From NCBI GenBank assembly GCA_030017555.1, contig JASEIC010000007.1, positions 1-35,750 on the forward strand: a stretch of 35,750 nt of DNA. The letters run 5' to 3'. Position 1 is the stretch's first letter; every line of letters begins with the position of its first letter. Made by a program: the position numbers and the translations under genes. Below, piece after piece: positions 1 to 35,750 of this stretch. The notes under the pieces are model-generated. The model was not told where the DNA came from and ran no database searches. It worked only from the letters and a program-made list of their open reading frames with translations. The stretch is from Patescibacteria group bacterium. GTDB taxonomy: Bacteria > Patescibacteriota > Minisyncoccia > UBA6257 > GWB1-50-10.

Positions 1-270
1 GTACCAGCTTTTGGAGAAGGCACATTTTCCTTTAGCAATGGAGGATTTGCAGTTTATGAATCTTCAGATCCATATTTCAAATCAGATGTTATTAATGTCA
101 CCGGAAGCGTTACTTTAACAAAAGTAGACAAAACCAATAAAATTATAAAAGGCATATTTGAATGCCGAGTAAAAGGATTTGGTGGCATAGATGCCAATGG
201 TCGTATTTATTATGTTTATGTAAACATAACTAACGGCCAGTTCGACGTAGAATATATCGGAGAAAATTGA
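1..270 (+). CDS. 3' end of an unidentified protein gene (partial)
   Basis: Frame 1 is open from the first base to a TGA at 268-270 and gives 89 residues; the 5' end lies outside the window. The fragment is rich in beta-strand-type sequence with alternating hydrophobic residues (for example GTFSFSNGGFAVYE and NITNGQFDVEYIGEN). This resembles the C-terminal beta-sandwich of secreted proteins, with a loose likeness to DUF6252-type lipoprotein tails. No motif fixes a function. A rho-independent terminator follows 17 bases after the stop, so this gene ends its own transcript, and the prepilin operon behind it has its own promoter. Confidence 0.7.
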   Translation, partial: VPAFGEGTFSFSNGGFAVYESSDPYFKSDVINVTGSVTLTKVDKTNKIIKGIFECRVKGFGGIDANGRIYYVYVNITNGQFDVEYIGEN

Positions 271-286
271 TTATTAATAGTAAAAT

Positions 287-320
287 AACCGCCAATTAGA
301 CAACTACTGGCGGTTTTTTT
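287..320 (+). terminator. Rho-independent terminator after the first partial gene
   Basis: The arms ACCGCCA (288-294) and TGGCGGT (308-314) form a GC-rich stem with a 13-base loop, followed by a T-tract (314-320). It lies between a stop codon and the promoter of the prepilin genes. Confidence 0.85.
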
Positions 321-347
321 GTTATTTTGCAGTTAAATTGGTATAAT
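319..347 (+). promoter_or_regulatory. Sigma70-type promoter of the prepilin operon
   Basis: TTGTTA (319-324) and TATAAT (342-347) are separated by 17 bases. The ATG of the first prepilin gene is at 354, only six bases after the -10 box, and no Shine-Dalgarno sequence is present. The mRNA is therefore probably leaderless or nearly so. This spacing also decides the start codon, since an upstream TTG at 327 would lie inside the promoter. Confidence 0.65.
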
Positions 348-353
348 AATTTT

Positions 354-821
354 ATGGACAAAAAAACAACAAATAACGGGTTTACGCTTATAGAAAGCAT
401 ATTTTCTATAACCTTAATTGTTATTCTTGCTACAATTGTTACGCCAATTTATCAAGTGTTAAACGCCAAAAACAATCTTGATGTGACTGTAGGTGTTGTA
501 TCTCAAACATTAAGGCGCGCCCAATTCCTTTCGGTAGCAATTAGCAACGATTCAAACTGGGGCGTTTTTTTAGCAACCAGTACCGTAATCCTGTTTAACG
601 GCAATAATTATTCATCTCGCAATGTTAATTTCGATGAAATATTTAATATATCTCCAACAGTTGAAATAAGCGGAGTAAAGGAAGTTGTTTTTTCCAAATT
701 TGACGGTACGCCGCAATCGCACGGCGTTATTTCATTTGCCTTGTTGGGCGAAACAAAAAATATAACTATTAATAGTAAAGAACGGTTATTTCCTTGTAGC
801 CAATGGACACTTTATTGCTAA
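354..821 (+). CDS. Type IV prepilin / GspH-like pseudopilin
   Basis: This protein has a class III (type IV) prepilin signal. A short charged leader, MDKKTTNNG, is followed by FTLIESIFS and a long hydrophobic helix. Prepilin peptidase should cut after G9, and glutamate +5 is present (FTLIE). The remaining ~125 residues are a small globular domain like GspH/FimT minor pseudopilins. It is the first gene of a run of four prepilin-like genes that overlap or nearly touch, so the products probably assemble into one pilus or pseudopilus. The start at 354 was chosen because the promoter's -10 box ends at 347 and the leader then has normal length. The family is clear; the subtype is a guess. Confidence 0.85.
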   Translation: MDKKTTNNGFTLIESIFSITLIVILATIVTPIYQVLNAKNNLDVTVGVVSQTLRRAQFLSVAISNDSNWGVFLATSTVILFNGNNYSSRNVNFDEIFNISPTVEISGVKEVVFSKFDGTPQSHGVISFALLGETKNITINSKERLFPCSQWTLYC

Positions 822-1447
822 AATACAAATTGGTCTTTAGAAAGAAACGCGGAATTTTTAAACGGGGCTTTGCTTTAATTGAAGCATTGCTTGCCACTTC
901 GATATTTGCGCTTTTGGCAACAGCATTTATTGGTTCCTTAATTTATGGAGAAAAAAGCACAACGGTTGCCGGTTCCCGCTCAAGAGCATTGTTCTTGGCC
1001 GAAGAAGGTTTGGAAGCAGTCAGAAATATTCGCGATGAAGATTTTAACAAATTAACTGACGGCACTTTTGGATTGGCCATTACAGATAATAGTTGGAAGC
1101 TTTCGGGCTCTTCTGATCTGACTGAAATATTTAATCGTCAAATAAGTATCAGTTCTATAGATCCCAAAATAAAGAAAGTCGCTTCTACTGTTTCTTGGCA
1201 AGACGTTAATGAAGAAACCCCGCATTTTATTTCGGTTACCACCTATCTTTCAAAATGGAAAGAAATTGCCGGCAGTGATTTGCCTATGTCTTGTGATGTT
1301 TATTGTATGCAATTACCAGTGGGTTATATAAGCGGCATATGCCGATCAAGTGTCGGCGCCTGCAAAGCAAGAGGAGAAATCTCTGAAAGGGGCGGAGATA
1401 AGTATTGTACTATTGACAAGGACAAATTTTGTTGCTGTGCGCCATGA
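803..1447 (+). CDS. Prepilin (PilV/GspI-like) with an eight-cysteine C-terminal domain
   Basis: The leader is longer than usual (about 22 residues, basic, ending KRG), followed by FALIEALLATSIF with glutamate +5 and a hydrophobic helix. This is a typical minor prepilin of the PilV/GspI kind, including the conserved 'EEGLEAVRNIRDEDF' type of helix. After about residue 162 comes a compact tail with eight cysteines in the order C-x3-C, C, C, C, CCC. It has the glycines expected of a disulfide knot (GYISGIC, GGDKYC) and ends CCCAP. The tail could give four disulfides and serve as a surface or adhesive tip. The ATG overlaps the previous gene by 19 bases, and the stop overlaps the next start as ATGA. 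No Shine-Dalgarno is evident; coupling is likely. Confidence 0.85.
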   Translation: MDTLLLKYKLVFRKKRGIFKRGFALIEALLATSIFALLATAFIGSLIYGEKSTTVAGSRSRALFLAEEGLEAVRNIRDEDFNKLTDGTFGLAITDNSWKLSGSSDLTEIFNRQISISSIDPKIKKVASTVSWQDVNEETPHFISVTTYLSKWKEIAGSDLPMSCDVYCMQLPVGYISGICRSSVGACKARGEISERGGDKYCTIDKDKFCCCAP

Positions 1448-1971
1448 AGTATAACTTAAAACAAAATTTATTAGAAAATAAGCGCGGATTTACTCTTTTT
1501 GAAGCATTGCTTTATCTCAGCTTAACAGCTATTTTATTTTTTACGACCTCAATATTCTTATCGAATTTGTGGCAGTCTCGTGTCAGGAACGAGGCAATAT
1601 CTGAAGTGGAGCAACAAGGAAGTATTGCTATGCATAAAATCACCCAGACAGTAAGAAACGCTTTAAATATTAATTTGCCGACTATCAGTACTATGACTTC
1701 GGTTCTTTCGCTTACCACCGTTTCAAGTTCTTTAAACCCAACCATTTTCTCTTTATCAAATAATATTCTATAAATTCAGGAAGGCGGAGCAGCGCCGATA
1801 GCAATTACTTCACCGCAAGTTAAAGCTTCCGCGCTGACTTTTTATAATTTTTCAAAAGCGGGCACGCACGGCACGGTACGCATTAATTTGCTTTTGACAT
1901 ACACTAAATCAGCGTTAGGAAATGTCCAAAGTTATTCAAGAACATTTTATGGTTCGGCAACTATACGCTAA
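1444..1971 (+). pseudogene. Prepilin (PilW/GspJ-like) interrupted by an in-frame TAA
   Basis: The ATG at 1444 overlaps the previous stop (ATGA). The leader ends NKRG before FTLFEALLYLSLTAILFF, a clear prepilin signal with glutamate +5. The frame meets TAA at 1771-1773 after 109 residues. It then continues open in the same frame, with good coding character, to TAA at 1969-1971, adding 65 residues that look like the missing C-terminal beta-domain. The context ('NNIL-stop-IQEGG') suggests a lost tyrosine codon. Either this is a nonsense mutation that shortens the pilin, or the codon is read through. The last 23 bases overlap the next gene, a normal arrangement for this operon, which argues that the full-length frame is ancestral. 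Confidence 0.75.
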
Positions 1972-2359
1972 AAACAAAAAAGGATTCATTGCTATTTTGG
2001 CTGTATTAATAATCGGCGCCATAGGCATTACTATAACTATTTCTGTGCTTTTATTGGGTTTGGGTTTTACGCAATCAAGTTTTATAATTGAGCAGTCCGG
2101 TGGCGCAAGAGCTTTGGCAAATGCTTGTGTTGACCAAGCATTGCAGCAGATAAGAAATTTTCCGTTGTCTTTCAGCGGTCGAAGCCTAACAATAAATTCA
2201 GGTACTTGTAATTATGTAATTATAGATAATGGTGGGCAAAATCGTACTATAAATGCTAAGGCCACCTTGGGCGGTGTAACCAGAAAAGCGAAAATCGTTA
2301 TAAACAAAATAAACCCATATATAAACATCGCTTCATGGCAGGAAGTGGCTGATAATTAG
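1949..2359 (+). CDS. Prepilin-like membrane-anchored protein (fourth pilin-cluster gene)
   Basis: The N-terminus reads MVRQLYAKNKKG, then FIAILAVLIIGAIGI and a long hydrophobic helix. It resembles PilX/GspK-type minor pilins, which may lack glutamate +5, as here. The body contains 'SGGARALANACVDQALQQIR', a helix commonly seen in CPR pilus-operon proteins, followed by a small beta-rich domain and a cysteine pair. An ATG at 1922 in the same frame is an alternative start. The 1949 start gives a conventional leader and less overlap with the preceding frame. It is the last gene of the cluster; about 125 untranslated bases separate it from a tRNA. Confidence 0.75.
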   Translation: MVRQLYAKNKKGFIAILAVLIIGAIGITITISVLLLGLGFTQSSFIIEQSGGARALANACVDQALQQIRNFPLSFSGRSLTINSGTCNYVIIDNGGQNRTINAKATLGGVTRKAKIVINKINPYINIASWQEVADN

Positions 2360-2484
2360 TTGGGTTTAAAATCAAGAAAGCTCTGCCACTCACATTTTCG
2401 AGAGCATCACACGTATTAGTGTCGAGATAAGATTATTTTGTTTGAAAAATTCAAAAAATACATTAGATTAAAAGAGTATTAAAT

Positions 2485-2558
2485 TGCGGGTTGGTGTAAA
2501 GGTAGCACGTCGCTCTCTGGAAGCGAAAATTGGGGTTCGAATCCCTGACCCGCAGCCA
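2485..2558 (+). tRNA. tRNA-Gln (anticodon CTG)
   Basis: The acceptor arms TGCGGGT and ACCCGCA pair over seven bases, with a G discriminator and an encoded CCA end. The anticodon stem is TCGCT/AGCGA with loop CTCTGGA, giving anticodon CTG. The T-loop is TTCGAAT. A first-pair U-A and a G discriminator are typical of tRNA-Gln. The D-arm is short. Confidence 0.93.
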
Positions 2559-2589
2559 ACTAATGCGGAGTATCGAGAGACCGGGATGC

Positions 2590-3231
2590 CTAAAGTATCA
2601 TTTGTATTCTTTTTACTGCAAGCGGCATATTTCTTCTTCCTTGCCCAATAGGATAGTAGGTCGGATAAATATTAAATTGTTGATTCTGAATTCCTAAAAC
2701 TTCTTTTTGAGTGTTTTTATATTTACTCATCGAAACCTGCTTTGCTAAAAGAATTGAACTTACTTGGTTTCCGAACGATATAATGCTTTTTGGTTGAATA
2801 GTTGAGATTTCTTTAAACATTAAATTTAAGTAATTTGTGAAAACGAGATTTTTAAGAGGTCAAGCATCCAGTTGAGTGCATTTCGCAAGATTAGTTACAT
2901 ACATTTTCTTCTTCGCTAATTCTCTATAAATTTCCGTTGCAAATCGCACAGTCCAGTCAGCTGTTTTTAGTTGTTGGGTTTTTTCGAAATAACTTTTCGG
3001 TAGAAGGTTTAATTTGTAAAAAAATTGCCATATATTTTTTGTTCCTAGCCATGGCGCCCTCAATCCTTGCCAATCAGGAAGAGAAGAAACGTTTTTGCTT
3101 GTCGGATTCATGAAAATAAACATGGCGTCAGGATTTTTTATACACCCCGCGCCGTAAATAGAATTAAGGGTCGGTTCCCCATATATGAGCTGTAATTTAT
3201 CAAAGTCTTTTTTGAGCTTCAGTAATTGCAT
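2590..3231 (-). pseudogene. Uracil-DNA glycosylase-like protein, split by an in-frame TGA
   Basis: Reading leftwards from the ATG at 3231, the protein has 'GAGCIKNPDAMFIFMNPTSKN' and a later 'YVTNLAKCTQ' strand, as in the UDG superfamily (family 4/5-like: substrate pocket and N/C-rich motif). TGA at 2862-2860 stops it after 123 residues. The same frame continues without interruption to TAG at 2592-2590. The extra 89 residues include 'PKSIISFGNQVSSILL', the conserved second half of the fold. Before the stop the text is LDA and after it PLKN, so an arginine (CGA to TGA) is the simplest lost residue. The gene is probably inactive unless TGA is recoded here. Assignment to the superfamily is likely; the subfamily is not settled. 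Confidence 0.65.
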
Positions 3232-3361
3232 AATTAGTAATTTTATATGAGTATTTTTAATAAGTCACGGAACCAGCTCCGATCAAAACGGGTCAGTTTG
3301 ATTATTAGAATAATCAATTTACGTGCTGTTTTTGAATATAAAAAACTGTTAAAATGAATTT

Positions 3362-3841
3362 ATGAATATAAAAAAGAACAGATCAATTATCACTTGGATT
3401 GCGGTTATTGTTGCAATTATTGCGCTTTTGTTTTTGATGCAATATATAAATCCGGAAAAACAAGCCAAAAAACGAATGGCCGAAGTCGGTATTGAATGTA
3501 TAAACGTTGACGATTCAGAGTTAAAACAGCATTTCCATCCAAAGTTTTCTATAAACGTTGATGGTAAAAACGAGCCAATTCCGGCTGATATAGGCGTGTT
3601 TCAGGATTGTTCAGCAGAAATTCATACGCACGATTCAACCGGCGAACTTCATATTGAAACAACAAACCCCGATAAAAAATTTACGCTTGGCCAATTTTTT
3701 GCAATTTGGGGCAGATCAATTATGAGAAACAGATATAATGTGGTGGTTTCAGTTAATGGCAATGGATTTATGGAAAACGAGGATTTTTATAACAAAATAG
3801 AATTAAAAGATGGCGAACAAATTGTAATTGATTATCGTTGA
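3362..3841 (+). CDS. Membrane-anchored conserved protein with a His-rich domain, function unknown
   Basis: Residues ~8-28 form one N-terminal transmembrane helix (ITWIAVIVAIIALLFLM), followed by an exported domain. The domain carries two histidine clusters, 'QHFHPKFSI' and 'AEIHTHDSTGELHIE', with cysteines near each. This arrangement suggests metal binding, possibly copper or zinc. I recognise this pattern from CPR and archaeal hypothetical proteins but know no assigned function. A TAAAAT box (3350-3355) ends six bases before the ATG, so the message is probably leaderless. It lies 27 bases upstream of superoxide dismutase, which may indicate a shared role in metal or oxidant handling. Confidence 0.75.
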   Translation: MNIKKNRSIITWIAVIVAIIALLFLMQYINPEKQAKKRMAEVGIECINVDDSELKQHFHPKFSINVDGKNEPIPADIGVFQDCSAEIHTHDSTGELHIETTNPDKKFTLGQFFAIWGRSIMRNRYNVVVSVNGNGFMENEDFYNKIELKDGEQIVIDYR

Positions 3842-3868
3842 ATTCGGGGAAGGTAAAAAAATAAAATC

Positions 3869-4483
3869 ATGGCAAAACACGAATTACCAAAACTTTCATA
3901 CGCTTTTAATGCGTTAGAGCCGTTTATTGATACGCAAACAATGGAAATTCATTATTCCAAACATCACGCAACTTATGTGGCGAAGTTAAATGAAATTTTG
4001 GAAAATTATAAAGAATTGCAGGATAAAACCGTGGAAGAACTTTTAAAATCATTAAATTACATTCCGGAATCAATTAGGAACGGGGTCCGTAACTTTGGCG
4101 GCGGACATTATAATCATTTATTTTTTTGGGAAATTTTGGCTCCGGTTAGCAATGACGTTATTTTGCCAACCGGAGAATTAGTTGAGGCAATTAATAATAA
4201 TTTTGGGAGCTTTGAGACTTTTAAAAAACAATTTACAGTTTCTGCCATAACATTTTTTGGCAGCGGTTGGACATGGCTTGTGGCCGATAAAAATCAAAAA
4301 CTTTTGGTAATTAATACTGTAAATCAAGAATCGCCGATTATTTTGGGCTTGAAACCACTTCTCACGCTTGATCTTTGGGAACACGCGTATTATTTAAAAT
4401 ATCAAAATCGCAGACCGGAATATGTTGAAGCTTGGTGGAATGTAGTAAATTGGAAAAAAGTTGAAGAAAATTTAAATAAGTAA
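3869..4483 (+). CDS. sod: Superoxide dismutase, Fe/Mn family
   Basis: The 204-residue protein is normal length for the family and converts superoxide to peroxide and oxygen. The N-terminal helical hairpin has metal ligand H28 in 'MEIHYSKHHATYV'. The second ligand is in 'GGGHYNHLFFW', and the C-terminal domain has the D...H ligands in 'LDLWEHAYYLKYQNRRPEY'. No signal peptide is present, so it acts in the cytoplasm. The metal preference (Fe or Mn) cannot be decided by eye. The gene may be co-transcribed with the His-rich membrane protein 27 bases upstream. A strong bidirectional hairpin follows the stop. Confidence 0.95.
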   Translation: MAKHELPKLSYAFNALEPFIDTQTMEIHYSKHHATYVAKLNEILENYKELQDKTVEELLKSLNYIPESIRNGVRNFGGGHYNHLFFWEILAPVSNDVILPTGELVEAINNNFGSFETFKKQFTVSAITFFGSGWTWLVADKNQKLLVINTVNQESPIILGLKPLLTLDLWEHAYYLKYQNRRPEYVEAWWNVVNWKKVEENLNK

Positions 4484-4519
4484 TTAAAAGGAACTTCAAA
4501 AAACGGAGTCCTTTTAATT
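4482..4519. terminator. Bidirectional terminator between sod and the protease gene
   Basis: AATTAAAAGGA (4482-4492) and TCCTTTTAATT (4509-4519) form an 11-bp stem with A/T runs on both sides. It can end transcripts of the convergent genes on each strand. Confidence 0.8.
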
Positions 4520-4527
4520 TATAACAA

Positions 4528-5691
4528 TTAATGTTTCAAATTATCCAATTCAGAACCCATTATTTTTTGAATGGCGTCCATTGCAACCGCGTGAGAATTT
4601 AATCTATTGCCAATATCATAACTTCTTACAATGCCGACAAGAAATCCGCGCCAAAAAAGCGGCGAACCGGACCTGCCGGCGTAAACTTCCATTTCAGTAT
4701 CTAAAACAAGCGGCGTTTCGCGGAAAAATTTATCGCCAACAAAAAATCCCGTATATTTACCAACACTGCCGGTTAAATAAATTGTGGTCCAGACGCTTTT
4801 TGTGCCTTCAGTAACATCACCCGGAAAACCATAAGTGATAACTTCGTCATTTTTTTCCAGAATAGCGTTTGAAAGCATTTCAGCATAATCAAATGAAGCT
4901 GGCAGGGAAGTAACTCCAAAAATCGGGCCGGCTTCGCTCAATCCTGTTATTTTTAAAATTGCAAAATCAAGATTTTCAGCTTCAATGGCGCTTAAATTAG
5001 TTAAATTTGGTTCATATGCTAATTTGGCAACATAACCTAAAACTGAAACGCGCACAATCGGATTTATTTTTCTTATGAGATCTGGCGTGGGCAGAGTAGT
5101 TTCTTTTGGCACAATACCAACTTCGCAGTAATTTATATCATAAACATTTATTTCTTTTTCTTGATTATTGATTATGGCAATTTGTTTTGAGGATCTTCGT
5201 TCAATAACATGACGATTAGTTAAAATATGGCCGTTTTTAGTGATAATTACGCCAGAACCTCGGCTTAAAGCAATTGTGCCTTTTTCAATAACGCCTGTGT
5301 TGGCATCAACGTAGTTGTAATTAAAATAACAAACAAGGCCGACAATACTTGTCGGTGATATTTGCTTTGCCGGGAGAATTGGTTTTATTTGGGGTAGTGT
5401 CGAAGTTGGTTTAGGAACAGGCGTAATAATAGGTAGGTTTAATTTTGTTATATCGGGAATTTTTACAATTTGATCGGAACTAATGCCGGTGCTTGTTGAA
5501 AGGTCTGCTCGGCTCTCCTTTTTATAGTCAATACTTGGATTTATTGGAGTAGAAGAGGACTTTATTAAAATGTGGGGTGGGTAAGGATTAATAATCTCAG
5601 CGTGATTATTTTTTATCAAATTCGAGAAAATAGACGCGGAAATAGTTAAAATAGCAATAAATAATAAAACCAAAATTATAGAGCGAATCAT
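4528..5691 (-). CDS. Membrane-anchored trypsin-like serine protease
   Basis: The N-terminal hydrophobic helix (residues ~3-22) is followed by a Pro/Ser/Thr-rich linker to about residue 110, and then a chymotrypsin/trypsin-fold domain. The catalytic residues are visible: His in 'LTNRHVIE', Asp in 'LDFAILKI' and Ser in 'AGRSGSPLF'. No PDZ domain is seen, unlike DegP/HtrA, so it is better described as a trypsin-like protease anchored outside the membrane. The start is three bases from the fmt stop, so the two genes share a transcript. Its likely role is cell-envelope protein quality control or processing. Confidence 0.85.
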   Translation of the reverse strand: MIRSIILVLLFIAILTISASIFSNLIKNNHAEIINPYPPHILIKSSSTPINPSIDYKKESRADLSTSTGISSDQIVKIPDITKLNLPIITPVPKPTSTLPQIKPILPAKQISPTSIVGLVCYFNYNYVDANTGVIEKGTIALSRGSGVIITKNGHILTNRHVIERRSSKQIAIINNQEKEINVYDINYCEVGIVPKETTLPTPDLIRKINPIVRVSVLGYVAKLAYEPNLTNLSAIEAENLDFAILKITGLSEAGPIFGVTSLPASFDYAEMLSNAILEKNDEVITYGFPGDVTEGTKSVWTTIYLTGSVGKYTGFFVGDKFFRETPLVLDTEMEVYAGRSGSPLFWRGFLVGIVRSYDIGNRLNSHAVAMDAIQKIMGSELDNLKH

Positions 5692-5693
5692 AT

Positions 5694-6521
5694 TTAATTG
5701 ATTTTCAATATTTTTGGTTTTTCACCGGCAAACTGGATTTTTCTTAAAATTATCTTATTGTCGATAAAATCAGCTTCAAGAATTTTCATTCGTTTGCTTC
5801 CGTCAGCTGACGAATTTATGGTCCAGACGCCCGGTTCGGGATTTAATGCTTTTATTTTTTGCCAAATTGTTTTTGGGTCGTCTTTTTCAAGGTCAATAAA
5901 TGCGTCCTCGATTTTTATTTTTTTGGTAAATGTCGCTTCATTTTCGTTTTGAGGTTTTGGGACGGCATCCTCAATATCGGGTAAGGTTTTAATTAAAAGT
6001 TCAGCGCCAAGTAAGGCCAGTTTATCATGAAGTGTTTTGTAGTTATCGGTTTCTTCAATTTTTAAATTGGTCCTCGCGATAATCGAACCATGATCAATTT
6101 TTTCATCGAGAATAAAAAGGGTAACGCCGGTTTCTTTTTCGGCCCGAAGTATTGCTTCTTGGATTGGCGAGGGTCCTCGGTATTTTGGGAGAAGCGATGG
6201 ATGAATACCGATGACGCCCATTTTCGATAAATTCAGAATTTCGTTTGGTATAATTTTGGCATAAGCGGCAATTACCGCTAAATCTATTTCGCCAATTTCA
6301 TTTTTGAATTCGTTAATATCCAGCTTTTCCGGTTGGTAAACTTTGATGTTATGTTTTTTGGCAATAACTTTTGTAGGCGGAGGAGTAATGACTTTTTCTC
6401 TGCCGATTGGCCGATCAGGATTGCAAACTACAACACTGGGCTTTAAATCAGCTTTTATCAGTTCTTCCAAGATAATGGCGGCAAATTCCGGCGTGCCGAA
6501 GAATATATATTTAAAAAACAT
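5694..6521 (-). CDS. fmt: Methionyl-tRNA formyltransferase
   Basis: This enzyme formylates initiator Met-tRNA using 10-formyl-tetrahydrofolate. The N-terminus reads 'IFFGTPEFAAIILEEL' (Rossmann start). The catalytic region has 'IGIHPSLLPKYRGPSPIQ' and the following 'DHGSIIA'. The C-terminal tRNA-binding domain is shorter than usual: 275 residues in total, against about 310 in E. coli. The insertion 'NSSADGS' in the C-terminal domain is encoded by a palindrome (CGTCAGCTGACG, 5801-5812) that resembles two intergenic repeats in this window. Together with def, also nearby, this shows that formyl-methionine initiation is used. Confidence 0.92.
   Translation of the reverse strand: MFFKYIFFGTPEFAAIILEELIKADLKPSVVVCNPDRPIGREKVITPPPTKVIAKKHNIKVYQPEKLDINEFKNEIGEIDLAVIAAYAKIIPNEILNLSKMGVIGIHPSLLPKYRGPSPIQEAILRAEKETGVTLFILDEKIDHGSIIARTNLKIEETDNYKTLHDKLALLGAELLIKTLPDIEDAVPKPQNENEATFTKKIKIEDAFIDLEKDDPKTIWQKIKALNPEPGVWTINSSADGSKRMKILEADFIDNKIILRKIQFAGEKPKILKIN
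5800..5813. repeat. REP-like palindrome inside fmt
   Basis: CGTCAGCTGACG (5801-5812) is a perfect 12-bp palindrome. It matches the core of the intergenic palindromes at 9948-9963 and 32579-32594. Here it lies in frame in the fmt C-terminal region and encodes part of NSSADGS. Confidence 0.5.
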
Positions 6522-6541
6522 AGTTTTACTTGGTAATTGAT

Positions 6542-6570
6542 TTGTTTTTATTATAAGATAGACCTATATT
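6542..6570 (+). promoter_or_regulatory. Promoter of the def operon
   Basis: TTGTTT (6542-6547) and TATATT (6565-6570) are 17 bases apart. The likely start ATG at 6587 leaves a leader of roughly 10 bases. Confidence 0.45.
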
Positions 6571-6586
6571 GTATGCCATAACTTAT

Positions 6587-6862
6587 ATGAAACAAGCTTC
6601 AAGCGATGATTATATAAAAACCTTAAAAGAGAGAATGAGGATTTCAAAAATTTATTCAGCTCATCAAATGATTGGGCTTTCTATAGCTGAACTTTTGGAG
6701 GACGGGATGCACAAAGCGCTTTATATGAAATTGGCAAAAGAGTATAACAATGATTGGCTTATGAGATTGGCGAGAGACGTTGCTTCCCGCGCTAATATCC
6801 AAAACAAAGGCGCGTATTTTATGAAATTATTGCAAAATAAGAGAATGAACGAAAAAGATTAA
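6587..6862 (+). CDS. Small conserved helical protein upstream of def, function unknown
   Basis: This is a 91-residue, mostly alpha-helical, basic soluble protein ('MKQASSDDYIKTLKERMRISKIYSAHQMIGLSIAELL...'). I do not recognise a named domain. An in-frame TTG at 6569 would overlap the -10 box, so the ATG at 6587 is preferred. The stop is two bases before the def ATG, so it is the first gene of a tight operon with def, thpR, ctp and rplI. Confidence 0.6.
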   Translation: MKQASSDDYIKTLKERMRISKIYSAHQMIGLSIAELLEDGMHKALYMKLAKEYNNDWLMRLARDVASRANIQNKGAYFMKLLQNKRMNEKD

Positions 6863-6864
6863 TT

Positions 6865-7377
6865 ATGGACAATGGTATTTTTTTAATTGACGATGAAAAA
6901 AAGAAGAAGGTTTTACGGACTAAATTACCGTTGCTTGATTTGACGCGAGAGAATAAAAAAGAGTTGAGAGAATTAATAAAGAAAATGAGATTAATAATGA
7001 AAAAAACAAATGGTATCGGGCTTAGCGCCAACCAAATTGGCGTTCAAAAAAGAATATTCGTGGCACAAGTGCCTGACGATCAAGGACATATCAAATTTTA
7101 CGCGGTTATCAATCCGGAAATTACAAAAACTTCAAAAGAAAAATTGGCTCTCGAAGAAGGATGTTTAAGTATTCCCGAAACTTATGGGACGGTTCTGCGA
7201 GCTGAAAAAATCGTGCTTGAAGGATATGATTTGAACAGTAAAAAATTAAAAATCAAGGCTTGGGGACTTTTGGCTCGAGTTTTTCAGCACGAAGTCGATC
7301 ATTTAAACGGTATGGTTTTTATTGATCAATGCAAAGACGTGCGGAAAGTTCAAAAGAATATCGAAAATAAGGAATAA
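6865..7377 (+). CDS. def: Peptide deformylase
   Basis: This metal-dependent enzyme removes the formyl group from nascent proteins. All three motifs are present in order: GIGLSANQIG (motif 1, with S in place of the common A), EEGCLSIP (motif 2, metal-ligand cysteine) and QHEVDH (motif 3, HExxH-type ligands and catalytic Glu). Its length of 170 residues is normal. The C-terminus stops shortly after motif 3, as in short type 1 or 3 enzymes. It sits two bases downstream of a small helical protein and one base before thpR, in an operon with other translation and processing genes. Confidence 0.95.
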   Translation: MDNGIFLIDDEKKKKVLRTKLPLLDLTRENKKELRELIKKMRLIMKKTNGIGLSANQIGVQKRIFVAQVPDDQGHIKFYAVINPEITKTSKEKLALEEGCLSIPETYGTVLRAEKIVLEGYDLNSKKLKIKAWGLLARVFQHEVDHLNGMVFIDQCKDVRKVQKNIENKE

Positions 7378-7378
7378 A

Positions 7379-7939
7379 ATGGTCAGGCTTTTTATTGCAA
7401 TTCCTTTACCGCACGAAATTAAACTTCAGATTAATGAAATTGCAGAAAAACTCAAAAAAAGACTTCCTAATCTTGGGGGTGCGCGGTGGGTGGGAGAAGA
7501 AAATTGGCATCTCACCGTTACCTTTTTGGGATATCAACCCGAAAAGGAAGTGCCGGTTATAGAAAAATCAATCGAGGCGTTATCTAGAAATAGTTTTAGG
7601 GTTGATTTTGATCAAGTGATTTTTGGTCCACCCGGCACAACATCCAGAATGATTTGGCTTACCACAACAAAAGAATCATCAAAAATAATTGATTTACTTA
7701 AAAAAGACCTTGAAGAACAATTAATTAAAAACGGCGTGCGGTGGCAAAGAGAAACAAGGCCATATCTAGGCCATTTAACGTTGGTACGTTTTCATGAAAA
7801 GTCCAAAATTAATCCGGATAAAGTTATTGAAGAATCGCTGTTCGGCTTTAAGGCAGTTTCTTTAGATCTTATGCGTTCGGAACTTTCAAGAAGCGGTCCG
7901 GTTTATACTAAAATTTCCGGTATTGATTATAAAGGATAA
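7379..7939 (+). CDS. thpR: RNA 2',3'-cyclic phosphodiesterase (2H family)
   Basis: Two HxTx motifs mark the 2H phosphoesterase fold: 'WHLTVTFLG' near residue 40 and 'GHLTLVRFH' near residue 133. The N-terminus 'MVRLFIAIPLP' is typical of ThpR/LigT proteins. The family hydrolyses 2',3'-cyclic phosphates at RNA ends and can act on tRNA halves. The ATG at 7379 lies directly after the def stop and yields 186 residues, the family's usual size. Longer readings would run back into def. Confidence 0.9.
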   Translation: MVRLFIAIPLPHEIKLQINEIAEKLKKRLPNLGGARWVGEENWHLTVTFLGYQPEKEVPVIEKSIEALSRNSFRVDFDQVIFGPPGTTSRMIWLTTTKESSKIIDLLKKDLEEQLIKNGVRWQRETRPYLGHLTLVRFHEKSKINPDKVIEESLFGFKAVSLDLMRSELSRSGPVYTKISGIDYKG

Positions 7940-7973
7940 GTCTGGTTAAATGTTACTATTGTCGTTAATTTTT

Positions 7974-9179
7974 ATGGAATCGAAAAATAATAATAAAATA
8001 GCGCGGAAGATAGGAATTATTATCATTTTTGGAGCTTTGATATTTTATACCGGTTTTTATACCGGTTTTAATAAACGTCCGAAAATTGTCGTTCCTTCCG
8101 ACCAACAAGAATTGAACGCTAATATCCCGCTTCTTTGGGAAGCAGTAAGAGTAATAAAAGATAGTTATGTGGATATTAAAGACGTGAAAGACGAAGACCT
8201 TCTTTACGGAGCAATAAAAGGCATAACCGGCGCCCTTAAAGATCCTTATTCAGCGTTTTTCAATCCGAGCGATGCTAAAAAATTTGAGCAAGACATAAGC
8301 GGCAGTTTCGGCGGTATTGGCGCGGAAATTGGTATTCGCAATGGCCAGCTCGTCATTGTCGCTCCTTTAAAAGACAGTCCGGCCGAAAAAGCCGGCCTTC
8401 AGCCAAACGACAAAATTCTAAAAATTGATGAAACTATTACTATTGATCTTTCGGTTGAAGAAGCCGTAAAAATTATTCGCGGTGAGCCGGATACTGACGT
8501 GAAATTGCTTATTATGCGGGATACCTGGAAAGAAACAAAAGAAATTAAAATAACCCGTAAAATTATTACTATACCGACGCTTGATTGGGAAATGAAGGAA
8601 GGCAATATAATTTATATTCAACTTTACAATTTCAATTCTAATGCGCCTTCACTTTTTTATCAGGCGGCACTTGGCGGTTTATTGAAAGGCGGTAAAGCAG
8701 TAGTGCTTGATCTTCGTAATAATCCCGGCGGTTTTTTGGATGTGGCTGTAAATTTGGCCGGTTGGTTTTTGAAGCGCGGCGATCTTGTAGTTAGTGAGAG
8801 ATTTAGACTAGATGCAAAGCGCGAGCTTAGAGCAAATGGCAATGCCGCGCTTTTAAAAATACCGGCAGTGGTCATGATAAACGGCGGTTCAGCTTCGGCA
8901 TCAGAGATTTTAGCGGGCGCTTTAAGAGATGTTCGCGGCATCAAACTTATTGGTGAAAAGACGTTTGGCAAGGGAACTGTTCAGGAAATTGAAAGTTTAA
9001 GCGACGGTTCAACGTTAAAAATTTCCATTGCTGAATGGCTTACGCCTGCTGGTCATGAAATTAATAAAAAAGGACTTGATCCCGATATTGAAGTGAAAAT
9101 AACCGAAAAAGATATAGAGAAAAAACTTGATCCACAACTTGATAAAGCGCTTCAGATTATCAAACAAGAACTAAAATGA
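7974..9179 (+). CDS. ctp: Carboxy-terminal processing protease, S41 family
   Basis: The protein has an N-terminal membrane anchor (residues ~12-32), a PDZ domain ('[20 protein letters not shown]') and an S41 core. The core includes '[16 protein letters not shown]', the catalytic Ser in '[15 protein letters not shown]', and the catalytic Lys in '[11 protein letters not shown]'. This family cleaves C-terminal tails of envelope proteins by a Ser-Lys dyad. The start at 7974 (MESKNNNK) gives a short basic N-terminus before the helix; an ATG at 7950 is possible. The stop overlaps the rplI start as ATGA, so translation is coupled. Confidence 0.92.
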
Positions 9180-9616
9180 AAGTAATTATATTGCAAGATA
9201 TAAAAGGCTTGGGTCAAAGGGGAGAGGTAAAGGAAGTTTCTAGTGGTTATGCCCGGAATTTTTTACTTCCCAAGAAGTTTGTTGAAATTGCTACATTTGA
9301 TGCGTTAAATCGTTTGGCACAGAAAAAGGCAAAGTGGAAAAAAGAACATCAAAAATTAATTGTTGACCTTAAAGAAAGGGCAAAAGAACTTGAAAATGCG
9401 GTTATTACATTTAAAGTTGCAATTGGCGAGAAAGGCGAAATTTTCGGATCAGTTAGCCGAAAAGATATTGAATCCGCTCTTCATGAAAAAGGTATTCAAA
9501 ACGTAAAAGTAAATATCGAACGTTCGCTTAAAACAGTGGGTGAAAATAAAGTTGAAGTTGATTTAGGCGAGGGGATAAAGACAACACTTAAAGTAGTGCT
9601 CCAAGCGTTACTTTAA
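9176..9616 (+). CDS. rplI: 50S ribosomal protein bL9
   Basis: The N-terminal domain '[21 protein letters not shown]' with '[13 protein letters not shown]' is diagnostic for bL9. A long connecting helix and the C-terminal domain follow, for 146 residues in all. The start overlaps the protease stop by four bases. bL9 is missing from some CPR groups, so its presence is a useful lineage marker. The gene is convergent with rpmA, 15 bases away. Confidence 0.96.
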
Positions 9617-9631
9617 TATTTTCCGGTAATT

Positions 9632-9916
9632 TTATTTTGTTGCAGTGATCACAGAAACAACTTTTACGAATTTTCGAGAGCCGTCAAAGTGATTTTTTTG
9701 TTTGGTGGAAAATTTAATTGTCCCGGTTTTTATTGCGTAAAGCGTGTCATCGCTTCCTTTTTTAACGTTTGCGCCCGGATAAAATTTAGTGCCTCTTTGG
9801 CGAATAATAATTCCGCCGGGGCTGACTTTTTCGCCGTCAAAAAGTTTTACGCCAAGCCGTTTTGACTCGGAATCCCTGCCTAATTTTGTTGAACCCTTAG
9901 CTTTAGTATGCGCCAT
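9632..9916 (-). CDS. rpmA: 50S ribosomal protein bL27
   Basis: The protein begins [24 protein letters not shown], the highly conserved bL27 N-terminus that reaches the peptidyl-transferase centre. There is no Firmicutes-type cleaved extension. The middle '[15 protein letters not shown]' and 'DDTLYA' are also typical. It is 94 residues long, close to the usual 85. The usual partner rplU (bL21) is not beside it in this window. Confidence 0.96.
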
Positions 9917-9947
9917 ATTTGTCTAATTTTACGAGCATCCCACCGAA

Positions 9948-9963
9948 TCCGTCAACTGGCGGA
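9948..9963. repeat. REP-like palindrome
   Basis: TCCGTCAACTGGCGGA is an imperfect palindrome in the gap between rpmA and the small membrane gene. The same core occurs at 32579-32594 and, in a coding position, at 5801-5812. Confidence 0.45.
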
Positions 9964-10020
9964 GCAGGCGAGAGCCATTAATTGCTATAATAAGAGAAAT
10001 ATTAGCTGTATAATATTGTA

Positions 10021-10185
10021 ATGTCAAGATTTAATATGTGGTTAAAAGATAAAAAAATCTGGATCATATTTTGGGTTGGACTTTTTATTGTAGTGACATT
10101 AAGTTTCGGTATTGGTTATCTGGTAGCTAAAGAAGCTAATCCCGCGCCTATTATTATTGAAAAATGCGCTGACTTGACCAAGTAA
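10021..10185 (+). CDS. Small single-pass membrane protein (54 aa), function unknown
   Basis: The ATG at 10021 opens a 54-residue frame ending in TAA. It has a short basic N-terminus, a hydrophobic helix (IWIIFWVGLFIVVTLSFGIGYL) and a short tail 'NPAPIIIEKCADLTK'. TATAAT (10009-10014) ends six bases before the ATG, so the mRNA is probably leaderless. The IIIEKC tail is familiar to me from small CPR membrane proteins, but no function is known. Confidence 0.55.
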   Translation: MSRFNMWLKDKKIWIIFWVGLFIVVTLSFGIGYLVAKEANPAPIIIEKCADLTK

Positions 10186-10246
10186 GTAGAGAGGAATAAA
10201 GTAAAAATAGGATTTTCACATACTTTTTAATAAAGGAAGGTGTTTT

Positions 10247-10480
10247 ATGTTTACTCGGTTTATTGTTTATTTGGGTGTTTTTATTGTTCTTACTTCAATT
10301 ATGTTTATTGTTGAGAAAATTCTTAGAAATTTGGATATTAAATACGAACATATTCACTTTTCTAAACACAATGCGTGGGTAAGGAAATGAATTGCGGTTT
10401 TGATTGCGTTCCTAATCTTTATTGTGCTTTTTGTTGCGGTTAATCTTTTTAAATATAATCCATTAAACCCTTTATTTTAG
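10247..10480 (+). pseudogene. Small two-helix membrane protein interrupted by TGA
   Basis: GGAAGG (10235-10240) is a good Shine-Dalgarno site for the ATG at 10247. A hydrophobic helix (VYLGVFIVLTSIMFIVEKIL) and a polar stretch lead to TGA at 10388-10390 after 47 residues. The same frame then encodes a second strong hydrophobic helix (IAVLIAFLIFIVLFVAVNLF) and ends in TAG at 10478-10480, just before a terminator. The full 77-residue product would be a two-helix protein; TGG to TGA or CGA to TGA are simple origins of the stop. If the stop is real, a one-helix protein is made. Confidence 0.6.
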
Positions 10481-10482
10481 AG

Positions 10483-10509
10483 CCGTACATTTAAAATGTG
10501 CGGTTTTTT
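10483..10509 (+). terminator. Rho-independent terminator
   Basis: CCGTACAT (10483-10490) and ATGTGCGG (10496-10503) pair over eight bases including one G-U, followed by six T (10504-10509). It directly follows the TAG of the interrupted small membrane gene. Confidence 0.85.
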
Positions 10510-10594
10510 ATTAAGGAATTTCGCCTGCACTGCCTACCGGCAAGCAGGCGGCAGGTTGGGAAAAATGTTTAATTTTTGTTAATCTGTTTATAGT

Positions 10595-10676
10595 GCGCGG
10601 GTGGCGAAATTGGTAGACGCACTACCTTGAGGTGGTAGCGCCGAAAGGCTTGGAGGTTCGAATCCTCTCCCGCGCA
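10595..10676 (+). tRNA. tRNA-Leu (anticodon GAG)
   Basis: The acceptor arms GCGCGGG and CCCGCGC pair, with an A discriminator and no encoded CCA. The anticodon loop CTTGAGG gives GAG. A long variable arm (class II) follows the anticodon stem, and the T-loop is TTCGAAT. A hairpin CACAACGT/ACGTTGTG begins at the 3' end of the tRNA and may stop transcription. The accessory island begins directly after it. Confidence 0.95.
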
Positions 10677-10690
10677 CAACGTTAAACGTT

Positions 10691-10769
10691 GTGCCTTTTG
10701 TTTGAAAATGCGCGAACCTTTTTTGGACGAAACTAACCGTCTCGCTTCGCTCGGCGGAACGCTTGGGCG
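10691..10769 (+). repeat. Left 79-bp terminal repeat of the accessory island
   Basis: This stretch begins GTGCC after the tRNA-Leu hairpin. It recurs as a reverse complement at 25008-25086 with about seven differences in 79 bases. The pair brackets the island holding all the XRE modules. Shared blocks include TTTGTTTGAAAAT, CGCGAACCTTTTTT and CTCGCTTCGCTCGGCGGAAC. Confidence 0.75.
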
Positions 10770-11017
10770 CGACGGAAGGAGGGTGTGGAGCGCCCCGAAG
10801 CAGAGCAAGCTCGCTACGGGGTAAAAATTCCGCCGCACCCGAGCCGAAGTTCGCCAGAGGTCGGATAAACTTCGCTCCCGCCGCCGCTCGCTGACGCTCG
10901 CCAGCCAGCAAAAAAGTTTTCTTCGCTTTTCCTGATTTGCGCGCGCCGATTCTTTTCTTCTAAAAGGAAAACAAAACTTTTCTTTGTTGGTCTGCTCTTA
11001 ACGAGCAGGGCGGCGGG
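10765..11017 (+). repeat. Long GC-rich direct repeat, copy A
   Basis: This 253-bp non-coding block matches 20673-20924 with one substitution and one single-base gap. It is built from hairpins: CCCCG/CGGGG around 10793-10822; a large AT-rich stem with AAAGTTTT and AAAACTTT arms at about 10913-10983; and CTGCTC/GAGCAG near 10991-11008. Open frames inside it are composition artefacts. A 63-bp part (10773-10835) also recurs inverted at 16945-17007. Confidence 0.85.
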
Positions 11018-11222
11018 GCTTCGCTTCGGCAGGTCGGCAAAAATTCCCTCCCCCAGACCCCCTTCCCCCGCACCAGAACAAGTTCGGTGCGGGACTTCGC
11101 TTTTTGCCCGCCTGCTTGAGCTTCGTCCAGATTTTTTTCGGCGGAAAATTATTATTTATATTTAGTCGCCCTTGTCTCACACCGTCCAACGCGGGCGACA
11201 CAAAGGAACTCCCTAAAAATCG
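11018..11222 (+). repeat. Mosaic hairpin spacer between repeat A and XRE-1
   Basis: I see no gene here. A CCGCACC/GGTGCGG-type hairpin sits near 11069-11093. A 27-bp segment at 11127-11153 recurs inverted at 16918-16944. The block AAGGAACTCCCTAAAA near 11204 recurs before XRE-3 (about 21090) and, as AAGGAATTCCCT, before XRE-2 (about 17058). The spacer before XRE-3 has the same plan with diverged sequence. Confidence 0.55.
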
Positions 11223-11289
11223 TTGTATAAAAATTGATTTCATGTTAGTATAGTGATGAGGGTTTAAATCAACGCTCATACTTATACTA
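11223..11289 (+). promoter_or_regulatory. Promoter and inverted-repeat operator of XRE-1
   Basis: TTGTAT (11223-11228) and TAGTAT (11246-11251) are 17 bases apart. TAGTATAGTGATGAG (11246-11260) and CTCATACTTATACTA (11275-11289) form an imperfect inverted repeat whose left arm covers the -10 box. The layout suits autorepression by the XRE protein encoded at 11297. A second TATACT (11283-11288) close to the ATG could give a leaderless message. Confidence 0.5.
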
Positions 11290-11296
11290 TCATACT

Positions 11297-11509
11297 ATGG
11301 AAAACAAGCAAAGTAAAGAAATTGGGGATAAAATAAAAGCTCTGCGGATCAAGCAAGAGCTGACGCAAGACGCTCTCGCCCGCAAATGCGATATTCCCTA
11401 CACAACACTAACCAAAATTGAATCAAATGTGATAACGAAGCCGTCAATCCAAACCGTGGCGAAAATCGCAAAAGGGCTTGAAGTTAGTATTGACGATTTA
11501 ATAAAATAA
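11297..11509 (+). CDS. XRE-family transcriptional regulator 1
   Basis: This 70-residue helix-turn-helix protein of the Cro/C1 type reads 'IGDKIKALRIKQELTQDALARKCDIPYTTLTKIESNV' with a C-terminal 'KGLEVSIDDLIK'. It consists of the DNA-binding domain only, like controller (C) proteins of restriction-modification systems. Unlike XRE-2 and XRE-3 it does not head a restriction operon; it precedes a tyrosyl-tRNA synthetase and a set of metabolic enzymes. An operator-like inverted repeat lies directly upstream. Confidence 0.9.
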   Translation: MENKQSKEIGDKIKALRIKQELTQDALARKCDIPYTTLTKIESNVITKPSIQTVAKIAKGLEVSIDDLIK

Positions 11510-11524
11510 AAAGTGACAAGTTAT

Positions 11525-12703
11525 ATGAAAAATAATCTATCAAAAAAAATTAGAGAATTATTAAATCGGGGCGTCGAAGAAATAATCGATAAATCTAATC
11601 TTGAAGCTAAGTTGAAAAGAGGAAAACAGCTTCGTATTAAACTTGGTATTGATCCAACAAGCCCAAATATACACTTGGGCAGGTCAATTCCATTGCTTAA
11701 GTTAAGAGATTTTCAAGAGATGGGCCATAAGGTCATATTAATTATCGGTGATTTTACCGGTCTAATTGGTGATACTTCAGATAAAGATAGTGAACGGCCA
11801 ATGTTGTCAAAAAAAACCGTTAAAGAAAATCTGAAAACATACATTAAACAAGCCGCCAAGATAATTGATATAGATACAGCCGAAATTTATCATAACAGTA
11901 AGTGGCTTAACGAACTGAGTTATATGGAGATAGGTCGCCAAGCAGATATTTTTTCCCTTAATGAATTTATTTCTCGAGAAAATATTCGCCGACGATTAGA
12001 TAAAGGTACTAGAGTGTCTTTGCGAGAACTGTTATACCCCTTAATGCAGGGATATGACTCTGTAAAGGTAAAAGCCGATGTTGAAATTGGAGGTACAGAT
12101 CAGCGTTTTAATCTTTTAGCAGGTAGAGATTTACAGAGGTTCTATGGTCAAGAGCCGCAAGACATTCTTACCAATCCTCTTATTGAGGGGTTGGATGGGA
12201 GAAAGATGAGTTCCAGTCTTGGAAACACTGTTAATTTGCTTGATACGCCAAACGATATGTTCGGGAAAATTATGTCGCTTCAGGATGATTTGATTATCAA
12301 ATATTTTATCTTGCTTACACGGGTTGATATGGAAACAATCAAGAAGCATGAAGATGGCTTAAAAGCAGGGGTGAATCCTCGCGAATTTAAAATAGAACTC
12401 GCTTTTGAAATTGTCCGAATGTATTACTCCGAAAAAGATGCGCAAGCCGCCAAGGATTACTTTGTCAAAACATTCTCAAAAAAAGAAATCCCTACTAATT
12501 TGCCGGGGTTTAAGCCAAATAACTATGACATCGTATCAATTCTGATTGAAGCCAAACTGACTCCCTCAAAATCAGAAGCCAGGAGGGTAATTGAACAAGG
12601 TGGTGTAAAAATTGATGGCGTGGTTATAAAAGATATTCATTATGTTGTGTCATCAGGCTCAGTATTACAGAAGGGCAAGATTAAATTTGTAAAAATTTTA
12701 TGA
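11525..12703 (+). CDS. tyrS: Tyrosyl-tRNA synthetase, divergent (TyrZ-like)
   Basis: This class I synthetase has the HIGH-type motif as 'PNIHLGRSIPL', the tyrosine/tRNA core 'YPLMQGYDSVKVKADVEIGGTDQRFNLLAGRDLQ', the signature 'GRKMSSSLGN', and a C-terminal S4-like RNA-binding domain ('SEARRVIEQGGVKIDG'). It charges tRNA-Tyr. Differences from the usual TyrZ pattern are SLRELLYPL for the common SLHEFLYPL, a changed 'ARMLERDDF' region, and KMSSS for KMSKS. The start at 11525 is preferred; a GTG at 11513 is possible. It lies 15 bases after XRE-1 and overlaps the next gene as ATGA. It could be the only tyrS, or an accessory, possibly resistance-type, copy. Confidence 0.9.
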   Translation: MKNNLSKKIRELLNRGVEEIIDKSNLEAKLKRGKQLRIKLGIDPTSPNIHLGRSIPLLKLRDFQEMGHKVILIIGDFTGLIGDTSDKDSERPMLSKKTVKENLKTYIKQAAKIIDIDTAEIYHNSKWLNELSYMEIGRQADIFSLNEFISRENIRRRLDKGTRVSLRELLYPLMQGYDSVKVKADVEIGGTDQRFNLLAGRDLQRFYGQEPQDILTNPLIEGLDGRKMSSSLGNTVNLLDTPNDMFGKIMSLQDDLIIKYFILLTRVDMETIKKHEDGLKAGVNPREFKIELAFEIVRMYYSEKDAQAAKDYFVKTFSKKEIPTNLPGFKPNNYDIVSILIEAKLTPSKSEARRVIEQGGVKIDGVVIKDIHYVVSSGSVLQKGKIKFVKIL

Positions 12704-13476
12704 ATAGGAAAATAATTGAGATATGTAGAGATTTTATTGAAGAAGTGTTAGAGAAAGAAGATTGGTTCTGTCAATTGGTCAATAAGGGGGCATGCGATCT
12801 CCTACTGTTGACAGGAACCGCGACCAGAGGCACAAAAGATTCTTTTTCTGATATAGATATGTTTCTTGTTTGCAAATATAAGGCACAGGTTAAACATTCA
12901 TTAAAACCCGTACGACTATATGCCTACAGAGGGGAACAAATTGAATTATCTGTTGTAGCCACTGAAAAATTGTTTAACGATCAATTTAATAAAGAAAATC
13001 TCTACTGGTGGCACAAGACACATATAATCAAAAGTTATAACAAAACAGCACAAAAAACTTTATCGAAAGCCTCTCGCTTATCGAAGAAAGAATTTCTAGA
13101 TAGGTTATGGACTGATTTCGTGCGTTTCGAAATTAACAGTTCTGACATCGAAAAACAAATAAAGAGAGATGAACCCATGAGTGTGAATTTATTATTTAAC
13201 GAGAATATTAAACTCGTGGCGGATTCTATATTAGTTAGCCGCGGCGAATTCCCTCAATATAAATGGTTTGGGGACGTTCTAAAACTAAAAGATCCAAAAT
13301 TATATAAAACAATAATACGGGCTCAACACAGTAAAAATTTTATGCAGATTAAGCGCCACGATACTAAATTAAAGCGGATCATTGTTAAGATACTAAAACA
13401 AAATGGTTTTACCGAAAAAGAAATTAGTAATTGGGAAAACTGCAACTTGAAAAGAATTATTTTTCAGTATAGGTAA
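12700..13476 (+). CDS. Nucleotidyltransferase of the Pol-beta/MNT superfamily
   Basis: The N-terminal domain shows the nucleotidyltransferase signature: 'LTGTATRGTKDSFSDIDMFLV' has the helix-turn G-T and the D-x-D metal-binding pair (about residues 38-57), with a further acidic residue in 'EQIELSVV'. The C-terminal ~150 residues are helical and basic. Related enzymes adenylylate antibiotics, proteins or RNA ends. The ATG overlaps the tyrS stop by four bases, and the next gene starts seven bases after its stop, so it belongs to the module 1 operon. The substrate is unknown. Confidence 0.75.
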   Translation: MNRKIIEICRDFIEEVLEKEDWFCQLVNKGACDLLLLTGTATRGTKDSFSDIDMFLVCKYKAQVKHSLKPVRLYAYRGEQIELSVVATEKLFNDQFNKENLYWWHKTHIIKSYNKTAQKTLSKASRLSKKEFLDRLWTDFVRFEINSSDIEKQIKRDEPMSVNLLFNENIKLVADSILVSRGEFPQYKWFGDVLKLKDPKLYKTIIRAQHSKNFMQIKRHDTKLKRIIVKILKQNGFTEKEISNWENCNLKRIIFQYR

Positions 13477-13482
13477 TATTCT

Positions 13483-14511
13483 ATGAAATTAATTTATAAA
13501 AACAACGGAAACAAAGTTTTTCTCGGAGATAGCTTTAAGTCTGACATTGATATTATCCTTAACAAAGGCAAATTACAACACAAGAAGGTAATATTGGTCA
13601 TCGGGATCAAAAGTTTTTTAAAGACCCAGCGCTACGCACAGTTAAAAACTGTTTTTAAAAATAATGGGATTATCATTGTCAAACATTTAAAAGTTAGACC
13701 AAATCCAAGCGAATTGCGTATTGTTCGTACTCTATCTAAATTAAGACACAAATTTGATTTCGTATTTGCTCTCGGCGGAGGTTCCGCTATTGACGCGGGG
13801 AAATTAATAAAGCATCGCTTTAACGACTCGGCAAAATTAGTTGTTGTCTATACATTACCGGGTTCAGCTACTATAGTTACCCCCTTTACTGTTTTTGATA
13901 ATGATGAATTTAAGATCGGCATAGCGGCAGATAATCTTATTCCCGATTATTCTTACATTAGCAAACAATTTATAAAATCTATGAGTATTGAAAGAAAAAT
14001 AATAGCTATTTCAGATATATTTTCCCACGCCATAGAATCGTTATATTCCAAGGCGGGTAATAAAACTAGCAAGATAAAATCAAAAAAATCGCTGAAGATA
14101 TTAACTACCAACAAGGTAGAGCAATTGCAGTTAGACGATTTTATAAAAGCAGATATATATGCTGGTCTGGCGGAGAGGGTCGCTTTAGTTTTATTCCCGC
14201 ACGCGGCTGGACATTACTTAACTTACAAATTTAATATTCCCCACAGTGTTGCGACAATGCATTTCTTAGTCCAATATCTTAATCTTTTAGCGAATAAAGG
14301 AGTCAATATTAACTTAAAGTATATTCAATACGCGGAATATCTACATTCGCTTCTTAAAAAGAGGGGGTTGATTCGAAAAATTAACTTGTCAAATACCGAA
14401 ATAGTAGAATTATTTAACCTAACACATAAGTACATGAACTTTGCGTATAAAAATGCGCCCACTAAAATAAAACAAAACGAATATAAAACAATTCTGAAAA
14501 ATTATGTCTAA
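13483..14511 (+). CDS. Iron-type alcohol dehydrogenase / dehydroquinate synthase-fold enzyme
   Basis: The NAD(P)-binding 'FALGGGSAIDAGK' lies near residue 97, as in Fe-ADH, glycerol dehydrogenase and dehydroquinate-synthase-like enzymes. Metal ligands can be followed as D and H in 'SDIFSHAIES' (~178) and H in 'FPHAAGHYLTYKFNIPHSVA' (~238-252). At 342 residues it is a little shorter than most Fe-ADHs (about 380). In this operon it is followed at once by an adenylating ligase and an aldehyde-forming reductase. Reduction of the resulting aldehyde to an alcohol is a reasonable inferred role. It overlaps the next gene by eight bases. Confidence 0.75.
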   Translation: MKLIYKNNGNKVFLGDSFKSDIDIILNKGKLQHKKVILVIGIKSFLKTQRYAQLKTVFKNNGIIIVKHLKVRPNPSELRIVRTLSKLRHKFDFVFALGGGSAIDAGKLIKHRFNDSAKLVVVYTLPGSATIVTPFTVFDNDEFKIGIAADNLIPDYSYISKQFIKSMSIERKIIAISDIFSHAIESLYSKAGNKTSKIKSKKSLKILTTNKVEQLQLDDFIKADIYAGLAERVALVLFPHAAGHYLTYKFNIPHSVATMHFLVQYLNLLANKGVNINLKYIQYAEYLHSLLKKRGLIRKINLSNTEIVELFNLTHKYMNFAYKNAPTKIKQNEYKTILKNYV

Positions 14512-15748
14512 AAAAGAAAGACAGTTGAGTTTTTTGAACGAGACTCTTCGCACAGCAAGAAACTCCGATCTTTACAGGTCAAAACTTAATGGCTATCCAC
14601 TGAAATTGAAAAATATCGCAGAATTACAAAATTTTCCTCTCACAGCAAAAAAAGAATTAAGAGATCACTACCCATTCGGGGTGTTGGCTGTGCCTATTAA
14701 GGAGGTTATTGAAATGCATACAAGTTCTGGCACAACTGGCAAAGCTACTTTATCTTATTTATCTTACTTCACACGAGAAGACTTAGAGGCGGGATCAAAA
14801 GCAATCGCAGAAGCTTGGCAATGTTTTGGAATAACTGATGAAAGCCGCGTGCAGTTTATGATGAGCTATGGCTTGTTTAGTGGCACGATGCTTAATACCT
14901 ATGCTATTCAGGAAATTGGCGGATTCGTAGTGCCCGCAGGAATTCAATCTGCGGAAAAACAAATACAAATGATGTTAGATTTCAAAGTAGATACTATTGT
15001 CGGAACACCCGGATACTATTATTACCTTTTCGACTACATAATAGAAAAAAATATTCCATTAGAGAAACTCTCTCTAAAGCGTGGTATTGCGGCAGGAGAA
15101 ATTTATTCTGATAGAGTTCGTACTGAAATCGAACAAAAGTTTAAAATCAGAATATTTGATCATTATGGATTATGCGAAGTTAATACTGGCATTGCTTACG
15201 AATGTGAATTTAGAACCGGATTACATGTTTTAGACGAATACGTCTTGCCAGAAATTATCAACTCCGAAAATGGTCAAATATTGCCCCCAGGGAATGAAGG
15301 CGAATTAGTTCTTACGACTCTTAAGAAAAGGGCATCGCCGGTAATACGCTACAGAACCGGCGACATTACTACTCTAAGATTAGAAAAATGCCCCTGCGGG
15401 AGAAATTCTGTTAGGATAGATCGGTTAAAGAGGAGAACGGATGATTTAATTTTCATTAAAGGTATCAAAATAGATCCTTATGAATTGAAAGAATTTATTT
15501 TAGAAATTGCAAATAATGGTATTTATAGCGACATTAAAATAAGAGTGAGGAGCGATTTCATAAATTACAAACCAGAGATATTAGTAAGTTTAAAGGATTC
15601 ATCTAACAATAGCCTTTTAGTTTTTATTCAGAAAAGGCTGAAAGATAAAACACTATTAACTTTTGATGTGACAAATGTCAATCGCGATTACTTCCAAAGA
15701 GGAGAAAACAATAAAGTGAAATTTGTTGAGTATGTTGATAAAAAGTAA
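14504..15748 (+). CDS. Acyl-adenylating ligase, PaaK/LuxE-like
   Basis: The 414-residue AMP-forming enzyme has the P-loop-like 'HTSSGTTGKATLSY' (~residue 75), 'DHYGLCEVN' (A5-type), 'GELVLTTLKKRASPVIRYRTGD' (~267-285), a zinc-type 'CPCGR' (~296) and 'RRTDDLIFIKGIKIDPYELKEF'. This is the phenylacetate-CoA ligase fold shared with LuxE acyl-protein synthetase. It activates a carboxylic acid as acyl-AMP and passes it to a thiol. The next gene is a reductase of the LuxC/ALDH type, so the pair resembles the LuxE-LuxC acid reductase. The substrate cannot be read from the sequence. Confidence 0.85.
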   Translation: MSKKERQLSFLNETLRTARNSDLYRSKLNGYPLKLKNIAELQNFPLTAKKELRDHYPFGVLAVPIKEVIEMHTSSGTTGKATLSYLSYFTREDLEAGSKAIAEAWQCFGITDESRVQFMMSYGLFSGTMLNTYAIQEIGGFVVPAGIQSAEKQIQMMLDFKVDTIVGTPGYYYYLFDYIIEKNIPLEKLSLKRGIAAGEIYSDRVRTEIEQKFKIRIFDHYGLCEVNTGIAYECEFRTGLHVLDEYVLPEIINSENGQILPPGNEGELVLTTLKKRASPVIRYRTGDITTLRLEKCPCGRNSVRIDRLKRRTDDLIFIKGIKIDPYELKEFILEIANNGIYSDIKIRVRSDFINYKPEILVSLKDSSNNSLLVFIQKRLKDKTLLTFDVTNVNRDYFQRGENNKVKFVEYVDKK

Positions 15749-16919
15749 ACAAAAACTAGCTAACTTAATTACTGATTTAAACAAAATCATCAAAAAGGAA
15801 AAAGATGAGCTTTTTAGATTGAATAAGAAGATTACATTAGATACAGCTTATTGGATTGCAGAGGATTATGATACGATGAAATCATACCTTAAAGATTACA
15901 TAAAAAATCTCCCTGCGTTGGATACAATAGATAAAATAAAACCTAAGGGAAAAATTTTAATTATATTGTCTTATAATGAACCGTTTATTTTATCCATAAT
16001 TCCTGTACTGAATGCACTTATTATCGGTAATGAAGTTATCTTAAAGCCAAGCCAAGGGGCTGAAGATTTCGCTAAAATAATTTGGCAAAAGTCAGGACTA
16101 GCAAAAAAATATGGGCTAAAATTACAAATTATTTCTCCGGAAACACACAAAGAAACCGAAGGTCTTATCCGAGAAGTACGGGCAGTGTATTTCTTCGGGT
16201 CGTTTAAAGTAGCTCAACGTCTAGCTAAGATATGCGGAAAGTGTTATGCAGAATTTTATCCCGAAATAGAAACCGCCGATGTAAAAATCTTTAACAAAAA
16301 TCTTCCCGACGTTAAAAAAGATGTTCTTCTTACTCTTAGAGAATCGCTAACTCATTCAGGTCAATCTTGTCAAAGAATCCAGGGTATTTTTGTGCATAAA
16401 AATCTATATAACGACTATATTAAAGTTCTAAAACAAAAATTTATTAGCTTATGTAATTCTAAAGATTTGTATAAATTTATTGACGACCAATATATACTTG
16501 CGAGAAAAAATCTACTCGATTTACTCCATGCGGACATAGAAAAATCTGAGCCTGCTGAGGTTGTTGAGGTGAGAACTCTACCCTTGTTGATTATAAAACC
16601 CGAGACGGAAAGTGACCTTGTAAAAAATGCCTATTTTTTACCGGTGTTATGGACTTTGCCCTTTGAATCAGAGGAAAGATTAATTAAGATACTAAATTCG
16701 CGAAAATTTTTCTTGGGTATTAACATACAAAGTGATAACGAAAACTTTATTAAGTATATTATAAATAATACGAGGTTCACTCGTTATACAGTTAATTCTT
16801 CTCACATAAATATTAGACCGCAAGAAGGTTGGGGAGGATCTTGGCCAAGTGGGTTTTCTGGATACAGAAGTTGGATTGAACATTTTTCTGATGGATGTAT
16901 TATAATTGATGAATCCTAA
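15732..16919 (+). CDS. Acyl reductase of the LuxC/aldehyde dehydrogenase superfamily
   Basis: The ALDH fold is visible in the cofactor strand 'GNEVILKPSQGAEDFAKIIW', in 'VYFFGSFKVAQRLAK', and in the catalytic-cysteine region 'THSGQSCQRIQGIFVHKNLY' (~residue 213). The protein has 395 residues, between LuxC (~480) and short ALDHs. With the upstream ligase it could reduce an acyl thioester to an aldehyde. The ATG at 15732 is preferred over the TTG at 15723; both overlap the ligase gene. The stop codon lies inside an inverted-repeat copy (16918-17007), so the repeat junction forms the exact end of this gene. Confidence 0.75.
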   Translation: MLIKSKQKLANLITDLNKIIKKEKDELFRLNKKITLDTAYWIAEDYDTMKSYLKDYIKNLPALDTIDKIKPKGKILIILSYNEPFILSIIPVLNALIIGNEVILKPSQGAEDFAKIIWQKSGLAKKYGLKLQIISPETHKETEGLIREVRAVYFFGSFKVAQRLAKICGKCYAEFYPEIETADVKIFNKNLPDVKKDVLLTLRESLTHSGQSCQRIQGIFVHKNLYNDYIKVLKQKFISLCNSKDLYKFIDDQYILARKNLLDLLHADIEKSEPAEVVEVRTLPLLIIKPETESDLVKNAYFLPVLWTLPFESEERLIKILNSRKFFLGINIQSDNENFIKYIINNTRFTRYTVNSSHINIRPQEGWGGSWPSGFSGYRSWIEHFSDGCIIIDES

Positions 16920-17007
16920 TAATTTTCCGCCGAAAAAAATCTGGCGGCGGAATTTTTACCCCGTAGCGAGCTTGCTCTGCTTCGGGGCGCTCCACACCCT
17001 CCTTCCG
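16918..17007 (-). repeat. Inverted, internally deleted repeat copy C
   Basis: Read on the minus strand, 16945-17007 equals 10773-10835 (63 bp, perfect) and 16918-16944 equals 11127-11153 (27 bp, perfect). Copy C is therefore copy A plus its spacer with about 290 bases removed, turned round. It abuts the stop of the reductase gene. A further hairpin (GCCTGC...GCAGGC, about 17007-17051) follows, then AAGGAATTCCCT. Confidence 0.85.
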
Positions 17008-17091
17008 CCTGCCCCGTAGTCAGTTTTGCTGTACTACTGGGGTGCGCAGGCAATGACAAGGAATTCCCTTTGTGTAAATCAGAATATTTTG

Positions 17092-17146
17092 GTAACATTA
17101 TATTGTGTTTAGAGCTTTCAATAAGTATACCACAATTTAATGTTAC
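17092..17146 (+). promoter_or_regulatory. Promoter and 16-bp inverted-repeat operator of XRE-2
   Basis: GTAACATTATATTGTG (17092-17107) and CACAATTTAATGTTAC (17131-17146) form a 16-bp inverted repeat with one mismatch. The promoter TTGTGT (17103-17108), a 17-base spacer and TATACC (17126-17131) lie between and within the arms. A protein bound to both arms would block it, so autoregulation by XRE-2 is likely. Confidence 0.7.
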
Positions 17147-17155
17147 TAATCTATT

Positions 17156-17368
17156 ATGGCAGAGTCAAATAAAAGTAATATAGGCAAAACTGTAAAAAAG
17201 TTGAGGGAGAAAATGGGCTTATCGCAAGAAAAACTAGCCCGCCTTGCCGATGTCTCAAATAATACGGTTGTTAATATTGAGGCGGGCAAACAAGACAATC
17301 CGACAATCGAAACCTTGAAAAAGGTCGCCAATGCTCTGCAGGTTGGGGTTGATAACCTTTTGAAATAA
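17156..17368 (+). CDS. XRE-family regulator 2 (controller-like)
   Basis: This 70-residue helix-turn-helix protein reads 'IGKTVKKLREKMGLSQEKLARLADVSNNTVVNIEAGKQDNPTIETLKKVANALQVGVDNLLK'-like in layout: the DNA-binding domain alone. It overlaps the methyltransferase start by one base (TAATG). Together with the strong 16-bp inverted repeat upstream, this is the classical arrangement of a controller protein that delays or balances a restriction-modification operon. Confidence 0.9.
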   Translation: MAESNKSNIGKTVKKLREKMGLSQEKLARLADVSNNTVVNIEAGKQDNPTIETLKKVANALQVGVDNLLK

Positions 17369-18966
17369 TGAGTACTATACAACAAACGAAAAACCTACTC
17401 ACAATTAAAGAAGCGAGCCAGTGGGCGAGTGATTTTCTAAAGCGCGACGTTAGCGAGTCAAACATCTCGTATTTGGTGCAATACGGGAAAGTAAAAAAGC
17501 ACAACGGCGGCAGTTCCATTTTTGTTGATTTGAGTGATCTAAAAAATTACTACGACTCGTATCGAGGTCAGCGAGAAGTTGATTGGAAAAAGAAGCTCGG
17601 CAATGACTTAAACTGGGCATTGTCTTTTGACCATCTTCGCGAAGTAGATACAACAAAACATGTCCATCGTTTACATCCCTACAAAGGCAAGTTTATTCCA
17701 CAACTCGTTCAATATTTTATTGACAATCATACGGACGATTTTAAGAAAAAAGTTTATTTTAAGGCCGGCGATATAATTCTTGATCCGTTTTCTGGCTCGG
17801 GCACGACACTTGTGCAAGCGCATGAAATGGGTATGCATACCATCGGCATTGATATATCTCATTTTAATTGCATGATTACGGAAACAAAATTGCTTTCCTA
17901 CGATCTTGCTTTGCTTGATGACGAAGTAAAAAAAATAAAGCAAACAATTATAAACTACGAGGCAGATAGCAAAATCAATGCTTTTGAAGATGAGCTATTG
18001 GCTCGCATGGCGGATTTCAATAATCAGTATTTCCCGAGTCCAGAGTTCAAATATAAAGTCCAAAGAGGGCAAATCAACGAGAGTAAATATGCCGTGGAAA
18101 AAGAAAAGGAATTTCTGAAAATCTATAATGCTCTTGTTAAAAGATATGACATAGAGCTAAATCATTCCGCAGGTAAAACTTTCTTAGATAAGTGGTATAT
18201 CAAAAATGTCCGCAAAGAAATTGACTTTGCATTTGAACAAGTTAAAAAAATCAAAGATGTCAAGAATAAAAAGATTTTAGCGATAATTTTGAGCCGAACA
18301 ATTAGGTCGTGCCGCGCAACGACACATTCGGATTTAGCTACCCTTAAAGAACCGCAGATAACAACTTATTATTGTTGGAAACACAAAAAGATTTGCAAGC
18401 CACTTTTCTCAATAAAGGAGCGGTTTGTTCGTTACGCGGTTGATACAGTATATCGGCTGAAAACATTTGCAAAACTAAAGACAAGCTCACATTATGCAGT
18501 TCTTCCAGTAGACTCCAGAACGGTGGATATTTTCAAAGAAGTGGAAAAAAGAAATAAAAAATTCCACGAGATTTTGAAGAAACAAAAAATCAATGGTATC
18601 TTTACTTCGCCGCCATATGTTGGCCAGATTGATTATCATGAACAACACGCCTATGCATATGATCTTTTCGGCTTTAAGCGCAGAGATGAGTTTGAAATAG
18701 GGCCTCTCTACAAAGGACAAGGAGCAGAAGCGCGCGCGTCTTATGTTGATGGTATTTCAAAGGTTTTGCTAAATTGTAAAAAGTTCTTGGCGGATAATTT
18801 TGATGTCTTTCTCGTTGCAAACGATAAATATAACTTGTATCCTGCAATCGCCGAGCAGACCGGAATGAAAATTATAAATCAGTTCAGGCGACCAGTATTG
18901 AACAGAACCGAGCGAGACAAGTCGCCCTATTCGGAGATTATATTTCATCTAAAGAACGGAAAATAA
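17368..18966 (+). CDS. DNA methyltransferase (TSPPY type) of a type II system
   Basis: The N-terminal ~65 residues form a MerR/excisionase-like DNA-binding segment ('LLTIKEASQWASDFLKRD...VDLSDLKNYYDS'). The SAM-binding motif 'DPFSGSGTT' is at ~139-147, followed by 'GIDIS'. The catalytic 'FTSPPYVGQIDYHEQHAYAYDLFGF' is near residue 412. TSPPY usually marks N4-cytosine methylation, and the cognate nuclease directly behind it looks like TdeIII (GGNCC specificity in the founding member), which is compatible. At 532 residues it carries a large target-recognition insert between the motifs. It overlaps XRE-2 and lies one base before the nuclease gene, within one operon. Confidence 0.85.
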   Translation: MSTIQQTKNLLTIKEASQWASDFLKRDVSESNISYLVQYGKVKKHNGGSSIFVDLSDLKNYYDSYRGQREVDWKKKLGNDLNWALSFDHLREVDTTKHVHRLHPYKGKFIPQLVQYFIDNHTDDFKKKVYFKAGDIILDPFSGSGTTLVQAHEMGMHTIGIDISHFNCMITETKLLSYDLALLDDEVKKIKQTIINYEADSKINAFEDELLARMADFNNQYFPSPEFKYKVQRGQINESKYAVEKEKEFLKIYNALVKRYDIELNHSAGKTFLDKWYIKNVRKEIDFAFEQVKKIKDVKNKKILAIILSRTIRSCRATTHSDLATLKEPQITTYYCWKHKKICKPLFSIKERFVRYAVDTVYRLKTFAKLKTSSHYAVLPVDSRTVDIFKEVEKRNKKFHEILKKQKINGIFTSPPYVGQIDYHEQHAYAYDLFGFKRRDEFEIGPLYKGQGAEARASYVDGISKVLLNCKKFLADNFDVFLVANDKYNLYPAIAEQTGMKIINQFRRPVLNRTERDKSPYSEIIFHLKNGK

Positions 18967-18967
18967 T

Positions 18968-19747
18968 ATGGCTTTATCAAAATCACAAAAAGAAAAAATC
19001 TCGGTGTTGCTGGAGAGAAAAATCGAAGATAAATTGCGACGCTATGCCCGCGAAACTTCCTCAATGCCTTTTTTGACGCGCCTGATTCAAGATAGCGAGA
19101 AGGTAGCGGCTTATTCTTTTATACACTCAATTGCCACTACATTAGGAATGTCTATTTACGAAGATGTTTCAAAAATTATTGCGGAAGAAAGTGCGGACGA
19201 ATGTTTTACTAAATACGATGTTGGCGGTGTTATTTCGCGCGAGCAAAAATCAGTAATTGATGATATTGTTAGAAAACTCCGCAATGGCGAAAAAGGAGTT
19301 CATAACGCGCAAGAAATTAAATTGGTGCTTGATGTTTCGGCAAAAGACGGGAAAGCACAAAAAGAAGGTAGGATTGCGGATTTCTATATGCGGCGCGGCG
19401 GCAAAGAGCATTACTTTGAAATTAAAACTGTTAAGCCAAATATAGACGTTTTTACAAAATCAAAAACAAAACTTCTTGAGTGGGTAGCGCGCCGCCGAAG
19501 CCCGATTAAAGTTTTTCTCGCTTTTCCATACAATCCCTATCATCCGCAACCATATGAGCGATTTACAGAGCAGGGCGTTTTGGATCGGGGAAAAGAATTC
19601 TTGATTGGCAAGGAATACTGGGATTTTCTCGGTGGTGAAAATACTTTTGAGGAATTACTGGAGCTTTTTGATAGTGTTGGAAAGAAGTTTAAGGAGAAAA
19701 TCAAAAATAAAATCCAAGAGGTAGCACGTAGCAAAATGTCTGGTTAA
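18968..19747 (+). CDS. Type II restriction endonuclease, TdeIII-like
   Basis: The 259-residue protein has a PD-(D/E)XK core: D in 'RIADFYMRRGG' (~137) and E-x-K in 'YFEIKTVKPN' (~150). A C-terminal block 'FPYNPYHPQPYERFTEQGVLDRGKEFLIGKEYWDFLGG' looks to me like the TdeIII family. That family cuts GGNCC; the specificity here is inferred only. It follows the methyltransferase by one base, so modification enzyme is translated first. The assignment as the restriction partner is strong from context even if the family name is wrong. Confidence 0.75.
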   Translation: MALSKSQKEKISVLLERKIEDKLRRYARETSSMPFLTRLIQDSEKVAAYSFIHSIATTLGMSIYEDVSKIIAEESADECFTKYDVGGVISREQKSVIDDIVRKLRNGEKGVHNAQEIKLVLDVSAKDGKAQKEGRIADFYMRRGGKEHYFEIKTVKPNIDVFTKSKTKLLEWVARRRSPIKVFLAFPYNPYHPQPYERFTEQGVLDRGKEFLIGKEYWDFLGGENTFEELLELFDSVGKKFKEKIKNKIQEVARSKMSG

Positions 19748-19789
19748 TTTGTCAAAAGGGGAAAATAATTTTAGAATAACTTAACTATA

Positions 19790-19963
19790 TGGAAAATTGG
19801 ACACTAACTTGGTGGATTGTTGGCTTAACTATCATTATGGTTGCTGGTCTAGTAATACAAATCATTTTGGATGCCGTGAAAGGAAAAAAAAACAACTTAA
19901 TTATGGCAGAAACTCAACGAGAAAAAAATTACAAAAAAGGCATTGGAGGTGCTGGAAAATAAT
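19790..19963 (+). CDS. Possible small membrane ORF (57 aa)
   Basis: The ATG at 19790 opens a frame with a hydrophobic helix 'WWIVGLTIIMVAGLVIQIIL' and a lysine-rich tail. Its last part overlaps the start of the next nuclease gene in another frame, including an ATG at 19903 (MAETQREK). It may be a genuine small membrane protein, or it may hold the displaced start of the nuclease gene (see there). Support is limited to the helix and the absence of another gene in this 200-base gap. Confidence 0.3.
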
Positions 19964-20641
19964 CCGGGTGGCGTTAGGTATTCTGATCTTTTCCGAAAAC
20001 TTGCCGAAGTTCTTCCTAACGTTCCCCCAAACACCATACACGGTACAATTTGGGATTTAGACAAGAAGAATGAACAAATAATAAAACCGGAAAAAGGATT
20101 ATTTATACTGAAAAAATACACTGATGTAATAATTGAGCGAAAGCCTGATGCGGGGAGTAATGTCCATTTACCCAGGGAAATTTCTTTTTATCAATCATTC
20201 GCTGATTATTTAGTACAAGATTTAGAGGAATGTACTAAAGCCATATCTTTGGGCGGAAATAAATTTGGTGATAGATGGGGAACACCCGACGTGTTCGGAG
20301 TATACAAATTTTCGGAGGCTGATGCCGTTCGTCCACCCGTTGAAATTATCAGCGCAGAAATTAAAACTGATGCAAACCAACTTATCACCGCATTTGGTCA
20401 AGTATGTGCTTATAAAATTTTTAGCCACAAAGTTTATCTAGCCGTTCCAAAAGAAGCCGATACCGGCAGAATTGAATCATTGTGCGCTCGCTTCGGAATT
20501 GGTCTTATACTTTTTAATAAAAATGACGCTCAAGATCCGAAATGGGAAATTCGCACGCGGGCAGTCAAAAACGAACCAGACTATTTTTACGTGAACGAGT
20601 ATTTGCAAAGATTGGGAGAAGATTGTAGATCATTATTTTAA
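19943..20641 (+). CDS. HARE-HTH-type winged helix fused to a PD-(D/E)XK nuclease domain
   Basis: The N-terminal ~70 residues ('NNPGGVRYSDLFRKLAEVLPNVPPNTIHGTIWDL') form a HARE-HTH/winged-helix domain. The rest looks like a nuclease: 'RWGTPDVFGVYK' supplies the acidic residue, and 'ISAEIKTDANQLITAFGQVCAYKIFSHKVYLAVP' supplies E-x-K and the helix. The start is unclear. TTG at 19943 is the first listed start, but coding-like sequence runs back to 19901. Adding one A to the A-run at 19922-19928 would join it to an ATG at 19903 (MAETQREKKITKKALEVLEN). A one-base deletion or slippage is therefore likely. It probably assists or supplements the TdeIII-like system. Confidence 0.65.
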   Translation: MEVLENNPGGVRYSDLFRKLAEVLPNVPPNTIHGTIWDLDKKNEQIIKPEKGLFILKKYTDVIIERKPDAGSNVHLPREISFYQSFADYLVQDLEECTKAISLGGNKFGDRWGTPDVFGVYKFSEADAVRPPVEIISAEIKTDANQLITAFGQVCAYKIFSHKVYLAVPKEADTGRIESLCARFGIGLILFNKNDAQDPKWEIRTRAVKNEPDYFYVNEYLQRLGEDCRSLF

Positions 20642-20672
20642 TCGCCGCAAAAAATTTCGCCAATCCAAGCGA

Positions 20673-20924
20673 GGGCGCGACGGAAGGAGGGTGTGGAGCG
20701 CCCCGAAGCAGAGCAAGCTCGCTACGGGGTAAAAATTCCGCCGCACCCGAGCCGAAGTTCGCCAGAGGTCGGATAAACTTCGCTCCCGCCGCCGCTCGCT
20801 AACGCTCGCCAGCCAGCAAAAAAGTTTTCTTCGCTTTTCCTGATTTGCGCGCGCCGATTTTTTCTTCTAAAAGGAAAACAAAACTTTTCTTTGTTGGTCT
20901 GCTCTTAACGAGCAGGGCGGCGGG
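20673..20924 (+). repeat. Long GC-rich direct repeat, copy B
   Basis: This copy is identical to 10765-11017 except for one G-to-A change and one missing base in a T-rich run. It has the same orientation as copy A, the same relation to a downstream XRE gene, and no coding content. Copies A and B lie 9.9 kb apart and flank modules 1 and 2. Confidence 0.85.
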
Positions 20925-21116
20925 CGGAGTTTATCCCGCACCGAGCTTCGCTCTGGTGCGGGGCTTCGGCTCGGGCGAGGCGGAATTCCCCCCACGCCCC
21001 CCTTCCGCCTCGCCCTCGCTTCCAACAGCGATTTTTTCGGCGGGCTTACAATTCTTTTCCTTGCCCCTCCCTCCCTGCGCGGAAAAAGTTAAGGAACTCC
21101 CTAAAATAATGTCACT
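20925..21116 (+). repeat. Mosaic hairpin spacer between repeat B and XRE-3
   Basis: No gene is seen. A CCCGCACC/GGTGCGGG hairpin (about 20935-20962), a GATTTTTTCGGCGG block (about 21029) and AAGGAACTCCCTAAAA (about 21090) occur in the same order as in the spacer before XRE-1, although the sequence between them differs. Confidence 0.55.
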
Positions 21117-21160
21117 CATAGTCTGTAGATACATAATATACAAAAGACTATGATGTAGTC
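21117..21160 (+). promoter_or_regulatory. Operator region of XRE-3
   Basis: CATAGTC (21117-21123) and GACTATG (21146-21152) are inverted, and GACTA/TAGTC (21146-21150 and 21156-21160) form a second, tighter pair sharing the middle arm. Such paired boxes resemble controller-protein C-boxes. A clear -35/-10 pair could not be fixed. Confidence 0.5.
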
Positions 21161-21177
21161 AATAAGTGTCGTAACTT

Positions 21178-21384
21178 ATGCCAGACATACAGAAAAAATT
21201 TGGTGACAAATTGCGCGAGTTGCGCAAGCAAAAGGGTCTTTCTCAAGAAGACTTAGCTTTGAAGTCGGGTCTTCATCGAACTTATATAAGCGATATTGAA
21301 CGAGGATCGCGCAATCTTTCTCTCAAAAACATCGAGAAAATCGCTAAGGCGCTAGGATTGGCAACAAAGTCGCTTTTAGAATAA
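21178..21384 (+). CDS. XRE-family regulator 3 (controller-like)
   Basis: This 68-residue Cro/C1 helix-turn-helix protein reads 'FGDKLRELRKQKGLSQEDLALKSGLHRTYISDIERGSRNLS'. The 'HRTYISDIERG' recognition helix is very typical of restriction-modification controller proteins. It lies four bases upstream of the MamI-like endonuclease, so it probably controls the nuclease transcript. Confidence 0.92.
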   Translation: MPDIQKKFGDKLRELRKQKGLSQEDLALKSGLHRTYISDIERGSRNLSLKNIEKIAKALGLATKSLLE

Positions 21385-21388
21385 TCGT

Positions 21389-22393
21389 ATGCAACCAAAC
21401 AAGAAATTCGTTACCATAGGCGATAATCTCAAAAAGATTAACCAACTCCTCGCAGAATTGGTTCTTCAGCCAAGACTCAACGCCATTAAATGGTCTGCAA
21501 TAACAAAACAAACCCCAAATATAAAGATTGGATATCCGGGTCAGCATCTTGCTTCGCTTGTTGCGGGAATGGAAGGTGAACGAACGGGGGCGAGAGGAAA
21601 TGATCTTATTGATGGGTCTGAAGTAAAATCATGCTCAAGAATTGATGCGTTGGATAAGTGTTTAGATTGCGAAAGTCCTGTTGCAAGAATTGAAACAGTC
21701 TGCCCGAATTGCAGTTCCGGCAATATCCTACGGAGCAATGATTCAAAATGGCTTTTTGGGATTAGGAACGAAGCAGATTTGGACACTTTACTGCATGGAG
21801 TAAAAAGAATTCTACTAATTCTCGGGGATTATCCAAATTTTGATGAGGGTGATTTTAATACTTTACGCTTTCAAACTTTCGAAATTTGGCCGGAAAGTAA
21901 ACGTAATATTCGTTTTGGGGAAATAATGACTAATTACTATCGGAAAATTTATCTTGCACACAAGAAGAAAAATCAAGCGAAAACACCCGCGCCCAAAAAT
22001 TTCTGGCCATACCAGTACCAGTTTTATGTGTGTAATCCCATACCAACATTTGGATGTATTATCAAAAATGCAAATTCAAACCCAAGCATAAAAGTTTTTC
22101 ATTATGTGGAGCCAACTGTTGATCGTTCAACTTTACCGTCAATAGTTATGCCAGTTGATATCTTGAAAGATTTTGAGCTCGCTTTGATATTAAAAAACGC
22201 AAAGCCTGGTAAAATAGAACGAATGATAAAACCGGCCCTTCGAGGCAAGATAGGAAAAATCAAAAAGCTTTCAATCACTCAAAAACGAGAAATGTTGGTA
22301 GGAATTGATGAGGCGTTGCGTTCCTATTTACCCCTTCGAGACACTGATAGAATTTCAATTTCCAAGAAGAATTACACGAGACGAACACACTAA
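21389..22393 (+). CDS. Type II restriction endonuclease, MamI-like
   Basis: The 334-residue protein contains 'GYPGQHLASLVAGMEGERTGARGNDLIDGSEVKSC', which supplies an acidic metal site and the E-V-K of a nuclease core. A zinc ribbon (CLDC...CPNC, ~residues 91-110) and 'NDSKWLFGIRNE' follow. I associate this combination with the MamI family (founder specificity GATNNNNATC); this is from memory and needs checking. The gene follows XRE-3 and is convergent with the LexA-methyltransferase gene, their stop codons overlapping at 22390-22393. Nuclease and methylase are thus driven by separate promoters and regulators. Confidence 0.7.
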   Translation: MQPNKKFVTIGDNLKKINQLLAELVLQPRLNAIKWSAITKQTPNIKIGYPGQHLASLVAGMEGERTGARGNDLIDGSEVKSCSRIDALDKCLDCESPVARIETVCPNCSSGNILRSNDSKWLFGIRNEADLDTLLHGVKRILLILGDYPNFDEGDFNTLRFQTFEIWPESKRNIRFGEIMTNYYRKIYLAHKKKNQAKTPAPKNFWPYQYQFYVCNPIPTFGCIIKNANSNPSIKVFHYVEPTVDRSTLPSIVMPVDILKDFELALILKNAKPGKIERMIKPALRGKIGKIKKLSITQKREMLVGIDEALRSYLPLRDTDRISISKKNYTRRTH

Positions 22394-23952
22394 AAAAGTC
22401 TGGGTGTATTTTTCAGTTGTTTAATTCTTTCTTTAGATATATTGATATATTCCTCATCAATTTCTATCCCGATATAGTTTCTTTTCAGATTGATACAGGC
22501 GAGGGCTGTTGAACCCGCTCCCACAAATGGGTCAAGCACTGTCATTCCATCATTGCTACTTGCTTTGATAATACGCTCAATCAGTTTGAGTGGTTTTTGT
22601 GTTGAGTGATAGCGTTTTTCTCCATAGAAATCTATATCTTCCCAGACATCGGTAAAACCCATTTGTGGATTAAAAGTAAAATTAACCTCCGAGTAGGGTT
22701 TTTTAAATCCCAAAATCTTTTCTAGTTTTTCCCATTGCTCTTTAGTCGGTATTTGTGCCAAGATATTTTCTCCGGTGTACAAAGACCAAAGTCCGCCCCC
22801 ATTACTTTTTACCTCCATTGCGTCATTGATTTGTTTTGCTGTTAAACCCCTCTCTTTGTTTTTTTCTAATAAGAACTTTTTAATTTCAGGTTGGTGATAA
22901 TAATTGAAAAATAAAATACTTTCTGTAACGTTGGGAAACATCTTATAATTTTTTGTCGCTCGCCCGCTTATAGCTTTTATGCCTTTATTGATTATGATTT
23001 GCTGACGTAATGCAAAGTTTTCTCGCTCAATTTCTGGCAAAAGATAAGCAAGGGTTCTAAAATAACCGAATATATAAAAAGACCCCGTCTTTTTTACCAC
23101 TCGCGCAACTTCTTTTACCCACTGTTTCGTCCAATAAATATAGTCATTTTCTGTTCGCCACTGATAATCCCATTTTTCATTTATGACTTTCCAGTAAGGA
23201 GGATCGGCTATTACCAAGTCTATAGAATTGCTAGGTATTTTTTTTAATTCTTCGATAGCATCTCCGCAAATCAGCTTATTGAGGGGAAGTTTCTGATATT
23301 TCTGAACGGACTGTTTAATCTCATATTTTTCGAGAATTTGCGGTGATGCTATCTCGTCACGCACTACATCCACAACCACGCCCTGGATAGAAACTTCTCG
23401 CTCACCATTTTTTATGATTATTGACTCGTAGCTTTTATTTGCGGATTGTAATCGAATTTGTCCTCGCTCTTTGAAAAAAGTTTTGAGAGTCGCGTCGTGA
23501 TTATCAATGAGGGCAACAACTTTTTCCCCGTTTTCAGCGATACTTTGTTGGCGGACTAAAACCACATCTCCATCGTTGATATTTTCATCAATCATACTTT
23601 GCCCAAGAACTTTTAAAGCAAAGTATTCTTGTCCGGACTGAATTTTAGTTTTTGGAACAGCGATGCTTTCTGTTGAATTTGATATTGCCTCAATGGGCTG
23701 TCCGGCAGCAATCGTTCCCAACAAAGGAATTTTTACCAGTGGTTCACTTTCGCTCACACTTATTGCGCGCGGCCGATTTTCTTCTTTGTATAAATAACCT
23801 TTTTCTTGGAGTGACTTTAGGTGGTGATGAGCAGTGGAGAGAGAGGACAGATGAAAATGTCGCCCGATCTCTTTTAGAGAAGGGCTAAAACCTTTCTTTT
23901 TTTGATAGGACTGCACAAAATCCAGTATTTCTTTTTGGCGTTTGGTTAGCAT
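22390..23952 (-). CDS. LexA repressor-DNA methyltransferase fusion
   Basis: Residues 1-200 read as a complete LexA. They have the winged helix 'PSLKEIGRHFHLSSLSTAHHHLKSLQEKGYL', the self-cleavage site A83-G84 (IAAGQPI), catalytic S119 (LGQSM) and K157 (ATLKTF), and the terminal strand 'GVVVDVVRDE'. These positions almost equal E. coli LexA (84/85, 119, 156). After a ~22-residue linker, residues ~223-520 form a beta-class DNA methyltransferase: 'LICGDAIEELKKIPSNSIDL', DPPY at 250-253, 'KRYHSTQKPLKLIERI' and 'VLDPFVGAGSTALACINL'. DPPY suggests adenine-N6 methylation, suitable for a MamI-like partner. The frame is unbroken. DNA damage could cleave the protein between the operator-binding part and the methylase; this is inference. 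Confidence 0.9.
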   Translation of the reverse strand: MLTKRQKEILDFVQSYQKKKGFSPSLKEIGRHFHLSSLSTAHHHLKSLQEKGYLYKEENRPRAISVSESEPLVKIPLLGTIAAGQPIEAISNSTESIAVPKTKIQSGQEYFALKVLGQSMIDENINDGDVVLVRQQSIAENGEKVVALIDNHDATLKTFFKERGQIRLQSANKSYESIIIKNGEREVSIQGVVVDVVRDEIASPQILEKYEIKQSVQKYQKLPLNKLICGDAIEELKKIPSNSIDLVIADPPYWKVINEKWDYQWRTENDYIYWTKQWVKEVARVVKKTGSFYIFGYFRTLAYLLPEIERENFALRQQIIINKGIKAISGRATKNYKMFPNVTESILFFNYYHQPEIKKFLLEKNKERGLTAKQINDAMEVKSNGGGLWSLYTGENILAQIPTKEQWEKLEKILGFKKPYSEVNFTFNPQMGFTDVWEDIDFYGEKRYHSTQKPLKLIERIIKASSNDGMTVLDPFVGAGSTALACINLKRNYIGIEIDEEYINISKERIKQLKNTPRLF

Positions 23953-23960
23953 ATTGACTT

Positions 23961-24005
23961 GTATATTGGTAGGTGTATACTATAAGTGTATCGAAACTGT
24001 TTCGA
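23961..24005. promoter_or_regulatory. Divergent control region with palindromic operators (candidate LexA sites)
   Basis: The gap between the LexA-methyltransferase gene and the GIY-YIG gene holds TCGAAAC-T-GTTTCGA (23991-24005), a perfect palindrome with 7-bp arms. It also holds GTATA/TATAC (23961-23965 and 23976-23980) spaced by ten bases. Either could be the operator of the LexA domain. TATAGT-type -10 candidates lie between them on the minus strand. Confidence 0.5.
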
Positions 24006-24053
24006 AGCGTCAATACATCAAGTTATCCCCATTATTAAATAACAAAAGCAAAT

Positions 24054-24350
24054 ATGACAAAATTCAGCCGTTCGCAAAAGTTTACAAAGGAAAATATTGC
24101 CAAAGTTCCCCAAGATAAGGCCATTGTCTACAAAATTAAGAGCAGAGAGGACGAAAATCTATACACGGGTATCGCTGGCCGCGGTCGATCGCAGGAGCGA
24201 TTGGTTGAGCATAAGGATATAAAAAAGGAGAAAATTCCCGAGGGTACACGTTTCCAATATGCCCAAGTAAAAACCAAAGATCGTGCTCATCAAATTGAAA
24301 AAGCAATTATCAAAAAGGAACAGCCCGAACATAACGAACAACATAAATAA
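24054..24350 (+). CDS. Small GIY-YIG-domain protein
   Basis: The 98-residue protein carries a compact GIY-YIG nuclease pattern: 'AIVYKIKSREDENLYTGIAGRG' (the two strands), Arg in 'GRSQERLVEH', and 'HQIEKAIIKKEQPEHN' with the metal-binding glutamate and following Asn. It is little more than the catalytic domain. It is transcribed away from the LexA-methyltransferase gene from the shared control region, so it may answer to the same repressor. Its stop lies three bases before the peptidase ATG. Confidence 0.7.
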   Translation: MTKFSRSQKFTKENIAKVPQDKAIVYKIKSREDENLYTGIAGRGRSQERLVEHKDIKKEKIPEGTRFQYAQVKTKDRAHQIEKAIIKKEQPEHNEQHK

Positions 24351-24351
24351 C

Positions 24352-24987
24352 ATGGCAAAACTAGAACTATTAAAACCAAAAGCTAAAGAGTTTGCCGAAA
24401 AACTACGTGATGAATGTAAGAAAGCCGGTTGCGATATAATTTTTCCTCAAACGTTAAGAACGATAGCCGAACAGGACGAACTTTATGCTCAGGGCAGAAC
24501 TAAACCAGGCAACATCGTAACCTGGGCAAAGGGAGGCGAATCATTCCATAATTTTGGAGTCGCTTTCGATTTTTGCCCTCTTGTTAATGGTAAATTAGAT
24601 TGGAATAATTTAGAGTTGTTTAAAAAAGTTGGGGCAATTGGTAAATCTCTCGGACTAGAATGGGGAGGAGATTGGCCTAAACCAAAAACAGACTTACCAC
24701 ATTTTGAATATAAATGTGGGTTTACTCTTAAAGACTTCTAAAATAACAAAGTTGATTGGAAAAAATTCGATACAGGTGTAACATCTCCCCCGCAGATCAA
24801 ACTCGCCAGCTTAAAAGTTACAGCACAAGAGGGGTTAAATGTTCGAAGTGGACCAGCGGCCACAAATACGAAAATTGGTAAACTGAATTTTGGTGAAGTT
24901 GTGGTGCCTCTGGAGAAAAACAGTGGGTGGGTCAAGATAAATTATAAGGATGGATTTGGTTGGGTTAGCGAGAGTTATTTAACTTAA
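24352..24987 (+). pseudogene. M15 peptidase with SH3 domain, split by an in-frame TAA
   Basis: The first 129 residues form a VanY/endolysin-like M15 peptidase: 'LRTIAEQDELYAQGRT', zinc ligands in 'SFHNFGVAFDF' (H...D) and 'LPHFEYK'. TAA at 24739-24741 ends it. The same frame goes on to TAA at 24985-24987 and encodes a Pro-containing linker and a bacterial SH3 domain ('EGLNVRSGPAATNTKIGKL...SGWVKINYKDGFGWVSESYL'). The full gene is the common peptidase-SH3b wall hydrolase. With the stop, the enzyme loses its wall-binding part but keeps the catalytic domain. A former Tyr codon is the simplest reading (DF-stop-NN). Confidence 0.8.
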
Positions 24988-25007
24988 AGTCGCCAAAAAT
25001 TCCGCCT

Positions 25008-25086
25008 CGCCCAAGCGTTCCGCCGAGCGAAGCGAGGCGGTTAATTCCGTTCAAAAAAGGTTCGCGTATTTTCAAACAAAGGGCAC
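25008..25086 (-). repeat. Right 79-bp terminal repeat of the accessory island (inverted)
   Basis: The reverse complement of this stretch matches 10691-10769 with about seven differences. It lies 20 bases after the peptidase-SH3 frame and just before the core-type genes begin. Confidence 0.75.
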
Positions 25087-25109
25087 CAGAATTAATCCGA
25101 ACGCATTTC

Positions 25110-25156
25110 ACCGTCCCTTATCGTCGATAATCGTCATAAAAACGGCGGTTTTTTTA
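25110..25156 (+). terminator. Probable rho-independent terminator
   Basis: ACCGTC (25110-25115) can pair with GGCGGT (25144-25149, one G-U), enclosing a small TTATC/GATAA hairpin, and a seven-T run follows. The loop is longer than usual, so confidence is moderate. Confidence 0.45.
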
Positions 25157-25201
25157 TTTGAAAAAATAACTTATTTAAACGACAATTAATGTATTAGCAT
25201 T

Positions 25202-25546
25202 ATGACATTTAAGGAATTTTTCTCTCAAAAAATATTATTTTTTGCATTGGTACTAAGCTTGGCTATTTTTTTGGTTAGCGCCGGCCTTATTGCCACCCAT
25301 ATTGGTAATTTGCCCGATACGACCATAATTCACTTTGATTCTTTTTCCGGCATTGATTTTTTTGGCGAACCATTGGATCTTTGGTGGATTTGGGGAATCG
25401 GCATTTTTATGGCTATAATAAATATTGTTTTGGGCAACGAGTTTTTTTATCGGGAGAGGATTGCGACATATCTTTTTTTTGCGACAAATCTGCTTATTTC
25501 AATCCTTATTTTAATTGTTATTGCGACTATAATATCTGTAAATTAA
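25202..25546 (+). CDS. Small three-helix membrane protein, function unknown
   Basis: The 114-residue protein has three hydrophobic helices (about 12-31, 58-77 and 88-111). Between the first two is an outward loop 'GNLPDTTIIHFDSFSGIDFFG'. The loop is reminiscent of DUF1648-like membrane proteins, which share a 'LPxxIPxHF...G' stretch. It is ten bases upstream of rmuC and probably in the same transcript. Confidence 0.7.
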   Translation: MTFKEFFSQKILFFALVLSLAIFLVSAGLIATHIGNLPDTTIIHFDSFSGIDFFGEPLDLWWIWGIGIFMAIINIVLGNEFFYRERIATYLFFATNLLISILILIVIATIISVN

Positions 25547-25555
25547 AATTAAATT

Positions 25556-26584
25556 ATGTTTGAAACAATAATTATTTCGGTTGTTGCCTTGGGAATCGGT
25601 TTTGGTATAGCTTGGTTTTTTCTTAAAAAAGGGAACGTAAATCAATCTCCGGCTAATGATCAATCGTTTTTGTTACTTTCACAACGTATGGATGCGTTGA
25701 TGCAAGAAATAAACAACCAGCTTGAACGGAGCCGACAGTCGTCGGAACGATCCGTACAAAATGTATTTTCACAGGTTCAGTCGTTTACGAAAGGCATGAC
25801 CGAACTTCGGGAAACCGTCCATCAAGTCAAAGAATCAGTAAAAGACGTTTCGTCTTTTCAGGAAATGTTTCGTAGCCCCAAGCTCCGTGGTACGTGGGGA
25901 GAACTCACGCTTGAGGCAATTCTAAAAGAATATTTTCCGCCGAATGGGTATCAAACACAACATGCCTTCTCAAGCGGAGAAATCGTTGATGCGATATTGA
26001 AACTTCCGAATGATCTTTTACTTCCCATTGATTCTAAATTCAGTTGGGAAAACTTTAAAAAGATGACGGAGTCGGAAAGCGAAACCGGACGGATATCATT
26101 TCGAAAATTGTTTGTTTCCGATATTAAAAAACGCATTGATGAAATCGCAAGTAAATACATTCTTCCGTCAGAAGACACGGTGGATATGGCGCTTATGTAT
26201 ATGCCCGCGGAGTCCATTTATTACGAAGTAATCCAAAATGTAAAAGACGACGATATTTCGGAGTATGCGCGAAAACGAAAAGTGTATATCGTTTCTCCCA
26301 ATACGCTTTATATCACCCTATCTGCCGTTATCCATTGGTTTAAGGATGTTCAGCTTCAGAAACAAACGCGAAATATTATGAAACGCCTTGAAGTGGTCAT
26401 AAAGGATGCGACAACGCTTGCAAGCGACTTTCAAAAATTGGGAGGCCATCTATCCGACGCACACTCGGCATTTGATCGGACCGATAAACGCTTAAGCTTG
26501 CTCGTGGAGCGGACACAAAAAGTTATTTCTGCCGAACACGACGATCAAAAAGAACTTTCTATATCAAAAAACGAACATATCTAA
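25556..26584 (+). CDS. rmuC: DNA recombination protein RmuC family
   Basis: An N-terminal transmembrane helix is followed by a coiled coil (about 40-100) and the RmuC core: 'RSPKLRGTWGELTLEAILKEYFPPNGY', 'VDAILKLPNDLLLPIDSKFSWENF', then 'SEDTVDMALMYMPAESIYYE'. RmuC proteins restrict DNA inversions and are related to PD-(D/E)XK nucleases. At 342 residues it is shorter than E. coli RmuC (475) but similar to many CPR versions. It is followed four bases later by a nucleotidyltransferase-like gene. Confidence 0.92.
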   Translation: MFETIIISVVALGIGFGIAWFFLKKGNVNQSPANDQSFLLLSQRMDALMQEINNQLERSRQSSERSVQNVFSQVQSFTKGMTELRETVHQVKESVKDVSSFQEMFRSPKLRGTWGELTLEAILKEYFPPNGYQTQHAFSSGEIVDAILKLPNDLLLPIDSKFSWENFKKMTESESETGRISFRKLFVSDIKKRIDEIASKYILPSEDTVDMALMYMPAESIYYEVIQNVKDDDISEYARKRKVYIVSPNTLYITLSAVIHWFKDVQLQKQTRNIMKRLEVVIKDATTLASDFQKLGGHLSDAHSAFDRTDKRLSLLVERTQKVISAEHDDQKELSISKNEHI

Positions 26585-26588
26585 ACCA

Positions 26589-27482
26589 ATGAAAGTGACG
26601 CGTGAAGATGTTGTTTCTCTTCTTAGGTTTTATGAGGGATTAGAAAAACCTCTTACTTCTCTTGAGATTTTAAGGCTTTTATCAAACAAGAAAACCGATC
26701 TTTTAGAAATTGAGAATATTTTAGAAGAACTTATCCAAAAAAAGTTGATTCAATCCGAAGACGGTTTTTATTTTTTGGCGCAAGCGGAGATAAATGGTTT
26801 GAAAAGACGACGACAAGATTTATTGCTTGATACTAAATGGAAAAAATTTTTAAAAGCGAGAATTTTGTTTTCTTGCATTCCTTTTTTGCAGTTTGTTTTA
26901 GGCGCCGGGTCGCTTGCGCTCGGCAATGTTAATTCTGATTCTGATTTCGATGTGGTTATCGGATGTAAAAAAATGAGAATTTTTACAGTACGGTTTTTCT
27001 GCATTTTGTTTTTTGGAATGTTCGGTATTAGACGGAAAAGAATTGATCATAAAGAAAACGCCCGTGATAAAATTTGTTTAAATCATTTTGTAACATCGAA
27101 AAGTTATAAACTTACGCCGCCTTACCATAAGCAATGGGAAGAGCTTTATAAAAATATCGTGCCGGTTTACGGCGATGAAAAAGAAATTAAAATATTTTTC
27201 GAAGCCAATAATTGGTTCGGGGGAAGAACCGAGTTAAATGACAAGCGTTTTAAAGCAAAAAAAAATAATGTTATTTCAAAATTTCTCGAACTGTTGTTTT
27301 TTGGATCTTTAGGAGATGTTTTTGAACTACTGGTTAAAAAATTGCAAATCGTCCGTATTAAACGGAGTCTCGGAATAGAAAAAGCTAATCTAAGCGCGCG
27401 TCTTAAATTTGATGATGAAGAATTAGAATTTCATCCAGATATCGCAAAGATAGAAGCGCTTCTTGAAAAAACCGGTTTTTAG
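26589..27482 (+). CDS. Nucleotidyltransferase-like protein with winged-helix N-terminus
   Basis: Residues ~1-75 resemble a winged helix ('TSLEILRLLSNKKTDLLEIENILEELIQKKLI'). 'LGAGSLALGNVNSDSDFDVVIG' (~residues 103-125) is the G-S ... D-x-D signature of Pol-beta-type nucleotidyltransferases. The C-terminal part is basic and helical, with no second motif I recognise. The substrate is unknown. It is probably transcribed with rmuC, and a hairpin follows 55 bases after the stop. Confidence 0.7.
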   Translation: MKVTREDVVSLLRFYEGLEKPLTSLEILRLLSNKKTDLLEIENILEELIQKKLIQSEDGFYFLAQAEINGLKRRRQDLLLDTKWKKFLKARILFSCIPFLQFVLGAGSLALGNVNSDSDFDVVIGCKKMRIFTVRFFCILFFGMFGIRRKRIDHKENARDKICLNHFVTSKSYKLTPPYHKQWEELYKNIVPVYGDEKEIKIFFEANNWFGGRTELNDKRFKAKKNNVISKFLELLFFGSLGDVFELLVKKLQIVRIKRSLGIEKANLSARLKFDDEELEFHPDIAKIEALLEKTGF

Positions 27483-27536
27483 CTATTAACCAAACTCATA
27501 TAATCGAGAAAAAATGCTTTAAATATGCGAATTTTA

Positions 27537-27554
27537 CCCCGGAGCTTTCCGGGG
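27537..27554 (+). terminator. Hairpin, probable weak terminator
   Basis: CCCCGGA (27537-27543) and TCCGGGG (27548-27554) form a perfect 7-bp stem with a four-base loop, followed by a T-rich but broken tract. It also lies at the -35 edge of the next promoter. Confidence 0.55.
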
Positions 27555-27555
27555 C

Positions 27556-27584
27556 TTTACTTTTAAATTGTCGTATGCTATACT
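27556..27584 (+). promoter_or_regulatory. Promoter of the small RNA upstream of secA
   Basis: TTTACT (27556-27561), a 17-base spacer and TATACT (27579-27584). Transcription should start near 27591. Confidence 0.6.
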
Positions 27585-27590
27585 GCCTCA

Positions 27591-27707
27591 TAGTGAGTGC
27601 TCGGTTTTCCTTATCGCTAAGAGTCTGCCAACCGGCCGAATCTCGCAGTGAAATCTAAGGAAAGCCCTTCCATCCTCCCTCCGAGTTAAACCGGAGGGAG
27701 GTTTTTT
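27591..27707 (+). ncRNA. Unassigned ~117-nt structured RNA
   Basis: There is no reading frame here, but the stretch has its own promoter and a strong terminator: CCTCCCTCCG 27674-27683 with CGGAGGGAGG 27692-27701, then six T. GGTTTTCCTTA (27603-27613) pairs with TAAGGAAAGCC (27656-27666) over 11 bases with one G-U. This encloses a ~42-base domain with a small GCC-AACC-GGC hairpin. The size is near that of 4.5S RNA, but the conserved SRP apical sequence is absent. A small 6S-like RNA or a secA-linked regulatory RNA remain possible. Confidence 0.6.
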
Positions 27708-27732
27708 ATAAGCTGAATTTATTTTTTTGATC

Positions 27733-27762
27733 TTGCCGAAATTCTTTAAATGCTTATATAAT
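27733..27762 (+). promoter_or_regulatory. secA promoter
   Basis: TTGCCG (27733-27738), an 18-base spacer and TATAAT (27757-27762). The transcript should begin at about 27769, exactly where the leader's first pairing arm begins. Confidence 0.65.
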
Positions 27763-27768
27763 AATAAT

Positions 27769-27837
27769 GGCGGCTATAGATAGCGCACTCACTAATTAAA
27801 TAAAAAATGGAGGTCACCACTATGGCCGCCGACCTCC
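27769..27837 (+). promoter_or_regulatory. secA leader: pseudoknot-capable structure over RBS and start codon
   Basis: GGCGGCTATAG (27769-27779) can pair with CTATGGCCGCC (27820-27830) over 11 bases (one G-U), covering the ATG at 27822. GGAGGTC (27809-27815), which is the Shine-Dalgarno site, can pair with GACCTCC (27831-27837). The arms interleave as 5'A-5'B-3'A-3'B with 3'A and 3'B adjacent, which is the geometry of an H-type pseudoknot. Alternatively each helix could form on its own. Either would hide the start of secA. Confidence 0.6.
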
Positions 27838-30362
27838 AAATTATGGCATCATTTTTCGCAAAATTATTTCCGGATCACGCCTTAAAACGCCTTCATGGCG
27901 TTGTTCCGCTTATAAACGGGTTTGAACCGGAAATGCAAAAATTGAGCGACGAAGATTTAAAGAAAAAATCAGAAGAGTTAAAAGAAGAAATTCAAAAAGT
28001 TCAAGAAGCGCAAGAAGAAATCTTAAATGAAAAATTACCGGAAGCATTTGCGCTTATCCGTGAAGCAAGCAAGCGGACTCTTAATCAAAGACATTTTGAC
28101 GTTCAGCTTATCGGCGGGGCGGCGCTTCATGAAGGAAAAATTGCGGAAATGTTAACTGGTGAAGGAAAAACTTTAGCCGCAACACTGCCGGCATATTTAA
28201 ATGCTTTAACAGGTCGTGGTGTTCATGTGGTTACGGTGAACGATTATTTGGCAAAACGTGACACGGTGTGGATGGGACAAATTTATCACGCGTTGGGTTT
28301 AAAAGTGGCTTGCCTTTTACATGATGCGTCTTATCAATATGATCCGACTTTTGAATCAAGCGAACTCGATCAAGAACGGGATGCAACTGGTAATTTTAAA
28401 GTCGTTGATAAATTCTTAAGACCGATTTCAAGAAAAGAAGCTTATGCGGCGGATATTACTTACGGCACTAACCATGAATTTGGTTTTGATTTTTTACGCG
28501 ATAATTTAACGTTGCGTTTGCAAGATCAGGTGCAGCGTCCGTATAATTACGCGATTATTGACGAAGTGGATAGTATTTTGATTGATGAAGCGCGAACCCC
28601 GCTTATTATTGCCGCGCCCGACGCGGAATCAAGCGGCTATTATAAAACCTTTGCCCGAGTGGCCGAGCATTTAAACAAAGAAGAAGATTATTTGGTTGAT
28701 GAGAAAATGCGTTCGGTAAATATTACTGAAAATGGCATTTCTAAAGTGGAGAAAACAATTGGCGTGCCCAATATTTTTGATCCTGAACACTCCCGTTTAG
28801 TTCATTTTTTGCAGGAAAGTTTGAAAGCTAAAGCGCTTTTCAAGCGTGATAAGGACTACGTGGTTAAAAACGGTGAAATTATTATTGTGGATGAATTTAC
28901 CGGCCGAATGCTTCATGGTCGAAGATATTCCGGCGGTCTTCATCAAGCCATTGAAGCCAAAGAAGGAGTTTTTGTGAAAGAAGAAAATCGAACTTACGCG
29001 CAAATTACTATTCAAAATTATTTCCGTCTTTATAAGAAAATTGCCGGCATGACCGGTACGGCTCAGACTTCAGCTGAAGAATTTCATAAAGTTTATAATC
29101 TGGATGTTATTTCAATTCCACCTAATAAACCGATGGTGCGCAAGGATTTGCAAGATTTAATTTATAAAACTAAAGAAGCAAAACATAAAGCGGTAGTAAA
29201 AGAAATCGAAGAACGACATAAAAAAGGTCAGCCGATTCTTGTTGGCACGGCATCAATCAGCAATAACGAAATTATTTCTTCGTATTTGAGAGAAGCGCAT
29301 ATCCCTCATGAGGTTTTAAACGCAAAAAATCATGAACGTGAAGGCGCGATTATTGCGCAAGCTGGCCGGGTTGGAGCAGTGACGGTGGCGACCAATATGG
29401 CTGGTCGCGGCGTCGATATTATTTTTGGCGGTAATCCGATAAATAAAGAAGAAGCTCAAAAAGTTCGTGAATTGGGCGGGCTTCACGTTATTGGCACCGA
29501 ACGGCATGAAGCACGAAGAATTGATAATCAGTTGCGCGGTCGTTCCGGCAGGCAGGGCGATCCCGGCTCATCGCAGTTTTACTTGTCGCTTGAAGATGAT
29601 TTGGTGCGTATTTTTGGCGGTGACAGGATTAAAGGCTTAATGGAAACTTTGAATTTTCCAGAGGATATTCCAATTGAATCTGGTTTTGTGACCAAAGCCG
29701 TAAATGAAGCTCAAAGAAAAGTTGAGGGCGCTAATCTCGATCTTAGGAAGCATTTACTTGATTTTGACGATGTTTTAAATAAACAAAGAACTGCGATTTA
29801 TAAAAAACGAGGAGAATTATTAAAAACCGGTGAAAATAATACAATTTTGCCGATAATTCGTGAAGCTTTAAATCGTTATGTTGAAATTATTGAAAAACAA
29901 AATGAAACAAACATTGATAAGGAAATACAAAAGAAGTTAAAAGAAACACGAGCAATATTAGATAAAATTCCGGAAAGTATTGAGAAGGAACGGGGGACTA
30001 TGCTTGGACAGCATTCGGTAAGAATTTTAGATATGCTTTGGGTGGAACATTTGGAAAATCTTGAAGGTTTGCGGGATTCAGTGAATATCAGGGCTTATGG
30101 CCAGCATGAACCGCTTGTGGAATATCGCAGGGAAGGCCATATTCTGTATCAAAATTTAAATGCTAATTTTGAAGTTTTGCTTTTCAATACGGTTTTTCCG
30201 ATTTTTGAAATTGATTTGGCTAAGATTCGGGTTTCATCGTCGGCAATAAAAACGCCACCGCCGGCGCAAGCAAAGGGAATCGGCCGTAATGATCCCTGTT
30301 GGTGCGGAACAAAGGATAAAGATGGTCATCCAATAAAGTATAAGAAATGCCACGGAGCATAG
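27822..30362 (+). CDS. secA: Preprotein translocase ATPase SecA
   Basis: SecA is the motor that pushes secretory proteins through SecYEG. The protein has about 846 residues. Walker A 'MLTGEGKT' lies near 113, then 'VTVNDYLAKRD', 'YGTNHEFGFDFLRDN', the DEAD-type 'IIDEVDSILIDEARTPLII', 'TNMAGRGVDI' and 'RIDNQLRGRSGRQGDPG'. A C-terminal zinc/SecB-type tail (CWC...KYKKCHG) is present. An in-frame ATG at 27807 would use the Shine-Dalgarno bases as codons. The ATG at 27822, eight bases after GGAGG, is therefore the start. The leader can fold over this site (see the 27769-27837 entry). Confidence 0.97.
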   Translation: MAADLQIMASFFAKLFPDHALKRLHGVVPLINGFEPEMQKLSDEDLKKKSEELKEEIQKVQEAQEEILNEKLPEAFALIREASKRTLNQRHFDVQLIGGAALHEGKIAEMLTGEGKTLAATLPAYLNALTGRGVHVVTVNDYLAKRDTVWMGQIYHALGLKVACLLHDASYQYDPTFESSELDQERDATGNFKVVDKFLRPISRKEAYAADITYGTNHEFGFDFLRDNLTLRLQDQVQRPYNYAIIDEVDSILIDEARTPLIIAAPDAESSGYYKTFARVAEHLNKEEDYLVDEKMRSVNITENGISKVEKTIGVPNIFDPEHSRLVHFLQESLKAKALFKRDKDYVVKNGEIIIVDEFTGRMLHGRRYSGGLHQAIEAKEGVFVKEENRTYAQITIQNYFRLYKKIAGMTGTAQTSAEEFHKVYNLDVISIPPNKPMVRKDLQDLIYKTKEAKHKAVVKEIEERHKKGQPILVGTASISNNEIISSYLREAHIPHEVLNAKNHEREGAIIAQAGRVGAVTVATNMAGRGVDIIFGGNPINKEEAQKVRELGGLHVIGTERHEARRIDNQLRGRSGRQGDPGSSQFYLSLEDDLVRIFGGDRIKGLMETLNFPEDIPIESGFVTKAVNEAQRKVEGANLDLRKHLLDFDDVLNKQRTAIYKKRGELLKTGENNTILPIIREALNRYVEIIEKQNETNIDKEIQKKLKETRAILDKIPESIEKERGTMLGQHSVRILDMLWVEHLENLEGLRDSVNIRAYGQHEPLVEYRREGHILYQNLNANFEVLLFNTVFPIFEIDLAKIRVSSSAIKTPPPAQAKGIGRNDPCWCGTKDKDGHPIKYKKCHGA

Positions 30363-30366
30363 GAAT

Positions 30367-30579
30367 ATGAAAAGCGAAAATTCAAATCCGCCAGCGAGAA
30401 GCGAAATTAAACCAGGTATCGCCGTCTGGATTATAGAGAGGAAAAATTACGATACGAACAATTATAAGCAGGGGATTGTGAAAGATATTCTAACGTCGCG
30501 CGCAAGCCACCCCAGAGGAATAAAAGTTCGTTTAACCGACGACTCCATTGGCCGCGTCCAATGGCTAATGAAGGACTAA
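30367..30579 (+). CDS. YwbE-family (DUF2196) small protein
   Basis: The 70-residue protein reads 'IKPGIAVWIIERKNYDTNNYKQGIVKDILTSRASHPRGIKVRLTDDSIGRVQWL'. This matches the YwbE pattern of G-x-x-V-x-I...G-x-V-x-x-I-L-T...HP-x-G-I-K-V-R-L...GRV. It is a small beta-barrel of unknown function. It starts four bases after secA and is likely co-transcribed with it. Confidence 0.85.
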   Translation: MKSENSNPPARSEIKPGIAVWIIERKNYDTNNYKQGIVKDILTSRASHPRGIKVRLTDDSIGRVQWLMKD

Positions 30580-30596
30580 TTAAAATATAAAAAAGA

Positions 30597-30625
30597 TTGC
30601 CGTCCATAAATATAAAGATTATAAT
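30597..30625 (+). promoter_or_regulatory. Promoter of the GreA-C-like gene
   Basis: TTGCCG (30597-30602), 17 bases, TATAAT (30620-30625). The -35 sequence is the same as for secA. Confidence 0.65.
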
Positions 30626-30654
30626 GTATGTAATAGACGCTTTCTTTTAGAAAA

Positions 30655-31152
30655 ATGATTAAAGCTAGCAAAAAAGAAGCAATAAATAAACCTGAACTTC
30701 TAATGTTGGTGGTTGAAGAATTAAAAAAAGCTAAGAATGAGCTTGAGAAGAGCGCGAAGAAAGTTAAGCAAGAAATAAGAAACGCGCCAAGCCCAATGCA
30801 GTCGCATAGCGACAAAACAAGATTTGAACTTAGTTCTATTTATAGAAATTCAGCTTCTTTAATCGAAGGTTATAATAATGCCATCAATAAGCTTAATAAG
30901 TTTCCAATGCCAAAGAGTAGCGTTGATTCAAAGATAAATTTAGGTTCGTTGATTGAGGTTGGAGAAAATAAAAGCGAACACAAATATTATTTTTTGTTAT
31001 CAGTCGGTAAAACGGTAAAATTTAAATACGCCGGAAGTATTTGTATTGTTATTACTCCGCAAACACCGCTTGGCGAAGCTTTAATTGGTAAAAAACAAGG
31101 CGATGTTTTTGAATTTGGCAACCGAAAAACAAAAATTATAAAAGTAATTTAA
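30655..31152 (+). CDS. Coiled-coil protein with GreA/GreB C-terminal-like domain
   Basis: Residues ~15-50 form a charged coiled coil. The C-terminal part has 'YYFLLSVGKTVKF...ICIVITPQTPLGEALIGKKQGDVFEF', which is the GreA/GreB/Rnk C-terminal fold (TPxSPLGxALxGKxxGD). GreA rescues stalled RNA polymerase; this protein may bind polymerase in a similar way. The N-terminal acidic tip needed for GreA activity is not obvious, so a GreA-like or Rnk-like role is inferred rather than shown. Confidence 0.75.
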   Translation: MIKASKKEAINKPELLMLVVEELKKAKNELEKSAKKVKQEIRNAPSPMQSHSDKTRFELSSIYRNSASLIEGYNNAINKLNKFPMPKSSVDSKINLGSLIEVGENKSEHKYYFLLSVGKTVKFKYAGSICIVITPQTPLGEALIGKKQGDVFEFGNRKTKIIKVI

Positions 31153-31172
31153 ATATAACAAAAATATGGAAT

Positions 31173-31559
31173 ATGCATCATATTGATCAAATCACGCCGG
31201 ATTATAAAAATCGAAATCTTTTAAAGAGTTTCCTAAACGCTTTTCGCGGCATTGGCCATGCTTTAGGCGAGCGGAATTTTTTAATTCAAACCATTGTCGG
31301 CGTATTTGCAATTATTTTAGCGTTTATTTTGGATTTAAACGCAATTGAACGGATTATTATAATAATTCTGTCAGCTTTAGTTTTGGGCGCGGAAATTTTA
31401 AATTCAGCTATTGAAACTTTTGTTGATATTTTAATAAAAGAACATAATCCTGAAGCGGCGAAAGTTAAAGAATTCATAGCCGGGGCAGTGCTTATTTTTT
31501 CCATAACGGCGTTTGTAATCGGTGTTTGGATATTTACAAACGCACTGTTTATTTTTTAA
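31173..31559 (+). CDS. dgkA: Diacylglycerol/undecaprenol kinase family (DgkA)
   Basis: The small integral membrane kinase has three helices. 'LLKSFLNAFRGIGHALGERNFLIQT' is the N-terminal amphipathic part. The catalytic signature 'LGAEILNSAIETFVDILI' corresponds to E-x-x-N-(T/S)-A-I-E-x-x-V-D, and 'HNPEAAKVKEFIAGAVLI' follows. The 128-residue length is normal. It phosphorylates a membrane lipid alcohol; in bacteria without lipid synthesis this is often undecaprenol. Confidence 0.9.
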   Translation: MHHIDQITPDYKNRNLLKSFLNAFRGIGHALGERNFLIQTIVGVFAIILAFILDLNAIERIIIIILSALVLGAEILNSAIETFVDILIKEHNPEAAKVKEFIAGAVLIFSITAFVIGVWIFTNALFIF

Positions 31560-31641
31560 TCTGTTTTAGGACGGCTTTTTATTTTTTCTTTTTACCCCTC
31601 CATTTATATTTATAAAATCTTTCTGAATGTACGAGTGAATA

Positions 31642-31684
31642 GGAATTTTGCCGGGCACACGCGTAAGCTGGGTGGCAAAATTCC
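31642..31684. repeat. 11-bp perfect inverted repeat, possible mobile-repeat unit
   Basis: GGAATTTTGCC (31642-31652) and GGCAAAATTCC (31674-31684) are exact inverse copies around a 21-base loop. ACGAGT occurs on both sides. It sits in the gap between convergent dgkA and the nuclease gene and lacks a T-run, so it is not a simple terminator. Confidence 0.55.
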
Positions 31685-31739
31685 GTAAATGAACGAGTTA
31701 AAATTTTAATACTTTGAGATTTGCGAATGAAGAAAAATT

Positions 31740-32501
31740 TTATAAATACCCAGCTTGTTTTAACCAATCAATATTTTCCCATTCCCAGAGGCGTTTAGCG
31801 CCGAGGAATGCGTGATAATCCTCGTACCAGTAGGGGAATTCTTGAAGTTCGATTCTTCCTTCTAATGGGCCCCATTCGTGGGAGCAGGCTTGCATAAAAG
31901 GGTTGCCGTATTTTGTTTTCACTTGATCTTTGCCGCCCTTGCTTCTTAAAATCGCGCCGCAATGAATACATTTTTTATTTTGATCAATGCGTAAAATCCA
32001 TCGGGTTTCCAGATTTTTAACTGTATCTTTTAATGCCGCAATATAAGCGGCGGTTTGAAGATTATAATCGCGATAAATTTCTTGGGAAGTTTTAATATCT
32101 AAAATGCCCAGCTTACCATCCATTAATGCAACAGCGTCTAGCGTGCCGGCATAACGTTCTTCATAATTCACGAGACGTTTTTCAACATATTCCGGATCAA
32201 CCTGAATTTTTTTATTTAAAACAAATTCCATAAAAGCTTTGATTGATGGCTCAATTAATTTGGGGATTTCCGGTTTTTCGCCAATCATTAGCTTTTCTAC
32301 TATCTCATGGATAAGCGTGCCTTCAGAAGCTGATTGACGTTTAACGCGTTCGCCTTCGGCAAAACTATCCATTCGGCCATAAAAGTGATATAAAGCGGGC
32401 TTGGCTTTAATTTCAATAATTTTAGTTACGCGTGGGTACCAAAATCCGTCAATTTCATAACCGCACTGGTTTTTAAATTGTTTAATATCGGTAAAAAACA
32501 T
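31740..32501 (-). CDS. PD-(D/E)XK nuclease superfamily protein
   Basis: The RecB/Cas4-like order of motifs is present: 'EGTLIHEIVEKL' (His motif), 'RYAGTLDAVALMDGKLGILDIKTS' (G-x-x-D and D-x-K) and 'DYNLQTAAYIAAL' (Q-x-x-x-Y). A C-terminal zinc-type cluster follows ('CIHCG', then C-x-H near 'ACSHEW'). Its 253 residues suit a stand-alone nuclease acting in repair or on foreign DNA. There are no CRISPR genes nearby, so it should not be called Cas4. Confidence 0.8.
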   Translation of the reverse strand: MFFTDIKQFKNQCGYEIDGFWYPRVTKIIEIKAKPALYHFYGRMDSFAEGERVKRQSASEGTLIHEIVEKLMIGEKPEIPKLIEPSIKAFMEFVLNKKIQVDPEYVEKRLVNYEERYAGTLDAVALMDGKLGILDIKTSQEIYRDYNLQTAAYIAALKDTVKNLETRWILRIDQNKKCIHCGAILRSKGGKDQVKTKYGNPFMQACSHEWGPLEGRIELQEFPYWYEDYHAFLGAKRLWEWENIDWLKQAGYL

Positions 32502-32578
32502 TGAACTAGAAAATTTTAGCTCTATATTGACATTTGAGCAAGATAGAAAAATACTAAAGGTAGTTTTTAAAGAAAAAA

Positions 32579-32594
32579 TCCGTCAGCTGGCGGA
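32579..32594. repeat. REP-like palindrome
   Basis: TCCGTCAGCTGGCGGA is an imperfect palindrome flanked by AAA/TTT. It lies between the nuclease gene and a terminator and shares its core with 9948-9963 and 5801-5812. Confidence 0.5.
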
Positions 32595-32641
32595 TTTATT
32601 ATTTAAAAAACCTCAAAATATGATAAAATTTGATGTTTTAT

Positions 32642-32681
32642 AAAAAAGCTGTTTATTTTTAGCAAAATAACGGCTTTTTTT
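32642..32681. terminator. Strong terminator-like hairpin, usable on either strand
   Basis: A ~16-bp stem (AAAAAAGCTGTT... with ...AACGGCTTTTTT, one bulge and a G-U) has a TAGC loop and A/T tails on both sides. No convincing gene reads into it from the left on the plus strand. Confidence 0.6.
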
Positions 32682-32839
32682 GTATATTATTTCTAGTCCT
32701 CATAAGGTCAAAATGGCCCTTTTTAGCGTTATTTTAACTTATAATAGCCTTGCTTATAAATCTATGCAAAATATATTACTAAGGTTGAATTTAAAGCCTA
32801 AAGTAAGCGAATTTTAAACAAACAATAACAAAATTTGCG

Positions 32840-32869
32840 TTGACACAATAATTACAGTTATGTTATCAT
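32840..32869 (+). promoter_or_regulatory. Near-consensus sigma70 promoter
   Basis: TTGACA (32840-32845), 18 bases, TATCAT (32864-32869), followed by another TATAAT overlap (32869-32874). This is the best -35 box in the window, and no protein gene follows on this strand. Confidence 0.75.
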
Positions 32870-32875
32870 ATAATT

Positions 32876-33079
32876 CGCTTTTAAAATCTTTAATTTATAA
32901 TAACGTCGGGTGTTTTTGGCGAACGCGACGATATCCTTGATCGGAGTAGCGCCGACCGAACAATAATTCAAAGCGATCCTAGTTGAGAAAAAAGTTAAAA
33001 AACGCTTGCAAGACGTTTTAGGTTTTAAGATATGCATAAAATCAGTAGGGAGTAGATTTTTTACTGATCTTTCTTTTTT
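32876..33079 (+). ncRNA. Unassigned ~200-nt structured RNA
   Basis: It runs from the strong promoter to a terminator hairpin (ATCAGTA 33041-33047 with TACTGAT 33062-33068, then a T-rich run). The ends can close on each other: TTAAAATCT (32881-32889) with AGGTTTTAA (33020-33028), and AACGTC (32902-32907) with GACGTT (33012-33017). An inner hairpin CGAT-atccttg-ATCG (32929-32943) lies in a GC-rich part, and AAGCG/CGCTT arms also occur. There is no open frame of note. Size, closing stem and promoter are like 6S RNA, but RNase P and tmRNA core motifs are absent. The identity remains open. Confidence 0.6.
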
Positions 33080-33160
33080 ATATTCATATTATTATCTGTC
33101 GCACAATATACCTTTCACGACAGATATATAGTTTAATTAATCAATACCACTTCCCCGATT

Positions 33161-33565
33161 TTACAAATAAGAAAGTCCGGTTTTAATGAGCTTGATAATA
33201 AATTCAAAAATCCAGACAAATAAATTTCCAATAGATTTAATTATTTCTTTTAAGCTTGCACCAAGTTTTTCTTGAACCCATGTATTAGTTTTTTGCCAAA
33301 AACCCCGAACCTCTCCCCCGAGCTTTTCTGGAGAGAGTCCGCTCAAATCTCCTTTTTTAATGCTTTCTGCGGCTTTTTTCACAAAAGGAATGTCTTTATC
33401 GGTTATGTTTAGTTTTATTTTGCCAAAAGTTTGAAATAAATCCGTAACTGGCTTAGGCAAGTTTTTAATTAGTAATGAGGATGAAGTTAGTTCTTCTCCC
33501 AATACTTTTATTGGCAAGCTTAGTATCAAAATAAAACTTATTGAAGTAATTAAAATTTTTGTCAT
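33161..33565 (-). CDS. Exported small protein with C-terminal hydrophobic helix, function unknown
   Basis: The 134-residue protein has an N-terminal signal-like helix (ILITSISFILILSLPIKVLG) and a soluble middle. The C-terminal amphipathic/hydrophobic stretch is 'IGNLFVWIFEFIIKLIKTGLSYL'. I recognise no domain. Its ATG overlaps the stop of the M23 peptidase gene by four bases (ATGA), so the two are translated together and may work at the cell envelope. Confidence 0.7.
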   Translation of the reverse strand: MTKILITSISFILILSLPIKVLGEELTSSSLLIKNLPKPVTDLFQTFGKIKLNITDKDIPFVKKAAESIKKGDLSGLSPEKLGGEVRGFWQKTNTWVQEKLGASLKEIIKSIGNLFVWIFEFIIKLIKTGLSYL

Positions 33566-34875
33566 TTTGCTGATTCGAGAAGTGAAATGCCCGGCGGCAG
33601 ATAATCTAATGGATCTATGGTGATGCCAATTGGTACAAGACCGGCTACTGGTGGAATTGATTTAAATTCAACGCTAGGCGCCCAAAAAACAGAAAGATGC
33701 AAATGAGGTCCAAACGAATAACCGCTATTACCCGAATAACCGATAATATCACCCTTGTTGACTATATCACCTTTTTTAACAATAGAACGAGATAAATGAG
33801 CATAAAGAGTGCTTAAATTATTTTCGTGTTCAATTATGATATATCGGCCATATTGATATTTATTCCAACGTGATGTGCCTCGATCGTTATTATCATTCGC
33901 GATAATCTTGCCGCTTTGAGTAGCAAAAATCGGAGTCCCAATACTAGCTCTAAAATCAACGCCGGTGTGAGTTTTTGTTCGATAAGCGCGACTTGCAAAT
34001 TGTGTCGGACCATATTTTTGTGTAATTACTAAATCATCAAGCGGTGATCCTAAAACACCATGCCGTTTTATTGGTAAGAGCGACGGGTCAAATGAAGCGC
34101 GGATTTTATTTTCAAATTCTTCAATTATTTTACTTATTTCTTCCTGTTTTTTATCAAGTTCGGCAATTTGTTCCTGGTAAATACGTTCTTGATCTTTAGT
34201 CTGGGTAAGAATGCGTTTTTTCTCATTTTTCTGATCGTTAATTATATATTGTCGATTAGTTAAATTTTCTCGTTCGATTTCGCGGTTTCTTTTTTTGCTA
34301 TTGCCAATTTCAAGTTTTTGAGACAGATCGATTTGAAAATTTTTCAATTCGTTAATACTTGAAAGCAATGCGTTATTTAAAGTTGTAATTGATTTGATTT
34401 CAGAAAAACTTTGCGAAAGATTATTGCCTTTCAAAAAAGAAAAGAAAAGATTTTCTTTATCTTTTTGTTGCAGGGCAATTAAAAGCTTTATTACTGTCTC
34501 GCGGCCGTTTGCAATATTTTTTTCCGTATTTTGAATTTCGTCGCTCAGTAAAGAAATTTCCATGCCAAGCTTATCAAGAGTTAATTCGTTTGCTTTCACT
34601 GATAAATTGAGCTGACTGATGTTGTTGTCTATAGTTTTAATTTCTTTTTGAATGGAGCCTTTTAACTGGCTTACGCTTTCCATATTTTTTTCTAAGTCTT
34701 CTCGTTGTTCCTGATTTTTTTTGAGTTCCTCAGTTTTTTCATTTATTAATTCACGAAGTATTATTGCTGAAGAAGCGGCTTCGGGAGAGATCTGCGATAA
34801 ATCTACTTGCGCATTAACTAATTTTATACTCGTAATTATTACAATAAATGCAAAAAACAAAATTAAACGTTTCAT
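33562..34875 (-). CDS. Murein hydrolase-like M23 peptidase with coiled coil (EnvC-type)
   Basis: A signal helix at the N-terminus (LILFFAFIVIITSIKLVNA) is followed by a long coiled coil (about residues 35-250, many E/K/Q/L repeats) and a LytM/M23 domain. The zinc site is intact: H in 'KTHTGVDF' with D, and H-x-H in 'GPHLHLSVF'. 'LYAHLSR' supplies the further catalytic His. Coiled-coil M23 proteins cut peptidoglycan or activate amidases during division. An intact zinc site points to real hydrolase activity. The gene is six bases downstream of gltX. Confidence 0.92.
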   Translation of the reverse strand: MKRLILFFAFIVIITSIKLVNAQVDLSQISPEAASSAIILRELINEKTEELKKNQEQREDLEKNMESVSQLKGSIQKEIKTIDNNISQLNLSVKANELTLDKLGMEISLLSDEIQNTEKNIANGRETVIKLLIALQQKDKENLFFSFLKGNNLSQSFSEIKSITTLNNALLSSINELKNFQIDLSQKLEIGNSKKRNREIERENLTNRQYIINDQKNEKKRILTQTKDQERIYQEQIAELDKKQEEISKIIEEFENKIRASFDPSLLPIKRHGVLGSPLDDLVITQKYGPTQFASRAYRTKTHTGVDFRASIGTPIFATQSGKIIANDNNDRGTSRWNKYQYGRYIIIEHENNLSTLYAHLSRSIVKKGDIVNKGDIIGYSGNSGYSFGPHLHLSVFWAPSVEFKSIPPVAGLVPIGITIDPLDYLPPGISLLESAK

Positions 34876-34881
34876 AATTGA

Positions 34882-35750
34882 TTAAGAAACAAGTTTGAAT
34901 ATTTCTGATTCTTCGGAAAAATCTTCCGGTGAAATTTTATTTAAAGCAAGTTCAATGCGTTTTCTTGATTCTTTTTTGCCGAGCGCCGCTAGAATTTCGA
35001 TTGGTCCAGGCGATGCTTGTTGGCCTGATAACGCGACTCTTAAAGGCCACAATACCTCTCCCCTGCCTTCCTTTTCAGCAAGTGCCAAAATTTCTTTTTC
35101 AATTTCGTTTTTGGAAAATTTTTGCGAGGGAATTTTTTTTAATATTTCTAAAGCCAATTTTAAATTTTTCACGGTTTGTTCGTTTGTTGAACCTTTCCAA
35201 ATAAGAAGCTCGGCTGGATAACTTGGCAATTCAAAGAAAAATCCGGCTAGTTTCGGCAACTCGTTTAGTTTTTTAACTCTTTCTTTTTCTATTTCAATAA
35301 TCTTCTTAAGCAATGCTTTACTTTTAAACCAAGTTGGCGGAATAAACGGTTTTAATTCATTTAAGAGCGTGTTAGCATTAAGTGTTTTAATATAATATCC
35401 GTTTAGCCAGTCAAGTTTTTCGGGATTATATATTGCTCCAGCTTTTTGAACCCGTTTAATATCGAATTCTTTAATCATTTCCGGCATATTAATTACTTCT
35501 CGATCTGGAACCGGATGCCATCCAAGAAGTACTAAAAAGTTGAGTAATGCTTGTGGAAGATAGCCATCGCGGCGAAAATCATCAACTGAAGCTGATAAAA
35601 ATCGTTTTGAGAGTTTCTTGCGATCAGGTCCTAAAATAAGCGGCAAATGAGCAAAATGCGGACTTGGTAAATTAAGCGCTTCAGCAATAACGATTTGTTT
35701 AGGCGTGTTAGAAAGATGTTCTTCGCCTCTTAGCACGTGTGAAATTTTCA
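34882..35750 (-). CDS. gltX: Glutamyl-tRNA synthetase, C-terminal part (5' end beyond window)
   Basis: The frame is open through the window edge; the first visible residues are KISHVLRGEEHLSNTPKQ, the conserved GluRS segment that follows the Rossmann core. The class I signature is 'GPDRKKLSKR' (KLSKR for KMSKS). 'GYLPQALLNFLVLLGWHP' and the helical anticodon-binding domain follow. The GTG at 35736 is an internal valine codon, not a start. The gene leads an apparent operon with the M23 peptidase and a small exported protein. Confidence 0.95.
   Translation of the reverse strand, partial: KISHVLRGEEHLSNTPKQIVIAEALNLPSPHFAHLPLILGPDRKKLSKRFLSASVDDFRRDGYLPQALLNFLVLLGWHPVPDREVINMPEMIKEFDIKRVQKAGAIYNPEKLDWLNGYYIKTLNANTLLNELKPFIPPTWFKSKALLKKIIEIEKERVKKLNELPKLAGFFFELPSYPAELLIWKGSTNEQTVKNLKLALEILKKIPSQKFSKNEIEKEILALAEKEGRGEVLWPLRVALSGQQASPGPIEILAALGKKESRKRIELALNKISPEDFSEESEIFKLVS

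What the first reader, a model, noticed from the sequence alone, without database searches (positions are those of the whole stretch)
11297..16919. XRE-headed operon that could reduce a carboxylic acid to an alcohol
XRE-1 is followed by tyrS, a nucleotidyltransferase, an iron-type alcohol dehydrogenase, a PaaK/LuxE-like ligase and a LuxC/ALDH-like reductase, mostly with overlapping ends. Ligase and reductase together resemble the LuxE-LuxC acid reductase, and the dehydrogenase could complete the path to an alcohol. Such a metabolic operon inside a restriction island of a small-genome bacterium is unexpected. It could make a small bioactive product, with tyrS or the nucleotidyltransferase as tailoring or self-protection.
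Basis: inference. Interest (0 to 1): 0.72.

Follow-up and report, generated by a model that had tools for sequence, protein, structure and literature searches.

The report
Acid-to-alcohol operon carrying a spare TyrRS
A tiny-genome Patescibacterium carries a rare, horizontally acquired six-gene operon that looks able to turn an acid (perhaps tyrosine) into an alcohol and cap it with a nucleotide, together with a second tyrosyl-tRNA synthetase; that partnership recurs in distant relatives and hints at a home-made TyrRS inhibitor with its own immunity enzyme.

Summary
The six genes are real, at the stated coordinates, tightly packed, and not a chance grouping. The identical order occurs in a Taylorbacterium (64-83% protein identity); NT-FeADH-PaaK-ALDH occurs in a Saccharibacterium; PaaK-ALDH occurs in six loci found, all CPR. 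The new finding is the TyrRS link: TyrS lies beside the module in 5 of 6 loci. Five of six carrier genomes have at least two full TyrS, against about 3 of 282 other CPR genomes. Two cluster TyrRSs (Moranbacteria, Saccharibacteria) form their own clade with KQSKS instead of KMSKS, the change seen in the agrocin-84 immunity LeuRS AgnB2. A variant swaps ADH+NT for a hemL-like aminotransferase, kinase and NadR-like adenylyltransferase. Best reading: a mobile, XRE-controlled operon making a nucleotidylated, tyrosine-derived TyrRS mimic, with TyrS2 as immunity enzyme (confidence 0.4; exact product unknown). The window's own TyrS is an ordinary KMSSS-type enzyme, which weakens the resistance reading there.

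The parts
11222..11296 (+). upstream region of the operon, conserved with the Taylorbacterium locus; AT-rich with repeated AGTAT/ATACT, candidate XRE operator/promoter reaching the start codon
   Evidence: 72-nt alignment, 87.5% identity to L038:10-81; operator role is inference
11297..11509 (+). XRE/HTH_3 regulator, 70 aa
   Evidence: PF01381 2e-15; weak similarity to R-M control-protein models (PADLOC Control_protein 2.5e-9); 82.9% identical in L038
11513..12703 (+). second tyrosyl-tRNA synthetase (TyrS2), HLGR/KMSSS subtype, with S4 domain; candidate immunity or partner enzyme
   Evidence: TIGR00234 351 bits, PF01479; nearest solved relative T. thermophilus TyrRS 1h3e; tree places it with the sole TyrS of G350
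12700..13476 (+). Pol-beta-type nucleotidyltransferase (G[ST]...SDIDxF plus a later conserved Glu), candidate nucleotidyl cap enzyme
   Evidence: alignment A5; orthologue in L041 hits PF01909 2.7e-9; found in no other genome of 379 sampled
13483..14511 (+). iron-type alcohol dehydrogenase; metal ligands D178, H182, H240, H254 and GGGSxxD motif kept
14504..15748 (+). PaaK-like adenylate-forming CoA ligase
   Evidence: 4r1l, 2y27; closest plasmid relatives are haloarchaeal PaaK at 36-37%
15732..16919 (+). divergent, N-terminally short aldehyde-dehydrogenase-fold reductase, catalytic C213/E178/N82 present
16917..17007 (.). right-hand inverted copies of the repeats found left of the operon (28 bp and 64 bp, exact)
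10765..11154 (.). left-hand repeat block: ~253-bp element repeated directly at 20673-20924; 64- and 28-bp stretches inverted right after the operon

Best explanation
A rare, horizontally moving, XRE-controlled biosynthetic operon of Patescibacteria (CPR) that makes a small mimic of tyrosyl-adenylate (or a precursor of one) and carries its own spare TyrRS so that protein synthesis survives. Proposed steps: (1) the PaaK-like ligase activates a carboxylic acid, most likely tyrosine or a tyrosine-like acid, to its CoA thioester; (2) the overlapping ALDH-fold enzyme reduces the thioester to the aldehyde; (3) the Fe-ADH reduces it to the alcohol (tyrosinol-like); (4) the Pol-beta-type nucleotidyltransferase adds a nucleotide to the hydroxyl, giving a stable aminoacyl-adenylate look-alike; (5) TyrS2 replaces or backs up the resident TyrRS. 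In the variant clusters a hemL (glutamate-1-semialdehyde aminomutase)-like enzyme handles the amino-aldehyde, and a kinase plus NadR-like adenylyltransferase supply the cap. Shown here: gene set, conserved order, catalytic residues, TyrS association, patchy distribution. Inferred: reaction direction, substrate, nucleotidyl cap, TyrRS as target, immunity.
For: Same operon in L038; NT-FeADH-PaaK-ALDH in L041; PaaK-ALDH in six loci. TyrS next to it in 5 of 6 loci; carriers have >=2 TyrS in 5 of 6 versus about 3 of 282 other CPR genomes (Fisher p about 2e-8; about 2e-6 if every genome with two hits, split genes included, is counted). Two separate TyrS lineages are involved, the window/Taylor type and a Moran/Saccharibacterial clade (UFboot 95-100), so the association arose at least twice. 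In L039 and L041 the cluster TyrRS has KQSKS and T-x-[IV]-G-SDQ, seen in none of the other 66 TyrRSs aligned; the agrocin-84 immunity LeuRS AgnB2 also has KQSKS (PMC5059758). The aminotransferase of the variant is closest to hemL, whose substrate is an alpha-amino aldehyde (established knowledge); its kinase and NadR-like enzyme also point to a nucleotide cap. L039 adds a TyrRS/TrpRS-like catalytic-domain protein. Precedents for inhibitor clusters with their own synthetase: albomycin and agrocin 84.
Against: No product, substrate or activity is known. The window's TyrS2 itself carries no unusual resistance signature: HLGR/KMSSS is normal in its TyrRS clade (L102, L134). One variant cluster (L031/L040, G433) has no tyrS nearby and only one in the genome. 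The ALDH keeps the general-base Glu typical of aldehyde-oxidising ALDHs, so the pathway could run the other way. No exporter in the window operon. The NT function rests on a motif; its model is poor (mean pLDDT 50). Only six loci, two of them (window, L038) close relatives, and all were found through the reductase only. AgnB2's Q573M change alone did not restore sensitivity, so KQSKS is suggestive, not proof.
Confidence: 0.4

Rival explanations
1. TyrS2 is a biosynthetic enzyme rather than an immunity copy: it supplies Tyr-AMP or Tyr-tRNA to the pathway, as SerRS proteins do in valanimycin (VlmL) and albomycin (AbmK).
For: Precedents read in PMC9032320; TyrS lies inside the operon in the window and L038; L039 carries an extra class I TyrRS/TrpRS-like catalytic-domain protein beside TyrS.
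Against: A dedicated PaaK-like ligase already activates an acid; in L041 the tyrS next to the reductase is on the opposite strand; TyrS2 looks like a housekeeping enzyme with its S4 domain.
Confidence: 0.15
2. The operon makes a nucleotide-activated alcohol or amine for decorating the cell surface (CDP-alcohol logic), and tyrS is a hitch-hiker or marks an insertion site.
For: Kinase plus cytidylyltransferase-like enzyme plus aminotransferase in the variant resembles CDP-alcohol routes; in both Saccharibacteria the module sits close to an ordinary-type tyrS, as expected for a favoured insertion place.
Against: No glycosyltransferase or transferase for the activated unit in the window or L038 operon; a second, unrelated tyrS sits inside the window/L038 operon away from the resident gene; statistics of the tyrS link.
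Confidence: 0.15
3. The enzymes run in the oxidative direction (alcohol or amine -> aldehyde -> acid -> acyl-CoA), a small scavenging pathway for aromatic alcohols or amines.
For: ALDH keeps the Asn/Glu/Cys triad of oxidising ALDHs; PaaK normally activates phenylacetate for catabolism (established knowledge).
Against: No downstream ring-cleavage or beta-oxidation genes in the operon; does not explain the nucleotidyltransferase or TyrS.
Confidence: 0.12
4. Ordinary cassette of unrelated genes collected in a variable region between R-M systems, without a joint function.
For: The region is repeat-rich and variable: in G005 rpmA adjoins the homologue of 31740-32501.
Against: Six-gene order and overlaps conserved in L038 and four genes in L041, across CPR lineages.
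Confidence: 0.05

Closest known systems
Agrocin 84 / TM84 with self-immunity LeuRS AgnB2 (PMC5059758)
   Same: Nucleotide-type aminoacyl-adenylate mimic made by a mobile cluster that also carries a second, resistant class I synthetase; AgnB2 and two of the cluster TyrRSs share KQSKS
   Different: Target would be TyrRS, product here is unproven, host is a CPR bacterium; the window's own TyrRS has KMSSS, not KQSKS
Albomycin cluster with SerRS AbmK and synthetase-like AbmF; valanimycin VlmL (PMC9032320)
   Same: Synthetase gene inside a biosynthetic cluster, with a resistance and/or supply role
   Different: SerRS, nucleoside-siderophore chemistry, Streptomyces
LuxE-LuxC fatty acid reductase
   Same: Works like it on paper: activate an acid, then reduce the activated acyl group to an aldehyde
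   Different: Ligase is PaaK-family and reductase is closer to class 3 ALDH; the LuxC model is not matched by the window protein
PaaK phenylacetate-CoA ligase (4r1l, 2y27)
   Same: Clear homology over about 330 residues, adenylation motifs kept
   Different: Scores far below the PaaK equivalog cut-offs (262-282 versus 646-700 bits), so probably another substrate
Small-molecule TyrRS inhibitor SB-219383
   Same: Natural tyrosine analogue aimed at TyrRS (PMC7916415)
   Different: From Micromonospora (own knowledge); no known link to this enzyme set

Membership tests
aaRS-inhibitor cluster with self-immunity synthetase | extra, complete copy of one aaRS encoded with biosynthetic genes, resident copy elsewhere | tested here: met
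   window TyrS2 plus resident tyrS on C7; same in G811, G812; two copies flanking in G551/G813 and G324
aaRS-inhibitor cluster with self-immunity synthetase | immunity copy differs in active site from sensitive enzymes | tested here: inconclusive
   met in sequence for L039 and L041 (KQSKS, TxxG), not for window/L038, which match their ordinary clade
aaRS-inhibitor cluster with self-immunity synthetase | product inhibits the resident aaRS but not the extra copy | not testable with these tools
   needs enzymology
LuxC acyl-CoA reductase (PF05893) | matches the LuxC profile | tested here: not met
   no hit for P0006 at 1e-3; homologues in L032 and L031 just pass the cut-off at 26.9 and 21.8 bits but score far higher to Aldedh
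LuxE acyl-protein synthetase | matches the LuxE profile | tested here: not met
   only PF00501 found for P0005
Aldehyde dehydrogenase superfamily (PF00171) | fold and catalytic Cys, Glu, Asn | tested here: met
   101 bits; C213, E178, N82 invariant in six homologues and aligned to class 3 ALDH; AF2 model pLDDT 80 matches ALDH structures
Iron-containing alcohol dehydrogenase (PF00465) | metal ligands Asp, His, His, His and GGGSxxD | tested here: met
   D178, H182, H240, H254 conserved and aligned to 1o2d
PaaK phenylacetate-CoA ligase | scores above the PaaK equivalog cut-off | tested here: not met
   261.5 versus 646.3 and 281.9 versus 700 bits: a relative, not a member
Pol-beta-type nucleotidyltransferase | GSx(n)DxD motif with third carboxylate | tested here: met
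   alignment A5; PF01909 hit for the L041 orthologue; fold model too weak to confirm
Known anti-phage defence system | matches PADLOC models | tested here: not met
   only generic HTH hits for the XRE; TyrS, NT, ADH, ligase and reductase have none

The most novel reading that the evidence does not exclude
A metabolite-based addiction module: a mobile cassette in which the toxin is a small-molecule TyrRS inhibitor and the antitoxin is a bundled insensitive TyrRS, expressed first under an autoregulated XRE protein in the way R-M systems use control proteins, and travelling with R-M systems among Patescibacteria.
Probability: 0.1. Interest if true: 0.92.

Novelty: new variant of a known kind. Interest (0 to 1): 0.7.

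Why it matters
Patescibacteria have reduced genomes and are usually thought to have little secondary metabolism. A compact, recurring cluster tied to an extra TyrRS would be a self-resistance-guided lead to a new class of TyrRS inhibitor, possibly used against hosts or competitors or to hold the cassette in the genome. It also suggests how a four-enzyme route could yield an aminoacyl-adenylate mimic, and gives a directly testable set of genes.

Tried and rejected
HLGR/KMSSS in the window TyrS2 as a resistance signature: rejected, because ordinary sole TyrRSs of other CPR genomes share it. Resident tyrS broken by an in-frame TAA (suggested): rejected, the ORF is intact at 393 aa. LuxE-LuxC identity: not met. 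Phage or plasmid origin: no relative in viral contigs by reductase, nucleotidyltransferase or ligase; plasmid hits are generic ALDH or PaaK and none for the nucleotidyltransferase. Known defence system: no. tRNA-Leu as attachment site: no second copy of its 3' end in the window. The ~253-bp repeat as a structured RNA: fold little better than shuffles, no Rfam family. Binning artefact: unlikely, because the contig also holds housekeeping synteny at 53-89% identity with a same-genus genome. Structure of the nucleotidyltransferase: model too poor to search. Literature: no paper in the library joins TyrRS, self-resistance and biosynthetic gene cluster.
Full report
OBSERVATION. The window is G000:C37 of a 674-kb, 99%-complete genome, whose reductase relatives are all Patescibacteria/CPR. 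The six ORFs are present as described and nearly touch or overlap (gaps 3, -4, 6, -8, -17 nt). Domain searches give HTH_3, TyrRS (TIGR00234, 351 bits), nothing for the 258-aa protein, Fe-ADH, AMP-binding/PaaK and Aldedh. The 258-aa protein aligns with a Saccharibacterial orthologue that hits NTP_transf_2 at 2.7e-9 and keeps G[ST]...SDIDxF and a later Glu, so 'nucleotidyltransferase' is reasonable. Its family occurs in no other of 379 CPR genomes sampled.

ENZYMES. The reductase keeps the ALDH triad Asn82, Glu178, Cys213, invariant in six homologues and aligned to class 3 ALDH. Its AF2 model (pLDDT 80) matches ALDH structures. It is short at the N terminus. The Fe-ADH keeps D178, H182, H240, H254, aligned with T. 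maritima 1o2d. The ligase is homologous to PaaK (4r1l, 2y27) but far below PaaK equivalog cut-offs. So acid -> acyl-CoA -> aldehyde -> alcohol is feasible, but LuxE/LuxC membership fails, and the conserved Glu means oxidation cannot be excluded.

RELATED LOCI. A scan of 84,980 genomes with the reductase alignment returned five loci; the four with a phylum name are CPR, and the fifth (L040, 'uncultured bacterium') is genome G433 of the window's phylum. L038 (Taylorbacteria) has all six genes in order at 82.9, 82.1, 65.1, 63.7, 76.1 and 65.6% identity, plus a conserved upstream region (72 nt, 87.5%). L041 (Saccharibacteria) has NT-FeADH-PaaK-ALDH followed at 6 nt by a convergent tyrS, with another tyrS 2.7 kb upstream. 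L039 (Moranbacteria) has PaaK-ALDH, a 349-aa TyrRS/TrpRS-like catalytic-domain protein with PHVGT and KMGKS motifs, then tyrS. L042 (G324, Saccharibacteria) has tyrS, a HIT-like gene, kinase, NadR-like adenylyltransferase, class III aminotransferase, PaaK, ALDH, tyrS. L040 has the kinase variant with no tyrS near. The aminotransferase is closest to hemL, the kinase to homoserine kinase. Glutamate-1-semialdehyde is itself an alpha-amino aldehyde (established knowledge), which fits an amino acid as the reduced substrate. Among 149 relatives of the window's genome, same genus included, the ligase gave only five weak, generic hits besides its own, so the operon looks horizontally acquired. A more distant PaaK-ALDH pair without tyrS is in L062 (G940).

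TyrRS LINK. Five of six carrier genomes have two or more complete TyrS genes; among 285 sampled CPR genomes of at least 90% completeness, of which three are carriers, about three others do (the second hits of G361 and G437 were not displayed, so this count is approximate). Fisher p is about 2e-8, or 2e-6 if all genomes with two hits, including apparently split genes, are counted. These counts ignore shared ancestry (window and L038). The tree places window/L038 TyrS inside an ordinary HLGR/KMSSS clade, next to the sole TyrS of G350 (L102), whereas L039, L041_b and L042_b form a separate long-branched clade (UFboot 95; 100 for L039+L041_b). Long branches can attract each other. L039 and L041_b have KQSKS and T-x-[IV]-G-SDQ; none of the other 66 sequences does. 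AgnB2, the immunity LeuRS against TM84, has KQSKS as well, and in TM84-bound LeuRS the second KMSKS lysine contacts the inhibitor's phosphate (PMC5059758). The window TyrS lacks that lysine (KMSSS), but as a clade trait. The nearest solved relative of the window TyrS is T. thermophilus TyrRS 1h3e, which I recall was solved with tyrosinol; that tyrosinol and tyrosinyl adenylate inhibit TyrRS is also recalled, not tested.

MECHANISM. Best reading: tyrosine (or a close acid) is activated, reduced to an aldehyde and alcohol, nucleotidylated, and the product resembles tyrosyl-adenylate; TyrS2 protects. Two variants with different cap enzymes (Pol-beta NT, or kinase plus NadR-like) would converge on a nucleotide-bearing product. 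Every chemical step is inference. Rivals: TyrS as substrate supplier (VlmL/AbmK precedent), surface chemistry, oxidative scavenging.

SETTING. The operon is bracketed by exact repeats: 28 bp (11127-11154/16917-16944, inverted) and 64 bp (10773-10836/16944-17007, inverted), the latter part of a ~253-bp element that recurs directly at 20673-20924. The 61-nt core occurs only three times in the genome, all here, and a 75%-identical relative lies behind the L038 operon. In G005 of the same family rpmA adjoins the homologue of window 31740-32501, so 10-31.7 kb is a variable region. It holds TdeIII and MamI R-M genes, and XRE-type genes precede the TdeIII methylase and the MamI nuclease.

VERDICT. 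Real, conserved, rare and unusual. The recurring extra TyrRS is the important part.

Noticed in passing
window 10765-11017, 16944-17007, 20673-20924, 10682-10777/25000-25095: Family of GC-rich repeats separating the modules of the variable region (operon, TdeIII R-M, MamI R-M); a 75% relative follows the operon in L038, suggesting a shared mobile or recombination element.
   Followed up: partly
window 22390-23952 (-): LexA DNA-binding domain and S24 peptidase fused to an N6/N4 DNA methyltransferase in one 520-aa protein next to a MamI-like nuclease: an R-M methylase with a LexA-type sensor.
   Followed up: no
L039:11287-12336: 349-aa class I TyrRS/TrpRS-like catalytic-domain protein with HxGx and KMGKS motifs between the reductase and tyrS; only weak PDB relatives.
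   Followed up: partly
G278, G359, G409, G281, G332, G367, G396, G404, G458: tyrS found as two weaker hits in several otherwise complete CPR genomes, as if interrupted by an intron, intein or split.
   Followed up: no
L040:2616-4242 (G433): Two multi-pass membrane proteins resembling ABC-2 transporter permeases (judged by eye) and a transposase-like gene lie just upstream of the kinase-variant cluster, a possible exporter.
   Followed up: no
L062 (G940:C19) 2617-5297: PaaK-like ligase (45% identical) plus a longer ALDH (25%) as a two-gene pair, without tyrS, NT or ADH: an outgroup of the module.
   Followed up: partly
window 17156-17368 and 21178-21384: Further XRE-type regulator genes directly upstream of the TdeIII methylase and the MamI-like nuclease, so three neighbouring modules all start with an XRE gene.
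   Followed up: partly

Follow-up and report, generated by a model that had tools for sequence, protein, structure and literature searches.

Organization of the Locus

The window (the whole stretch of DNA that was analysed, 35,750 nucleotides) carries a gene in which a LexA repressor and a DNA methyltransferase (MTase) are encoded in a single frame, and an endonuclease gene faces it. The features of the window, and the parts of the fusion protein, are as follows.

17368-18966: MTase-like gene of the second restriction system of the window
18968-19747: TdeIII-type endonuclease gene of the second system (PF09520, 4.7e-59)
19943-20641: ORF with PD-(D/E)XK-like residues, second system
21178-21384, forward strand: Cro/C1-type HTH gene, 68 aa (PF01381, 3.3e-20), candidate controller (C) protein of the nuclease
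21389-22393, forward strand: MamI-type restriction endonuclease gene, 334 aa (PF09567 RE_MamI, 6.1e-37)
22390-23952, reverse strand: LexA-methyltransferase fusion gene, single 520-aa frame with no internal stops
Fusion residues 1-63: winged HTH of the LexA part
Fusion residues 72-197: S24 peptidase with A83-G84, S119 and K157
Fusion residues about 200-222: linker between the S24 and MTase parts
Fusion residues 222-514: beta-class DNA MTase, DPPY at 250-253, DPFVGAGS from 474
23985-23990, reverse strand: -10-like TACACT, read from the sequence
23991-24006, reverse strand: predicted operator, direct repeat TTCGA-N6-TTCGA with an 11-bp period, in the spacer of the fusion promoter
24008-24013, reverse strand: -35-like TTGACG, read from the sequence
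24022-24031, reverse strand: DnaA-box-like element TGGGGATAAC, upstream of the operator
24054-24350, forward strand: GIY-YIG-like gene, 98 aa (PF01541, 1.2e-4)

The fusion gene and the MamI gene are convergent (tail-to-tail) and overlap by 4 bp. The small HTH gene is located directly upstream of the nuclease gene (R), and an HTH gene lies behind R in about 32 relatives. Since the HTH gene is followed by MamI, convergent with the fusion, the locus can be described as C-R facing LexA-M. The GIY-YIG-like gene is divergent from the fusion, so that its promoter region adjoins the LexA operator; a gene of this family has the same position at nine loci (the window and eight others), and its membership in the restriction-modification (RM) system is uncertain.

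The second restriction system of the window occupies positions 17368-20641. In other genomes, TdeIII M-R pairs were found behind a separate lexA (L193, L360 and L361).

The Fusion Protein

The earlier note, made from the sequence of the window, described an N-terminal part with the landmarks of an active LexA that continues in frame into a beta-class MTase, and it proposed a search for the corresponding domains. All three were matched by Pfam in the expected order: LexA_DNA_bind (PF01726) at residues 2-63 (1.9e-19), Peptidase_S24 (PF00717) at residues 76-194 (3e-30) and N6_N4_Mtase at residues 244-508 (2.3e-43). The LexA part is similar to solved LexA structures (3.6e-39), and in the alignments with them S119 and K157 occupy the positions of the E. 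coli LexA catalytic dyad (Ser and Lys), whose cleavage site lines up with A83-G84. The MTase part is similar to solved beta-class MTases, such as CcrM, RsrI and MboIIA. Both the LexA landmarks (HTH, A83-G84, S119 and K157) and the MTase following them without an internal stop are thus confirmed. The AlphaFold model of the fusion (mean pLDDT 66, pTM 0.49) served only as a basis for the domain borders and the linker; in this model, residues 200-214 form a low-confidence linker between the S24 part and the MTase part.

The source genome is a draft of 674 kb in 39 contigs, which would leave room for an assembly or frameshift artefact. The probability of such an origin is negligible, and it was rejected: 138 unique fusions come from many assemblies, and full-length orthologues are present in four other genomes (L196, 80% identical; L197, 79%; L198, 74%; L199, 58%). 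These four are from different assemblies, and the LexA-MTase junction is readable without a stop in all of them; the missed stop or frameshift at residues 200-225, which the earlier note had considered, is therefore not borne out. The MamI endonuclease adjoins the amino-MTase there as in the window. In a comparison of the orthologues, synonymous change was saturated and dN low for either half of the fusion.

A second LexA-MTase fusion is encoded in the source genome (G000:C34), which also speaks against an assembly error; its LexA part is 64% identical to that of the first, and its MTase is different. RecA is also encoded.

Distribution and Modular Partners

The fusion was detected in about 14 other genomes among 59 relatives. 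For the class, 384 genomes were covered: 117 matches of the LexA clade were listed, and about 87 of these, from about 69 genomes, belong to frames of 440 aa or more; phylum-wide, about 19 of 380 genomes contain the fusion. A scan of genome contigs revealed 563 relatives. The best 80 of them are almost all from Patescibacteria; a few sequences are on short contigs assigned to other phyla, possibly through errors in binning. The search for the same architecture suggested in the earlier note thus found it to be common in Patescibacteria, with the MamI neighbour kept at the four orthologous loci.

After the removal of identical sequences, the fusion set contained 138 unique sequences. S119 and K157 are conserved in 138/138 of them, and A83-G84 is conserved in all aligned rows except one that was split by the aligner. 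The pairing of a self-cleaving LexA-type repressor with the protective methylase of an RM system, put forward in the earlier note, gains support from the sequence and recurs throughout this set.

The MTases joined to LexA comprise m6A, m4C, gamma and C5 types. Among the 138 fusions, the DPPY motif was found in about 62, SPPY in 50, DPPF in 3 and NPPY in 3; the remaining motifs are variants (12) and C5 (8). A tree of the LexA part shows about 51 changes of MTase motif class and about 10 switches between the fused and unfused states. A convergent neighbour gene is present at 115 of the 138 fusions, usually overlapping by 4 or 9 bp. At least ten endonuclease families adjoin fusions; the partners include MamI, TaqI, Bsp6I, MvaI/BcnI, BglII, HindIII, BsaWI, AlwI, MutH-like, EndoVII/His-Me and HNH.

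Related unfused LexAs precede separate MTase and nuclease genes. L192, with lexA, a MamI-type M and a MamI R, is a split form of the window system, and L193 has lexA, M and a TdeIII R. An unfused MamI M-R pair was also found in L356, and the phage record MT836270 contains a MamI-type M-R pair without LexA, so a system of this kind can do without LexA. An origin from phages or plasmids was considered and rejected: the MTase part occurs in plasmid and phage records, and among the matches listed in either collection none reaches 80% coverage of the fusion. The fusion query is matched over its full length by one viral contig (L276).

Two further observations concern the partners. A candidate new restriction endonuclease family (330-347 aa, motif LSPDSDGxLCGL; L004 5311-6354, L047, L049, L238 and others) stands convergent with the fusion at 15 loci, and an accepted Pfam match is absent in the three members searched. 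In L204, positions 5001-8390 encode a 1129-aa protein consisting of LexA, a DPPY methylase and a second stretch with NPPW; it resembles a Type IIG enzyme.

Predicted Operator and Its Covariation with the HTH

The TTCGA repeat in the fusion promoter has one exact match in the whole window and is conserved in the L196-L199 orthologues. In general, the fusions are preceded by a TTCxy-N6-TTCxy direct repeat (period 11 bp) that in most cases occupies the spacer separating the -35 from the -10 element. All 20 loci of the initial set have it, as a rule 20-60 bp upstream. With a permissive cut-off it was detected in 129/136 fusions, and shuffled controls then gave 31-48/154; because of this laxity, the operator argument rests on two stricter tests, covariation and a position weight matrix (PWM). 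A 15-bp palindrome, TCGAAACAGTTTCGA, was rejected as the operator of the window, as the relatives have the direct repeat and not this palindrome.

When residue 43 of the recognition helix is F, Y or H, the fifth base is A in both half-sites (89/89); with E, Q or D it is never A (45/45), and K occurs with C (2/2). The association is significant (Fisher, about 1e-36), and the S24-domain tree shows 23 changes of the label. Among sequences of the F/Y/H group, A at residue 36 is accompanied by T as the fourth base of both half-sites (61/62), and S by G in at least one half-site (20/25). The HTH and the operator are adjacent on the DNA, so joint inheritance contributes to this covariation; it shows the HTHs and their predicted operators to be matched pairs, with the number of independent changes being uncertain. 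The unfused LexAs L357-L361 and L190-L193 have the recognition helix PTVHQH or PTIHQH, and the promoters of several of them contain a TTTAGG-type direct repeat instead of TTTCxx.

A PWM score of at least 13 was reached by 91/101 own promoters of the fusions versus 0/101 R/C promoters. The matrix was trained on 21 sites from the loci first examined, most of which were scored again later, so the own-promoter value is partly circular; the zero for R/C is not. The operator of the window itself scores weaker (10.7 bits). Control of the nuclease promoter by LexA was rejected, given that no strong operator was found in any of the 101 R/C promoters. Read from the promoter sequences, these data indicate that the fusion would repress its own gene, with the nuclease gene exempt. 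Another candidate, methylation of its own promoter by M, was also rejected: the promoter does not contain GATNNNNATC, which we take to be the MamI site, and the count of such sites equals the chance expectation.

It is very unlikely that the fusion is the general SOS repressor of the cell with a methylase attached. Such a role would agree with the fact that no other full LexA was found in the source genome, where the third S24 match is a 188-aa frame with part of the domain. In a genome pattern search, however, the perfect matches were the promoter of the second fusion and a site between rplO- and secY-like genes; none of the 30 best-ranked genome matches to one consensus clearly marks a repair gene, and a strong operator was not found at the RecA locus. 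In addition, the fusion and a separate LexA occur together in about eight of the approximately 19 fusion-containing genomes of the phylum.

A DnaA-Box-Like Element

The element TGGGGATAAC upstream of the operator is the only match in the window. The consensus of the relatives, TGTGGATAAC, contains the DnaA-box sequence and was found (at least 9 of 10 bases, at most 160 bp upstream) before 114 of 153 genes of the relatives versus 39 of 759 control genes. Its spacing is nearly fixed: it usually precedes the operator by 10-16 bp or by 1 bp. The same element also precedes unfused lexA-M-R operons. It may add a coupling to replication.

Proposed Mechanism

We consider it likely that the fusion is a self-cleaving methylase autorepressor and that DNA breaks raise M, not R. 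The LexA part would bind the direct repeat in the fusion promoter and hold methylase synthesis low. Chromosome breaks, above all those made by the partner nuclease at under-methylated sites, which M and R would both recognize, would lead to RecA filaments, and these would stimulate self-cleavage of the fusion at A83-G84. The HTH would thereby be separated from the peptidase-methylase part, the promoter would open and more of the predicted methylase would be made. The nuclease gene, lacking a LexA operator, is probably controlled by its own HTH (C) protein, so that damage would increase protection rather than attack. Imbalance or loss of Type II RM systems, and the killing that they cause, are reported to induce SOS (PMC3874152).

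Alternatively, the LexA part may be only a DNA-binding and dimerising module; the fusion would then repress its own gene as M.SsoII or M.EcoRII do, and damage would not lead to cleavage. Autorepression is known for MTases that carry an N-terminal HTH (PMC3874152, PMC12707154), and the predicted operator is indeed located at the fusion's own promoter. A bare HTH would suffice for this, yet the S24 domain is kept with its active site, and the A-G site, Ser and Lys are intact in the fusions despite their wide divergence. The intact dyad in 138/138 fusions argues for cleavage in use, and we regard a purely structural role of the LexA part as unlikely.

Another explanation is that cleavage mainly switches the methylase itself, its activity or location changing upon release from the operator or from LexA-type dimers, with transcription being secondary. 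The low-confidence linker at residues 200-214 of the AlphaFold model, which parts S24 from the MTase, would fit this. A LexA cleavage product keeps the S24 dimerisation domain, and that domain would likewise stay on the cleaved fusion. The clear signal, however, is the matched operator in the fusion's own promoter, and in the unfused lexA-M-R operons transcription is the only possible link; this explanation thus appears rather doubtful. The earlier note proposed that methylation, or the synthesis and location of the methylase, would be tied to DNA damage. Of this, methylase synthesis is favoured by the own-promoter operator: since the target is that promoter and not the promoter of the nuclease, the likely output would be more methylase after damage and not mainly relocation.

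Returning to the autorepressor whose cleavage raises methylase synthesis, we lean towards a broader class of DNA-damage-gated RM systems, in which LexA would be an interchangeable front-end, fused to or in an operon with almost any methylase, and self-inflicted breaks would raise the antidote. It has long been asked how an RM system keeps from killing its host while methylation lags; a methylase with a built-in sensor of broken DNA would answer this directly.

Comparison with Known Systems

M.SsoII and M.EcoRII are C5-cytosine MTases. Enzymes of the M.SsoII type have a short HTH and no protease, whereas the fusion combines an N6_N4 MTase with a complete LexA, including an S24 peptidase of the self-cleaving type, as its DNA-binding part. 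Its relatives include m6A, m4C, gamma and C5 MTases, and only some of them have LexA joined to a C5 MTase. The likeness to the regulatory HTH-MTases M.SsoII, M.EcoRII and M.Ecl18kI (PMC3874152, PMC6100179, PMC12707154) consists in an N-terminal DNA-binding domain on the methylase and an operator, predicted here, that overlaps the methylase's own promoter.

With LexA, the fusion shares the HTH, the S24 domain, the Ala-Gly site and the Ser-Lys dyad; it differs in the C-terminal DNA methylase and in the predicted operator, which was found at its own gene and at none of the repair genes examined. The LexA operator of alphaproteobacteria is a direct repeat with an 11-bp period, like the one predicted for the fusion. 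A study of SOS in Patescibacteria is cited among direct-repeat LexA motifs (PMC7739468). No description of LexA-MTase fusions was found, although an earlier mention in work on the Patescibacteria SOS network is possible; the literature searched contained no papers joining restriction-modification, Patescibacteria and LexA, and a 2025 review of RM biology nowhere mentions LexA.

Like Type II RM systems under C-protein control, the locus has a small gene for a Cro/C1-type HTH protein immediately upstream of R; in the window, a further controller (LexA), distinct from the first and encoded on the other strand, would act on M. Type I systems show damage-induced restriction alleviation, in which HsdR is proteolysed by ClpXP (PMC12707154, PMC11109961). 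There too, the balance moves away from restriction and towards protection after damage; for the fusion, the route would be derepression of methylase synthesis. The fusion is a combination of two known kinds, LexA and the regulatory HTH-MTase, in a form for which we found no description. LexA would here serve a dedicated purpose separate from the general SOS regulon, and would do so widely within a large group of uncultured bacteria; in place of the plain HTH, it would make the autorepression known from regulatory HTH-MTases sensitive to DNA breaks.
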